DNA of 64,000 nt. Origin: an uncultured Methylococcaceae bacterium. Its GTDB lineage: Bacteria; Pseudomonadota; Gammaproteobacteria; Methylococcales; Methylomonadaceae. Location: assembly GCA_903908165.1 (NCBI GenBank), contig CAIVQX010000009.1, forward strand, positions 24,826 through 88,825. The letters are read 5' to 3'. The notes beneath the pieces were generated by a model. The model worked only from the letters and a program-made list of their open reading frames with translations, had not been told where the DNA came from and did not search any database. Shown in pieces: positions 1-64,000 of the stretch (positions are counted from its first letter, which is position 1; each line of letters starts with the position of its first letter). Both the position numbers and the translations under genes were made by a program.

Positions 1-186
1 ACAAGTCGAAAGAAATTTTTAAATAAAATAACTTCCACAGAAAAGCCCGAAGACTTAGCGCTTGCGACTGCAGTAACATCTGCATTAGCAGTAATGGCTG
101 GTGTTAAAGTGCTACGTGTTCATGATGTCAAAGAAAATAGACAAGCAGTTGATGTTGCTTGGGCAATTAAGCAGAGTTCTCATTAA
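1..186 (+). CDS. folP: Dihydropteroate synthase, C-terminal fragment (5' end outside window)
   Basis: Frame 1 reads TSRKKFLNKITSTEKPEDLALATAVTSALAVMAGVKVLRVHDVKENRQAVDVAWAIKQSSH*; the RVHDV motif is typical of the DHPS C-terminus. Confidence 0.85.
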   Translation, partial: TSRKKFLNKITSTEKPEDLALATAVTSALAVMAGVKVLRVHDVKENRQAVDVAWAIKQSSH

Positions 187-476
187 ACTTAATGCTATTT
201 TTAATAGCTTGTGCGATTGTTCTAATAATTCGGCAAGGTTGGAAATGTTAGTGCAAATTGCTAATAATGCTTGAAACATCATGATGCGTTGATACTAGAA
301 GAAGCGATCCTAATTGAAGTTAAGTAAAGGAGAGCTTTTCAAGAGTCAATGTAGTTAAAGTTTTTACCTCATGTCCTCTATTGTTAACGTGAATAAAAAA
401 TTAAAAAGCCTTTTAGAACAAATGCTTGAAGTTATACAGGTATAGAAAAGCATAGTGTTATTTTGTTCAGTACAAT

Positions 477-516
477 TTTTGTCAATGTTTTGTATAGTTT
501 TGTGCTAACATATAAT
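477..516 (+). promoter_or_regulatory. Putative promoter with TTTTGT direct repeats upstream of the MerR-B12 gene
   Basis: TTTTGT at 477-482, 488-493 and 498-503 (11/10-bp phasing), with TATAAT at 511-516. Confidence 0.4.
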
Positions 517-542
517 TTTTATTTTGAGACAACTATGTAAAC

Positions 543-1511
543 ATGACTAGCACTAGTGATGAATCAGCTCAATACTTAATTAAAACAGTCTCAAAAAGGT
601 CTGGCGTTAAATCTGATCTTGTAAGAGCTTGGGAGAGACGCTATCAGGCAGTTACGCCGACCCGGACCTCTGGTGGTCATCGAATATATACCGACCAAGA
701 TATTGCTCGTTTAAAACTTCTCAATCAGGCAACTAGCAATGGTCATAGCATTAGTCAAATTGCTAGACTTTCTCTTGAAGATCTAAAAAATCTAGTAAAA
801 AGTGAATCTGAATCAATCCCGCAGCCTCCACATATAATCCCTTCTAGTAGTGACAGGTTATATATTGCTGCGGATTATATGGAAAAATGTTACGCCGCTG
901 TTTTAGCTTTTGACCCTAAAGCCCTTGAGTCTCATTTTGAAAATGCAATCGTAGAGCTTGGCTCTGAGATATTTATTGAGCACTTGCTAACACCTCTGTT
1001 AACTAGAATTGGTGAGCGTTGGAAAGCCGGGGAACTGAGACCGGTTCACGAACATATGACTTCATCTGTTATTCGTTCACTTGCTTATATTTTACGTAAC
1101 AATAAACCCCGGGCAGAAAATGCGCCCAGAATGGTTGTTAGTACGCCGATTGATCAATTGCACGAGTTAGGTGCTTTACTTGCTGCCATCATGGCAGAAC
1201 TTAGTGATTGGCAAGTGACTTACCTTGGGACAAATCTCCCTGCCGAAGAAATAGCTGCAGCTATTAAATATACTAATGCCCGTGCTGTGACTCTCAGCAT
1301 CAGTTTTGCTGCCAATGATCACGTTGTTGCAAAAGAACTTAGAAGACTGAGAAAATTAATTGGTCCTGATATAGCGATTATTGTTGGAGGTAGAGCCGCT
1401 GAGTATTACCAAGATATTTTAAATGAAGTCGGAGTTGTAAATATTCAAAGTTACGCCCATTTTAGACAAATTCTGGCTGAACTTGCCCTAAAGCAAGAAA
1501 ACCAGAATTGA
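543..1511 (+). CDS. MerR-family transcriptional regulator with cobalamin-binding domain (CarH/LitR-like)
   Basis: N-terminal MerR HTH (KTVSKRSGVKSDLVRAWERRYQAVTPTRTSGGHRIYTDQDIARL), C-terminal B12-binding fold, and Wx9EH motif (W-KAGELRPVH-EH). Confidence 0.88.
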   Translation: MTSTSDESAQYLIKTVSKRSGVKSDLVRAWERRYQAVTPTRTSGGHRIYTDQDIARLKLLNQATSNGHSISQIARLSLEDLKNLVKSESESIPQPPHIIPSSSDRLYIAADYMEKCYAAVLAFDPKALESHFENAIVELGSEIFIEHLLTPLLTRIGERWKAGELRPVHEHMTSSVIRSLAYILRNNKPRAENAPRMVVSTPIDQLHELGALLAAIMAELSDWQVTYLGTNLPAEEIAAAIKYTNARAVTLSISFAANDHVVAKELRRLRKLIGPDIAIIVGGRAAEYYQDILNEVGVVNIQSYAHFRQILAELALKQENQN

Positions 1512-1542
1512 TAGTTGATTTATAACTCATTGTTATTTCTTT

Positions 1543-1971
1543 ATGAGTTTTTGGAAAACTAAAAAATTATCTGAAATGAGTATAGATGAATGGGAGTCAC
1601 TATGTGACAATTGCGGAAAATGTTGTCTCCATAAGCTGGAAGATGAGAAGACTGAAAAAATAGTTTTTACTAATGTCGCCTGTAAGCTTATTAACCTGAC
1701 TACCTGTCGATGTACAAAATATAGTAAACGAACTGAATTAGTTCCGGAATGTTTGGATTTAAGAGAGTTGGATATTGATAGGTATGGCTGGTTGCCATCT
1801 ACTTGCGCATACCGACTTCTTAATGATGACAAAGAATTACCATCATGGCATCCATTAATATCAGGAAACTCTGCCAGTGTAAAAAGGGCTGGGGTTTCAA
1901 TTAACAGTTACGCTATAAAAGAATCAAATGCTATAGATTTCGAAGATCATATTATTGAATGGTTAAAATAG
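1543..1971 (+). CDS. ycgN: YcgN-family cysteine cluster protein (UPF0260)
   Basis: SIDEWESLCDNCGKCCLHKLEDE...CKLINLTTCRCTKYSKR family signature. Confidence 0.85.
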   Translation: MSFWKTKKLSEMSIDEWESLCDNCGKCCLHKLEDEKTEKIVFTNVACKLINLTTCRCTKYSKRTELVPECLDLRELDIDRYGWLPSTCAYRLLNDDKELPSWHPLISGNSASVKRAGVSINSYAIKESNAIDFEDHIIEWLK

Positions 1972-2004
1972 AATACTAAGTAGCTATGGGGATATCTCGA
2001 GTAT

Positions 2005-2520
2005 TTAGGGTTTAAGATTAATAATCAATCCAGCGCCATCAACCGACTTTAGCTTTTCTCCTTGGGGCTCAGGTGTCATCAGAAAATCACCATCTAATTC
2101 TATATGCCGAGATTCTTTTTTTGCTTTAGTATCAAAATAATTAGCAGATTTATTTTTTTCCACCTGCTGTTGATCAAGTAATAAATCAGTACTTCCTGTG
2201 CTTCTAAAAGGTATAGATAAATCTAATATTTTTTCGATCTCGTTCTTCTCAATAGTATTATCACTAATAGGTTTTTTTATTTTTGAATCAACTTTAATTT
2301 TCTGGTGTTTGCTTTTTTCTGTGCTTTCTGACAGATTTATTTTTTTTATTCCTTGAGGTTGCTTAATTTCATAAGACTTGGAATTGATCGTAGCTTTTTG
2401 TCTCTCCAGAACTAAAACGTCTTTTTCAACCAAATTATCAAACCCACTCAGAAATAACCATGAGCTGGTTATAAAGCTTAATAAAAATACTCGGTAAATG
2501 CTCATGTTAAATTTTACCAC
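2005..2520 (-). CDS. Hypothetical exported/membrane-anchored protein
   Basis: 171-aa ORF with an N-terminal hydrophobic segment followed by a Lys-rich, low-complexity region; no family recognised. Confidence 0.5.
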   Translation of the reverse strand: MVKFNMSIYRVFLLSFITSSWLFLSGFDNLVEKDVLVLERQKATINSKSYEIKQPQGIKKINLSESTEKSKHQKIKVDSKIKKPISDNTIEKNEIEKILDLSIPFRSTGSTDLLLDQQQVEKNKSANYFDTKAKKESRHIELDGDFLMTPEPQGEKLKSVDGAGLIINLKP

Positions 2521-2798
2521 TCCAGTTATAGAGTACCTGAGCCACTTAAAAAACTACCAAGAATGATTAAAGCTGACATAGGTTATTATCCCCTACGATA
2601 TCACAGCAATTATTTGTTATACAAGGCGTATTTTGGTAATCAGCATCTGTTTCTTTTCAATTCAGCGTTATATTTTTAGCCTATAAATTTATAATATTTC
2701 CCAAATAACATTGAGATAAAATCGGATACTGGTAAATCTGAACGCTGTTTCTCGAAAGAAACTGGAAAAAATTCGAAGCTGATTGATACGTCAGGCAT

Positions 2799-2828
2799 AA
2801 AAAAAGCCCCGATCAGATCGGAGCCTTT
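2799..2828 (-). terminator. Rho-independent terminator downstream of the tRNA-Phe genes
   Basis: Minus strand: AAAGGCTCCGATCTGATCGGGGCTTTTTTT (GC stem plus U-tract). Confidence 0.75.
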
Positions 2829-2836
2829 AGAATTCA

Positions 2837-2912
<76 letters not shown>

Positions 2913-2941
2913 TTTAGAAGTGTTGCTTAGTTTTTTGTAAT

Positions 2942-3017
<76 letters not shown>

Positions 3018-3331
3018 GTAACTACAAAAGACGATCATTAGACTTTATTACGTTGCTCTAGTCAATAAAAAATGTAAATTTATTCGAGTAGGGTACTCCT
3101 AAAATACTCGCTTTTCTTACCCTAAAGTTGATAACGAACTCGAAAACTTTCACTGTTGAGAATGAACTATTTAAACTTTAGTGTTAGTCGAACTTAAAGG
3201 ATTGCTATTTTCTAAAGTATAAAGGTGGAAAGCACTAGATTTAATGAGACATTTTGATATTGAACCTATAAACGATTTGGCTTTAAAGTATGATAATATT
3301 TTCAATCAAAGTATTTTTTTAAAAGGCGAGC

Positions 3332-4777
3332 ATGAAAGCAAATATCGGTTTAATCGGTTTGGCAGTAATGGGACAAAATCTGGTTCTTAACATGAACGAC
3401 CATGGTTTTAAAGTTGCGGTTTATAACCGGACTACCAGCACAGTTGATGAATTTTTAGACGGTCCGGCAAAAGATACTCTGGTGGTTGGGACACATTCGC
3501 TTGAAGCTTTGGTTGATAGTCTTGCTAGTCCTCGAATTGTCATGTTGATGGTAAAGGCGGGTGAGGTTGTTGATCAGTATATTGATAAGTTAGTGCCGCT
3601 ATTATCGGCGGGCGATATCATTGTTGATGGCGGCAATTCTTTATTTACAGATACTAATCGGCGGACAGCAGCACTAAAAGCCATCAATATTAACTATATT
3701 GGTACTGGTGTGTCTGGGGGTGAAGAAGGCGCAAGACACGGGCCTTCAATCATGCCGGGCGGAAATAAAGCTGCTTGGCCTGTGGTTAAACCTATTTTTC
3801 AGGCTATCAGTGCTCATGTCGAAGGCGATCCTTGTTGTGAATGGGTCGGTGAAAATGGCGCCGGTCATTACGTTAAGATGGTTCATAACGGTATTGAGTA
3901 TGGTGATATGCAGTTGATTTGCGAGGCTTATCAATTATTGTCTGAAGGGTTAGGTTTAAATGCGGATGAAATGCATGCGATATTTTCTGAATGGAATAAA
4001 GGTGAATTAAGCTCGTATTTAATCGAAATTACAGCAGCCATTTTGGCGTATAAAGACGAAGATGGATTGCCTTTGGTGGATAAGATTCTTGATACTGCCG
4101 GCCAGAAAGGTACTGGTAAATGGACAGGTATTAACGCTTTGGACTTGGGGATTCCTTTAACACTAATCGGTGAATCGGTGTTTGCACGCTGTTTGTCAGC
4201 TCAAAAATCAGAAAGAGTGAAAGCTGCTCAGGTATTACCTAAGCACACACAAGCCTTCTCTGGTGACAAAAAAGTTATGATTGAGGCAATTCGTGATGCC
4301 TTGTACGCTGCCAAAATTATTTCTTATGCACAAGGCTTTCGCTTAATGCGAGAAGCTTCCAAAGAATATAACTTATCACTGAATTATGGTGAAATTGCCT
4401 TGATGTGGCGTGGTGGGTGTATTATTCGAAGTCAATTCTTAAATGATATTAAGCAAGCTTACACAGGTAATCCAGAGTTGGAAAATCTGCTGTTAGCTGA
4501 TTTTTTTGTAGATGCCATGAAGCAAGCTGATACAGGGTGGCGTAAAGCTGTGGTACTCGGTATTGAACTGGGTATTCCAACACCAGCATTTTCATCTGCG
4601 TTGGCTTATTATGATGGTTATCGAACAGAACGTTTGCCGGCCAATTTATTACAAGCCCAGCGAGATTATTTTGGTGCACATACCTATGAGCGGACAGATA
4701 AACCCAGGGGTGAATTTTTTCACACCGACTGGACAGGCCATGGCGGCAAGACAGCGTCTTCTACTTATACTGTGTAA
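3332..4777 (+). CDS. gnd: 6-phosphogluconate dehydrogenase, NADP-dependent decarboxylating
   Basis: IGLIGLAVMGQNLVLNMNDHGF, GTGVSGGEEGARHGPSIMPGG; full-length. Confidence 0.97.
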   Translation: MKANIGLIGLAVMGQNLVLNMNDHGFKVAVYNRTTSTVDEFLDGPAKDTLVVGTHSLEALVDSLASPRIVMLMVKAGEVVDQYIDKLVPLLSAGDIIVDGGNSLFTDTNRRTAALKAININYIGTGVSGGEEGARHGPSIMPGGNKAAWPVVKPIFQAISAHVEGDPCCEWVGENGAGHYVKMVHNGIEYGDMQLICEAYQLLSEGLGLNADEMHAIFSEWNKGELSSYLIEITAAILAYKDEDGLPLVDKILDTAGQKGTGKWTGINALDLGIPLTLIGESVFARCLSAQKSERVKAAQVLPKHTQAFSGDKKVMIEAIRDALYAAKIISYAQGFRLMREASKEYNLSLNYGEIALMWRGGCIIRSQFLNDIKQAYTGNPELENLLLADFFVDAMKQADTGWRKAVVLGIELGIPTPAFSSALAYYDGYRTERLPANLLQAQRDYFGAHTYERTDKPRGEFFHTDWTGHGGKTASSTYTV

Positions 4778-4806
4778 CTAACCATATATCATTTACTGAG
4801 TTTTTT

Positions 4807-6291
4807 ATGAACGCTGATCCTTGTACATACGTTATTTTTGGTTCTACTGGAAATCTTTCAAGAATTAAATTAATGCCAGCCCTTTATCATCTTGATGTGG
4901 CTAATCAATTGCCTAATGGAACTCGTATCTTGGCGATTGGGCGAAGACCATGGGATCAACAGAAATGGCTTAGTGAAGTTAGGGATATGGTTGTAGCAAA
5001 AACAAAAGACGATTTCGATGAGACGGTCTTTCAGCGCTTTAGTGAACGCCTACAATATCATCAAGGTGATATAGGAGAAGCTAAATGCTATTCACAGCTT
5101 GCTGGGCTGCTAAATGAAAAAAATAATTTCCCTAAAAATATGGCTTTTTACTTGTCTATAAGTCCTGCTGACTTTGGAACGGTTATGGAAATGTTGAGTA
5201 ATAATCAGTTGTTTAATGAAGATGTCGGTTGGCGGCGAGTTATTATCGAAAAACCTTTTGGATATGATCTGGATAGTGCGGAAGCTCTACAAAAACGTAT
5301 CAGTCATTATTTAAGAGAAGAGCAAATTTACCGTATCGATCATTATCTGGGCAAAGGCATGGTGCAAAATGTATTAGTATTTCGTTTTGCAAATGTCATG
5401 CTTGAGCCCATATGGAATCGTAATTATATTGATCATATTCAAATTACCCATTCGGAAGAGCTTGGCATAGAAGGTCGTGGTGATTATTACAATAGTGCCG
5501 GTGCCATGAGGGACATGTTGCAAAGTCATTTGCTTCAATTATTAGCTTTAGTGACAATGGAGCCTCCTGCATCAATGGAGGCAGAATCTTTGAGGGATGA
5601 AAAAGTTAAGGTTTTAAAGTCTATTCGCCCGATTCCCAAAGAAGCAGTACACGGACATGCGTTTAGAGGTCAATATGCACAGGGTCATATTCAAGGAAAA
5701 AAGGTAAATGGCTATTTGCAGGAAGAAAATATCCCTGCTAACAGCGTGACAGAAACCTATGCATCCATGAAGCTTTATATTGATAACTGGCGTTGGCGTG
5801 GTGTGCCAATGTACTTGCGTACCGGTAAACGTATGGCCAAAGCGCAATCAACTATTTCAATTTGTTTTCGTCACCCACCATTACAGTTCTTTCGCGATAC
5901 TAATGTACATTGTATGAATCAGAATTGGGTTTTGTTAGGTATACAGCCCGAAGAATTTATTCGTATTGAAATGACGGTAAAAGAACCGGGTCTAGAGATG
6001 CGTACAAGAACTCGCAGTCTTGATGCCAGTTTTAGAAATGAAGATGAAAAAGCTATCGATGCTTATGAGGATTTGTTACAGGATGTTTTGAAAGGTGATC
6101 GATCGTTATTTCTTCGTTTTGATGAAGTTGAATATGCGTGGCGTATTGTTGACCCGATATTGCAAACTTGGGCTAATGAGCGTGATTATATTGCAACCTA
6201 TCCTGCAGGTTCTTGGGGTCCTGAGGATAGTCGGCTGTTTGATAAAAGTGCCCAATCTTGGCGAAGTTCACTTACTCCGGAGTGCAAATAA
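4807..6291 (+). CDS. zwf: Glucose-6-phosphate 1-dehydrogenase
   Basis: IFGSTGNLSRIKLMPALY, EKPFGYDL, RIDHYLGKGMVQN motifs. Confidence 0.97.
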   Translation: MNADPCTYVIFGSTGNLSRIKLMPALYHLDVANQLPNGTRILAIGRRPWDQQKWLSEVRDMVVAKTKDDFDETVFQRFSERLQYHQGDIGEAKCYSQLAGLLNEKNNFPKNMAFYLSISPADFGTVMEMLSNNQLFNEDVGWRRVIIEKPFGYDLDSAEALQKRISHYLREEQIYRIDHYLGKGMVQNVLVFRFANVMLEPIWNRNYIDHIQITHSEELGIEGRGDYYNSAGAMRDMLQSHLLQLLALVTMEPPASMEAESLRDEKVKVLKSIRPIPKEAVHGHAFRGQYAQGHIQGKKVNGYLQEENIPANSVTETYASMKLYIDNWRWRGVPMYLRTGKRMAKAQSTISICFRHPPLQFFRDTNVHCMNQNWVLLGIQPEEFIRIEMTVKEPGLEMRTRTRSLDASFRNEDEKAIDAYEDLLQDVLKGDRSLFLRFDEVEYAWRIVDPILQTWANERDYIATYPAGSWGPEDSRLFDKSAQSWRSSLTPECK

Positions 6292-6975
6292 ATGCAACAT
6301 AACAGTCGTTGGCATCTACTAGAAACAGCCGATGAGGTCGCGTTGGCTGTATATGATGAAATTCTCGAGGCTGCACAAGAAGCCATTAAGCGACAAGGTA
6401 AGTTTAAGTTGGTTCTGGCTGGTGGCAGTACGCCCGAAAAAGTCTATAAATTACTAGCAAAGTCTGATGCAGATTGGGCTAGATGGTATATTTATTATGG
6501 TGATGAGCGTTGTTTGCCGGTGGATCATGCCGAGAGAAACAGCTTAATGGCTACGCATTGTTTTTTGGAGAACGTTGCTATTCCTGAAGCACATGTTTTC
6601 ACAATGCCAGCTGAATTAGGTCCAGAAATAGGAGCCAAAGAATATCGAGAAATTGTTATTAATGCTCTTCCATTTGACATGGTTTTATTAGGGATGGGCG
6701 AAGATGGACATACGGCAAGTTTGTTCCCTGGACACCAGCATAAACAAGATGAATTAGTTCATGCTGTTTATAATTCACCTAAGCCTCCTTCAGAAAGAAT
6801 GTCTATCAGTGCAGAAGCATTGAGTAGTACGCATCAACTTATAATTATGGTAACAGGTGCAAATAAACAAGACGCAGTTAATGCGTGGCGCTCAGGTCAA
6901 GACTTACCTGTTGCTACTATAAATCCAAAAAACACTATTGATATATACATAGATAAAGATGCCTTTAAGTCATAA
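6292..6975 (+). CDS. pgl: 6-phosphogluconolactonase
   Basis: LVLAGGSTPEKVYKLL, GDERCLPVDHAERNS, LLGMGEDGHTASLFPG; immediately follows zwf. Confidence 0.95.
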   Translation: MQHNSRWHLLETADEVALAVYDEILEAAQEAIKRQGKFKLVLAGGSTPEKVYKLLAKSDADWARWYIYYGDERCLPVDHAERNSLMATHCFLENVAIPEAHVFTMPAELGPEIGAKEYREIVINALPFDMVLLGMGEDGHTASLFPGHQHKQDELVHAVYNSPKPPSERMSISAEALSSTHQLIIMVTGANKQDAVNAWRSGQDLPVATINPKNTIDIYIDKDAFKS

Positions 6976-7041
6976 CAAAGTCGTGTAAAAGAAGATTTAT
7001 TCACACACTATTAGATTTAATAAATTACAGTATATAAAAGC

Positions 7042-8109
7042 ATGTCGAGCATTTTAGTCAGCAAGCCTAGTGAGTTAAACATTGATTGGGCTCAACGAGT
7101 GGTTAACCAACATTATTCAAATATAGTCGTTTCAGATGTTAATATTGTTTCGGTTGATATTGGGACAACAACTCGTATACGCGTCAAAACTAAACATAAT
7201 GCCCCCGATATTTTTCCGGAGCAGTGGTTCGTAAAGTTACCATCAACTACTTGGCGGGCAAAAATAATTACTGCCCTACCAAGATTACTGCATACAGAAG
7301 TGCGTTTTTATAATGAAGTCAATGGGCCGGCATCGATCATAACTCCTCGTTCGTTAGGGGCGCAGAGCAAATTTGGTAGCGGAGCGACACTCGTGCTTGC
7401 CGACATGACTGACATTGACTTTATTCTAGGTGAGCCTAGTGATGTTTTAACATTCGCGCAAGCTGCTTCGGTAGTTGAACAAATGGCTAATTTTCATGCT
7501 CATTTTTGGAATAATATCCACCTTGATCATACCTATCGTTGGTTAGATGGCCCTGTCCGTCGTCTTGAGGATTTTCTAGGGACTGCTTTGGCAGTTCCCT
7601 TAATGAAGCGAGGATTACGAAAAGCTGGCGGATTTGTACCTGCCAAACTGCATTCACAAGCTGTTCATTATGCGCGCAATCGTAAAAAGGCTATGCGTTT
7701 TCTTAATAGCGCTCCACAAACCTTAGTTCACCATGATTGTCACCCCGGAAACTTATTTTGGCATAAATCTAAGCCTGGTTTTCTAGATTGGCAACTCGTT
7801 CGTTTTGGTGAAGGTATCAGCGATATTGCTTATTTCCTATCAACATCTCTCGACCCTAAAGTCAGACGAGAGCATGAGGTTGATTTGATAACGCTCTATG
7901 CCCAAAATCTTCAGGCTAATGGTATTAGAGATGTTGATGTCAAGATTCTTTTAGACAGATATCGAGCTCATCTCATTTATTCATTTGAAGCGATGATTTT
8001 GACACTTGGAATTGGAGGAATGATGAGTTTGGAAAGTAATTACGAACTTATAAGCCGCACTGTTGCTTCAGTGCTTGATCATGATTCATTTGCCAGGATA
8101 CCAATTTAG
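7042..8109 (+). CDS. Phosphotransferase family protein (APH/choline-kinase-like fold)
   Basis: LVHHDCHPGNLFWHKSKPGFLDWQLVRFGEGISDIAYFL: Brenner (HxDxxxxN) and DFG-like motifs. Confidence 0.75.
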   Translation: MSSILVSKPSELNIDWAQRVVNQHYSNIVVSDVNIVSVDIGTTTRIRVKTKHNAPDIFPEQWFVKLPSTTWRAKIITALPRLLHTEVRFYNEVNGPASIITPRSLGAQSKFGSGATLVLADMTDIDFILGEPSDVLTFAQAASVVEQMANFHAHFWNNIHLDHTYRWLDGPVRRLEDFLGTALAVPLMKRGLRKAGGFVPAKLHSQAVHYARNRKKAMRFLNSAPQTLVHHDCHPGNLFWHKSKPGFLDWQLVRFGEGISDIAYFLSTSLDPKVRREHEVDLITLYAQNLQANGIRDVDVKILLDRYRAHLIYSFEAMILTLGIGGMMSLESNYELISRTVASVLDHDSFARIPI

Positions 8110-8400
8110 CCTTGTATTTGAAATATTAAGGTTATCAAGAAGAATGAGTCATCTAAATAATTCCAGCCTTTGAGATAGAGATCCAACTAATTACAGTGCC
8201 AAACTTTTAACTCTATAGCCAGAAGATGATTGTATAAGCCGTTCTCAATTTATCTCAACTTGTAATACAATAGTCCGGTTTACGCTAATTAAGCCATTAG
8301 TCATTAAAAAAATTACTGATAATTTAACGTTAACAAGACAACGCAAAAAGCAGTTGTAATAGCGTTATTTTTTAATTACAAAAAGAGAGGGTAAGGATTT

Positions 8401-9156
8401 ATGTGTTGGAGTGGTGAAGCCTCAGGTGTTCTGGCCGTCGCAGGTCTTAGTACTGCAGCCTATGTTGCACTTAAACAAGGTGAGTCTAAGGAGCTTTGGA
8501 TTCCGTTAACGTATTTTGCCTTAATGGAGTTGCTGCAAGCAGTAACTTATGTTTATATTGATTTATGTGATAATCCGAATAATCAGATACTCACTCTTTT
8601 AGGGTATTTGCATGTCGCATTTCAACCATTTTTTGTCAATATGGTAGCGATGTATTTTATTCCGGTTAGTGTGAAACTAAAAATTCGTACTACTGTTTAT
8701 ACTATTTGTGCGATCGGTTCGATTGCCATGCTAATGAAAATGTATCCATTTGGTTGGGCGGGTACTTGTAATATTGGTATTGAGGGTTTTTGTGGTCCTA
8801 GCGTCTGTTCAACCTCAGGTTCTTGGCATATCGCTTGGCAAATGCCTTTAAATGGATTGATGTCCGACCCTGTTAAGTGGTTGTTTGGATTCGATTGGGG
8901 TTTGCATGCCTTTACTTATATTCTGGTGGCTTTTTATATGCCTCTTATCTATGGATCATGGCGATTTGTGGGTTTTCATTATTTGATTGGTCCGTTTATT
9001 TCAGATATTACTACGACCGATCCAAATGAATATGCGGCAGTGTGGTGTTTGTTTTCTATAGCTTTATGTGTATCGGTTATCAAATCACCAATCAGGAAGC
9101 ATTTGCACGTTAAAAAGTGGCCCTTTTATAAAACAGAAATTGGTGATTCTTTATAG
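8401..9156 (+). CDS. Polytopic membrane protein with MCWSxEAS N-terminus (DUF5765-like)
   Basis: MCWSGEASGVLAVAGLSTAAYVA plus several hydrophobic helices; family assigned from memory of the N-terminal motif. Confidence 0.6.
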   Translation: MCWSGEASGVLAVAGLSTAAYVALKQGESKELWIPLTYFALMELLQAVTYVYIDLCDNPNNQILTLLGYLHVAFQPFFVNMVAMYFIPVSVKLKIRTTVYTICAIGSIAMLMKMYPFGWAGTCNIGIEGFCGPSVCSTSGSWHIAWQMPLNGLMSDPVKWLFGFDWGLHAFTYILVAFYMPLIYGSWRFVGFHYLIGPFISDITTTDPNEYAAVWCLFSIALCVSVIKSPIRKHLHVKKWPFYKTEIGDSL

Positions 9157-9206
9157 TTATTCTTAATAAGCTAGCAAATAATACCAACTATTAAACTCGA
9201 GTAAAT

Positions 9207-9246
9207 ATAAGATCACGAAGGGAAATATAAAGCTTTGTGATCTTAT
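9207..9246. terminator. Putative bidirectional terminator hairpin between convergent genes
   Basis: ATAAGATCACGAAG (9207-9220) pairs with CTTTGTGATCTTAT (9233-9246), 14 bp with one G-U. Confidence 0.45.
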
Positions 9247-9355
9247 TCTTGGGTATGATGAAACATGAGTTATCAGGGGCTGAGGGCTGTGTTATTTTTC
9301 AGGGCCAATTATTTTTTGTCGTATCCAATCAAATTATTTATCGGTCTTGAAATAG

Positions 9356-10399
9356 TTATGGAATATTAAAAAAAGCTACTCCCAATATTAGGTATATAGC
9401 TATCAATTTAGGCCCAGAAACCCAGTGAACAGATCCTAGCTGAAGAATATGGTTAACTGTGACAACGGACAAAATAATAGCAAGAACCTCGAACTTGGAA
9501 AATAATAAATCCATATGTTGGCCTGTAGCTAAACCAAAAAAAACTAATAATGGTGCCACTAAAAGTGCTATTTGAGTGCTTGATCCCATAGTAATAGCGA
9601 GTGATATATCCAATTGATTTTGGCGGGCGAATCGAATTGAATTAATAAGTTCTGATACCATGCCAACTGGAGCAAGTAAAAAAATACCGGCAAAAAGAGG
9701 ACTAAATCCCAATTTGTTTGCTGTAGGTCCTATAGAGTCAGTCATTATTTCACTCATTACAGCCAAGCCTATTCCAACAAGAAGTAATGTTATGAGTGGT
9801 TTGGTTTTAACATTTCTATTGTTCTCTGATACAGATTGATCAATTGGTATTAAATAGTTCGGTTGAATTGTATTATTGGTTAGTGTAAAAAACACACTGA
9901 TTAGATACATGAAAATTAAAATTATTGATATTAATAAGCTAATTTCCACATCTGATTTTACCGTATGCTCAAATGTTGCAGGAATAATCAGACCAATGGT
10001 TGCTAATAAAAGGAGTCCACTATATAGATGAATATTAGCTCGATTGAACTGGAGTTCATTTTTTGTTTTTAGTCCACCGGCTAGGATTGACAGACCAAGA
10101 CCAAATAATAAATTGCCAATTATAGCGCCAGTAATTGAAGCTTTTACCATCTCAATTAAGCCATGTTGCAAGGCAAAAAAACCAATAATGATATCCGGTA
10201 CAGTCCCCATACTAGAATTAAGTATTCCGCTCTTTGCAGGCCCTAATGATCTCGCTAACTCCTCAACAGAATCCCCCATTAACTTGGCTAGCGGTATAAT
10301 TGCTAATGCGGAAGCTAAAAATACTATAATTGGGTTGATTTCCAACCAAGATAATCCTATCCCAAGAGGGATAAATAATAACAACCATTTGAACCCCAT
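9356..10399 (-). CDS. Ca2+:cation antiporter superfamily (Cax/ChaA-like) protein
   Basis: Two inverted alpha-repeats (LAKLMGDSVEELARSLGPAKSGILNSSMGTVPDIIIG; GIFLLAPVGMVSELINSI...ITMGSSTQIALLVAP). Confidence 0.8.
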   Translation of the reverse strand: MGFKWLLLFIPLGIGLSWLEINPIIVFLASALAIIPLAKLMGDSVEELARSLGPAKSGILNSSMGTVPDIIIGFFALQHGLIEMVKASITGAIIGNLLFGLGLSILAGGLKTKNELQFNRANIHLYSGLLLLATIGLIIPATFEHTVKSDVEISLLISIILIFMYLISVFFTLTNNTIQPNYLIPIDQSVSENNRNVKTKPLITLLLVGIGLAVMSEIMTDSIGPTANKLGFSPLFAGIFLLAPVGMVSELINSIRFARQNQLDISLAITMGSSTQIALLVAPLLVFFGLATGQHMDLLFSKFEVLAIILSVVTVNHILQLGSVHWVSGPKLIAIYLILGVAFFNIP

Positions 10400-10648
10400 G
10401 ATTTACCTTTGTTTTTAGTATTATTGGTTTTATGAAATTTATTAGTTATTACGCTTTAAATGCAGCTTATTTAGTTGGATTGTAAATAACTAAAGCCATT
10501 TGATTATTGTTTTTAGTAAGATCATGTTTGTAAGTGAAAAGGAATTATACGCAATGTCAGATAGTATTATCTAGTTTCTGTGTCGTTGACTGATTGTAAA
10601 TAGTTAAGAATTAATCGCTTATATGATTAGTTTTGGAGAAACACACTC

Positions 10649-11419
10649 ATGATCTTATATAACGCCTCATCATCTTATTATTCCATGATTGGTCGTTTAG
10701 CTCTACTTGAGGCTAGTATCCCATTTGAGTCTAAGCGTATGGATATTCATATTACTAAAGAGCAGTTTACGACATGGTATCAAGCTATTAATTCTAAGAT
10801 GACTGTTCCGACATTGGTTGATTGTGGTCATGTATGGACTGATAGTAAAGATATTCTAAAGTTATCAGCAAATTTAGCTGGCACTCAATGGAGTGATTCT
10901 GACCCCAACTTTTTGCCCGATATCGAAAAATTAGTTAAAGAGCATTATTCTATTTCGATTGAATATCTGACCTTTGGCAAGGCTTTAGTTACAATTCCAC
11001 CATTACGCATTTTAGTTCCTAGAATGCTTCATAAAATAATTCAAAACCTCGAAACTGAAATAGTAGATTCGAGTAATTCAGAAGCGATTCAAGCTAAAAT
11101 TGATTTAAATCAAAAGCGGCTAGCTTACTTTTCTGAAGGTAATCGTATTGATAAGCTGGACATTGAGCGAAATAATGTACTTGCTTATCTTGAAAAGCTT
11201 CCTGTCCCTCACAATCAATTATTTGGGAAAAAATTGAGTTCGGTTGATATCGTTACTGCAGTGTTATGTGGACGATTAAAAATGATCGGTGAGTATGGTT
11301 TGATTCAAAAAAAATCGCCCTTGGATAGGTGGTTTAATAATTTTCAGATGCGTTCTGCTTTTAAACGGGCTGATATTTGGCTTTCTTTTCAACCACTGAG
11401 AATTTTACTGAAACGTTAA
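10649..11419 (+). CDS. Glutathione S-transferase family protein
   Basis: N-terminal thioredoxin-like fold (MILYNASSSYYSMIGRLALLEASIPFE...MTVPTLVDCGHVWTDSKDIL). Confidence 0.7.
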   Translation: MILYNASSSYYSMIGRLALLEASIPFESKRMDIHITKEQFTTWYQAINSKMTVPTLVDCGHVWTDSKDILKLSANLAGTQWSDSDPNFLPDIEKLVKEHYSISIEYLTFGKALVTIPPLRILVPRMLHKIIQNLETEIVDSSNSEAIQAKIDLNQKRLAYFSEGNRIDKLDIERNNVLAYLEKLPVPHNQLFGKKLSSVDIVTAVLCGRLKMIGEYGLIQKKSPLDRWFNNFQMRSAFKRADIWLSFQPLRILLKR

Positions 11420-11673
11420 TGTAACTTGCTGTAAATGTTAATTTTATAAAAATGTATGGCGCTTTTTAAGTGTGCAAATTGTAGATCAGCAAGTGAGAAA
11501 ACTGCTTTACTACTTTGATGATTAATTGAGAATTCTGAATTACGTAACATTAAAAGGAGGTAATGATTTTAGATAGTAATATGAATTGTCGGAATCAAGA
11601 GGGCTGTAAAATAAGTATAATGATTTCCCAGACAGCTTATTAACTATTAATCGACCAAATTAAAAAAACTGCC

Positions 11674-13284
11674 ATGTCATTAAAAATTGCTCTCGCCCAA
11701 ATCAATTTCTTAGTTGGTAATATAACTGCAAATGTTGATAACATTATAAAGACAGCTATTTATGCGCGTGATGAATTGAGTGCAGATATAGTTGTTTTTC
11801 CTGAGCTGACTATTACTGGTTACCCTGCTGAAGACTTGTTGTTTCGATCTGATTTTATTGAAGTCGCTAATAATGCGATTTATCAGATTGCTGATGGCAT
11901 CACAGATGTTGCAGTTGTTGTGGGTTTTCCGGAACGTGACGGCGATAATCTTTATAATAGTGCTGCGGTGTTGTATCAGGGGGTAATTCTGGCCTGTTAT
12001 CGCAAACAAGCGTTACCCAATTATGGCGTGTTTGATGAGCAGCGCTATTTTACTGCGGGAATTCAGCCTTGTGTGTTTGAGTTTAATGGCATATTTATTG
12101 GATTGACGATTTGTGAAGATGTTTGGAAAAATGGCATTATTGACGCTAATAAAGAGGCTGGAGCAGAGCTTTTGTTAACCCTCAATGCTTCGCCCTTTAA
12201 TGCTGGAAAAATCCATCAGCGAGAAGCTATTATTTGCCAACAAGTTAAAGCAGCAAGCATTCCCTTGTTTTATGTTAACCAGATTGGTGGTCAGGATGAG
12301 TTGATTTTTGACGGGGCCTCATTTGTTGCAAATTCTCAAGGTCATATTGTTTTTCGGGCGAAAGAATTTCAAGAGCAAATAAGTGTCATTGAATTCGACG
12401 GTAATAATCCATTATTAAGCAGTTGTGCGCCGCTTTATAAAGAAATATCTAGCGAATATAACGCCTTGGTTCTGGGAATAAAAGATTATGTTCGTAAAAA
12501 TGGTTTTCAAGGTGCTATTTTAGGTTTATCTGGAGGTATTGATTCTGCTCTTGTGTTAGCTTTGGCAGTTGATGCGTTGGGACATGATAAGGTTGAAGCT
12601 GTGTTAATGCCGTCACGGTTTACGCAAGACATGAGTAATGAAGATGCTATTAAGCAAGCCGAGATATTAGGGGTGAAATACCATGTCATTCCAATAACAC
12701 CAGCGGTTAATGCTTTTACGGATATGTTGGCCGAGGTTTTTGCTGGTACAGCTAAAGATACTACAGAGGAAAATATTCAAGCGCGCTGCCGTGGAGTTAT
12801 ATTAATGGCATTATCTAATAAACAGGGTAAGCTTTTACTCACGACGGGTAATAAAAGTGAGATGAGTGTTGGTTATGCTACCCTTTATGGTGATATGGCT
12901 GGAGGCTTTGCGCCAATCAAAGATGTGCCTAAGTTGTTAGTTTATCAGTTGGCACGATATCGTAATTCACTTTGTGAAGTTATTCCTGAACGAGTTATTA
13001 CGCGTCCACCATCAGCAGAGTTGGCCCCTGATCAAATTGATGCAGACTCTTTACCACCTTATGAGGTTCTCGATCCAATACTTGAGCGCTATGTAGAATT
13101 AGACGAGTCTGCAGAAGAAATTATTGCGGCTGGATTTAAGCGCGATGATGTTGTAAGGGCTATTAATTTAGTAGATAAAAATGAATATAAACGCAGGCAA
13201 TCTCCACCCGGGATTCGGATTACCAGTAAAGCATTTGGGCGTGATCGACGTTATCCTATTACTTCAGGTTATCGAGGGATTTAA
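11674..13284 (+). CDS. nadE: Glutamine-dependent NAD+ synthetase (nitrilase-like + NAD synthase domains)
   Basis: N-terminal amidase (FPELTITGYPAEDLL) and SGGIDSALV ATP-PPase motif. Confidence 0.96.
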   Translation: MSLKIALAQINFLVGNITANVDNIIKTAIYARDELSADIVVFPELTITGYPAEDLLFRSDFIEVANNAIYQIADGITDVAVVVGFPERDGDNLYNSAAVLYQGVILACYRKQALPNYGVFDEQRYFTAGIQPCVFEFNGIFIGLTICEDVWKNGIIDANKEAGAELLLTLNASPFNAGKIHQREAIICQQVKAASIPLFYVNQIGGQDELIFDGASFVANSQGHIVFRAKEFQEQISVIEFDGNNPLLSSCAPLYKEISSEYNALVLGIKDYVRKNGFQGAILGLSGGIDSALVLALAVDALGHDKVEAVLMPSRFTQDMSNEDAIKQAEILGVKYHVIPITPAVNAFTDMLAEVFAGTAKDTTEENIQARCRGVILMALSNKQGKLLLTTGNKSEMSVGYATLYGDMAGGFAPIKDVPKLLVYQLARYRNSLCEVIPERVITRPPSAELAPDQIDADSLPPYEVLDPILERYVELDESAEEIIAAGFKRDDVVRAINLVDKNEYKRRQSPPGIRITSKAFGRDRRYPITSGYRGI

Positions 13285-13360
13285 GTGTTAAATCGAGAAT
13301 ATTTAGTACTATGCTACTGGTTAAGATAAATCGCACATTCACTATAAAAGTAAATAAAAA

Positions 13361-13636
13361 ATGATAAGTTATCAAGAAATGATTAGCTATTTGGCAGCAA
13401 CACTAACGACGGCTTCATTTTTACCTCAGGCGATTTTAACGATAAAAACCAAAGACACAGAGGGGTTGTCTTTAGGTATGTATAGTATGTTTACACTGGG
13501 GGTTTTATGCTGGTTAATTTATGGTATTTATATTGCTGATGAAGCTATTGTTGTAGCCAATGCAATTACTTTGATGTTAGCTGGAACGATACTCTCTTAT
13601 AAAATTTATAATACTTTTTTTAAAAAAGTTAATTGA
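13361..13636 (+). CDS. SemiSWEET-type (MtN3/PQ-loop) transporter
   Basis: ATLTTASFLPQAILTIKTKDTEGLSLGMYSMFTLGVLCWLIYGI: PQ-loop half transporter. Confidence 0.85.
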   Translation: MISYQEMISYLAATLTTASFLPQAILTIKTKDTEGLSLGMYSMFTLGVLCWLIYGIYIADEAIVVANAITLMLAGTILSYKIYNTFFKKVN

Positions 13637-13736
13637 AGGTCTTTAGTTCTTTACTTCTTATTCCTTTGGTATGTAATGTAATTGTGCAGATATTGACTGT
13701 TTTTCGAAATATGAAGCGTAAATGGAGATATGTAAA

Positions 13737-14735
13737 ATGACAAATAAGGTGTCCTTGACCCAGTTCATTATTGAGCAACAGAGGGGTTTGCCGGATGCAT
13801 CAGGAGCCTTTAGTATGTTGCTAAGTAATATCGTAACGGCTTGTAAAGAAATATCTCATTTGGTAAATCGCGGGAATCTTGTGGGCGTATTGGGAAGTGC
13901 CGAATCTGAAAATGTTCAAGGGGAAGAGCAAAAAAAATTGGACGTTATTACCCATGATATTATGGTTGATGCGCTTAACTGGACGGGACATTTAGCTGGA
14001 ATGGCATCAGAAGAGGTAGATAATATTATTGCTATTCCTGCAGAGTATCCTAAAGGAAAATATTTGGCGTTATTTGATCCTTTGGATGGCTCTTCAAATA
14101 TTGATGTTAATTTGGCTGTAGGTACTATTTTTTCTATTCTTCATTGTCGTGAGGGCGTTGAGCCAACACATGAGGATTTTTTACAGAAGGGATCTGAGCA
14201 GGTTTGTGCGGGTTTTGTTTTATATGGGCCATCAACCATGATGGTTTTAACTACTGGGCAAGGTGTTAATGGGTTTACACTAGACCAAGATATCGGTGAA
14301 TTTATTTTGACGCATCCAGCCATGAAAATACCTGAAGAAACTAGTGAGTTCGCTATTAACATGTCAAACCAGCGTTTTTGGGAGCCGCCTGTTCAGCGTT
14401 ATATTGAGGAATGTCTGCAAGGCATTGAAGGCCCTCGAGAAAAGAATTTTAATATGCGCTGGATTGCTTCTTTAGTTGCCGAGGTGTATCGGATTCTTAC
14501 GCGGGGTGGCGTTTTTTTATATCCTTATGATTTAAGAGATCTGTCGAAGTCTGGTAGATTACGTATTATGTATGAAGCTAATCCTATGGCATTTATTATT
14601 GAGCAGGCTGGGGGTGCTTGCTCTACTGGGCGTGAGCGTATTTTAGATATTAAACCAATTCATATACATCAACGAGTACCTTTGATTTTGGGATCAAAAA
14701 AAGAAGTCGAGCGAATTGTGGCTTATCATAATTAA
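13737..14735 (+). CDS. fbp: Class I fructose-1,6-bisphosphatase
   Basis: [32 protein letters not shown]-equivalent. The ATG at 13737 has an upstream GGAG; the ORF track starts at 13722. Confidence 0.95.
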
Positions 14736-14813
14736 GTGTTTTATTGATCACAGAACTATTTATACGACGTGGGTGGATATGTATCCGTTTTAGAGCTAGG
14801 CCATCGAGCATCC

Positions 14814-15404
14814 TTAGGGTAATGTTTTAGATTCGGATGCTTTGTTGTAATCAACTCCAACACTTACGATGAAGCTGGTCGCTTCTTCAATATCCATGGT
14901 TGATTTTATTAATTTTGATTTATCGACAATTACTGTAAATCCGGAAGTAGGGTTTGGTGATGTAGGAATAAACAGTATATATTTATCTTCGAACCGATTG
15001 GTTACATAAGCAGGCACCCAAATGCCTTCTTTAGGGTATTCGACATAAACAACTTCTTTCGCCATTGTCTGTTCATGAGATGAAAACATGCTGATAACTT
15101 TTTTAAGTACACGGTAAATGGTATTAAGGAATGGGATTCTACCAATAATTAAATCAAATATACCAATTACCCATGAGCCTCCTTTTTTGACTATGGTACT
15201 TCCTATTGAGACTAATAAAATAAAACTGACTGCGAAAACAAGGCCGGTATATAAGTAATTATCGGAAAAAGCGTAAACGACACGAAATAAATCGGAAACC
15301 AGTTCTTTTACAAATAGTATGATTTGTAACACAACTACGATAGGAATAACTGAAAAGACGCCTATCAGAAAATAATTTAATAATTTTTTAGTGAGCTCGT
15401 TCAT
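14814..15404 (-). CDS. DUF502 domain-containing membrane protein
   Basis: IGRIPFLNTIYRVLKKV, VVYVEYPKEGIWVPAYVT, FIPTSPNPTSGFTVIV. Confidence 0.88.
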   Translation of the reverse strand: MNELTKKLLNYFLIGVFSVIPIVVVLQIILFVKELVSDLFRVVYAFSDNYLYTGLVFAVSFILLVSIGSTIVKKGGSWVIGIFDLIIGRIPFLNTIYRVLKKVISMFSSHEQTMAKEVVYVEYPKEGIWVPAYVTNRFEDKYILFIPTSPNPTSGFTVIVDKSKLIKSTMDIEEATSFIVSVGVDYNKASESKTLP

Positions 15405-15682
15405 TTTTTTCTCCGTTGGTTATATTCAATAATCATCCAGTTGAGGTCTGATTTAAATTTTATGATTATTTAATAATACATAGCGTTAATGAGCACAAGA
15501 AGGTATGTCATTCATTATAAATTAATTTGAGATTGGCTGGATAATCTAAAAGAATATCAAGAGAGTAATAAAAACTATAGTTGTTTTTTTGAAGGTCTAT
15601 ATATTTGCCGCAACTACAGTCTATTCATTGTGGTTAAATTTTCTTGGCTTACTGGGATCTTATAAAGTCATGTTGGGGTTTT

Positions 15683-16414
15683 ATGCAGAAGAATATATTA
15701 ATTACTGGGGCAGCCAAGCGCATTGGAGCTTGTTGCGCTCGTTTACTCCATAGTAAAGGTTGTAATGTTTTTTTGCATTATAAAACATCAAAAGAGACAG
15801 CTGCGGAACTATGTTATGAATTAAATCAGATCCGAACTAATTCAGCTTACATGATGCAGGCTGACTTGCTTGATATGGGCGAATTGGATGCTCTGGTTAC
15901 TAAAGCTTGTGCGGCATGGGGCGGGATTGATGTATTGATAAATAATGCGTCAGCTTTTTATCCGACAGCCATGTCAGATGTTACTGAGTGTCAATGGGAT
16001 GAGTTAATGGGGAGTAATTTAAAGGCGCCCTTTTTTTTGACAAAAGCCTTGTCAGGAGTATGGGTCAAAAATAAGGGGTGTGTTGTTAATATTGCTGATA
16101 TTCATGCTGAGCGTGGTTTAAAGGGTTACTCTGTTTACAGTATAGCTAAGGCCGGATTGGTTGCAATGACGAAAGTTTTGGCTAAGGAGTTGGGTCCGGA
16201 AATTCGAGTGAATGCAGTAGCGCCGGGGGCTATTATATGGCCGGAGAAGACTCTGACGGAACAAGAAAAGCAAGACATTATTCAGCGAATCGCTTTGCGG
16301 CGTAATGGAGACCCGATGGATATTGCAAAGGCGGTATGGTTTTTGATTGAAGATGCAGATTACATGACTGGGCAAATAATTACAGTAGATGGTGGTCGTA
16401 GTTTGTATTGCTAA
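15683..16414 (+). CDS. Pteridine reductase (SDR family; FolM-like)
   Basis: ITGAAKRIGACCARLLHSKGCNVFLHY, YSIAKAGLVAMT; opposes folK-folB. Start moved from 15644 to the ATG at 15683. Confidence 0.85.
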   Translation: MQKNILITGAAKRIGACCARLLHSKGCNVFLHYKTSKETAAELCYELNQIRTNSAYMMQADLLDMGELDALVTKACAAWGGIDVLINNASAFYPTAMSDVTECQWDELMGSNLKAPFFLTKALSGVWVKNKGCVVNIADIHAERGLKGYSVYSIAKAGLVAMTKVLAKELGPEIRVNAVAPGAIIWPEKTLTEQEKQDIIQRIALRRNGDPMDIAKAVWFLIEDADYMTGQIITVDGGRSLYC

Positions 16415-16442
16415 ATCAGGTGCAAGCTATTACACCTGATTT
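16413..16442. terminator. Bidirectional terminator hairpin between convergent SDR and folK genes
   Basis: Perfect 10-bp stem AAATCAGGTG/CACCTGATTT with a 10-nt loop, overlapping the SDR stop. Confidence 0.65.
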
Positions 16443-16446
16443 AATA

Positions 16447-16941
16447 TTAGTGAGTCCAGCTAGGTATGATGCGTTGTTGATGTAGGTTTGTTTTGTCGAA
16501 TTTTTCCCATAGATCAGCATAACTTAGCTCGCTGATTGGATGTTTTAGATTGGGGGCTATTTCAGCCAAAGGTTCAAGTACGAAAGCGTAACGTTCAATT
16601 TCATCTCGAGGTATTTGTAAGCGACCATCGTTGATTATCAGTGCATCATATAAAATAAGATCTAGGTCGAGAGTTCGGGAAGAGAACTTTTGACTGTCGC
16701 GAGTTCTGCCGTTGTCCAATTCAATTTGGCGTAGTATTTTGGCAACTTCTTTTACGCTCAATTGAGAGTTAAAACCAACTATAAGATTGTAAAAAGTATC
16801 TCCTATAAAGCCGATTGGCGCTGATTCATAAATACTGGAAATGTTGAGGTTGCCGAAGTGGAAGTTAAGCGCATTAAGACTGGCAAGTATGTTTTTATCT
16901 TTGTCGATATTACTGCCTATACTTATGTATCCTGTGGGCAT
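16447..16941 (-). CDS. folK: 2-amino-4-hydroxy-6-hydroxymethyldihydropteridine diphosphokinase
   Basis: YISIGSNIDKDKNI, DLDLILYD, AFVLEPLAEIAP. Confidence 0.95.
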   Translation of the reverse strand: MPTGYISIGSNIDKDKNILASLNALNFHFGNLNISSIYESAPIGFIGDTFYNLIVGFNSQLSVKEVAKILRQIELDNGRTRDSQKFSSRTLDLDLILYDALIINDGRLQIPRDEIERYAFVLEPLAEIAPNLKHPISELSYADLWEKFDKTNLHQQRIIPSWTH

Positions 16942-16944
16942 AGC

Positions 16945-17298
16945 TTATTTTTCCCCTCGCTCTATAGTAATGCCAACATCCCTTGCTCCCCGAATTGCGC
17001 CTTTTTTATTGAGCGTAATTTTTACCCATGGAACATTGAACTCATTGCGAATAATAATAGCTATTTCGGAGATTAATTTTTCAACAAGAAGAAATTGGCT
17101 TGTTTCTACAAAAGAAATAATGCGTTTAGAAATAGTTTTATAATCAAGTGTGTATTTTATGTCGTCAGTTTCTGCAGCTTTTTTGATATCAAAGGCCATT
17201 TCAATATCGAGTATAACTTTTTGCTTGGTTTCCCTTTCCCAATCATAAATACCGATAATTGTTTCAATTTCAAGTCCGCCTAAAAAGATTATGTCCAT
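16945..17298 (-). CDS. folB: Dihydroneopterin aldolase
   Basis: MDIIFLGGLEIETIIGIYDWERETKQKVILDIEM; adjacent to folK. Confidence 0.95.
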   Translation of the reverse strand: MDIIFLGGLEIETIIGIYDWERETKQKVILDIEMAFDIKKAAETDDIKYTLDYKTISKRIISFVETSQFLLVEKLISEIAIIIRNEFNVPWVKITLNKKGAIRGARDVGITIERGEK

Positions 17299-17388
17299 GG
17301 TTATTTCCGGTTATGATATGTTTCTTAAAAGTAGTAAGTATCAGGGAAATGTGTTCCGCTTACAAGTTCTGAATAAGGAAAAAGCTGC

Positions 17389-17958
17389 ATGATAGTTTGG
17401 TTATTTGTTCCAGTTGCCTATCTAATAGGGTCCATTTCCAGCGCAATTATTATATGTCGTCTGATGAGGTTGCCAGATCCTCGAGAGCAGGGCTCAGGTA
17501 ATCCAGGTGCCACCAATGTCATGCGTATTGGTGGTAAAAAAGCTGCAACCATTACTTTATTAGGGGACTTACTTAAAGGGTTGCTTCCTGTTTATATTGC
17601 CGGATTAATGGGAGCATCTTTGGAGTTATTAGCTGTCATTGGCTTGGCAGCTTTTCTAGGACACCTATATCCAGTGTTCTTTAAGTTTAAGGGAGGTAAG
17701 GGTGTTGCAACGTCAATAGGTATTTTGCTCGGGTTCTCATGGTTGCTTGGGTTTGCATTTATAGGTACTTGGCTATTAATCTATAAGCTTGGTAAAATTT
17801 CTTCGTTATCGGCATTGTGTGCCTCATTTATATCACCAGTCTATGCATGGTTTATTGTAGGTGATACATCTATTGTCTCTGCCGCATTCATTATGATGGT
17901 GTTTTTGCTCTGGCGGCATAAAAGTAATATTAAGCGGTTAATGAATGGAGAAGAGTAA
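17389..17958 (+). CDS. plsY: Glycerol-3-phosphate acyltransferase (acyl-phosphate)
   Basis: GSGNPGATNVMRIGGKKAA, GHLYPVFFKFKGGKGVAT. Confidence 0.96.
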   Translation: MIVWLFVPVAYLIGSISSAIIICRLMRLPDPREQGSGNPGATNVMRIGGKKAATITLLGDLLKGLLPVYIAGLMGASLELLAVIGLAAFLGHLYPVFFKFKGGKGVATSIGILLGFSWLLGFAFIGTWLLIYKLGKISSLSALCASFISPVYAWFIVGDTSIVSAAFIMMVFLLWRHKSNIKRLMNGEE

Positions 17959-17984
17959 GTGAGGGCTGCAATAACCTCTCGGTT

Positions 17985-18989
17985 TTAGTGTAGCTCGCTA
18001 ATCGGCCAGCGAGGGCGGGCAAAAATAGTAAGCTCTTGATGCTGTTCTGCTGCCAAGCGTTGCGAGCCAGCATAGGCAATCATGGCGCCATTGTCAGTGC
18101 AAAACTCAAGTCTTGGAAAGTAGATTTGTGCACCTTCTTTTTTGATCATTTCAGTTAAAAATTCACGAACTTGTTTGTTGGCACTTACACCGCCAGCAAC
18201 GACTAGTTTCTTTAAGCCGGTTTGTTGTAAGGCGCGTTTACATTTAATGGTCAATGTTTCAGCAACTGCCTCTTGAAAGGCAGCGGCAATATTCGCTTTG
18301 TCTTGAGTTGTTTTTTCAGAATTGTTGAAAGTATTCAGTGTGAAAGTTTTTAAGCCACTAAAACTAAAGTCTAATCCAGGTCTGTCTGTCATTGGCCGTG
18401 GAAATTTAATTTGCGGTGCGCCCTGTTCGGCAAGAATGGATAGTTTGGGTCCACCTGGGTAGCCCAGTCCGAGCAGTTTTGCAGTTTTATCGAATGCCTC
18501 GCCTGCTGCATCATCAAGCGATTGGCCTAGTAATTGGTATTGGCCAATGGCTTCAACTTTGACTAATAATGTATGGCCGCCAGAAATCAATAATGCAATA
18601 AAAGGGAATTCTGGTGGGTTTTCTTCTAACATAGGTGCTAATAAATGTCCTTCCATATGGTGTACTGCTATGGATGGGATTCGCCAAGCCCAAGCCAAAC
18701 TTTTGGCAGTGGCTGCTCCGACTAATAATGCGCCCATTAGTCCTGGACCTGCAGTGTAGGCAATGCCACCAATGTCGACGGATCTCAGTTGACTTTCATG
18801 CATTAATTGCTTGATAAGTGGAACTAATTTACGAATGTGGTCGCGTGACGCTAGTTCTGGGACGACGCCGCCATATTCGTTGTGCATGTCAACTTGGCTG
18901 TATAAAATATGATTTATTAAGCCTTGGCTACTATGATAAATAGCAACACCTGTTTCATCGCATGAGGTTTCTATACCTAAAACGTACAT
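17985..18989 (-). CDS. tsaD: tRNA N6-adenosine threonylcarbamoyltransferase
   Basis: [42 protein letters not shown]. Confidence 0.98.
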
Positions 18990-19093
18990 TGATTTTTGAA
19001 AATTTTAAAAGTAAATGTATAATTGCCGATTGCGTATAATCAGTGGATAGTAAGTATCCTCACAAACAATATTAACATAATTGGAATTATATA

Positions 19094-19327
19094 ATGCCGT
19101 CAGTGAAAATTAAAGAAAACGAACCTTTTGATATTGCAATCCGTCGATTTAAACGCGCTTGTGAAAAAGCAGGTGTTTTGGCAGAAGTTCGTCGCCGTGA
19201 GTTCTACGAAAAGCCAACTGCTGAGCGTAAGCGTAAAGGCGCAGCTGCAGTTAAGCGTCATTTAAAAAAATTGGCGCGTGAGCGTTATGCATTGAAAAAT
19301 TTACGTCGTGGCCGTCCAGTACTTTAA
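19094..19327 (+). CDS. rpsU: 30S ribosomal protein S21
   Basis: [48 protein letters not shown]. Confidence 0.97.
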
Positions 19328-19342
19328 CATAAGGTTAATGTA

Positions 19343-19792
19343 ATGGACTTATTGACTGATCGTATCAAGGAAGATATGAAAGCCTCCATGAAAGGAGGTG
19401 CAAAAGCAAGATTGGGTGTAATTCGTTTAATTTTGGCCGCTATTAAGCAGGTTGAAGTTGATGAGCGAATTCTGCTCGATAATGAGAGAACCATTTTAGT
19501 TCTTGACAAGATGCTCAAGCAGCGTCGTGAATCGATTCGACTTTTTTTGGATGCTGGTCGGCATGATTTGGCAGAGATTGAGGAGGCAGAGATTTTAGTT
19601 ATCCAAGATTTCCTTCCTCAAGCACTAAGTGAGGAAGAAATTGATGCCATGGTTGGTGATGCGGTTATTAATTCAGGTGCCGAATCTATTAAAGATATGG
19701 GTAAGGTGATGAGTTTGCTGAAGCCAAATATGCAAGGTCGAGCTGATATGTCGGTTGTAAGTATTAAAATCAAGGCTGCATTAACCGGATAA
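19343..19792 (+). CDS. yqeY: GatB/YqeY domain-containing protein
   Basis: LTDRIKEDMKASMKGGAKARLGVIRLILAAIKQVEVDER; between rpsU and dnaG. Confidence 0.93.
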   Translation: MDLLTDRIKEDMKASMKGGAKARLGVIRLILAAIKQVEVDERILLDNERTILVLDKMLKQRRESIRLFLDAGRHDLAEIEEAEILVIQDFLPQALSEEEIDAMVGDAVINSGAESIKDMGKVMSLLKPNMQGRADMSVVSIKIKAALTG

Positions 19793-19796
19793 TTTT

Positions 19797-21530
19797 TTGG
19801 CCTCATCAAAGATGTCAGGTAGAATTTCTAGAGAGTTTATTGATGATCTTTTGGTGCGAGTTGATATAGTTGATTTAATCGATTCGCGCGTTCCTCTAAA
19901 AAAAACGGGAAACAATTATGTTGCCCGCTGTCCTTTTCACACTGAAAAAACCCCTAGTTTCTCTGTAAACCGTAACAAGCAGTTTTTTCATTGCTTTGGT
20001 TGTGGTGCGAGTGGTAACGCCATTAGTTTTTTAATGGATTTTAGTCATCTTGATTTTGTTGAAGCTGTTGAAGATCTTGCTAACTTTGCTGGCGTAGATG
20101 TGCAAAGGGAGTCTTTCGGGCTTAATGTTGAGTTCAAAAGAGATGATTTAAGTAGCCTTTACTTATTGATGGAACGGGTGGCCGTTTTTTATGTAGAACA
20201 GTTAAAACTTAGCTCCAAAGCTATCGATTATCTTAAAAAAAGAAAAGTAAGGGGTGAGATTGCTCGTGATTTTATTCTCGGTTATGCGCCCGATAAATGG
20301 AGTGCTTTAACTGAAAGATTTGAGCAACAATTATTGATAGATGCTGGATTGCTTATTATTAAAGATGATGGGCGGACTTATGATCGTTTTCGTGACAGAA
20401 TTATGTTCCCAATTCGGGATAAGCGAGCACGTATTATAGGGTTTGGTGGTAGGGTTATTGATGATTCTTTGCCAAAGTATTTGAATTCACCAGAAACAAC
20501 TTTATTTCATAAAGGTAAAGAAGTGTATGGTTTGTATGAGCTTTTGGAAAAAAACGCTAAACCACAGAGAATAATAATTGTTGAAGGCTATTTAGATGTA
20601 ATTGCTTTAGCCCAGTATGGCATTAATTATGCCGTTGCTGGGCTTGGTACGGCGGCATCCCAAGCGCATTTAGATTTGTTATTTAGATTCACATCGGAGC
20701 TTGTATTTTGTTTTGATGGTGATAAAGCAGGGCGTGAAGCGGCATGGAGGGCGATGGAGCCAGCTTTTTCAAGCCTTAAGGACGGTAGGCAGATAAGAAT
20801 AATGATTTTGCCACAAAGTCATGATCCTGATTCACTGGTGCGAGACGAGGGCATGTCTGGATTTACAGAGCGAATTCTGAGAGCACATCCTTTATCAGAT
20901 TATTTTTTTGAGCACATTGCCGAAGGTTTGAATCTTTCAGAAATGGAAGGGCGAGCCCAATTAATCAGTAAAGCCAAACCCTATTTGGAGAAGTTGCCGG
21001 ACAATGTGTTTAGGGAAATGATGTTTGATCGTTTAAAAAAATTATCGGCTATGACTTCGCTGGACTCTCCGGATAATGTTGCTGTGAGTGATTCTGTAAA
21101 TCAAAAGCCGTTTCAATTTGAGCCAGGTAGATTATCGTCGGCTCGAGTTGCAATTGCTTTGTTATTACAGCGGCCCAGTTTAGCTGAAATTGTCAGGGAA
21201 AAAGAGATAGATTGGGATGGCTTGGAGTTTCGAGGGATCCAGTTATTTAAAAATATACTAGAAGTTATAATGGATAAAAAAAATGTTAATACTGCAGTTT
21301 TAATTGAGCATTATCGTAATACAACTGAAGATAAATCAGTTAAAGCATTGGCATTATTGGATGTATATGTTTCTGACGATAAAATTGAAGAAGTGTTTAG
21401 CGATGCTTTAAGTGTTTTGCTTGAGCAGGCCCGTGATGCTGGGATTTCAAGACTACTTGCAAAATCTAAAGCTCAGAATTTGGAGATACAAGAGCAAGAG
21501 TTATTAGTTAAAATGCTGGCGGCCAAATAA
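19797..21530 (+). CDS. dnaG: DNA primase (true start probably ATG at 19812)
   Basis: Zinc-binding CPFHTEKTPSFSVNRNKQFFHCFGCGASGNAISF and TOPRIM VEGYLDVIAL. Confidence 0.97.
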   Translation: MASSKMSGRISREFIDDLLVRVDIVDLIDSRVPLKKTGNNYVARCPFHTEKTPSFSVNRNKQFFHCFGCGASGNAISFLMDFSHLDFVEAVEDLANFAGVDVQRESFGLNVEFKRDDLSSLYLLMERVAVFYVEQLKLSSKAIDYLKKRKVRGEIARDFILGYAPDKWSALTERFEQQLLIDAGLLIIKDDGRTYDRFRDRIMFPIRDKRARIIGFGGRVIDDSLPKYLNSPETTLFHKGKEVYGLYELLEKNAKPQRIIIVEGYLDVIALAQYGINYAVAGLGTAASQAHLDLLFRFTSELVFCFDGDKAGREAAWRAMEPAFSSLKDGRQIRIMILPQSHDPDSLVRDEGMSGFTERILRAHPLSDYFFEHIAEGLNLSEMEGRAQLISKAKPYLEKLPDNVFREMMFDRLKKLSAMTSLDSPDNVAVSDSVNQKPFQFEPGRLSSARVAIALLLQRPSLAEIVREKEIDWDGLEFRGIQLFKNILEVIMDKKNVNTAVLIEHYRNTTEDKSVKALALLDVYVSDDKIEEVFSDALSVLLEQARDAGISRLLAKSKAQNLEIQEQELLVKMLAAK

Positions 21531-21611
21531 ATATATCCTAATATATAATACATATAGTATAATTTCCAGTTAAATATGACCATACCAATACAAGTATTGA
21601 GTGAGTAAATA

Positions 21612-23472
<1,861 letters not shown>

Positions 23473-23476
23473 TTTA

Positions 23477-23553
23477 GGGCCCTTAGCTCAGTTGGTTAGA
23501 GCGTCCGACTCATAATCGGCAGGTCGTAGGTTCAAGTCCTACAGGGCCCACCA
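23477..23553 (+). tRNA. tRNA with CAT anticodon, probably tRNA-Ile2 (CAU, lysidine-modified) rather than tRNA-Met
   Basis: GGGCCCTTAGCTCAGTTGGTTAGAGCGTCCGACTCATAATCGGCAGGTCGTAGGTTCAAGTCCTACAGGGCCCACCA; resembles E. coli ileX, and has the same rpoD-proximal location. Confidence 0.9.
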
Positions 23554-23563
23554 TTTAAACAAG

Positions 23564-23586
23564 AAAGGCTGCTGTTGCAGCCTTTT
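23564..23586 (+). terminator. Rho-independent terminator after rpoD-tRNA
   Basis: AAAGGCTGC-TGTT-GCAGCCTTTT. Confidence 0.8.
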
Positions 23587-23628
23587 GTATATTCGAACAG
23601 TTGTATTTTATTTATTAAGGGTGATGAC

Positions 23629-24789
23629 GTGAGCAATAATTATAGCTTTACATCAGAGTCGGTGTCGGAAGGACATCCGGACAAGGTAGCAGATCAAATT
23701 TCCGATGCAGTACTTGATGCTTTATTAGCACAAGATCCCAAGTCACGTGTTGCTTGTGAAACATTAGTGAAAACTGGGATGGTTATTTTAGCTGGAGAGG
23801 TGACGACTGATGCCTGGGTTGATTTGGAAGCTTTAGTTAGAAAAGTTGTTTGCGAAATTGGCTATGATCATGGTGATATTGGTTTTGATGGTCAAAGTTG
23901 TGCAGTATTAAATGCTATTGGTAAACAATCGGCTGATATTGCGATGGGTGTTGATGAAGATGAAAATCATGAGCAAGGTGCTGGTGATCAAGGATTGATG
24001 TTTGGTTATGCTAGTAATGAAACTGATGTATTAATGCCCGCCCCAATTACGTATTCTCATTTGTTGGTTAAACGTCAGGCTGAAGTACGTAAGAGCAAGG
24101 TATTACCTTGGTTGCGTCCAGATGCCAAAAGTCAGATTACATTTAGGTACGAAAATAATAAACCGGTTGCAATTGATGCCGTGGTTTTATCTACACAACA
24201 TTCACCTGAAATTAACAATAAAGCTTTGCATGAAGCGGTAATGGATGAGATTATTCTGCCGGTTTTGCCTAAAGAATGGCTACATAAAGATACCAAGTAT
24301 TTTATTAATCCGACAGGACAATTTATCATTGGTGGACCAGTAGGAGATTGTGGTCTAACAGGTCGTAAAATTATTGTTGATACATACGGTGGTATGGCTA
24401 GACATGGAGGTGGCGCATTTTCAGGGAAAGATCCTTCAAAAGTTGATCGTTCTGCAGCTTATATGGCTCGTTATGTGGCAAAAAACATTGTTGCGGCAGG
24501 TTTAGCAGAACGCTGTGAAATTCAGGTTTCATATGCAATTGGTGTTGCCGAACCCACTTCTATTACAGTAGAAACCTTTGGTACAAGTAAGCTGAGTGAA
24601 GATAGATTAGTACAGATAATTAGAGATAATTTTGATTTAAGACCCAAAGGCTTGATTAAAATGTTGGACTTATTAAAACCAATTTATCAGCCTACAGCAG
24701 CTTATGGTCATTTTGGACGCACTGAAGAATCATTCAGTTGGGAAAAGACAGATAAAGTTGACGCATTAAAAAATGCGGCTGGTATTTAA
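23629..24789 (+). CDS. metK: S-adenosylmethionine synthetase
   Basis: [42 protein letters not shown] start at 23629 with AAGGGTG upstream; the track's start at 23575 lies inside the terminator hairpin. Confidence 0.97.
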
Positions 24790-24809
24790 TAGCAAACTAA
24801 ATAGGACAT

Positions 24810-26105
24810 ATGATGAGTCAACATGATTATAAAGTTGCTGATATATCGTTAGCAACATGGGGACGTAAAGAAATTAATATTGCTGAAACAGAAATGCCCG
24901 GCTTAATGGCGTTGAGAAAAGAATATGGTCAGAAACAACCCTTAAAAGGCGCACGAATCGCTGGTTGCCTCCATATGACAATTCAAACTGCAGTATTAAT
25001 TGAAACGTTAACTGCTTTAGGTGCTGAAGTTCGTTGGTCATCCTGTAATATCTTTTCGACTCAAGACCATGCTGCGGCTGCAATAGCTGCAGCAGGTATT
25101 CCAGTGTTTGCTTGGAAAGGTGAAACCGAGGAAGAAGCGGAATGGTGTATCGCTCAAACCATTGATGGACTTGATGGCTGGAGACCAAATATGATTCTTG
25201 ATGATGGTGGTGATTTAACTACCATGATGCATAATCAATATCCTGAATTAATGGCGGATGTTAAAGGCTTATCAGAAGAAACAACTACAGGTGTTTTACG
25301 ACTTTACGAAATGGTTGCAAAAGGCACTTTAAAAGTTCCTGCTTTTAATGTTAACGACTCAGTAACTAAATCTAAATTTGATAATTTATACGGATGCCGT
25401 GAGTCATTAGTTGATGGTATCAAGCGTGCAACTGATGTCATGATTGCTGGTAAAATTGCTGTGGTCTGTGGTTATGGTGATGTAGGAAAAGGTTGTGCAC
25501 AATCTTTACGAGGCTTGGGAGCAACAGTTCTAATTACAGAAATTGATCCGATATGTGCTTTGCAAGCTGCTATGGAAGGTTTTCGCGTAGTAACCATGGA
25601 AGAAGCCGCACCCATTGCAAATATTTTCGTAACAGCAACTGGTAACTTTAGTATTATTACCCATGCGCATATGTTAGCGATGAGAGATCAAGCGATTGTA
25701 TGTAACATTGGCCATTTTGATGAAGAAATTGAAATTGCTTCTTTACGTCAATATGAATGGGAAAATATCAAACCTCAGGTTGATCACGTTATTTTTCCAG
25801 ATGGTAAGCGATTGATTATTTTGGCTGAAGGTCGATTGGTCAATCTAGGTTGTGCTACTGGACATCCAAGTTTCGTAATGTCTAATTCTTTTTGTAATCA
25901 AGTTTTAGCACAAATGGAATTATGGGAAAATGCCAAAAATTATAAAAATGAAGTCTATATTTTGCCAAAAAAATTGGATGAAAAAGTTGCAAGGTCACAT
26001 CTGCAACAATTAGGTGTAAACTTAACAACCCTTACTGAGGAACAAGCTAAGTATATTAATGTTCCCGTTGAAGGACCTTATAAAGGCGATCATTATCGTT
26101 ATTAA
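24810..26105 (+). CDS. ahcY: Adenosylhomocysteinase
   Basis: [46 protein letters not shown]. Confidence 0.97.
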
Positions 26106-26264
26106 TCAATTTTACTTTTTTCCTGCTTCGGAATGCTGTCAATTGTATAAAATTAATCTTTTATAATTGGCAGTAAAAAAGTAATTGTAGTAACGTTGAA
26201 GGCCAAATTTTTTAATAGATATTGGTGGGGACGATTTGTTTTATCCCTCTCAGTGAGATTGAAA

Positions 26265-27116
26265 ATGCAATCACAAAGAAAATATCCTCAACTTTTTAGT
26301 TTCGAATTTTATCCACCTAAAACAGAAGAAGGTGAGGTAAATCTTGAGATCGTGCATAACAAACTGGCAAAACTAAAACCTGATTTCTTCTCGGTTACAT
26401 TTGGTGCGGGTGGCTCAACCCGAGATAAAACATTCGATACGGTTATCGATATTCAAGCAAAAGGTATTGCATCAGCACCTCATTTATCTTGTGTAGCGTC
26501 TACTAAAGACAATATTAGAACAATTCTAAAAAGTTACCAAGATAATGGTATTGCCAAAATTGTCGCATTAAGAGGTGATTTGCCTTCTGGGATGATGTCA
26601 GCCGGTGAGTTTAGATATGCAAATGAGCTTGTTGAATTTATTCGTCAAGAAACGGGTGATTATTTTCAGATTCATGTAGCAGCCTATCCAGAAGTTCATC
26701 CACAATCAGTTAATGCTGAGGAAGATTTTAAAAATTTTAAGCGCAAAGTCGATGCTGGCGCAAATGCGGTAATTACTCAGTATTTTTATAATGCTGATGC
26801 TTATTTTTATTTCGTAGATACCTGTGAAAAAAATGGTATAACAATCCCTATCGTGCCGGGTATTATGCCTGTTACGCAATATGCACAATTGTTCCGGTTT
26901 TCGGAAATGTGTGGTGCCGATATACCCCGGTGGATGAGAAAGCGACTCGAGGGTTTTGGAGATGACAGGGAGGCAGTAAAAGACTTTGGTTTGGAATTGG
27001 TGACCAATCTTTGTCAACGGTTACTTGATAATGGCGCTCCGGGTCTTCATTTCTATACCATGAATCAAGCCGCACCAACCTTGGCAATACTGGAACAATT
27101 GCAAATCAATACATAA
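26265..27116 (+). CDS. metF: Methylenetetrahydrofolate reductase [NAD(P)H]
   Basis: FSFEFYPPKTEEGE, SVTFGAGGSTRDKT. Start moved from TTG 26196 to ATG 26265. Confidence 0.95.
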   Translation: MQSQRKYPQLFSFEFYPPKTEEGEVNLEIVHNKLAKLKPDFFSVTFGAGGSTRDKTFDTVIDIQAKGIASAPHLSCVASTKDNIRTILKSYQDNGIAKIVALRGDLPSGMMSAGEFRYANELVEFIRQETGDYFQIHVAAYPEVHPQSVNAEEDFKNFKRKVDAGANAVITQYFYNADAYFYFVDTCEKNGITIPIVPGIMPVTQYAQLFRFSEMCGADIPRWMRKRLEGFGDDREAVKDFGLELVTNLCQRLLDNGAPGLHFYTMNQAAPTLAILEQLQINT

Positions 27117-27190
27117 TGTATTGATAATTTATTGTCCAATCGGTATTTTTTACATTTAGGTGTCTTAACTTATTAAGTCACATTAATATC

Positions 27191-28540
27191 ATGACTAATC
27201 AGTCCTTTTCAAATCGTGATTTATCGGTTTTGTGGCATCCATGTACACAAATGAAAGATCATGAAAATTCCCCCATTATTCCGATAAAAAAAGGCCAAGG
27301 TGTTTGGCTCGAAGATTTTGATGGAAATCTCTATTTGGATGCAATAAGTTCATGGTGGGTTAATCTGTTTGGCCACGCTAATCCGGACATAAATAGCGCC
27401 TTAAAAGATCAACTTGATACACTTGAACATGTTATTTTTGCAGGGTTTACTCATGAGTCCGGGATTAAACTAGCCGAAAAACTGGTTGCACTAACTCCCG
27501 CCGGTCTTGATCGGTGTTTTTTTGCTGACAATGGATCTGCTGCAGTTGAAATCGCACTTAAGATGAGTTTTCATTATTGGCGAAACTTAGGTCAAACTCG
27601 GAAAGTAAAATTCATTACGCTTGAGAACAGTTATCATGGTGAAACATTAGGTGCTTTAGCTGTTGGAAATGTGCAGCTCTATAAAGAAACTTATGCCCCG
27701 TTATTGATGGATGTAATCACTGTCCCAAGTCCTGACTGTTATCATCGCGAAAGTGGGGAATCATGGGCAGATTTTTCCACACGTCGCTTTACGTTGATGG
27801 AGCAGGCATTAGAAAAACATGCAGATACCGTTAGCGCTGTCATTATTGAACCTTTAGTTCAATGTGCCGGTAATATGCGAATGTACGATCCGGTTTATCT
27901 AAAATTACTGCGAGCAGCTTGTGATAAATATCAAGTACATTTAATTGTCGATGAAGTAGCTGTAGGTTTTGGTCGCACGGGAACCTTATTCGCTTGTGAG
28001 CAAGCAAGTATAAGCCCAGATTTTATGTGTTTATCTAAAGGCTTAACTGGGGGCTATTTGCCATTGTCTGCAGTGTTAACCAGTCAGAAAACTTATAAGG
28101 CATTTTATGACGATTATCAAAAATTAACGGCTTTTTTACATTCTCATAGTTATACAGGTAATGCATTGGCCTGTAGAGCCGGACTTGCAACGCTGGATAT
28201 TTTTGAACAACACAATATCATTGAAAATAATAAGCATTTAGCTACGATTATGAGCAAAATGGCTGAGCGGTTTAAGGGTCATGCTCATGTTGCCGAAGTC
28301 CGACAAACAGGCATGATACTGGCAATTGAGATGGTTAAGAATAAACACACTCGTGAACCTTATCCTTGGCAAGAACGGCGAGGTTATAAAGTCTATCAGT
28401 ATGCACTAACTAAAGGTGTTATATTGCGGCCACTAGGAAACGTTATTTATTTTATGCCACCGTATATTATTACTGAAGAAGAATTATTACTAATCGCTCA
28501 GGTAGCTTGGGACGGATTGGAGCAAGCGGTTAGAGGTTAA
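27191..28540 (+). CDS. bioA: Adenosylmethionine-8-amino-7-oxononanoate aminotransferase
   Basis: WHPCTQMKDHE, DAISSWWVNLFGHANP, LIVDEVAVGFGRTGTLFACE. Confidence 0.95.
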   Translation: MTNQSFSNRDLSVLWHPCTQMKDHENSPIIPIKKGQGVWLEDFDGNLYLDAISSWWVNLFGHANPDINSALKDQLDTLEHVIFAGFTHESGIKLAEKLVALTPAGLDRCFFADNGSAAVEIALKMSFHYWRNLGQTRKVKFITLENSYHGETLGALAVGNVQLYKETYAPLLMDVITVPSPDCYHRESGESWADFSTRRFTLMEQALEKHADTVSAVIIEPLVQCAGNMRMYDPVYLKLLRAACDKYQVHLIVDEVAVGFGRTGTLFACEQASISPDFMCLSKGLTGGYLPLSAVLTSQKTYKAFYDDYQKLTAFLHSHSYTGNALACRAGLATLDIFEQHNIIENNKHLATIMSKMAERFKGHAHVAEVRQTGMILAIEMVKNKHTREPYPWQERRGYKVYQYALTKGVILRPLGNVIYFMPPYIITEEELLLIAQVAWDGLEQAVRG

Positions 28541-28541
28541 T

Positions 28542-29288
28542 ATGCGAGTATCAAGATTATATGTGTCGGTTAATTTGTCTTTGGATAAGTATGTAGAATT
28601 AGATGAAGAAAATGGACATTACGTTAGAGCCGTACTGCGCCTGAAAAAGGATGCTGAGATCATTTTGTTTAATGGCCAGGGTGGCGAGTATTTATGTACA
28701 ATTTTTGAAGTAAGCCGTAAGTTAGTAATGGTTTTGGTTAACAAGTGGTTGGATAGATGCGTTGAATCATTGTTGTCGGTAACCTTAGGACTTGGAATAT
28801 CAAGAGGTGATCGAATGGATTTATCGGTGCAAAAAGCAGTGGAACTGGGTGTTAATGGTATTACACCACTATTGACTGAGCGATGTGTCGTGCAGTTTAA
28901 AGGTGAAAAAAAAACACAACGTTCAATACATTGGCAAAAAATTGTTCAGCATGCCGCAGAACAAAGTGGCAGAACAATGGTGCCAGTAGTAGCTGACATA
29001 GAGCAGCTGCAAGATTGGGTAGGGCGACAAAACGGCTTAAAAGTTTTTCTTGATCCTTATGCAGACTTAACCTTACTAGATATTGCTCCAATAGACATGA
29101 AGGTAACTTTGTTAACTGGCCCAGAAGGTGGTTTTTCTGAACAAGAACGCAATATTGCTAAAGCGGCAGGATTTATTCCGGTCCGTTTGGGTAGTCGTAT
29201 ATTACGGACTGAAACGGCTTCAATCGCAGCACTTGCAGCAGTTCAGATGTTATGGGGTGACTTTGGAAAGCAGGCTGTATTAATTTAA
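28542..29288 (+). CDS. rsmE: 16S rRNA (uracil-1498-N3)-methyltransferase
   Basis: LLTGPEGGFSEQE, VRLGSRILRTETASIAALA. Confidence 0.93.
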   Translation: MRVSRLYVSVNLSLDKYVELDEENGHYVRAVLRLKKDAEIILFNGQGGEYLCTIFEVSRKLVMVLVNKWLDRCVESLLSVTLGLGISRGDRMDLSVQKAVELGVNGITPLLTERCVVQFKGEKKTQRSIHWQKIVQHAAEQSGRTMVPVVADIEQLQDWVGRQNGLKVFLDPYADLTLLDIAPIDMKVTLLTGPEGGFSEQERNIAKAAGFIPVRLGSRILRTETASIAALAAVQMLWGDFGKQAVLI

Positions 29289-29307
29289 ATTCTTCGATGG
29301 AGAACTA

Positions 29308-30198
29308 GTGTTGCGTTATTTTATTTATGCCATTACGCCGTTATTGGTTTTATTGACTGCTTTGATATTATCTTGCACTTTAGGATATTTTATTGTACTT
29401 GGCATAGGAGACGCTATACCTTTCAGGCAAATATTAACTAGGTCTACACAGTTGTTTCTTGTGCTGAGTATTTTCCCAATTATGGCCTATTTGAAAGTCA
29501 ACAAAGAAGAGCTGGGATTCGCACCAATAGGGGTGCTTTCAAAGCAGTTGTTACAAGGTTTCGGGCTTGGGTTTATTGTCTTGATACCAGTGCTTGTTGT
29601 CTTGTATGTTCTTAAGATTACCGTATATAAAGGTCAATTCTGGACAGTCGGTTTAATGATTAATGCTATGACAATGAATTTATTGGTAGCCTTGTTAATT
29701 TCAGTTATCGAAGAAACCTTGTTTCGTGGGATTGTCTTAGTCGGTTTAAAAAGAAAGTTGCCTGTTATTGCCGCTATCATTCTTACTTCAACGTATTATG
29801 CAGGATTACACTTTTTAAGTATAAAAACTAATTTGGCTGTTCAGGATATTACTATCACAAGTGGTTTTTTAATGTTGGGCGAAGCCGTGGGAAACTTATT
29901 TCGTCTTGCTAGTGTGCCGGCATTTTTTGCCTTGTTAATGGTAGGTATTTTTTTAGGGGTTTTAAGAACACAGAAAAAGATAAGTTTGGGTCTATGTATC
30001 GGATGTCATACGAGTTGGGTGTGGCTAATCAAAATGAATAAAAAACTATTTAATACAGACTTTAGCGCCCAATATCATTATCTCGTTAGTAGTTATGATG
30101 GCATTATAGGACCATTAGTGGGGGGCTGGATAATGATAGTCATTGTAGCTTACTTTGCGTATCAACATATTAATCGATCAAAAATTGGTTTGGTTTAA
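29308..30198 (+). CDS. CPBP-family intramembrane (CAAX-type) metalloprotease, GTG start
   Basis: ISVIEETLFRGIVLVGL (EExxxR), YYAGLHFLS. Confidence 0.8.
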   Translation: MLRYFIYAITPLLVLLTALILSCTLGYFIVLGIGDAIPFRQILTRSTQLFLVLSIFPIMAYLKVNKEELGFAPIGVLSKQLLQGFGLGFIVLIPVLVVLYVLKITVYKGQFWTVGLMINAMTMNLLVALLISVIEETLFRGIVLVGLKRKLPVIAAIILTSTYYAGLHFLSIKTNLAVQDITITSGFLMLGEAVGNLFRLASVPAFFALLMVGIFLGVLRTQKKISLGLCIGCHTSWVWLIKMNKKLFNTDFSAQYHYLVSSYDGIIGPLVGGWIMIVIVAYFAYQHINRSKIGLV

Positions 30199-30681
30199 TT
30201 AATCCCTAAAATTATCAAATTGCAAAGGTATCTCTAGTTTTTCGTCTCTTAGCATTTGAATAACTTCCTGTAAGTCGTCGCGTTTTTTTCCAGTTACTCT
30301 AACTTTATCGCCTTGAATAGCGGCTTGTACTTTTAGTTTTTTGTCTTTAATTAATTTAACGATCTTTTTAGCCACCGTTGAATCCAAGCCTTGTTTTAGG
30401 ATAATTTCTTGGCGCATCATTTTTCCACTACCTTTGGCATCGCCAACATCCATGCAGGCAACATCTATACCGCGCCGACTTAGCTTAGTACAGACGACAC
30501 TAAACATTTGTTGTAGCTGAAAAGTAGATTCAGAAATCATAACCAGTTTGTCGTCAGTTAGTTCAAAGCTAGAGTTAGATCCTTTAAAGTCAAAACGAGT
30601 AGTTACCTCTTTATTTGCTTGATCAATGGCATTTTTAACTTCGTGATTATCAAATTCAGAAATAATGTCAAATGTTGGCAT
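30199..30681 (-). CDS. yajQ: YajQ family nucleotide-binding protein
   Basis: MPTFDIISEFDNHEVKNAIDQANKEVTTRFDFKGS...VRVTGKKRDDLQEVIQMLR. Confidence 0.96.
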   Translation of the reverse strand: MPTFDIISEFDNHEVKNAIDQANKEVTTRFDFKGSNSSFELTDDKLVMISESTFQLQQMFSVVCTKLSRRGIDVACMDVGDAKGSGKMMRQEIILKQGLDSTVAKKIVKLIKDKKLKVQAAIQGDKVRVTGKKRDDLQEVIQMLRDEKLEIPLQFDNFRD

Positions 30682-30719
30682 AGGCTTAAATTAAAAATTG
30701 ATTTAGAGTGTTGAGTATT

Positions 30720-31952
30720 TTACAACTGTTTATAGTTATTGATAGCTTCAGTGACTGATTTAATACGTAAGTTATGAATGGCTTTTCCTATTTTATCGCC
30801 TTGTAGGCCACTATTTAAAATACTGTCAGTTTTAATCGAACTAGCCACTTGATTAGCCAGTTTTAGTATGTCTGCTTGAGGATAAGGTTTCTGTTCAAGC
30901 CCAGTTCTGCCTTTGGCATCGGCTTCACAAGCTAATAAAAAATCAAAAAGACGAGTATTATCCTTAAACGCACCTAAAATATTTAAGAGATCTGTGATTG
31001 TTGAGGCTTTTAATTCAAATGCTTTATGACAATGAGTATGATATTGCATGACATGTGTAGCGAGTGCCTTATAAGTATTAGGGATGCGCAAGCGATCACA
31101 TAATTTATTCAGGATAGGTAAGCCAATTGTTTCATGTCCATGATGGTGAGGCCAGTTGCTTTTGGGCGTTGCAGCTTTACCAAGATCATGAACAAGTGCC
31201 GAAAATCTTACTTCGGGTTTGCTAGACAAACAAGTGGCTTGTTCTAAGCAAAGCATGCTGTGCAAACCGGTATCAATTTCTGGGTGATGTTTTTCTGGTT
31301 GCGGCACGCCAAATAAAGCGTTAATTTCAGGGAATATTTTAGCCAGAGCATCACAGTCTTTTAAAGTATAGAAAAAAGCTGTAGGCGTCTTTTCTTTAAG
31401 TGCTTTAAGTAATTCAGCCCACACCCGTTCAGGAACAAGGTGGTCGACTTCACCGCTTGCAACCATCAATATCATCAACTCTTTGGTTTCTTCTGCTAGC
31501 TTAAAGCCAAGATGGGCATAGCGGGCTGCGAAACGTGCTACACGTAAAATACGTACGGGATCTTCTGCAAAAGCAGGAGAAATATGTCGGAATATTTTAT
31601 TTTTTAGATCATATTGTCCACCAAAAGGATCAATAAGTTGTCCTTCTGCTGACATGGCTATCGCATTGATGGTCAAGTCACGACGAATTAAATCTTGCTC
31701 CAGAGTAACTTCAGGGGACGCGTGAACCATAAATCCTTTATAACCAGGCGCAGTTTTTCTTTCAGTTCTGGCAAGGGCATACTCCTCATGACTTTTAGGA
31801 TGAAGAAATACAGGAAAATCCTTTCCTACACGGCGAAACCCCTGTTTTATCATTGATTCAGGTGTTTCACCAATGACAACCCAATCTTTTTCTGAAATAG
31901 GATAATTAAGTAATGTATCCCGAACAGCACCGCCAACAAGATATATTTCCAT
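30720..31952 (-). CDS. cca: Multifunctional CCA tRNA nucleotidyltransferase
   Basis: MEIYLVGGAVRDTLLNYPISEKDWVVIGETPE; HD motif VHDLGKA. Confidence 0.96.
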   Translation of the reverse strand: MEIYLVGGAVRDTLLNYPISEKDWVVIGETPESMIKQGFRRVGKDFPVFLHPKSHEEYALARTERKTAPGYKGFMVHASPEVTLEQDLIRRDLTINAIAMSAEGQLIDPFGGQYDLKNKIFRHISPAFAEDPVRILRVARFAARYAHLGFKLAEETKELMILMVASGEVDHLVPERVWAELLKALKEKTPTAFFYTLKDCDALAKIFPEINALFGVPQPEKHHPEIDTGLHSMLCLEQATCLSSKPEVRFSALVHDLGKAATPKSNWPHHHGHETIGLPILNKLCDRLRIPNTYKALATHVMQYHTHCHKAFELKASTITDLLNILGAFKDNTRLFDFLLACEADAKGRTGLEQKPYPQADILKLANQVASSIKTDSILNSGLQGDKIGKAIHNLRIKSVTEAINNYKQL

Positions 31953-32088
31953 TAATGTAAGTTAATATTCAGTTTCATACGCTTAGAATAGCACAAGCTT
32001 AAAATCAAAAAAACTGTAATAAACAGGGTCAAATGGAAGGCTTTATTGTTTTTTTTAAGGCAGTAAAGTTAATCTGGTATCAATTATT

Positions 32089-32364
32089 TTATTTACCGTA
32101 ATTTTTTACCAAATAATCAATAATGATTTTTTTATCGCAATCATTGATAGGAGCACCCATGACATTAATCATTTTACCGACCGTTTTTTCCCAACCAGAT
32201 CGATCCAGAATTTTCGCATGCATGGTTATATAGTCAGCACTATGGCATATTGAACATTGGCTAATTATATTTTCTTTGCCTAGATCTTCTTTTAAATGTA
32301 TCTGACTTTCTTCTGATAGTGCAGCGTTAGTGAAAAGAGTTATTAACAAAAAAAATATTGGCAT
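32089..32364 (-). CDS. Small c-type cytochrome, probable sulfite dehydrogenase SorB-like subunit
   Basis: Signal peptide, single CSICH haem site; 10 nt downstream of the SorA-like gene. Confidence 0.75.
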   Translation of the reverse strand: MPIFFLLITLFTNAALSEESQIHLKEDLGKENIISQCSICHSADYITMHAKILDRSGWEKTVGKMINVMGAPINDCDKKIIIDYLVKNYGK

Positions 32365-32374
32365 TTTGTCTCCT

Positions 32375-33571
32375 TCAAATTAACTGAATGCTAATGGTTT
32401 GCAGTGCATTGTGATGATAACCCGATGGGTTGGCGACAGGTTCCAAAGGCTGGGTAATACCGGAGATGCTAGTTGCTCGAGCCATGATTCGATATTCACC
32501 AGTATGTGTTGGTTTTAGATTATAGCGCCATTGTCGCCAAGAAAAGCGGCCATAGTTTTTTTGAAGTGTGGTTAGTTCCCATGTTTTTCCGCCATCGATA
32601 GAGATTTCGACGCGTTGAATACCGTCACCTTTATCCCAAGCCACCCCATTAATTTCTATTGCTTTATTTGAAGAGAATGTTTGACCATCGACCAGATTAG
32701 TGATTAATGAATTTACAACCAATTCTGTAATAGGCATATTCAATTGGGTTTCTTGTGAAATAAACTGTCCAGATTTAAAACCTTCTTTGGGTATGCGATA
32801 AGCAGTTTTCATCCAGAAATTGTCAGCAGGGTGCGATTGTATATTGATTTCAGTCAGATGCTTAATCCAATAGGTAGCCGTCCAGCCAGGGACAATCAGG
32901 CGAGCAGGGAAGCCATTCCAATGAGGTAAGGGTTCGCCATTCATTTCAAAAGCAATCAAGGTGTTTTCATCCAATACTTTTTCAAGTGGTAGACTTTTCA
33001 TAAAGTCAGGTGTTGTTCTGAGCATACCGGAATCAGCACCATTAAAACTGACTTCCAAGGCGGATTGCTTAATACCCGTTGCTGCTAACACATCTTTTAA
33101 ACGAACGCCCCGCCATAGCGCATTACCCATAGCACCTGACCCCCATTGTACGCCAGACACAGGCGGGTTAAATAAACTCCGACGATTTCCAGAACAAAGA
33201 CAAAGTGCTGCAATTTCGACTGATTTGAAATCAGTTTGTAATTGTTTTAGAGTGAGACTTAAGGGCTTGTTTATAGCATCACCACCGATAGATAACTGCC
33301 AGTTATCTGAATTAATTTCAGGAATGATGGCATGGTGGTAACGGACAAAAAAATGTTTATTGGGAGTAAAAGTCGTATTGAAATAGCTTATCGGTGTTTC
33401 AAAATTGGGCGGGCGGTAGGTTTTTTTAATTAACCCGTCTTTGCTTTTTAGGGGTTCTAAAATTAAGGCTTCTTCTATAGCGTTAGTGGTTGCTAAAGAT
33501 GGCTTTTGCCATAGCGAGAGTCCTGCTAGAGTTCCTGCGGACTTTAATATGAAGTTTCTTCTGTTGATCAT
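32375..33571 (-). CDS. Molybdopterin-dependent sulfite oxidoreductase (SorA-like)
   Basis: Twin-arginine-like N-terminus MINRRNFILKSAGTLAG; ALCLCSGNRRSLFNPP, WHGVRLKD-type motif. Start adjusted from 33643. Confidence 0.87.
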   Translation of the reverse strand: MINRRNFILKSAGTLAGLSLWQKPSLATTNAIEEALILEPLKSKDGLIKKTYRPPNFETPISYFNTTFTPNKHFFVRYHHAIIPEINSDNWQLSIGGDAINKPLSLTLKQLQTDFKSVEIAALCLCSGNRRSLFNPPVSGVQWGSGAMGNALWRGVRLKDVLAATGIKQSALEVSFNGADSGMLRTTPDFMKSLPLEKVLDENTLIAFEMNGEPLPHWNGFPARLIVPGWTATYWIKHLTEINIQSHPADNFWMKTAYRIPKEGFKSGQFISQETQLNMPITELVVNSLITNLVDGQTFSSNKAIEINGVAWDKGDGIQRVEISIDGGKTWELTTLQKNYGRFSWRQWRYNLKPTHTGEYRIMARATSISGITQPLEPVANPSGYHHNALQTISIQLI

Positions 33572-33898
33572 AAAATATGCCTTAGTTAAGGATGTATATT
33601 CATATGGTTGATTACTTTTACGCTGTTCAGGTTTTTTTGTCAAAAACAGCGAAGATTAGTTTTAATAAAATTTAGCTGATTGTCGTTGAGTCTTTTGCAG
33701 ATTGAGTCATTAATGTACTTTGCGCTATAAGTTAATATTGCAATGCCGTGCTTGATTGCCTTGTTACTTTATGATGTATTTTAATTTGTAAGTGACTCGT
33801 TTTTTTTATTATTAGCAATTTAGATAGGGCATCGTTTTATAATAAAAACCATTTTCCCCTGTCGGAAACTGTAAAAATGGTATTTTCTGGAATTTTAT

Positions 33899-35506
33899 AT
33901 GACTCATATTAATTTAAACGTAGCCCCCGTTGCTGATCCTCGCCCTCATCTTAATCATAAGGCAGGGCTGATTGAGCGTATTATTTTTATTAGCTTGATC
34001 GTGGCAGGACTCTTATTTGCAGGTTTTAATCTCGTAAATGATATTATTGATTCAGGTGACATAACAATTGCCTGGTTGCCCTATATTTTACTGGGCATAG
34101 CTTTATTAATTGCGCTTGGCTTTGAATTTGTTAACGGATTTCATGACACAGCAAATGCAGTAGCAACGGTCATCTATACGCATTCACTTCCCGCTAACAT
34201 CGCAGTGTTGTGGTCCGGATTTTTTAATTTCTTGGGTGTTTTGTTTTCAAGTGGAACGGTTGCATTCGGTATTATATCTTTACTTCCGGCAGAGTTGGTT
34301 TTACAAGTAGGCTCCAATGCCGGTTTTGCAATGGTATTTGCTCTACTTATAGCAGCTATTCTTTGGAATTTGGGTACTTGGCTATTAGGCTTGCCAGCAT
34401 CATCCTCGCATACTTTAATTGGATCCATTATTGGCGTCGGTGTCGCTAATGCTCTGATGCATGGACGAGATGGTCTCAGTGGGATTGATTGGGCTCAGGC
34501 GACTAAAATTGGCTATTCATTATTATTCTCACCAATAATTGGATTCAGTTGTGCAGCATTTTTATTGCTGGCCTTGCGGGTTTTTGTCAAAACGCCTGAT
34601 TTATATCAGGAACCTAAAGGAAATAAACCACCATCTTTTTGGATAAGAGCTTTATTAATTTTGACATGTACAGGGGTTTCTTTTGCTCATGGATCAAATG
34701 ATGGTCAAAAAGGTATGGGTCTCATCATGTTAATATTGGTGGGCACTGTGCCAACAGCCTATGCCTTAAATCGAACGATGTCGGTTGATCGAATCACGCA
34801 GTTTATTGCAATCTCCCATGTGACTGAAGAATCTTTGGCTAAAAAGATCACAATAAATACGTCGGTTAACCCCTCAGTGATTCTTACTGACTATTTACGT
34901 ACAAAAGATTTTCAACCTGAAGTCCTATCCAGTCTGGCCGATATGGTTGGCGATATTGACAAGCAAGTTAAACAATACGGGAGTTTTGCTAACGTGCCAG
35001 CGGCTGCGGTAGCTAATGTACGTAATGACATGTATTTAACCTCTGAAGCCATTGGGCTTTTGGAAAAAAACAAGACCATCAATCTTGATATTGAGACCCA
35101 TGCTAATCTTAAGGTCTTTAAAAAAGATATTGATGACGCTACCAAGTTTATTCCACTGTGGGTGAAAGTTATTGTCGCAATCGCCTTGGGTTTAGGGACT
35201 ATGGTTGGTTGGAAGCGTATTGTTGTGACGGTCGGTGAAAAAATTGGTAAAGCCCATTTGACTTATGCACAAGGGGCATCTGCAGAATTAGTGGCAATGG
35301 TTACTATCGGTGCTGCTGATATTTTTGGGCTTCCTGTATCGACTACCCATGTCCTGTCATCAGGTGTGGCAGGAACCATGATAGCTAACAAGTCAGGATT
35401 GCACTGGAAAACTATTCGTGGATTGGGTATGGCTTGGATATTAACACTGCCGGTCGCAATGTTGCTTTCAGGTTCTTTATATTGGATTTTTGCGAACGTT
35501 TTTTGA
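33899..35506 (+). CDS. Inorganic phosphate transporter, PiT family
   Basis: GFEFVNGFHDTANAVATVIYTHSLP and GLPVSTTHVLSSGVAGTM signature repeats; large central soluble loop. Confidence 0.93.
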   Translation: MTHINLNVAPVADPRPHLNHKAGLIERIIFISLIVAGLLFAGFNLVNDIIDSGDITIAWLPYILLGIALLIALGFEFVNGFHDTANAVATVIYTHSLPANIAVLWSGFFNFLGVLFSSGTVAFGIISLLPAELVLQVGSNAGFAMVFALLIAAILWNLGTWLLGLPASSSHTLIGSIIGVGVANALMHGRDGLSGIDWAQATKIGYSLLFSPIIGFSCAAFLLLALRVFVKTPDLYQEPKGNKPPSFWIRALLILTCTGVSFAHGSNDGQKGMGLIMLILVGTVPTAYALNRTMSVDRITQFIAISHVTEESLAKKITINTSVNPSVILTDYLRTKDFQPEVLSSLADMVGDIDKQVKQYGSFANVPAAAVANVRNDMYLTSEAIGLLEKNKTINLDIETHANLKVFKKDIDDATKFIPLWVKVIVAIALGLGTMVGWKRIVVTVGEKIGKAHLTYAQGASAELVAMVTIGAADIFGLPVSTTHVLSSGVAGTMIANKSGLHWKTIRGLGMAWILTLPVAMLLSGSLYWIFANVF

Positions 35507-35605
35507 GTTTGAGAATACAAGATTAAGGCTTAAAAAGTGTTAAGGGTTATTGAATATTTTAATTTTAGAGTTTTCTTTTTTAGGTATTCAATAGCAATTT
35601 TACAA

Positions 35606-35896
35606 TCATGGGCACTTATAGGCTTTTGCAGTAGCCATGCCGGTAAAACTACTAGGAGTAAAAAAATGCTCCCAAACAATGTGCGTTGCACCTATTTTTT
35701 CAGCGCGGGCAAGGGTATTAATTTTAGCTTTTAATTTCCAATTTAAATAATGACCATAACCTGATGATACATCGATTCTTGTTAAGAAAGAACATGCTTG
35801 CATGGCATTTGCTTGAGCCTCTTGAGGTTGGGCTAAAGCCATTAAAGGTGAACTTAATAAAAATAAAGAAATGATGACACTATTAGTTTTGAACAC
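35606..35896 (-). CDS. Small exported protein, DUF4156/RcsF-like
   Basis: Signal peptide; ACSFLTRIDVSSGYG...LKAKINTLARAEKIGATHIVW pattern. Confidence 0.55.
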   Translation of the reverse strand: MFKTNSVIISLFLLSSPLMALAQPQEAQANAMQACSFLTRIDVSSGYGHYLNWKLKAKINTLARAEKIGATHIVWEHFFTPSSFTGMATAKAYKCP

Positions 35897-35999
35897 TTAA
35901 TTGCTTTACCAGGAGTCTGTGTATTTATAGGTACATATAAAATGATTTCAATTTAAAGTAATAAATACACAGTAATGAGTTGTATAAATTTGTTGTGAA

Positions 36000-37109
36000 T
36001 TATATGGTGCCCATTATTGGAATAAAGATATTAATCACGGTATAAGCAATTACGATAATAAAAAAAGATATATGATCTAATGATCGCGATAAGGCGACGT
36101 TATGTCGGATATCAAAAAAATAGAGTGAAACAGCTGACTCTACCAATGTTAAAAAAATTGTGATCATGGCAATATTATTGACTATATCAAGTAACGATAA
36201 ATTGCCGTTATCAGCAACAAATGAAATAGATAATAGTGAATTAGCAATGGCTCCAAAAAAACCACCTACGCCTAGCCCAAATCGAGGGTCTACATCGGTT
36301 GGTTTAATAAAGAAAGCTAATAGTGAGATTGAAACCGCTGCAAATAAGCCAAGAAAAATTTTGAAATAAATACCAAGACCATCACGAGAAATAGTTGCGC
36401 CATAAAGATGTTGCGAAAAGGTTGCGTGATTAGTGCTACTTAGGCGCGGATCGCCAAAGTTTGTTTTATAGGTATGTGGCTTCATTATCAAGCTGTGTTT
36501 AGTCACAACATAGCCTGGTAATTTGACGCGTGAACTGATACTAGAATGTTCAGCATCAGAAACATATTCCAAGTCTTTCCAAGGTAATTTACCATCTTCA
36601 ATGACTATGGATAAAATATGATCATCTACTGGGAAACGCAAGGAGTCGAAATATTTCGTTATCTGTGCTTTTACTAAATATTTCGCATAGTGTTCACCGT
36701 GTTTGTGATATTCACTTAGTTTTTGTTTTGATATAACTTCACCTTCGATAATGTCGAAGGTTTCACCCGGATCAAGATTGTCGTTATCCCATTTAAACCA
36801 TAAGTAAAATTCTGGGCTCCAAGTATTATCTGCAATGGAGATTGAGGCAATATGATCTAAATAGATGCCAACTTTAACTTTACTAGGATTGCTGCCAGCA
36901 GGAAGAAATAATTCGGGTGCTGTGCGACCTACTTCAATCGCTGTAGGATTCATTCGAGCGGCATGTCTGGCTGCACTAGCTGTTTTTAACTGGTCAATTT
37001 TAGTTAGGCTGAATGCGCCTATCACAACAAAAAAAAGGGTAAGTAGAATAGCCCAAATAATAAGAAACTTTCGTCCAGATGGAGATATATTGGGGTTGAT
37101 TAACTGCAT
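36000..37109 (-). CDS. Pentameric ligand-gated ion channel (GLIC/Cys-loop-like) homolog with extra N-terminal TM segment
   Basis: Beta-rich extracellular domain (VGIYLDHIASISIADNTWSPEFYLWFKWDNDNL; KYFDSLRFPVDDHILSIVIED) then ISRDGLGIYFKIFLGLFAAVSISLLAFF and three more TM helices (M1-M4 topology). Confidence 0.7.
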   Translation of the reverse strand: MQLINPNISPSGRKFLIIWAILLTLFFVVIGAFSLTKIDQLKTASAARHAARMNPTAIEVGRTAPELFLPAGSNPSKVKVGIYLDHIASISIADNTWSPEFYLWFKWDNDNLDPGETFDIIEGEVISKQKLSEYHKHGEHYAKYLVKAQITKYFDSLRFPVDDHILSIVIEDGKLPWKDLEYVSDAEHSSISSRVKLPGYVVTKHSLIMKPHTYKTNFGDPRLSSTNHATFSQHLYGATISRDGLGIYFKIFLGLFAAVSISLLAFFIKPTDVDPRFGLGVGGFFGAIANSLLSISFVADNGNLSLLDIVNNIAMITIFLTLVESAVSLYFFDIRHNVALSRSLDHISFFIIVIAYTVINIFIPIMGTI

Positions 37110-37325
37110 AATTGCGGGCTATTTAGTATGTTTGATTAGAAAATTATAAAAATGTAGTAACGATTTTTTATTTTCAATGGGCTTAGTTGTTCTAGAATCG
37201 AAAACGCCAACTTTGCATTGTTTCGTTTAAAGTTCAAGTTTATACTCAATTTTATAGAATTATTTTTTAGGTTTCATTATAAATCATACAGCTTAAAAGT
37301 TCGAAACAGAAATGCGTAAAATAGA

Positions 37326-38159
37326 ATGAAGGAGTATCAAAAAATACTTGGAGCTTGTGAACTAGAGGATTTGGCTTATCAGCGAATCTTGAACTGGCTT
37401 TATGATCAATATGGCATGAGTTACCCAGAAAATAAAAAAAACTTGTTGATTCAACATATAAGTAGAGTTTGTAAGTTTTTTGATATGCCATCACTGGCAG
37501 CCATAGCAGATAGGTTAGAGTTGAATGGTTATAAAGACCTGCAGGATGCAATTGTGCATGCAGCCACGACAAATCATACTTATTTTTTTCGTGAACCTTT
37601 AATACTTAATTATTTTAAAGAAATTATCTTACCAATGCTTCCAAAAGAGGGCGTGCGAATATGGAGTGCAGCAACTTCATTTGGGGATGAAGCATTTACC
37701 TTGGCTATTATAGCTGCAGAAGCAAGAGGATTTATTTGGGCCAAACAAAATCTTGAGATATTAGGTACTGATGTCAGTCGAGTTGTCATTGCTTCTGCAG
37801 CAACAGGTATTTACTCTGAGACGCACGTTGATAAAATGCCAATAGAATTATTGGAGCGATATTTTGTGTATCTTGGCAATGGCCAGTTTCGCGTACAAGA
37901 TGACTTAAGACATATTTGTAAATTTCATTCTTTCAATTTAAAGTCTGAAAACTATTTGTTCCCCAAAGCATTTCATGTCGTATTTTGTCGGAATGTGCTT
38001 TATTATTTTGATCGAGCTCATCAGCGTCATGTCGTTGATGCTATATACAAAGTTACTGAACCAGGCGGTTATTTGGTGACGTGTGTTGCTATGTCAGTAC
38101 GCGATTTAGATTCACGATGGATCTACATTGAGAATGGCATTTATCAGAAGGCTTATTAG
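37326..38159 (+). CDS. cheR: CheR-type chemoreceptor glutamate methyltransferase
   Basis: TNHTYFFREPLILNYF, RIWSAATSFGDEAFTLAI, FHVVFCRNVLYYFD. Confidence 0.9.
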   Translation: MKEYQKILGACELEDLAYQRILNWLYDQYGMSYPENKKNLLIQHISRVCKFFDMPSLAAIADRLELNGYKDLQDAIVHAATTNHTYFFREPLILNYFKEIILPMLPKEGVRIWSAATSFGDEAFTLAIIAAEARGFIWAKQNLEILGTDVSRVVIASAATGIYSETHVDKMPIELLERYFVYLGNGQFRVQDDLRHICKFHSFNLKSENYLFPKAFHVVFCRNVLYYFDRAHQRHVVDAIYKVTEPGGYLVTCVAMSVRDLDSRWIYIENGIYQKAY

Positions 38160-39133
38160 TGGGCTTTTTTAAAAAACCTATTCGTATTGTCATTATCGAT
38201 AGTTCAGAAGAGGGTAGGCGTTTATTAAATGAATTTCTTCAGAGTGATCCACACATTCAAGTCGTAGGTATGGCGGCTAATTTCTATAATGCACGTGATT
38301 TAATTGATGAATTACAGCCGGATGTTATTACTTTAGACGTCGACATACCTCGTATGAATCGTATTACTTTTCTTAAACGGTTCCTGCCGATTCCTAAAGT
38401 GATAATTAATTCAATTAGTCTGCAAGGATCAGCAGAAATGGATAGAGAAATATTCAAACGAATTAAATTAGCAGCTAATCAACATACTAATAAACAGGGT
38501 ATTAGTGAATCATTTGAAGTTAAACACATTTCTGTACCTGATAAAATCAGCGATAAATTAATTGCGATAGGGGCTTCTACGGGTGGGGTAGATGCTTTAT
38601 GTAAAATATTACCCGCATTTCCCGTTCATTGTCCGGGTATTGTTATTGTCCAGCATATGCCGATTGGTTTTACCAGCGCATTAGCCGAACGCTTAAACGA
38701 GCTAAGTAAAATAGCTGTTAAGGAGGCTGAAGACGGCGATATTATTATGCCAGGGAGGGTTTATTTGGCTCCGGGCGGTCTTAGTCATATGAAAGTTGCG
38801 CGTTTTGGTAATCAATATAAGATTAAATTAATTAGAGGCAGTCCTGTTAATCATAGCTGTCCTTCCATAGATGTATTATTTTCATCCGTAGCGTTACATG
38901 TTGGTAGTCATGCATCAGCTGCTATTTTGACAGGTATGGGGAGCGACGGAGCCAAGGGGTTATTGGAGATTCGAAGAGCGGGTGGATTCACGGTTGCTCA
39001 GGATGAAACGACCTCGGTAGTTTTTGGTATGCCGCATATGGCTAATAAATTGGGTGGAGCGAAGTGTGTTGCCGCACTAAATACTATTCCATCGTTACTT
39101 TTTCGTGGTCATATTGGCTCCTTAGTAGATTGA
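38159..39133 (+). CDS. cheB: CheB-type protein-glutamate methylesterase with degenerate receiver domain
   Basis: GASTGG, VQHMP, TGMGSDGAKG esterase motifs; N-terminal receiver-like IRIVIIDSSEEGRRLL...PDVITLDVDIPRMNRITFL. GTG start overlaps the cheR stop. Confidence 0.9.
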   Translation: MGFFKKPIRIVIIDSSEEGRRLLNEFLQSDPHIQVVGMAANFYNARDLIDELQPDVITLDVDIPRMNRITFLKRFLPIPKVIINSISLQGSAEMDREIFKRIKLAANQHTNKQGISESFEVKHISVPDKISDKLIAIGASTGGVDALCKILPAFPVHCPGIVIVQHMPIGFTSALAERLNELSKIAVKEAEDGDIIMPGRVYLAPGGLSHMKVARFGNQYKIKLIRGSPVNHSCPSIDVLFSSVALHVGSHASAAILTGMGSDGAKGLLEIRRAGGFTVAQDETTSVVFGMPHMANKLGGAKCVAALNTIPSLLFRGHIGSLVD

Positions 39134-39299
39134 AATTGATTCACCCAAGTGTGTTTTTGTTACAGGCTTATACTTGCATAATTAAAAGCTAAGATTATTG
39201 TTGATTTCATAGTGGTAAATCTTGAAGTAAATAGTTCAATACAAAAATTAAAACATGTTACTATCAGGCAATTTTTAAATGCAGATTTAGTCGTTCGAT

Positions 39300-40754
39300 G
39301 TGACTATTGACGGGGAGAATATGCTTTCAATTAAAGTTGGTTCTGTCTTTTGCTCTCTACCCAGCGATGCTATTCAGATTATTGATTATGTGGCATCGAT
39401 TACAGCACTTCCATTTGTCGGTTCTCCCGTTGAAGGATTGACTAATTTTAACGGTCAACCTGTTATTCAAATTGATGTTGCTAGCGCCTTAGGGATTGAA
39501 AGACAAGAACAAGTTGGTCAGAAAAGACTTATTGTTAATTATGCGAAAACTAATTATTCATTGCGAGTAGATGAAGTTGTAAATTTAACTAAAACTGAAG
39601 CATCTTCGAATCAGTATCCAGTCCGTTCTTTATCACTAAAAGAACTGATTACATGTATTAAAAGAAATAAAAAACGTATTCTAAGTCCTCAAAAAGCTGA
39701 CACAATCAATAGTAGTACTTCAGTACAAACCGCTATTCCTGTTTTATTAGTGGTTTCAGGTGAGAGGACAATTGCATTTCTCACCCACACCATCGATCAT
39801 CTTCAAAAGATAGAGTCCCTAGAAACACTCAGTACGCAAAGTTCAGAGGGTGATTTTCTTATTAAAGTAAAAGATCATTTATTACCCACGTACTTTTTAG
39901 GGCAGTTATTAGGGCAGGAAGATCTAGAAAATGAGTCTGTCGCCATCATTTTCAAAGGCGAGCAATCTTTATGGGCTTTGTGTGTACAGAAAGTACTTAA
40001 AATGGATTACGTTCATAAGGTTTATTCTTCAGGGACAGATGCACGAGGTTTATGGTATGTGACGCAAACAGGTGAAATTCGTGAGTTGATGGATGCGAAT
40101 AATTTACCGGGTATCCATAGAGCCAATTGTTCCCCACGGTTATGGTACGTAACATCAAATGGGCAAATTCAAGAGCTGATTGAGGCCAACCAACTCTTAG
40201 GGAGTACGAATGACTTTCTGGATATTACTATTACGACGCCTCAAGAAATAGCATTTACCTTGCAAGAAACAGATCAGTTAACTGTCGACGGTTTGCGCAT
40301 TTATTGTGGTATGAGTAGTTTTTTATTACCTTTGACGATGGCTACACGTGCTGACAAAGACTGGGATAGGGGGGCAATGACAACGACTCGTTTTGTTGAT
40401 AGAGATAGGTCAGCACAAAATAATCGAATCCCTTGTCTTGATGGAAATGCACTATTTTTTGGTAAGGCGGGACAATCGATTGAGCGTATAGTGAAAGTAA
40501 CTTTAGCCTCTGGGTATGAGGTATTGTTGGTTATTGATAGGGCTGTATTATCGCAATCGGTATCTTCAGCAGCTAATTGGATTGCAGTTGATTTGCCTTA
40601 TCCTGCGACATTATTTTTTGATGCGGCCAGTTATGATCATGAAACAGGTCAATGGATACTTAGGGTTATGGATGCGATTAAATTTTCTGATTTACCGTGG
40701 ATTACTAAAAAATCGGTGGTTAAGGCCATTATTGGCTGGTGTGAGCGAGATTAA
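39300..40754 (+). CDS. Multi-domain CheW-like protein
   Basis: N-terminal CheW-like beta domain (CSLPSDAIQIIDYVASITALPFVGSPVEGLTNFNGQPVIQIDVASALG) with further CheW-like segments; between cheB and MCP genes. Confidence 0.65.
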   Translation: MTIDGENMLSIKVGSVFCSLPSDAIQIIDYVASITALPFVGSPVEGLTNFNGQPVIQIDVASALGIERQEQVGQKRLIVNYAKTNYSLRVDEVVNLTKTEASSNQYPVRSLSLKELITCIKRNKKRILSPQKADTINSSTSVQTAIPVLLVVSGERTIAFLTHTIDHLQKIESLETLSTQSSEGDFLIKVKDHLLPTYFLGQLLGQEDLENESVAIIFKGEQSLWALCVQKVLKMDYVHKVYSSGTDARGLWYVTQTGEIRELMDANNLPGIHRANCSPRLWYVTSNGQIQELIEANQLLGSTNDFLDITITTPQEIAFTLQETDQLTVDGLRIYCGMSSFLLPLTMATRADKDWDRGAMTTTRFVDRDRSAQNNRIPCLDGNALFFGKAGQSIERIVKVTLASGYEVLLVIDRAVLSQSVSSAANWIAVDLPYPATLFFDAASYDHETGQWILRVMDAIKFSDLPWITKKSVVKAIIGWCERD

Positions 40755-40804
40755 TTGTTTTTTAAAAATTTATTATGATGTGGAGCGTTAAGTGAGAAAT
40801 CTAT

Positions 40805-43800
40805 ATGCGTGTTAATGCCAAGTCCAAGATTAATTTGGCTTTCGGGGCTATTGGTGTTCTTTTTATGCTTTTTGCATTTGTATTACTGAATCAAGCTACA
40901 AGAATAAAATGGCATAGCAATGAAATTGAAACCAATTGGTTGCCTGGTATAGTCTCTATTAACACGATTGATTCTGCTATGGGGGAATATCGAGCTGCTG
41001 AAATAGGACATTCCCTCGCTAAAGAAGATATTTCAAAAGTAGAATTTAATCAAAAAATGGTGCTTTTAAAAGAAAAAGTACAGGCAATGAAGGATAAATA
41101 CGAGCCTACAATAAGACCTACATCGGAAATAGAGAGAGCGCTTTATCAGCATTTTATCAAATTATACGATCAGTATATGGTTGCTAGTGAGCAGGTTATT
41201 ACTCTTTCAAAAAATTATGAGCAAGAAAAAGCTATAAAACAAATTACCGATAATAATGGCATTTATAATGATTTACTTGGGTATTTGCAGGAATTGGTTG
41301 AATTGAATGCAAGAGGAGGAGAGACTGAAGGACAAAATGGTAAAAACGTTTTTGAATTTGCCAAAGTACAAATCATTGTTGGCGTTTCAATTATTTCTCT
41401 GGCCTTAATTATTGGCTTTACTTTAAGTAGTGGGTTACATAAGCATCAAGATAGTGAAGCAAGCTCTCGTATAAAAAGAAATACGTTTCTTGCTATTTTA
41501 TTCTTAATTTTATTATGTGCCGTTTATTCAGGTCTTATATATCAGCAACTGGTTAAAGTTGATAAGCAGACTCAAGAGCTTAGTAATAAATGGTTACCAA
41601 GTCTTGTTGTCATTAGTGATATTCGTAATAAAGCCATTAACTATAGAGTGACAGAGTTTTTAACAATTCTGGCGCTCAGTCCAGATGAAAAAACTCAATT
41701 AAAGAGCACCCGTAAGGTGCTTTTTGAAGAGATAAGCAATTCATTGAAAAAGTATTCTCCAATAATTTCGTCCGATTATGAGCGAAATATTTTTGAGCAA
41801 TTTTCCCAGAGCTATGATGAATACACCCTTATCTCAAAGAAAATAGCTGGTTTTGCCGATACAAATGAAACTGATAAAGCACTTAGTGAATCCAATCAGA
41901 GTGTTATTTTGTATGACGATTTTATTAATCTATTAGGTGATTTGCTTCGCTTTAATGAGCGTGGTGGTGTTACTACTAGTTTTAGGAATAATGCAGTCTT
42001 GGATTCAATCAAGGTTATTAGCTTAGGCGGCGTTGCCTTTATTCTTTTATCGCTCATTATTCTCGCTAAATTAACGCAGTCTTGGATTTTGGATGCGAGA
42101 CAAGATAGGACATTTGAAAGTGATGCAGGGGCTACTCTAACTATAAAATTAAAATTACGCTTAGTATTTTTCGGCATGCTATTAGCTTTTATTTTATTCA
42201 GTATGATGATTAATGGATTAATGCAAGTTTTAAACAATAATAGTCATGAAATTGAAGATAACTGGTTGCCTAGTATTATAAAAGTTAATGAAATCAATAA
42301 AATGGTAAGCGATTATCGTGTTGCCGTCACTCGGCATATTTTTGCTACAAATGCAGAAGAAAAATCAGTGTGGGATAAAACCCGTATGCGTTTGAGTAAT
42401 AAAATTGCTTTCGCTAAGATTAATTTCGAAAAATCAATTACAAGCGATTATGAAAATAATCTTTATCAAGATTTTTCTCATTACTACACTGAATACTTAA
42501 AGAAAAGTGAAGTGTTATTGGCTTTGTCAACTAGAAATGAGACGGCAGCAGCCCTAAATGCAATGCAAGCCAATCGCATTAATTTTGATTCCATGACCAT
42601 TAATTTAAATAATTTAGTACGTTTAAATGCTGAAGGTGGAGAGAATGCAGCCCAAATAAATAATCAAGTGTTTGATGTAACCGAACAAATTATTTATGCC
42701 ATTGTGTTGACCATTTTGTTGATTACTATTTTGTTTATGATCATTTTTGACAAAAATATCTCACTCGCTTTAGAGCGACTGACGATTACGGTCAGAAGTT
42801 TAGCCGCTGGTGTTTTAGTCAGCGCTAATGACGATCTTAAAAATCGTCAGGATGAAATTGGGCAAATGGCTAATGCAGTGGATATGGTAAACAAAACACT
42901 GGAAGCATTGAAATCAGATGCCAATGAATTGATTCATGCTGCAGAAGCAGGAATGTTGTCAGTGAGAGTTGATGATGACCGACATCCTGGTGAGTTTAAA
43001 ACAATTGTTGCAGGCATGAATACCCTCATTGATGTATTAAGTAAGCCTTTAGGTGATATTGCGGAAATTATGCAAAATTTAGCTTTAGGTGATTTATCTG
43101 GGCGTATGGAGGGTAATTATGAGGGTGAGCTCTATATTTTAAAAACTAACGTGAATCGCAGTTTAGAAGCTTTGGTTAGTTTATTAACAGAGTTAAGTCA
43201 GACTATGCAATATATGGCTAATAATGATTTATCTCATCAATTGACGGGTAACTATCAGGGCGAATTTTCATTGTTAAAAGCCAGTACTAATCAAACTATT
43301 GGTCATATGATTGAGATATTGCAAGAAATTACGATTAGTACTTCACAATCTGCTGTAGCTATAGCGCAAACATCTGAATCATCTAAGTACGTGGCGGACG
43401 AAGCATCGCAACAGATGTTTGCTATAGAAAACGTGTCTAAAACGATTGATGAAACAGCCGAGTCAGTCGGTGAAATTGCGCAAAAAGCACAAGAAGGCAG
43501 TCAATTGGCATTGAGTACTGCTAATTGTGCTAATGAAGGTCAAGCGCAACTCAATAAATTAAATGATCTCATACAATTAACTGATGATATTACCCGTATA
43601 GCCGATAAAACACATTTATTATCTCTAAATGCAGGCTTGGAGGCTATGCGAGCTGGGGAGTATGGGTTAGGGTTTGGTCTTGTTGCCCAACAAATCGGTA
43701 CGTTAGCAGAAGAAGTGACTGCTTCAGCGCAAAAAATTCGTCTTGGTGTGCATACCCTACAAGATACGCAAGCAGCCATGAAACAAATTGCACAAGCTGC

Positions 43801-44017
43801 CCAAGTGAGCGAAGTCAATGTGCAGAGTATTTCAGTGGCAATAGTTCAACAATCTTCAGCCGTTAAGACAATCACTGAACGAGTCAATGAGCTTCGTATC
43901 AGTAGTGGAGCGACGGCATCAGCAGCTGAAGAAATTAGCTCAACTATGAATCATTTAGCGCAAACCGTTAAAGAAACGGCTGATAAGGTAAAGCGTTTTA
44001 AATTGACTGAAAGTTAA
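40805..44017 (+). CDS. Giant methyl-accepting chemotaxis protein: three tandem TM-4HB-TM modules, poly-HAMP, MCP signal domain
   Basis: Three TM pairs, each enclosing a WLP-containing four-helix-bundle-like segment; HAMP-like repeats; IADKTHLLSLNAGLEAMRAGEYGLGFGLVAQQIGTLAEEV signalling tip. Confidence 0.9.
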   Translation: MRVNAKSKINLAFGAIGVLFMLFAFVLLNQATRIKWHSNEIETNWLPGIVSINTIDSAMGEYRAAEIGHSLAKEDISKVEFNQKMVLLKEKVQAMKDKYEPTIRPTSEIERALYQHFIKLYDQYMVASEQVITLSKNYEQEKAIKQITDNNGIYNDLLGYLQELVELNARGGETEGQNGKNVFEFAKVQIIVGVSIISLALIIGFTLSSGLHKHQDSEASSRIKRNTFLAILFLILLCAVYSGLIYQQLVKVDKQTQELSNKWLPSLVVISDIRNKAINYRVTEFLTILALSPDEKTQLKSTRKVLFEEISNSLKKYSPIISSDYERNIFEQFSQSYDEYTLISKKIAGFADTNETDKALSESNQSVILYDDFINLLGDLLRFNERGGVTTSFRNNAVLDSIKVISLGGVAFILLSLIILAKLTQSWILDARQDRTFESDAGATLTIKLKLRLVFFGMLLAFILFSMMINGLMQVLNNNSHEIEDNWLPSIIKVNEINKMVSDYRVAVTRHIFATNAEEKSVWDKTRMRLSNKIAFAKINFEKSITSDYENNLYQDFSHYYTEYLKKSEVLLALSTRNETAAALNAMQANRINFDSMTINLNNLVRLNAEGGENAAQINNQVFDVTEQIIYAIVLTILLITILFMIIFDKNISLALERLTITVRSLAAGVLVSANDDLKNRQDEIGQMANAVDMVNKTLEALKSDANELIHAAEAGMLSVRVDDDRHPGEFKTIVAGMNTLIDVLSKPLGDIAEIMQNLALGDLSGRMEGNYEGELYILKTNVNRSLEALVSLLTELSQTMQYMANNDLSHQLTGNYQGEFSLLKASTNQTIGHMIEILQEITISTSQSAVAIAQTSESSKYVADEASQQMFAIENVSKTIDETAESVGEIAQKAQEGSQLALSTANCANEGQAQLNKLNDLIQLTDDITRIADKTHLLSLNAGLEAMRAGEYGLGFGLVAQQIGTLAEEVTASAQKIRLGVHTLQDTQAAMKQIAQAAQVSEVNVQSISVAIVQQSSAVKTITERVNELRISSGATASAAEEISSTMNHLAQTVKETADKVKRFKLTES

Positions 44018-44069
44018 AATTAATTCACTTGTGTGCCTTTCTATACAAGTGGAACATTGTGTTTAGTTA

Positions 44070-47000
44070 TTGTCTATAACAGTTAAAGCGAATAATAAGT
44101 GGGACATTCATATGAATATGGCTAGCAAAAAGAATATCTATCTAATTTTCGGGGCATTGATGGCCCTTTTGGTGTTATTTGCTTTTGTGTTAGTGAATCA
44201 AGCCGTAAGAATTAAATGGCATAGCACTGAAATTGAGACTAATTGGTTGCCTAGTATTGAGGCTATAAATGCTATGCAATCAGCGGTTGGTAATGTTCGA
44301 TCTAATGTAGTTGGACATATCTTAGCTAATGATGAATCTTTAAAAGCTGAATATGCGCAAAAGATCACAGGTTTTGATAAAGGATTTATAGAAGGGAAAG
44401 CAAAGTACATACTTAGAGTTGATGCACTAAAGGAAAAAGCGCTCTGGAAGCAGTATATCGAGAATTATGATGATTATATGGCGGCCACTAAGCAGGTTAT
44501 AGCCATGTCACAAAATAATGAAAAGGAAAAAGCGCTCAATCAAATTAAAATCAATCAAGATCTTTACGCTAGTGTAATTGAATATGCACAATTGTTAGTT
44601 GATTTAAATTATGGCGCAGCTTATGAGGAAGCTAAAACGGGTAATCAAGTCTATGAGAGCGCAAAAATAGAATTAATTGCGGGTCTTATTATTATTTTGA
44701 GCAGTTTTATAGTCATAGCGTTTTCATTGAGTAATGGGTCGATAGCACAGCAAGATAATCATGCAGTGTCGAAAATCAAAAAAAATATTTTGCTCACTTT
44801 TTTAATATTAAGTTTAGCAATCATTGTCTATGTTTTTATTAATTATCAACAACTTAATAGGGTTAATGAGCAAATTAATCAGCTCAAGAATAAATGGTTG
44901 CCGAGTATTGAGATGATTGATGGGATTAGTAATAAAACAATTTCTTATGAAATTTTTCAGAAGTTATCTCTTGTTACTACCAATTTAGATGAAAAATTAC
45001 AGCTAGAAAACAGTCGTAAATTGATTGCTGAAGATGTTGATAAATTACGAAAGAAATTTTCAAATTTGATTTCAACAGATCTTGAGCGTGATCTGTATGA
45101 CCAATTTTCCGTGAGTTTCGATGAGTATGCTCTACTGAGTCAGGAAATAGAGGAGTTAGCTCATCACAACGAAATCGATAAGGCTCTGATTGAAGAAAAA
45201 CAGAGTGTTATTTTGAAGAATGATTTTTCTGAGAAATTAGCCGAGTTATTTCGTTTGAATGAACGTGGCAGTATTGCCACCAGTTCCAAAAACGATGCAA
45301 CTTTAGAATCATTAAAAACTTTCAACTTGGGTGGAGTAACTCTTCTGGTTTTAATGCTGACTATAGCGGCCCAACTATTACAGTTTTGGTTGCTAGATGA
45401 GGGTCATGAAGACAAGTTTGAAGGAAAAACGGGTTTTACATTAACTATAAAGCTCAAGTTGCGTCTGGTATTTTTTGGAATATTATCCGCTTTTATTTTA
45501 TTTAGTCTATTAATCAATGGCTTAATGCAAGAGTTGAATGACGGTACAAACAAAATTGAAAAAAATTGGTTGCCTAATATCATTAAAGTTAATGAAATCA
45601 ATAAAATGGTGAGCGATTATCGTGTTGCCATTATTCGGTATGTTTTTGCTACAGAAGCTGAAGAAAAACTCTATTGGGATAAAACCCGTAAGAATCTGAT
45701 TAAAAAAATTACTTATTCAAAAGCCAATTATGAAGCCTCTATTACCAGTGATCTAGAGAATAATATCTATCAAGATTTTGCTCATAATTACGCAGACTAT
45801 GTCAAGAAAAGTGAAGTAATGTTGGCTCTATCAAGTAGAAATGAGACGGCAACTGCTCTTAAAGTATTACGAGCTAACAGTCTTAACTTTAATGATATGA
45901 CAGGTCATCTAGAGAAATTAGTGCGGTTGAATTCTGAAGGTGGCGTGGATGCTGCTCAGCTTAACAATCAGTTATTTAAATTATCACAACAAATCATTTA
46001 TGTGGTTGTGTTGATTATTTTGATGATCACCATTTTGTTTATGATCATTTTTGATAAAAACATATCCTTAGCAATTCAGCGATTGACTAGTTCTGTAAGA
46101 AGTTTAGCGGCTGGTGTGCTAGTGAGTGGTAATACGGATCTTAAAGAACGTCAAGATGAAATTGGTCAAATGGCGAATGCAGTAGATATGGTAAAAGAAA
46201 CCATACAAGCACTAACGATAGATGCGACTGAATTAATTCACACAGCAGAAGACAGTTTAGACTCAAGCCTTTCAGGTATGTCAGCCGCAAGAATTGATAA
46301 TGATCGACATCCGGGAGAGTTTAAAAAAATAGTTTTAGGGATGAATAACTTAATTGATTTAATGAGTAAACCACTGAGTGGTATTGCTGAAATCATGCAA
46401 AATTTGGCTTTAGGTGATTTATCAGGGCGTATGCAAGGGGATTATGCTGGTGAGTTACATACATTAAAAGCTAATGTTAATCGTAGCTTAGATGGGCTGG
46501 TTGGTTTATTAACAGAGTTAAGTCAAACCCTGCAGTATATGGCTAATAATGATCTAACTCATCAATTGACAGGTAATTATCAGGGTGAGTTTTCATTATT
46601 AAAAGCCAGTACCAATCAAGCCATTGGACATATGGTTGAGATATTACAAGAAATTACCATTAGTACTTCGCAATCTGCAGTGGCCATAGCTCAAACATCT
46701 GAATCATCTAAGTACGTAGCAGATGAAGCATCACAACAGATGTTAGCTATAGAAAATGTGTCTAAAACGATTGATGATACAGCTGATTCAGTTGGTGAAA
46801 TTGCACGAAAAGCTCAGGAAGGTAGTCAGTTAGCTTGTAGCACTGCTAATTTTGCTAATGATGGGCAAATACAGCTGAACAAGCTAATTGAATTAATTCA
46901 ACATATAGATGCTGAATATGTCAGGATTGAAAAAATAACTGATGAAATAACCCGTATAGCTGATAAAACACATTTATTATCTTTAAATGCCGGTCTAGAA

Positions 47001-47408
47001 GCGATGCGTGCCGGTGATTATGGTCTTGGTTTTGGATTTGTTGCTCAGCAAATTGGCGCCTTAGCAGAAGAAGTGACTTCTTCTGCTAATAGTATTGGTA
47101 CTGTGATTAATAGTTCTGGGCAAAAAATTCGTCTTGGCGTACATGCAATGCAAGAAACTCAAGCAGTAATGGCGAAAATTGCCCAAGCAGCTGAGGCTAG
47201 TGAAATTAATGTTCAAAGTATTTCAGTTGCAATAGTTCAACAATCGTCAGCCGTTAAAACAATCACTGAACGAGTCAATGAACTTCGTGTGAGCAGTGGA
47301 GCGACAGCCTCAGCAGCTGAAGAAATTAGCTCAACTATGAATCATTTAGCGCAAACCGTTAAAGAAACGGCTGACAAGGTAAAACGTTTCAAGTTGAATG
47401 AAAATTAA
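44070..47408 (+). CDS. Giant methyl-accepting chemotaxis protein, paralog of the upstream MCP
   Basis: Same architecture and nearly identical signalling C-terminus; starts in the spacer after the first MCP (ATG 44112 is an alternative start). Confidence 0.9.
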   Translation: MSITVKANNKWDIHMNMASKKNIYLIFGALMALLVLFAFVLVNQAVRIKWHSTEIETNWLPSIEAINAMQSAVGNVRSNVVGHILANDESLKAEYAQKITGFDKGFIEGKAKYILRVDALKEKALWKQYIENYDDYMAATKQVIAMSQNNEKEKALNQIKINQDLYASVIEYAQLLVDLNYGAAYEEAKTGNQVYESAKIELIAGLIIILSSFIVIAFSLSNGSIAQQDNHAVSKIKKNILLTFLILSLAIIVYVFINYQQLNRVNEQINQLKNKWLPSIEMIDGISNKTISYEIFQKLSLVTTNLDEKLQLENSRKLIAEDVDKLRKKFSNLISTDLERDLYDQFSVSFDEYALLSQEIEELAHHNEIDKALIEEKQSVILKNDFSEKLAELFRLNERGSIATSSKNDATLESLKTFNLGGVTLLVLMLTIAAQLLQFWLLDEGHEDKFEGKTGFTLTIKLKLRLVFFGILSAFILFSLLINGLMQELNDGTNKIEKNWLPNIIKVNEINKMVSDYRVAIIRYVFATEAEEKLYWDKTRKNLIKKITYSKANYEASITSDLENNIYQDFAHNYADYVKKSEVMLALSSRNETATALKVLRANSLNFNDMTGHLEKLVRLNSEGGVDAAQLNNQLFKLSQQIIYVVVLIILMITILFMIIFDKNISLAIQRLTSSVRSLAAGVLVSGNTDLKERQDEIGQMANAVDMVKETIQALTIDATELIHTAEDSLDSSLSGMSAARIDNDRHPGEFKKIVLGMNNLIDLMSKPLSGIAEIMQNLALGDLSGRMQGDYAGELHTLKANVNRSLDGLVGLLTELSQTLQYMANNDLTHQLTGNYQGEFSLLKASTNQAIGHMVEILQEITISTSQSAVAIAQTSESSKYVADEASQQMLAIENVSKTIDDTADSVGEIARKAQEGSQLACSTANFANDGQIQLNKLIELIQHIDAEYVRIEKITDEITRIADKTHLLSLNAGLEAMRAGDYGLGFGFVAQQIGALAEEVTSSANSIGTVINSSGQKIRLGVHAMQETQAVMAKIAQAAEASEINVQSISVAIVQQSSAVKTITERVNELRVSSGATASAAEEISSTMNHLAQTVKETADKVKRFKLNEN

Positions 47409-47409
47409 G

Positions 47410-48927
47410 ATGAGTGCAGAAAATAATCAATCAGTATCTTTATTTAGAAAACTTGCAATACCCTTTTTATTAAGCGGGGTATTGGGCTTAGCTATTTTCT
47501 ATAGTAGTGAAGCCAATAAAGTGATGGGCTTGGCGGCATTACAAGACGCCATTATTGTAGTTGGTTATGGGCTAAGTATCGCTGAAATTCTTGTTATTTC
47601 AGTATTGTTAAGGCGTATTATTCAGTATTTTATTCTTGATCGTTTAATTTCCCCAGCATTAGGTACACCGACACCTCGACTACTTTCGCAAATGGTTACG
47701 GTGGTCATCTATACCTTGGCTATTGCGGCGGTTGTCAGTATTGTTTTTAAAAAAGATCTCACTGTCTTTTTGGCTACCTTCGGTGGTGCAAGTATTGTCA
47801 TCGGACTCGCCTTGCAAACGATGATTAAGGATTTATTTGCAGGTCTGACCATTAATTTGGATCGCTCTGTGAATATAGGCGATCATATCAAGCTTAATAG
47901 TAGAAGCAATAGTGGTAATCTTGAAATTATTGAAGGGGAGGTTTTAGAAATTCACTGGAGAGCACTTCAACTGATTGATTCCAAAGGTAATATAGTGCTT
48001 GTACCTAATAATAAGATTTATGATCAAATTATCACAAATTATTCTAAACCTCAGACGTTTTATCGAATCGATATACCTATTTTTTTAAATGTAGAGGTAC
48101 CTATTGATCAAGCCTTGCGTATTCTAAAAACGGCGGCTCTTGAAGCCTCACCAAAGTTTTCACCAGAAAATGCGCCGGTGCCTTTTGTGAGAATAAATCA
48201 GATAACACTCCATGGGGTTGAATATTTTGTCCATGTATATCCCACTTTTGCATCACGTGACAATGCCAGAGATTTGGTTCAGCAAAATGTATTGCGTTAT
48301 TTAAATTATGCCAAATTAGCGCCAGCCCTAGAAAAAGTAGAAGAGCATGCGCCCGCTACGGTTATTAATAAGATGCAGCACATAGCTAATTTATTGGGTG
48401 CTATAGATATATTTCAAGATTTATTTGTGCCTGACTTAGATTTATTAGCTAACTTAGCGCAATTGAAGTCTTTATCTGCAGGGATAGTGGTGGCACAAGG
48501 TGGTGAGATAGCAAATAGTTTATTTTTGGTTATTGAAGGATTATTAGAGCCTGAAGATTGGCGAAAAAAAGATACTAAGAACTCGGTTGCTAAATTTATA
48601 ATAGGGCCTGGTACTTTAATCAATGCAACCACCTTAATTGCTGGCGGTGTTTGTGAGTCAACTATTCGAACGAAGAGTTCAGTGCTTCTTTATGAAATTA
48701 GTTACTCAGCTATTGAGCAATTATTTTTACAAAATCCTCAAAGTGCCAGTTATTTGAGTCTTCGTGTAGCCGAACGATTAAGGAGTAATTTTGCTGATAA
48801 TAATGCGGGTTATAAGCAACTCGGTATTGAAAGTAATGTTGATGAATTATATGAAAAAGTTTTTAAAAATTTACGTCGATTATATGCACATTTAAGATTG
48901 GTTGATATTACTAGCGACGCCGGTTAG
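47410..48927 (+). CDS. MscS-family mechanosensitive channel with C-terminal cyclic-nucleotide-binding-like domain
   Basis: MscS core FLATFGGASIVIGLALQTMIKDLFAGLTINLDRSVNIGDHI; C-terminal CNB-like AGIVVAQGGEIANSLFLVIEGLLE...GPGTLINATTLIAGG. Confidence 0.85.
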   Translation: MSAENNQSVSLFRKLAIPFLLSGVLGLAIFYSSEANKVMGLAALQDAIIVVGYGLSIAEILVISVLLRRIIQYFILDRLISPALGTPTPRLLSQMVTVVIYTLAIAAVVSIVFKKDLTVFLATFGGASIVIGLALQTMIKDLFAGLTINLDRSVNIGDHIKLNSRSNSGNLEIIEGEVLEIHWRALQLIDSKGNIVLVPNNKIYDQIITNYSKPQTFYRIDIPIFLNVEVPIDQALRILKTAALEASPKFSPENAPVPFVRINQITLHGVEYFVHVYPTFASRDNARDLVQQNVLRYLNYAKLAPALEKVEEHAPATVINKMQHIANLLGAIDIFQDLFVPDLDLLANLAQLKSLSAGIVVAQGGEIANSLFLVIEGLLEPEDWRKKDTKNSVAKFIIGPGTLINATTLIAGGVCESTIRTKSSVLLYEISYSAIEQLFLQNPQSASYLSLRVAERLRSNFADNNAGYKQLGIESNVDELYEKVFKNLRRLYAHLRLVDITSDAG

Positions 48928-49012
48928 CTTTTATAATGACCTAAATACAGACTTTTGATGGGTGTGAATGGGTGCTTTGAAATCTAGACTAGAGAGTGAT
49001 GAATGGAAAGTA

Positions 49013-50386
49013 TTACTCTTGCATGCCCTCATAAAGGAGTCTTGCTAATAAGCGAGCACCGTCATCTTGTTTTAATGTCGCATAAGAAGGCGGCTCCCCA
49101 CCCCAGCCAATTGCTCGTAAATCTGACATCAATTCAGGGTGAAACTGACAGCTAAAAGAGCGTCGTATGCTTTTGGTTTCAAAGTCTTTATAGTTTATGC
49201 AAGTAGCTGAGCATTCAGTTATTATTTCACCATTTTTTGCTGCGGTTGAACAAAGAATTTCGATTGAGTCGGGGAGTTGAAATAGCCAACTTAAAGAACT
49301 GTCTGCGAGAATATGACGATAGGGTACAACAGCGTCATGAATATTTCGATAGGCCCAGTTAGCGAACAAAATAGCCTCTTCGTTGACTTCATCTTGGTGG
49401 AACATAGAAATACTTATTTCACGCTCATATTGTATCATCGTATCAATAACGCCATCATGGGCATCAGCTGTTAGAGCATGAGCATGAATGAGTTCCAATG
49501 GAATATTGAGAGCCTTGTCAATGTCTGGCGATTGGTAAGGTAATAAAATGCGATCACCTATTTCTATGGATTCATTTTTTGTTACCGCAAAATGTTTGTC
49601 GTTCCAGCCTGACGCAGCATTACGGCCATCTTGTTTTTTAATGTGAAGTGATGTTCCCATTTTTTCGATACGGGTTGCAACGTCTTTTAATACCTTGAGA
49701 GCAAGGCCAGAGTAGTCAGTAAGCAAGGAGCTCATGGCTAATATTTCTTTAACTGCACGTCGAATAAGTCGGATGTGACATTCAGCAGCAAGTTGGTGTC
49801 CTACACAAATAAAGATTGCTGGTGCACTAGCAGGGGAGCGTGAAATAAGTAGTTTATCGATTAGGTTAAACATATCTTCACGTGGGCAGGCAGGCATACT
49901 CCAAGTCGATGGGTCATAAGTTGAAGGATCGCCACCTTCTATGATGACGGCATAACCAGAGGAAATGGCTGGAATTACAACTTCGGGATCAATGATTCCA
50001 GTTGACCATACTGGTAGCAATATTGAGTTAATGCCAGCGGCTTTTTGAGCAATATAAGCAATATTTTTAGAAGCTCTGACAGATTCGCCTAAGTGGTTAA
50101 ATCCTACGTGATCCCATGGTTCAATAATGGTTATTGAGTTGCGTAGAAAATTAGGATGAGCAATTAAAAAATCCAGATCATTCCGTGAGTTAATGACTTT
50201 TTCCAAGGGATGGGTATATTCCCATTCTACAATCTCATCTTGTGGAAATAGGTGTCTATTATTTATTGGATTTTTTGAAGTTCTATCGGCTAAGAAGTAA
50301 CCTAATAAAATATGAGCAGATTCAAAGGTTGAATAAGAGTCAGGAGACATCCTCCAGTCAGCTTGGGATATTTTATTTTTGTTCAT
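49013..50386 (-). CDS. Class I glutamine amidotransferase-like protein of unknown role
   Basis: Nucleophile-elbow motif IFICVGHQLAAE and SCQFHPEL (Cys-His-Glu triad). Confidence 0.65.
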   Translation of the reverse strand: MNKNKISQADWRMSPDSYSTFESAHILLGYFLADRTSKNPINNRHLFPQDEIVEWEYTHPLEKVINSRNDLDFLIAHPNFLRNSITIIEPWDHVGFNHLGESVRASKNIAYIAQKAAGINSILLPVWSTGIIDPEVVIPAISSGYAVIIEGGDPSTYDPSTWSMPACPREDMFNLIDKLLISRSPASAPAIFICVGHQLAAECHIRLIRRAVKEILAMSSLLTDYSGLALKVLKDVATRIEKMGTSLHIKKQDGRNAASGWNDKHFAVTKNESIEIGDRILLPYQSPDIDKALNIPLELIHAHALTADAHDGVIDTMIQYEREISISMFHQDEVNEEAILFANWAYRNIHDAVVPYRHILADSSLSWLFQLPDSIEILCSTAAKNGEIITECSATCINYKDFETKSIRRSFSCQFHPELMSDLRAIGWGGEPPSYATLKQDDGARLLARLLYEGMQE

Positions 50387-50704
50387 TTATAGCTCGTAAG
50401 TACACAATAATATTCATATATTACAGTAATTTATTGGTCTTCTGAATTTATTTGGTTGGAAAAATAAATAAATATTCAGTCCTGTAAAATACTTCTATGA
50501 GAAAAGTTCATAAAGTAAAAACCAGATCTAGTTATTATGAAAAAGTGTTTCTTAATAGGAAGGTGTTTTTTAAATGAAGTCAAATATTGGCTTGAGGAAT
50601 TGTCCTGTTATAATCGTTTTAGGGACTAAAAATAGTGGGGAGTTATTTTTAGTTTAAAGTCAATTTATGACCCTATAATTATGAATAGATGAGAAAAGCT
50701 AGAT

Positions 50705-51103
50705 ATGACAGAAAATACATACATAAATGATGAACAGTGGCGGGAGAAATTAACATCAGAGCAATTTAGTATTTGTCGTTTAAAAGCTACTGAAGCACCT
50801 TTTACAGGCAAGTACAATGATTGTAAGCTGATTGGAATTTACCATTGTGTTTGTTGTGGCAATCCTTTATTTGATTCTGAGACTAAGTACGATTCGGGAT
50901 CAGGCTGGCCTAGTTTTTGGTCCGAATTACCTGAAGGTAGCGTAACCGAGCACATTGATGTCACTCATGGATTGCGTCGAGTTGAAGTAACCTGTAAGGT
51001 ATGTGACGCACACTTAGGACATGTATTTGAAGACGGTCCAGCACCAACAGGATTGCGATATTGCATTAATTCAGCGGCTATGGATTTTAAAGAGAAAATA
51101 TGA
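50705..51103 (+). CDS. msrB: Peptide-methionine (R)-S-oxide reductase
   Basis: [48 protein letters not shown]. Confidence 0.97.
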
Positions 51104-52401
51104 GTGCGCAACAACAAGTACAACATTTATTGGATTTTGTTGATGCCAGTCCCAGTCCATGGCATGTAATAAAAAGTGTTGAAGCACAGCTTGCTGGTTT
51201 TAATTTTGTAAAATTGGATGAAACTTTAAAGTGGACATTGGAGCCAAGTGGACGTTATTACGTAGTACGTGATGATTCTTCCATCATTATTTTTGTGCTC
51301 GGACAAAAGCCATTAGTTGAAACCGGTTTTAAAATGATTGGTGCGCATACCGATTCGCCAGGTTTAAGAATAAAGCCAAATACCGCAACAAGCATTGATG
51401 GCCTTCTAAGAGTAGGCGTTGAAATTTATGGAGGACCTATTCTTGCTACCTTTACAGATCGAGATTTAAGCCTTGCTGGACGTGTAAATTATAAAGATGC
51501 TAAAAACAATATAGTAAGTTCATTAGTTAAGTTTGATAGCCCTCTATTACGACTGCCTAATTTGGCTATTCACATGAACAGAATGGTGAATGAAGAGGGT
51601 TTAAAGCTTCACAAACAGAATGAATTACCTTTGATTTTATCAACATTGGCTCAAGAATGTTTGCCGCAAACTTATTTTTTAGAATTGTTAAAGGGGCAGA
51701 CGGCCTGTGAAATTGAACGTATTCTGTCTTGGGATCTTGCAGTTTATGATACGCAAAAAGGTAGTTTTTGGGGGGCAGAAAACGAATTTTATGCGGACAG
51801 TCAATTGGATAATTTAGCTTCCTGTCATGCCGCGTTACAAGCGTTGTTGGATGATGAGCTATTGGTGAATGAAAATACGCTAGTGTGTGCTTTTTTTGAC
51901 CATGAAGAAATTGGCAGTGAGAGTAATCGAGGTGCAGATGGAAGTTTTCTTGGTGATGTCCTTAAGCGGATAGCTTTAGTGACTGAAAATAATGAGGAAG
52001 ATTTTACAAGGGCGTTGGCTAAAAGTTTTATGATTAGTGCAGATATGGCGCATGCTTACCAACCTAATTTTCCCTTAGCTTATGATCAGGATCATAAGAT
52101 TTCTGTCAATAAAGGCCCTGTGATTAAAGTAAATGCTAATCATCGATATAGTACCGAAGGTGTTTCAGAAGCTATGTTTGTAGATTGGTGTGAGCAAGCT
52201 TGCGTGCCTTATCAAAAATATGCGCACCGAAGTGATTTGGCTTGCGGTAGTACCATTGGACCGATAACATCAGCTAGATTGGGTATTCGATCTGTCGATG
52301 TTGGCAATCCATTATGGGCCATGCATAGTATTAGAGAAAGTGCAGGGGTTTTAGATCATAGCTATATGATAAAAGTGCTGAAAAAGTTTTTTGCCCAATA
52401 G
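51100..52401 (+). CDS. M18 family aminopeptidase
   Basis: [46 protein letters not shown]. Confidence 0.95.
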
Positions 52402-52436
52402 CTATTTTTTGTAGTCTGATTGATCATTTTTAGCTT

Positions 52437-53027
52437 GTGAATAATTTGCTACCTTATGATGGTGAGCTATATTGGGTTAGGCAGTTTTATACACCAGATG
52501 AGTCAGATTATTTATTTACAACATTTAAAACTAGCCTGGCTTGGCAGGAAGAAAGTATTTTTATGTTTGGGCGATGGGTTAAAGTTCCGCGTTTGATGTG
52601 CTGGTATGGTGATCCGGATGCGTATTATCAATACTCTGGTGTTAATCATCAACCTAAACCTTGGAATAAAGAGTTACAGTTAATAAGGGTAAAGATAGAG
52701 CAACGATTTGGAAGTACTTATAACAGTGTTTTGGCTAATTTGTATCGGGATGGTAATGACTCAATGGGTTGTCATGCCGATGATGAAAAAGAGTTAGGAC
52801 AAAATCCTGTGATTGCCTCTTTAAGCCTCGGTGATCAACGATTATTTAAATTACATCATAAAATAAATAAAACAACAGTCGATATTATTCTCGGCCATGG
52901 CGATTTATTAATTATGGCAGGCACTCTTCAAAACTACTGGCAACATTCAGTTCCTAAAACTAAAAAATTAAAGACACCTAGAATTAATTTGACCTTTCGT
53001 CATATTGTAGGCACTGGCAAAAGATAA
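52437..53027 (+). CDS. Alpha-ketoglutarate-dependent dioxygenase AlkB-like
   Basis: VLANLYRDGNDSMGCHADDEKELG (HxD), RINLTFR; GTG start. Confidence 0.9.
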   Translation: MNNLLPYDGELYWVRQFYTPDESDYLFTTFKTSLAWQEESIFMFGRWVKVPRLMCWYGDPDAYYQYSGVNHQPKPWNKELQLIRVKIEQRFGSTYNSVLANLYRDGNDSMGCHADDEKELGQNPVIASLSLGDQRLFKLHHKINKTTVDIILGHGDLLIMAGTLQNYWQHSVPKTKKLKTPRINLTFRHIVGTGKR

Positions 53028-53081
53028 CGAGTTCTTGCGATTGCTAATTCTTATGTTTGGTCTTCTGTTTTAAAGAAAATA

Positions 53082-54098
53082 TCAAAAAGAACGAATAGAT
53101 CGTACTCGGTGAGTCAGATTTTTATTACCATTTAATTGATCACCTGTGTAGAAGTTTTGAAACCATGCATCGAAACTGTTGCTTTCAGATGAGCTCCAGT
53201 AAAGCTGATTTGAAAAGCCACCAACTAGATCCCTTTGTTCGTATAATAGTTTTAGCTCAGCTTTTGTTGGTAGATGCCATTCCTTAGGGTTGGTGCTGGA
53301 TATTTTTTTGGCCTCATGCCAAGTGGCTTTATTTGGCAGATCTTCTGCCTGTGCAGCCAAGCCATGACGACCGGTGTCATTGACATAAAAGATTATGCCA
53401 TCATCATGAAGAATATCACCTAGATTATAATTAGCGTGATATTCATTGACAGGTTCAGGCTGAAAATAATTAAGTTGGTACTTTATTTTTATGGTTTCAA
53501 TAACATCGTATGCGTAAATATTGTTACCAGATGCCCCTACTATTTTATTAATTTCTTTAGCAACATCACGTCTATCTTGGCTGAGTAACCAGCGTGAAAA
53601 TTTTTGGATATCTTTATTTTTACCAAAGAATTTTTCAATAAATTCGACTTCTAGTTTTTCTGCAATAGCCTCTGCTTGATCAAAAAGCTTAGTTTCTAAT
53701 ATTTCTAATTTAAAAGTAAATGCTAAGTCTTTCGATAAGATATGGAGTTTTTGGTATAACTCATCCAAACCTTTAACAAGTTGAATTGCAATTGACCAAC
53801 CAACTTCTAGTTCATTATTAACCTTGATTTTTGGTTCTTTTTCTTCTTGGTCAGGTTCAAATTGGTTTCTTGTTGTAAAGTTTTCAGAGCTATACTCTTC
53901 ACGTCTTTTGGGGTCTATTAAGATGGTATAGGCCTCATTAATTTCTTTGGTTTTTCTTATAGCTTCTTCTTTATCACCTTCAAATCTATCGGGGTGATAA
54001 ACCATCATAAGTGCTTTATAAGCCGCTCTAATGACCACCATTTCTGCATTATCAGTAACGCCTAATACGCTGTAAAAATTTTTTTGGGTTGAGCTCAT
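53082..54098 (-). CDS. J-domain protein fused to C-terminal DUF1566 domain
   Basis: N-terminal NFYSVLGVTDNAEMVVIRAAYKALMMVYHPDRF (HPD); C-terminal ATWHEAKKISSTNPKEWHLPTKAELKLLYEQ...LYWSSSES...HRVRSIRSF. Confidence 0.85.
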   Translation of the reverse strand: MSSTQKNFYSVLGVTDNAEMVVIRAAYKALMMVYHPDRFEGDKEEAIRKTKEINEAYTILIDPKRREEYSSENFTTRNQFEPDQEEKEPKIKVNNELEVGWSIAIQLVKGLDELYQKLHILSKDLAFTFKLEILETKLFDQAEAIAEKLEVEFIEKFFGKNKDIQKFSRWLLSQDRRDVAKEINKIVGASGNNIYAYDVIETIKIKYQLNYFQPEPVNEYHANYNLGDILHDDGIIFYVNDTGRHGLAAQAEDLPNKATWHEAKKISSTNPKEWHLPTKAELKLLYEQRDLVGGFSNQLYWSSSESNSFDAWFQNFYTGDQLNGNKNLTHRVRSIRSF

Positions 54099-54276
54099 TT
54101 TGCACCGTGAAGGAGTTGATTAAAGCATGAAATCACTTTATCAGACCGCATTGTTAAATATAATAACTAAACAATTTGTATACTTAAATTAGGGTTTCAA
54201 ATGTAGAGTTTTTATTTTATTAGTGGTTATTAGTTAGTCGTATATTTTATTATTGAATGAGTGTTGGTCAATAGTT

Positions 54277-55554
54277 TTAGTTTTTAATTGCTTTAAAACC
54301 AATGTCTGTCCGGTAGTAGAGATTATTCCACTTGATGTTGCTGGCAAGTTCATAGGCTTTAGTTTGAGCTTCCTGGATATCATGACCCAATGCACAAGCA
54401 CATAGTACCCGTCCACCTGCAGTGGTTATATTATCACCAATAAATTTGGTGCCGGCATGAAAGATTTTACTATCTGGTTGCTCATGTGTGGGCAAGCCAG
54501 AAATGATATCACCTTTTTGATAGTCATCCGGATATCCTCCGGCAGCCAAAACAACACCTAATGCGGCTCTTTCATCCCATTCCGTGTTGGTTGTGTCAAG
54601 CGTGCCTTCCAAAGCGGCTTCACAAAGTTCAACCAAGTCGCTTTTCATGCGCATCATAATCGGTTGTGTTTCTGGATCACCAAAGCGGCAGTTATACTCT
54701 AAAACTTTAATAGCACCATCGGGTGAAATCATTAGGCCTGCATAAAGAAAACCGGTGTAAGGTAAACCATCAATTATCATACCTTTTAAGGTTGGTTCGA
54801 TGACAGTCCGCATGACCCGTTCATAAATCTCAGGGGTAACGACAGGAGCAGGTGAATAAGCGCCCATTCCACCTGTATTAGGTCCTTTATCACCATTATC
54901 GCGAGCTTTATGATCTTGGGATGTGGCCATTGGTAGGGAATTTTTTCCATCCGCAATGACAATGAAGCTGGCTTCTTCACCTTTAAGAAATTCTTCAATA
55001 ACAACTCGGCTTCCTGCTTCACCAAAAACATTACCTGATAACATGTCCTCAACTGCAGATATAGCTTCTTGTTCGGTTTGAGCGACGATAACGCCTTTAC
55101 CAGCGGCTAAACCATCAGCTTTGACGACAATAGGTGCTCCTTGCTGACGAATATAATTAATAGCTAAATCTTTATCAGTAAAGGTCTGGTATTGGGCTGT
55201 CGGAATGTTGTGACGCATCATAAAGTCTTTGCAATAAGACTTAGAGCCTTCCAGTTGTGCAGCTTTTGCGGTTGGGCCAAAGCAGTTCAAGCCTGCTTCT
55301 TGAAAACGATCAACAATACCCATAACTAGCGGTATCTCAGGGCCGATGATAGTTAAATCGATTTGTTCTGCTTGAGCAAATGCTAATAATCCAGAAATAT
55401 CGTCAACAGCGATAGGTAGGTTTTCAACTAAAGATTCAAGTGCTGTGCCAGGATTGCCAGGGGCGACAAACACTTTTGTAACTTTGGCGGATTGTTTAAC
55501 TTTCCATGCGAGGGCGTGTTCACGACCACCGCTACCAACGATGAGAATTTTCAT
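54277..55554 (-). CDS. purD: Phosphoribosylamine--glycine ligase
   Basis: MKILIVGSGGREHALAWKV, DHKARDNGDKGPNTGGMGAYSPAP. Confidence 0.98.
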   Translation of the reverse strand: MKILIVGSGGREHALAWKVKQSAKVTKVFVAPGNPGTALESLVENLPIAVDDISGLLAFAQAEQIDLTIIGPEIPLVMGIVDRFQEAGLNCFGPTAKAAQLEGSKSYCKDFMMRHNIPTAQYQTFTDKDLAINYIRQQGAPIVVKADGLAAGKGVIVAQTEQEAISAVEDMLSGNVFGEAGSRVVIEEFLKGEEASFIVIADGKNSLPMATSQDHKARDNGDKGPNTGGMGAYSPAPVVTPEIYERVMRTVIEPTLKGMIIDGLPYTGFLYAGLMISPDGAIKVLEYNCRFGDPETQPIMMRMKSDLVELCEAALEGTLDTTNTEWDERAALGVVLAAGGYPDDYQKGDIISGLPTHEQPDSKIFHAGTKFIGDNITTAGGRVLCACALGHDIQEAQTKAYELASNIKWNNLYYRTDIGFKAIKN

Positions 55555-55647
55555 AAGGATGCTCGTATGTTATGGCTGTAATTTTGTGAGTCGAGTGTGT
55601 TAAAGGGCGAGTTAACTTGCTGATACCTTTTCTAGTGTCAGCTTGAA

Positions 55648-57207
55648 TTAATGTCTAAAATGACGCATGCCAGTAAATACCATAGCAATATTATGTTCAT
55701 TTGCGGCTGCAATAACTTCATTATCACGCATAGAACCCCCAGGTTGAATTATGGCGGTAATGCCCGCTTCTGCAGCAGCATCTATGCCATCTCTAAATGG
55801 GAAGAAGGCATCTGAAGCCATCGCTGATCCAGGTACGATCAAACCTTCATCAGATGCTTTAATGCCAGCAATTTTTGCAGAATAGACGCGGCTCATTTGC
55901 CCAGCACCTACACCAATTGTTTGACCATTTTTACAGTAAACGATGGCATTGGATTTAACGAATTTAGCAACCTTCCAAGCGAATAATAAATCAACTAATT
56001 CTTGTTCTGTAGGAGCACGTTGACTAACAACTTTAATATCTGAACGGGTAATTTGGCCAACATCCTTATCCTGAACGAGTAGACCACCGGCAATGCGTTT
56101 GAAATCGAAAGAAGGTTGATCAATAGCGTTCCACATGCCGCATTCTAGAGCCCGAATGTTTTGTTTTTCAACTAGAACCGTTTGTGCGTCAGGACTGATA
56201 GAGGGAGCAATAATAACTTCAACAAATTGACGCTTGATAATTTCACTAGCTGTTTTTTTATCCAGTTCTCGGTTAAAAGCGATAATGCCACCAAATGCAG
56301 AGGTTGGGTCAGTGCTATAGGCTTTATCGTAAGCAGCAAGAATGTCATCAGCTTCGGCAACACCGCAAGGGTTTGCATGTTTAACGATGACACAAGTGGG
56401 TTTGTCATTAAAGGCTTTTACACATTCCAGAGCGGCATCTGCATCGGCAATGTTATTGTAAGAAAGTTCTTTACCTTGGATTTGTCTGGCAGCAGCAATC
56501 GTCCCTGAAGCAGGGGATTTTTCTCGATAAAAAGCTGCATTTTGATGAGGATTTTCACCATAACGCATAGTTTGGTTAAGATAAAACTGTAAATTTAGGG
56601 TGTCTGGGAATTGATTATTGTTAATACTGCCTAAATAAGTTGCAATGGCTGTGTCATAACGTGCGGTATGTTCAAAACTTTTTAACGCCAACTTAAAGCG
56701 AGTCTCAGCAGAAAGGCAGTTATTAGCGTTTTTTAGTTCAGATAGGGTTGAAGCATAGTCAGAAGGATGGACGATTATTGCTACATCGACATGATTTTTG
56801 GCTGCTGCGCGAATCATCGTAGGACCGCCAATATCTATATTCTCAATTGCAGTTTCCAAATCACAATCCCCTTTAGCTATTGTTTCTTCAAACGGATAAA
56901 GATTAACAACAACCATGTCGATTGGCTTAATTCCATTCTTGAGCATTATTGCATCATCAATACCTCTTCGCCCCAAAATGCCACCATGAACTTTTGGATG
57001 TAAGGTTTTAACCCGACCGTCCATCATTTCTGGAAAACCTGTATAGTCTGAAACGTCTGTGACTGAAATATTATGCTCTGCCAGTGTTTTTGCTGTCCCT
57101 CCCGTAGATAAAATTTCAATACCCAGTTGACTCAATTCCTGACAAAATTCGACGATACCTGATTTATCAGAAACGCTTATCAAAGCGCGAGTAATTTTTT
57201 TGTTCAT
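55648..57207 (-). CDS. purH: Bifunctional AICAR formyltransferase/IMP cyclohydrolase
   Basis: [34 protein letters not shown]. Start adjusted from 57264 to 57207. Confidence 0.97.
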
Positions 57208-57272
57208 GGAGGCCTTTAAAATGAGTGGGTAAGGAGTGGTGTAATTAATGTAAAGTTGGTTCAAGTTGAACT

Positions 57273-57557
57273 TTAAGAAATACCATGTTGATCTAGTTTT
57301 TTACGTAATGTGCTGCGACTTAATCCCAAAACTTTTGCTGCTTTGGTTTGATTATATCCGGCATGCTTGAGTGCGGTTTCTAATAAGGGTTTTTCAACTT
57401 CATTAATGACCATTGAATGTAAATCAAATGCGTCATGGTCGCATAATTGTGAAAGATAATGCTCTACAGCTTGTTTGACATATAAAGATAGTGGTAGACA
57501 GGGAATCCTCCCGTTTTCCAAGTCAATAATTTCAGCATTTATCTGAGATGCTTTCAT
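57273..57557 (-). CDS. fis: Fis family DNA-binding protein
   Basis: C-terminal [38 protein letters not shown]; dusB-fis order. Confidence 0.95.
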
Positions 57558-57558
57558 G

Positions 57559-58539
57559 TTAAATAACTTTATTTGTAGATAAGTAAGTAAATGCTACGTT
57601 AATCAGCGTAACTTGTTTGGAAGGACAATTAGCCTGGTTGATATCACTTTTAATCTCTGGGTTAATGTTAAGATTTTTAAGGTACCAAACTATATGTTTT
57701 CGGGCTATTCTAACACCACTGACATTGCCGTAGAAACTATAAAGTTTTTCTAGATGATTCAATAGAGTGCTCTGTATAGTCGAGACTGTTGGTTTTTCAA
57801 GATATTTTCCTGTTTCAAAAAAATAGTTTATTTCAGTAAATAACCATGGATTGCCTTGAGCAGCTCGGCCTATCATAATGGCATCAGCACCTGTGTTTGT
57901 AAGAACAAAGTGTGCTTTTTCAGCTGAATCAATATCACCATTGGCTATTATTGGGATATTTACCGATTGCTTAACTTTTTTAATGGTTTCATATTCAGCT
58001 TCTCCGTTAAATTTACATTCACGTGTTCTACCATGCAAGGTTAAAGCAGCTATGCCAGAATTTTCAGCTATTTTGGCTATTTCAACTGCATTACGATTAT
58101 GTAAATCCCATCCGGTTCTTATTTTTAGTGTCACAGGAACATCAACAGCATTAACAACAGCAGTCAGTATTTTCTCGACTAGAGGTTCATCTTTTAATAA
58201 AGCAGAGCCCGCGGCTACTGAGCAGACTTTTTTTGCCGGACAGCCCATATTGATATCTATAATTTGAGCGCCACCTTTTACATTAAATCTGGCGGCTTCA
58301 GCCATCTGCTCTGGATTGGTACCTAAAATCTGTACAGATCTAAGTCCACTTTCACCACTATGATTCGCTTTTAATAATGTTCGTTTATGATGGCGTAATG
58401 CAGGATTAGATGCCACCATTTCAGAGATAGCCAAGCCTGCACCAAATTGTTTGCACAGCTCCCTGAAAGGGCGGTCACTGATACCAGCCATAGGTGCTAG
58501 TATCAGTTTGTTTTTAAGGCTATAAGGGCCGATTTGCAT
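57559..58539 (-). CDS. dusB: tRNA-dihydrouridine synthase B
   Basis: LAPMAGISDRPFRELCKQFGAGLAISEMV, INMGCPAKKVC. Confidence 0.96.
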   Translation of the reverse strand: MQIGPYSLKNKLILAPMAGISDRPFRELCKQFGAGLAISEMVASNPALRHHKRTLLKANHSGESGLRSVQILGTNPEQMAEAARFNVKGGAQIIDINMGCPAKKVCSVAAGSALLKDEPLVEKILTAVVNAVDVPVTLKIRTGWDLHNRNAVEIAKIAENSGIAALTLHGRTRECKFNGEAEYETIKKVKQSVNIPIIANGDIDSAEKAHFVLTNTGADAIMIGRAAQGNPWLFTEINYFFETGKYLEKPTVSTIQSTLLNHLEKLYSFYGNVSGVRIARKHIVWYLKNLNINPEIKSDINQANCPSKQVTLINVAFTYLSTNKVI

Positions 58540-58574
58540 TAAGAAGGATCAAGATATTTTGTACGGGTTGATTA

Positions 58575-59102
58575 TTACTTTTCAGTTGAATCATTCCAGA
58601 TTTCATTATCTCTATCTTCAGCTTCTAGTTTAATAGCATCTTCAGGATAGATGTGCCAGAAAGACTTATCTATCTTAGCATTGTTGTATCCTTCTTTTTT
58701 CTCATGGGTAAATGGGCACCACCAGTTTTCAACAATTTTAACCATATAAGCATGCCATTCAAAAAGAGCAACGCTGACAGGGCAATACCATGTACAGTTC
58801 AGTATCCAGTAAAGTTTTGATTGTGCCAAACTCAATTTGAAAGAACCATCCATGGTGATTTGGTTTTTAAGATTGTAACGATGTGAGCTTCTTGCAGGAA
58901 GGAAGTCACATAAGGTTTTAATATTTTGACCGCCAATGAGTCTTAAATGGAAGTAAGTTAGATAAGCGCTTAGGAAAACAAAGGGTAAAGTCAATATCGG
59001 CAGGTAAACAAAAATTAAACCAATTGTTCTTTGCAGAACCGGTACTTTCTGATGGTTTTTGCCTATCTCAGCTCGGCCAGAACATGAATCGCATGCTTTC
59101 AT
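58575..59102 (-). CDS. Hypothetical membrane protein with N-terminal CxxC
   Basis: MKACDSCSGRAEIG..., hydrophobic segment LIFVYLPILTLPFVFLSAYLTYF; probably co-transcribed with the small ORF and rlmI. Confidence 0.6.
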   Translation of the reverse strand: MKACDSCSGRAEIGKNHQKVPVLQRTIGLIFVYLPILTLPFVFLSAYLTYFHLRLIGGQNIKTLCDFLPARSSHRYNLKNQITMDGSFKLSLAQSKLYWILNCTWYCPVSVALFEWHAYMVKIVENWWCPFTHEKKEGYNNAKIDKSFWHIYPEDAIKLEAEDRDNEIWNDSTEK

Positions 59103-59124
59103 TATTTATATATCCTCGTTTACT

Positions 59125-59286
59125 TTATTGTTGATTTGGTTGGTATTCATTTAAGAGTTGGTAAATACTTAAGCAGCCGGCACAGCAGAATTTTAGTGGA
59201 CCTTTATTTGTATTTAGGGTGAAACTGGTTAAGTTGGTTTTTTGTCCACAAAGCGTGCAAGAAAGTTCGTATTTTATAATGGTCAT
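59125..59286 (-). CDS. 53-aa Cys-rich protein, resembling the metal-binding domain of FixI/CcoI-type P-type ATPases
   Basis: Read from the minus strand: MTIIKYELSCTLCGQKTNLTSFTLNTNKGPLKFCCAGCLSIYQLLNEYQPNQQ*; absent from the ORF track (shorter than every ORF listed). Confidence 0.75.
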   Translation of the reverse strand: MTIIKYELSCTLCGQKTNLTSFTLNTNKGPLKFCCAGCLSIYQLLNEYQPNQQ

Positions 59287-59303
59287 AAAGATGTCTCAAT
59301 TAT

Positions 59304-60500
59304 TTATAAACTTGAAGAGACTGAGCAAAAAAATGTTTTCAAATATTCCGTTTCAGGCGATGCTGGATCAATTGGGTGGTCTGGACCTTGTCCGCCACTA
59401 TTAAAGAATACCAGATGCCGATCTATATGTCGTCCTGAACCGCGCAAAATTTCATGAAGATTTTCACGGCTCAGGTGAAATGAACATGAGGCTGAGATTA
59501 GAATGCCGTTCTTAGATAAAACTTGAAGTGCGAGCTGATTTAATCGGCGATAGGCTTCGTAACCTTGCTTAAAATCTTTTTTCCGTTTAATTAAAGCAGG
59601 TGGATCTAGAACAATAATATCATAAAGTTGGTTTTCCAGTCGGGCTTGCTTTAAAAATTCAAATACATCATTATGCACAAAGTGCATTTTATCTCCAACC
59701 TGGTTGAGCTGAGCATTATCTTTTGCCAATTTCAAAGCACCTTCCGAGGCATCAACGCAAGTAACTTCTAGTGCGCCTGCAATTGCGGCAGGAATTCCCC
59801 AGGCGCCAGTGTACGAAAATAAATCCAGAATTCGTTGATTTTTGGCGATACTCGCCAACATGCCTCGGCTAATTCGATGGTCATAAAACCAGCCGGTTTT
59901 TTGACCATCCATAACATCTATTTTAAACTGAGCATGGTTTTCTTCAATGATCAGTATTTCAGGGAGCTGGCCATAAATCACTTCGGATTCCAAACTCAAA
60001 CCCTCAAGTTCTCGCTGGCTGTTATCATTTTTTAAAACGATAGCAATGGGGTTTAATAACTCAATTAGTGCGGTGATTAAGGCCTCTTTGCGTTGTTCAA
60101 TTCCTGCAGTTGTTATCTGAACAGATAAAACTGATCCAAAACGATCAATTACCAAGCCCGGTAAACCATCACTTTCACCAAAAACAAGTCGATAGAAAGG
60201 CTTGTTGAAAATTTTCTCACGTAAAGTTATAGCTGTTGTAAAACGATCTTTAAAAAAATTAACACCACATTTAAGGTTGGCTTTTCTTGATAGTATTCGG
60301 GCACAAATTAAGGTTTTGGGGTTAATGTAAGCGGTCCCCATGATTTTTCCATCATCACTTTTAACGTTGACCAGGTCACCTGGTGCGAATTGCTCAAGGG
60401 TTGTTTTTTTTGTATCAATTTCATTGCTAAAAACCCACAGATGACCTTTGCGAAGACGTTTGTCCTCATTCTTTCTTAAGTAGACTTCAGGTAGTGACAT
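59304..60500 (-). CDS. rlmI: 23S rRNA (cytosine-C5)-methyltransferase, RlmI-like (PUA + SAM-MTase)
   Basis: LRKGHLWVFSNEID (PUA), VVLDPPALIKRKKDFKQGYEAYRRLN, SASCSFHLS. Confidence 0.9.
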   Translation of the reverse strand: MSLPEVYLRKNEDKRLRKGHLWVFSNEIDTKKTTLEQFAPGDLVNVKSDDGKIMGTAYINPKTLICARILSRKANLKCGVNFFKDRFTTAITLREKIFNKPFYRLVFGESDGLPGLVIDRFGSVLSVQITTAGIEQRKEALITALIELLNPIAIVLKNDNSQRELEGLSLESEVIYGQLPEILIIEENHAQFKIDVMDGQKTGWFYDHRISRGMLASIAKNQRILDLFSYTGAWGIPAAIAGALEVTCVDASEGALKLAKDNAQLNQVGDKMHFVHNDVFEFLKQARLENQLYDIIVLDPPALIKRKKDFKQGYEAYRRLNQLALQVLSKNGILISASCSFHLSRENLHEILRGSGRHIDRHLVFFNSGGQGPDHPIDPASPETEYLKTFFCSVSSSL

Positions 60501-60533
60501 GTTTATTTAGAGTGAAGTTAGTTGTATCGGTTA

Positions 60534-61412
60534 TTAGCGCTTAACGCCATCGAGTCTGATCCAGTCTTCTTGCTGTAGCAAGGGATTAAAATTTATATAT
60601 GGCTTGTAAGCATTGATAACCGAATCGGCTTGTTCGAACAGAATGCCAGATAACACTAATTGACCACCAGAAATGAGTAAGTTACAAATTTGGTCTGACA
60701 TTTCAATGAGTGGTTTTGCCAAGATATTAGCTAAGACAATGTCAGCTTGTAACGGGCTGAATTGTTCAGGTAAGTAGCAATGGATTTTATCGCGTACATT
60801 ATTTTTTAAAGCATTACTTTGAGTTGCTGTAATCGCTTGTGGGTCTATGTCAATGCCATGCGCTATTTTAGCATTTAACAATATAGAAGCCACAGCCAAT
60901 ATGCCCGAACCACAACCATAATCGATAATTGTTTTGTTTGTTAAATCATGGCTGGCAAGCCATTCTAAACATAACGCTGTCGTTGGGTGTGTGCCTGTTC
61001 CAAAAGCAAGTCCGGGATCTAGCGTTAAGCAGACGGTGCCTGGTTCATATTGTTCTTGATCAGTTGGGCAAACCCAAAGCCTGTCGGAAAACTTCATGGG
61101 TTTATAAAATTCCATCCATGCACGTTCCCATTCTTGATCTTCAATGGCTTCATGAAGCCAGCGCTGAAGTTCATCTGCCTTAAATTGCTTGTATACTTGG
61201 AACTTAATAAGGTCTGGATCAGCATCTAATTCATAGAGTGCAATAACTTGGGTATTGCTCCATATTTTAGTTTCACCAATAGCTGGTTCATAAACTGGTT
61301 CATCTTCCGCGTCCATATAAGTAACAGAAACTGCACCGAGAGCACTGAAAAAATCAGCTAGATGTGGCGCCGTTTGCTCATTAGTTATAACAGAAATTTG
61401 ATGCCAAGCCAT
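60534..61412 (-). CDS. prmA: Ribosomal protein L11 methyltransferase
   Basis: LDPGLAFGTGTHPTTALCLEWL, IIDYGCGSGILAVAS, VLANILAKPLIEM. Confidence 0.97.
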   Translation of the reverse strand: MAWHQISVITNEQTAPHLADFFSALGAVSVTYMDAEDEPVYEPAIGETKIWSNTQVIALYELDADPDLIKFQVYKQFKADELQRWLHEAIEDQEWERAWMEFYKPMKFSDRLWVCPTDQEQYEPGTVCLTLDPGLAFGTGTHPTTALCLEWLASHDLTNKTIIDYGCGSGILAVASILLNAKIAHGIDIDPQAITATQSNALKNNVRDKIHCYLPEQFSPLQADIVLANILAKPLIEMSDQICNLLISGGQLVLSGILFEQADSVINAYKPYINFNPLLQQEDWIRLDGVKR

Positions 61413-61552
61413 AGATAAATATATTTGTAAGGTAGGGGGTTAAGTAAAGATGGAATCGGCAGTAATTGATCTTGCCATTTTTATAGATAGTAGTAGATCT
61501 GTGAATAAGTATTGCTGCTTAATGACACGATAAGCCTAATACTGATGGAATG

Positions 61553-61579
61553 TTGGGTTACCAATTTTTGGTAACCCAA
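61553..61579. terminator. Putative transcription terminator hairpin downstream of accC
   Basis: Perfect 10-bp stem TTGGGTTACC/GGTAACCCAA with a 7-nt loop; weak U-tract. Confidence 0.5.
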
Positions 61580-61593
61580 TTTATCGCTATTAC

Positions 61594-62937
61594 TTAATGA
61601 ATGCCAAGTTTCTTTTCCAGATAATGGATGTTTTGTTGGCCTAGTGCGAAAGCACTGTCATTCATAATATCTTGTTGGAGTGGAATATTGGTTTTGATAC
61701 CATCAATTATAATTTCGCTGAGAGCAGTATTCATGCGAGCAATAGCACTATTTCGATCTTCACCATGAGCAATCAGTTTACCTATCATGGAGTCGTAATA
61801 GGGTGGTACTTTATAACCATTGTAAATATGCGTTTCGCAACGGATACCTGGACCACCTGGCATATGGAATTGATCAATCTTGCCGGGACAAGGCATAAAT
61901 GTCTTAGGATCCTCGGCATTTAAGCGACATTCGATGGCATGGCCAGTAATTTTGACTTGATCTTGAGTGATGGAGAGTGGCTCGCCAGCTGCGATGCGGA
62001 GTTGTTCCTTAACAATATCAAAGCCTGTTACCATCTCTGTAACGGGGTGTTCAACCTGAACTCGAGTGTTCATTTCAATAAAATAAAACTGACCTTTTTC
62101 ATATAAGAATTCAAAAGTACCCGCACCTAGATAACCAATATCAATACAAGCTTTTGCACAGCGCTCACCAATGGTTTTACGTTGTAATTCGGTGATGCCA
62201 GGTGCTGGTGCTTCTTCTACTACTTTTTGGTGGCGACGTTGCATAGAGCAGTCACGTTCACCTAAGTGAATAGCGTTTCCATGTGAATCAGCCATGACTT
62301 GAAATTCGATATGTCTAGGATCTTCAAGAAATTTTTCCATGTACACAGTCGGATTTCCGAATGCAGCTCCAGCTTCAGCTTTGGTCATAATAATTGAATT
62401 GATGAGGGCTGATTCTGTATGGACAGTGCGCATGCCTCTACCGCCACCGCCACCAGCTGCCTTGATAATGACGGGGTAACCAATTTCTCGAGCCATTCTC
62501 AGATTAGTCTCATCATCATCTGGTAGTGGATCATTATTGCCAGGTACGCAGGGTATTCCAGCTGCAAGCATTGCATTTTTAGCTGAGATTTTATCTCCCA
62601 TCATGCGAATGGTATCTGCATTTGGACCAATAAAAACAAAGCCACTTTGTTTTACTTTTTCAGAAAAATCAGCATTTTCCGATAGAAAGCCGTAACCTGG
62701 ATGGATAGCTTCTGCATCAGTTACTTCAGCTGCACTAATTATTGCTGGAATGTTGAGATAGCTATCTGCAGAAGCTGCCGGGCCGATACATACCGATTCG
62801 TCAGCAAGTCGTACATGTTTTAGATCTCTATCTGCTTCAGAATGGACAGCAACAACTTTAACACCTAATTCTCTGCATGCGCGTAAAATGCGCAATGCGA
62901 TTTCGCCACGATTGGCGATGACTATTTTAGCAAACAT
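61594..62937 (-). CDS. accC: Acetyl-CoA carboxylase biotin carboxylase subunit
   Basis: [46 protein letters not shown]. Confidence 0.98.
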
Positions 62938-62951
62938 AAATTTTCCGCTGA

Positions 62952-63386
62952 TTATTCAATGATGAATAAGGGTTGGCCATATTCGACAGGTTCAGCATTT
63001 TCAACCAGAATCTTAGTGATAGTACCGCTTTTATCAGCTTCAATTTGATTGAGAATTTTCATCGCTTCGATGATACATAGCGTATCGCCCACTAAAACTG
63101 ATTGCCCAACTTCTACAAATACTTTTGTACCAGGTGATGCTGATCGATAAAAAGTGCCTACCATTGGTGATTTAACGATATGCCCAGATATTTTTTCTTC
63201 CGCTAAAGGAGTCGCTATATGAGCGGTTGCAGCTACAGCAGCCATAGCAGGTGCATGAATGATCGGAGCAGGAGTAGCTGAATAACGACTAATGCGGATA
63301 GCTTCTTCTCCTTCTTTAATTTCTATTTCTGCAATGTCAGATTCTTCGATAATTTCGATGAGTTTTTTTATTTTTCTAATATCCAT
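62952..63386 (-). CDS. accB: Acetyl-CoA carboxylase biotin carboxyl carrier protein
   Basis: [16 protein letters not shown] biotinylation motif (AMK); adjacent to accC. Confidence 0.97.
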
Positions 63387-63835
63387 TATTTGGGTCTCTC
63401 GGTTAATATCTGGTGAGCGGCTTGGATGGCCAATTCGTATCCTGACGCACCTAATCCACAGATAACGCCAATTGCTATATCTGAAAAGTAGGAATGCTTT
63501 CTAAAAGCTTCACGTGCGTGGATGTTTGATAAGTGAACTTCTATAAAAGGGATTTTGGTTGCCAGCAAAGCATCACGAATAGCCACACTGGTATGGGTAA
63601 ATGCAGCTGGATTGATAATTATAAAATCAACTTTATTTTCGTAAGCAGAATGAATTAACTCAACAATTTGATGTTCTGCATTGTTTTGATGGAAATCGAT
63701 TTTGTGATTGAGTTCAATTGCTTTTTCTTCGACTAATTCACGAATATTGGCGAGCGTCTTGTTACCATAAAGACCAGGCTCACGTATGCCTAGTAAATTT
63801 AAATTTGGGCCATTTAAGACGGTAATAGTCGCCAT
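63386..63835 (-). CDS. aroQ: Type II 3-dehydroquinate dehydratase
   Basis: [52 protein letters not shown]. Confidence 0.97.
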
Positions 63836-64000
63836 TTATATTTAATTTAGTAACAATTTAAGTTAAGACTTATAAGAGGAGATAATTTTACCGTGTTTAG
63901 ATATTTTGTCCACATATTATCTTTTTAGTAAAAGATAGCGACATAATGTACTGTATTTAGAGTATGAATAATAACTTATGGATTACATTATTATTTTATA

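Follow-up and report, generated by a model that had tools for sequence, protein, structure and literature searches.

A single receptor chain with three sensors raises the question of whether such an architecture is real, how it came about and which output it would serve. Work on how a four-helix bundle (4HB) sensor transfers a signal through the membrane has mostly dealt with receptors that have a single bundle and two transmembrane (TM) helices. The present case comes from a freshwater methane-eating bacterium, in which two triple-sensor chemoreceptors are encoded side by side in the window, that is, the whole stretch of 64,000 nucleotides that was analysed. For the first of them, MCP1, the sequence-only reading had proposed three consecutive TM-4HB-TM modules over positions 40832-42753, which correspond to residues 10-649.

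The TM helices, here and throughout, were called by hydropathy (19-residue Kyte-Doolittle, threshold 1.5), and exactly six peaks of MCP1 exceed 1.5, as many as had been proposed. Whole-protein Pfam searches gave three PF12729 stretches in each of MCP1 and MCP2, together with HAMP, HAMP_2 and MCPsignal. In detail, the six segments of the two proteins scored 55-71 bits when scanned separately, against a gathering score of 27, and those of MCP1 (E = 5e-17, 2e-19 and 1e-14) span nearly the whole profile. The proposed kinship among the segments is also borne out, as the modules of MCP1 share 27-30% identity with each other and find each other by BLASTP at E = 1e-24 to 3e-29. The W-L-P, YR and LNxxGG-like elements lie where they had been placed in all three segments; WLP and YR do not distinguish these sensors, because W-[LM]-P and YR are also found in single-4HB receptors, and WLP even in a 4HB GGDEF/EAL protein.

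MCP1 therefore departs from the canonical topology of two TM helices around one periplasmic domain, having six helices and three sensors. The linkers between its modules are of about 18 and about 30 residues and contain no HAMP. Since the six TM helices alternate and the signalling domain is cytoplasmic, all three bundles would be periplasmic. The remaining part of the protein is that of an MCP: PF00015 lies above its cut-off of 34.6 (65 bits in MCP1, 75 bits in MCP2) and HAMP follows the last TM helix, with PF00672 in two stretches and PF18947 in two (best 726-786). A C-terminal site resembling the methylation consensus (ASAAEEISST and variants) is kept in every receptor of the locus, and the CheR and CheB genes are adjacent.

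Table. Features of the receptor locus, with positions counted in the window
Feature	Positions	Strand	Basis
CheR methyltransferase	37326..38159	+	PF01739 2.7e-39
CheB, REC + methylesterase	38159..39133	+	PF01339 6.8e-59
Multi-CheW adaptor, 484 aa	39300..40754	+	PF01584 in 2 stretches; two CheW domains by Pfam
MCP1	40805..44017	+	ORF, 1070 aa; three TM-4HB-TM modules, tandem HAMPs, MCP signalling domain
MCP1 module 1	40829..41428	+	TM1 residues 9-27, 4HB, TM2 190-208; PF12729 E=5.4e-17
MCP1 module 2	41483..42064	+	TM3 227-245, 4HB, TM4 402-420; PF12729 E=1.6e-19
MCP1 module 3, HAMP-proximal	42155..42745	+	TM5 451-469, 4HB, TM6 629-647; PF12729 E=9.5e-15
MCP1 HAMP, then HAMP_2-type repeat region	42752..43162 (start approximate)	+	PF00672 + PF18947
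MCP1 MCP signalling domain	43490..43975	+	PF00015 8e-18
MCP2, second triple-4HB chemoreceptor	44112..47408	+	1098 aa from ATG at 44112
MscS-type channel with C-terminal CNB-type domain	47398..48927	+	PF00924, PF00027

The AF2 model of the MCP1 sensor (residues 1-655), which was built from nine homologues and reached a pLDDT of 80 with a pTM of only 0.62, shows three repeats of a TM-helix, two further helices and a helix-TM. The predicted helices cover residues 2-71, 75-102, 108-136 and 140-214 in module 1, residues 217-288, 293-320, 324-352 and 356-436 in module 2, and residues 447-513, 517-542, 548-576 and 580-652 in module 3, with nothing other than short breaks between the units. Foldseek matched the model to the ligand-binding domains (LBDs) of MCP2201 (TM-score by target up to 0.88) and Vc1313 (0.92), both with probability 1.00, the E-values being weak for the whole 655-residue model. 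The three segments are thus predicted to adopt the four-helix bundle fold, in agreement with the sequence-only reading.

MCP2, which that reading had not included, has the same six TM helices and three 4HBs and is 65% identical to MCP1 overall. The shared triple architecture makes the two receptors a paralogous pair. Their modules have not diverged equally, with identities of 43% for module 1, 46% for module 2 and 69% for module 3. Modules 1 and 2 of MCP2 are closer to the MCP1-type receptor of genome G010 than to MCP1, and the module 3s of MCP1 and MCP2 are sisters. This mosaic of modules across 40805-47408 suggests recombination between the paralogues. A scan for promoters and terminators gave fewer promoter-like sites than shuffled sequences did.

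The two receptors also differ in their signalling hairpins. Compared with MCP2, MCP1 is missing 11 residues from each arm, between residues 924/925 and 975/976 (positions 43577 and 43730), so that the two gaps face each other approximately across the tip. The shortening is common to MCP1, one receptor of G010 (G010a) and that of G030, and these three group together in the tree (94/97). The residues are kept in MCP2, in the second receptor of G010 (G010b), in the other copies of the family and in single, double and triple forms of another family. The length classes of MCPs are as a rule set apart by complete heptads, which makes a change of 11+11 residues unusual, and two receptors of unequal hairpin length beside one CheA are worth attention.

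The search for further six-TM, triple-4HB receptors, which the sequence-only reading had called for, was positive. Among 237 genomes of the family, a profile of the sensor region identified ten copies in 8, belonging to three genera; one more copy is present in G1059, from a distant gammaproteobacterial family. The copy of G232 is split over two contigs and stands outside the nine complete family copies, which all have six TM helices; in the eight that were submitted to Pfam, three 4HB stretches were matched per protein. Methylococcaceae MAGs, several of them from lakes, are the closest relatives that carry these genes. Profile matches in G155 and G174 are single sensors in shorter frames and were not counted. 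Similarly, G018, at first a candidate for a broken triple receptor with a stop inside the match, has at this locus an uninterrupted ORF of 463 aa with one sensor region, at the N-terminus. As a control, a profile of this type was run over 399 Pseudomonadota genomes; it returned many single-4HB receptors, mostly in frames of 540-680 aa with one match each, and no other tandem.

This recurrence rules out a fusion or tandem collapse in metagenome assembly, to which a 210-contig assembly might be thought prone. Independent assemblies from several lakes share the six-TM architecture, and the modules have diverged and are far too unlike each other for a repeat error. The chance of such an artefact is therefore negligible.

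The number of modules is variable among relatives of the locus. The class-wide search detected a double version in G452, a member of another family, with 914 aa, two 4HBs and four TM helices. In a search of the taxonomic order to which G452 belongs, G1058 and G1040 showed one module each, G1054 two, with an interruption, and G1059 three, with six TM helices; a still more distant relative, G507, has one. A single genus includes both single- and triple-module receptors. The double receptor of G1054 (L126:3736-6622) is broken between modules 1 and 2 into two ORFs, by either mutation or sequencing error. The gene order shared by these loci is a multi-CheW gene, the receptor and an MscS-type channel with a CNB-type domain. 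The exceptions are G229, without an adjoining CheW, G232, where the contig begins inside the receptor, G507, where the CheW-like ORF is weak, and G010, where the channel lies between the two receptors.

In the maximum-likelihood tree, the modules cluster by position across genera. The triplication thus either predates the split of these genera or was passed among them as one block. The Methylococcaceae module 3s include that of G1059 in their group (97/96) and the respective signalling parts also group (94/92), pointing to a triple form that probably arose once and was transferred between families. In G452, the HAMP-proximal module has the single module of G1058 as its sister (99/96), and in the signalling tree the doubles sit with G1058, so that the double form probably arose separately. 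By these groupings of HAMP-proximal modules and signalling parts, in a tree that does not resolve the deep branching of modules 1 and 2 or that of G507, the HAMP-proximal module is most likely the original one, to which the upstream modules were added. Over the nine copies, the mean identity is 55% for module 3 and 43% for modules 1 and 2; the modules upstream of the HAMP-proximal one look added and seem to diversify faster.

From these observations, a mechanism is proposed which, together with the CheA partnership and the non-flagellar output discussed below, we judge to have a slightly better than even chance of being right as a whole. A sensory unit including both membrane helices would have been multiplied to three in MCP1 and MCP2. 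Module 3 would be the original transducing 4HB; its TM6 leads straight into HAMP, and the module would move the signalling hairpin in the usual manner. Modules 1 and 2, added upstream and joined solely by short cytoplasmic loops without HAMP, would supply additional periplasmic inputs that evolve faster and act laterally on module 3, biasing it by bundle or TM packing, and in this way a single receptor could integrate several cues. Both receptors would report via the multi-CheW adaptor to the single CheA and would be adapted by the neighbouring CheR and CheB.

The conservation pattern could be read differently. If modules 1 and 2 were near-neutral passengers of the duplication and module 3 alone sensed, the stronger conservation of module 3 and the range of one to three modules among close relatives would fit. 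However, the nine complete family copies, from three genera, all retain the three modules as open frames, each module grouping by its position, and both paralogues retain theirs, which is unlikely without selection; we regard the passenger reading as improbable. A somewhat stronger contender, still an unlikely one, is an intramolecular pseudo-dimer, in which modules 1 and 2 pair within the chain as an accessory bundle, either structural or binding a periplasmic partner, and module 3 alone pairs across the homodimer. It is in line with the similar divergence of modules 1 and 2, both less conserved than module 3, and with GlnX, whose two membrane-anchored 4HBs in one chain were modelled as a Tar-like dimer (PMC9769921). 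Against it, the single-module relatives at the same locus have no intrachain partner. Lateral input from modules 1 and 2 to module 3 is the preferred reading.

The genes for CheR, CheB and the multi-CheW adaptor lie upstream of MCP1 on the same strand. A third CheW domain in the C-terminal third of the adaptor was considered and dropped, as hhalign gave no support (probability about 1%), although Pfam matched three stretches in one orthologue (L026). On the minus strand, at 36000-37109 and divergent from the CheR gene, lies the gene for a membrane protein that resembles pentameric ligand-gated ion channels. It had no Pfam match, phmmer related it to the GLIC/GlyR chimera 4x5t (E 4e-4) and its AF2 model had a pLDDT of 37. 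A gene for a 78% identical protein is likewise divergent from CheR in G010.

Downstream of the receptors lies the MscS-type channel. Bacterial MscS-family channels with cyclic-nucleotide-binding domains go by the name of bCNG (cited in PMC4560390), and the receptor-linked channel resembles them in combining an MscS pore with a CNB domain (PF00924 and PF00027). It differs in its cassette, since its CNB domain is without the G-E and the R of the cyclic-nucleotide cassette (GPGTLINATTLIAGGVCESTIRTKS) and thus without the canonical phosphate-binding cassette of a bCNG member, whereas a second channel, linked to CheA, has the canonical cassette (FLGEMGLMTGAPRSATVIAK), in which G-E and R are present (GEMGLMTGAPRSATV). 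The idea that cAMP gates the receptor-adjacent channel is weakened by this degeneracy, and cAMP gating fits the CheA-adjacent channel only.

The locus could on these grounds be mainly a receptor-plus-channel unit, in which the MCP/CheW complex gates the adjacent channel directly, the CNB-type domain being proposed as a docking site for a protein or other ligand, and signalling through CheA is secondary. An MscS-type channel stands beside a receptor in 14 of 14 loci, from several families, and is more constant there than CheR and CheB; its degenerate cassette, against the canonical one of the CheA-adjacent channel, points the same way. Against this, the MCP tip is intact and CheR and CheB are present, which favours normal coupling to CheA, and we consider direct gating unlikely as the main function.

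Coupling to CheA, as preferred here, is consistent with the gene content of the genome, a 99%-complete MAG of 2.78 Mb in 210 contigs, which was assessed by family searches. Apart from MCP1 and MCP2, no MCP was found in it, and CheA gave one match, on contig C54 and not on the contig of the receptors; an assembly gap could hold another MCP or hide a second CheA. The CheA contig (operon L020:1391-11661) carries, in order, the divergent MscS-CNBD channel with the canonical cassette, a CheA with REC, a CheW, a protein that matches dCache and has no TM helix, a REC-REC class III cyclase and a PDE-like protein whose match is weak. The same order is found in G010, over two contigs. FliF was not found in the genome of the window, G010 or G452, and each of the ten genomes tested carries PilT-family ATPases.

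The single CheA would on this evidence be the kinase of the receptors. With no other MCP, one CheA beside a REC-REC cyclase and an MscS-CNBD channel, and no FliF, the output is likely to be non-flagellar. The adenylate cyclase and the canonical channel of the operon suggest that it is perhaps cAMP and/or ion flux, and type IV pili are another possible target. Most kin with the triple receptor (G030, G125, G220, G229, G230 and G232) do possess FliF and gave several CheA-like matches, and in these the CheA partnership could differ. The genome of the window would then represent a small and isolated case of probable non-flagellar chemosensory signalling. More tentatively, and with doubt about the claim as a whole, the input of this receptor type may be widened by stacking membrane-anchored 4HB modules, one to three per chain at the same locus, and the receptors may feed, in a methanotroph in which no flagellum was detected, one chemosensory array that acts on cAMP and MscS-family ion channels in place of swimming.

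Among known systems, the Chp-type system of Pseudomonas aeruginosa, which controls cAMP, likewise links a chemosensory CheA to adenylate cyclase and to type IV pili. The present system differs in the REC-REC cyclase within the CheA operon, the triple-4HB MCPs and the linked MscS-CNBD channels. An MscS channel linked to a chemoreceptor or CheA was not found in the open-access papers searched. Single-4HB chemoreceptors, either of the 4HB_MCP_1 type (e.g., MCP2201) or of the TarH type (e.g., Tar and Tsr), share the sensor fold, HAMP and signalling hairpin with MCP1 and MCP2, but they have one periplasmic bundle and two TM helices in place of three and six. Homologous receptors with one, two or three bundles before the same HAMP and signalling part, at the same locus, are a natural test series. 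With them it can be asked if pairing of the bundles is required, if an odd number of them is functional, and if a HAMP can be driven by upstream modules that are not joined to it.

HBM-type receptors also have more than one helical bundle per chain; in these the second bundle is an insertion within the first, and TM helices are attached to just one of the two (PMC9769921), whereas each bundle of MCP1 and MCP2 has its own two. In the open-access papers searched, there was no chemoreceptor with tandem membrane-anchored 4HBs and no protein of any kind with three; subscription papers may contain precedents. The closest and sole precedent found there is GlnX of Corynebacterium glutamicum, which is linked to PknG/OdhI signalling and has a helical tandem module of two membrane-anchored 4HBs with four TM helices, attributed to the duplication of a 4HB along with its two membrane anchors; its authors were aware of no other protein so arranged (PMC9769921). 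MCP1 and MCP2 share with GlnX the tandem of 4HBs in one chain, each with its own two TM helices, but GlnX has two modules and is not an MCP, whereas here three modules are placed in a chemoreceptor.
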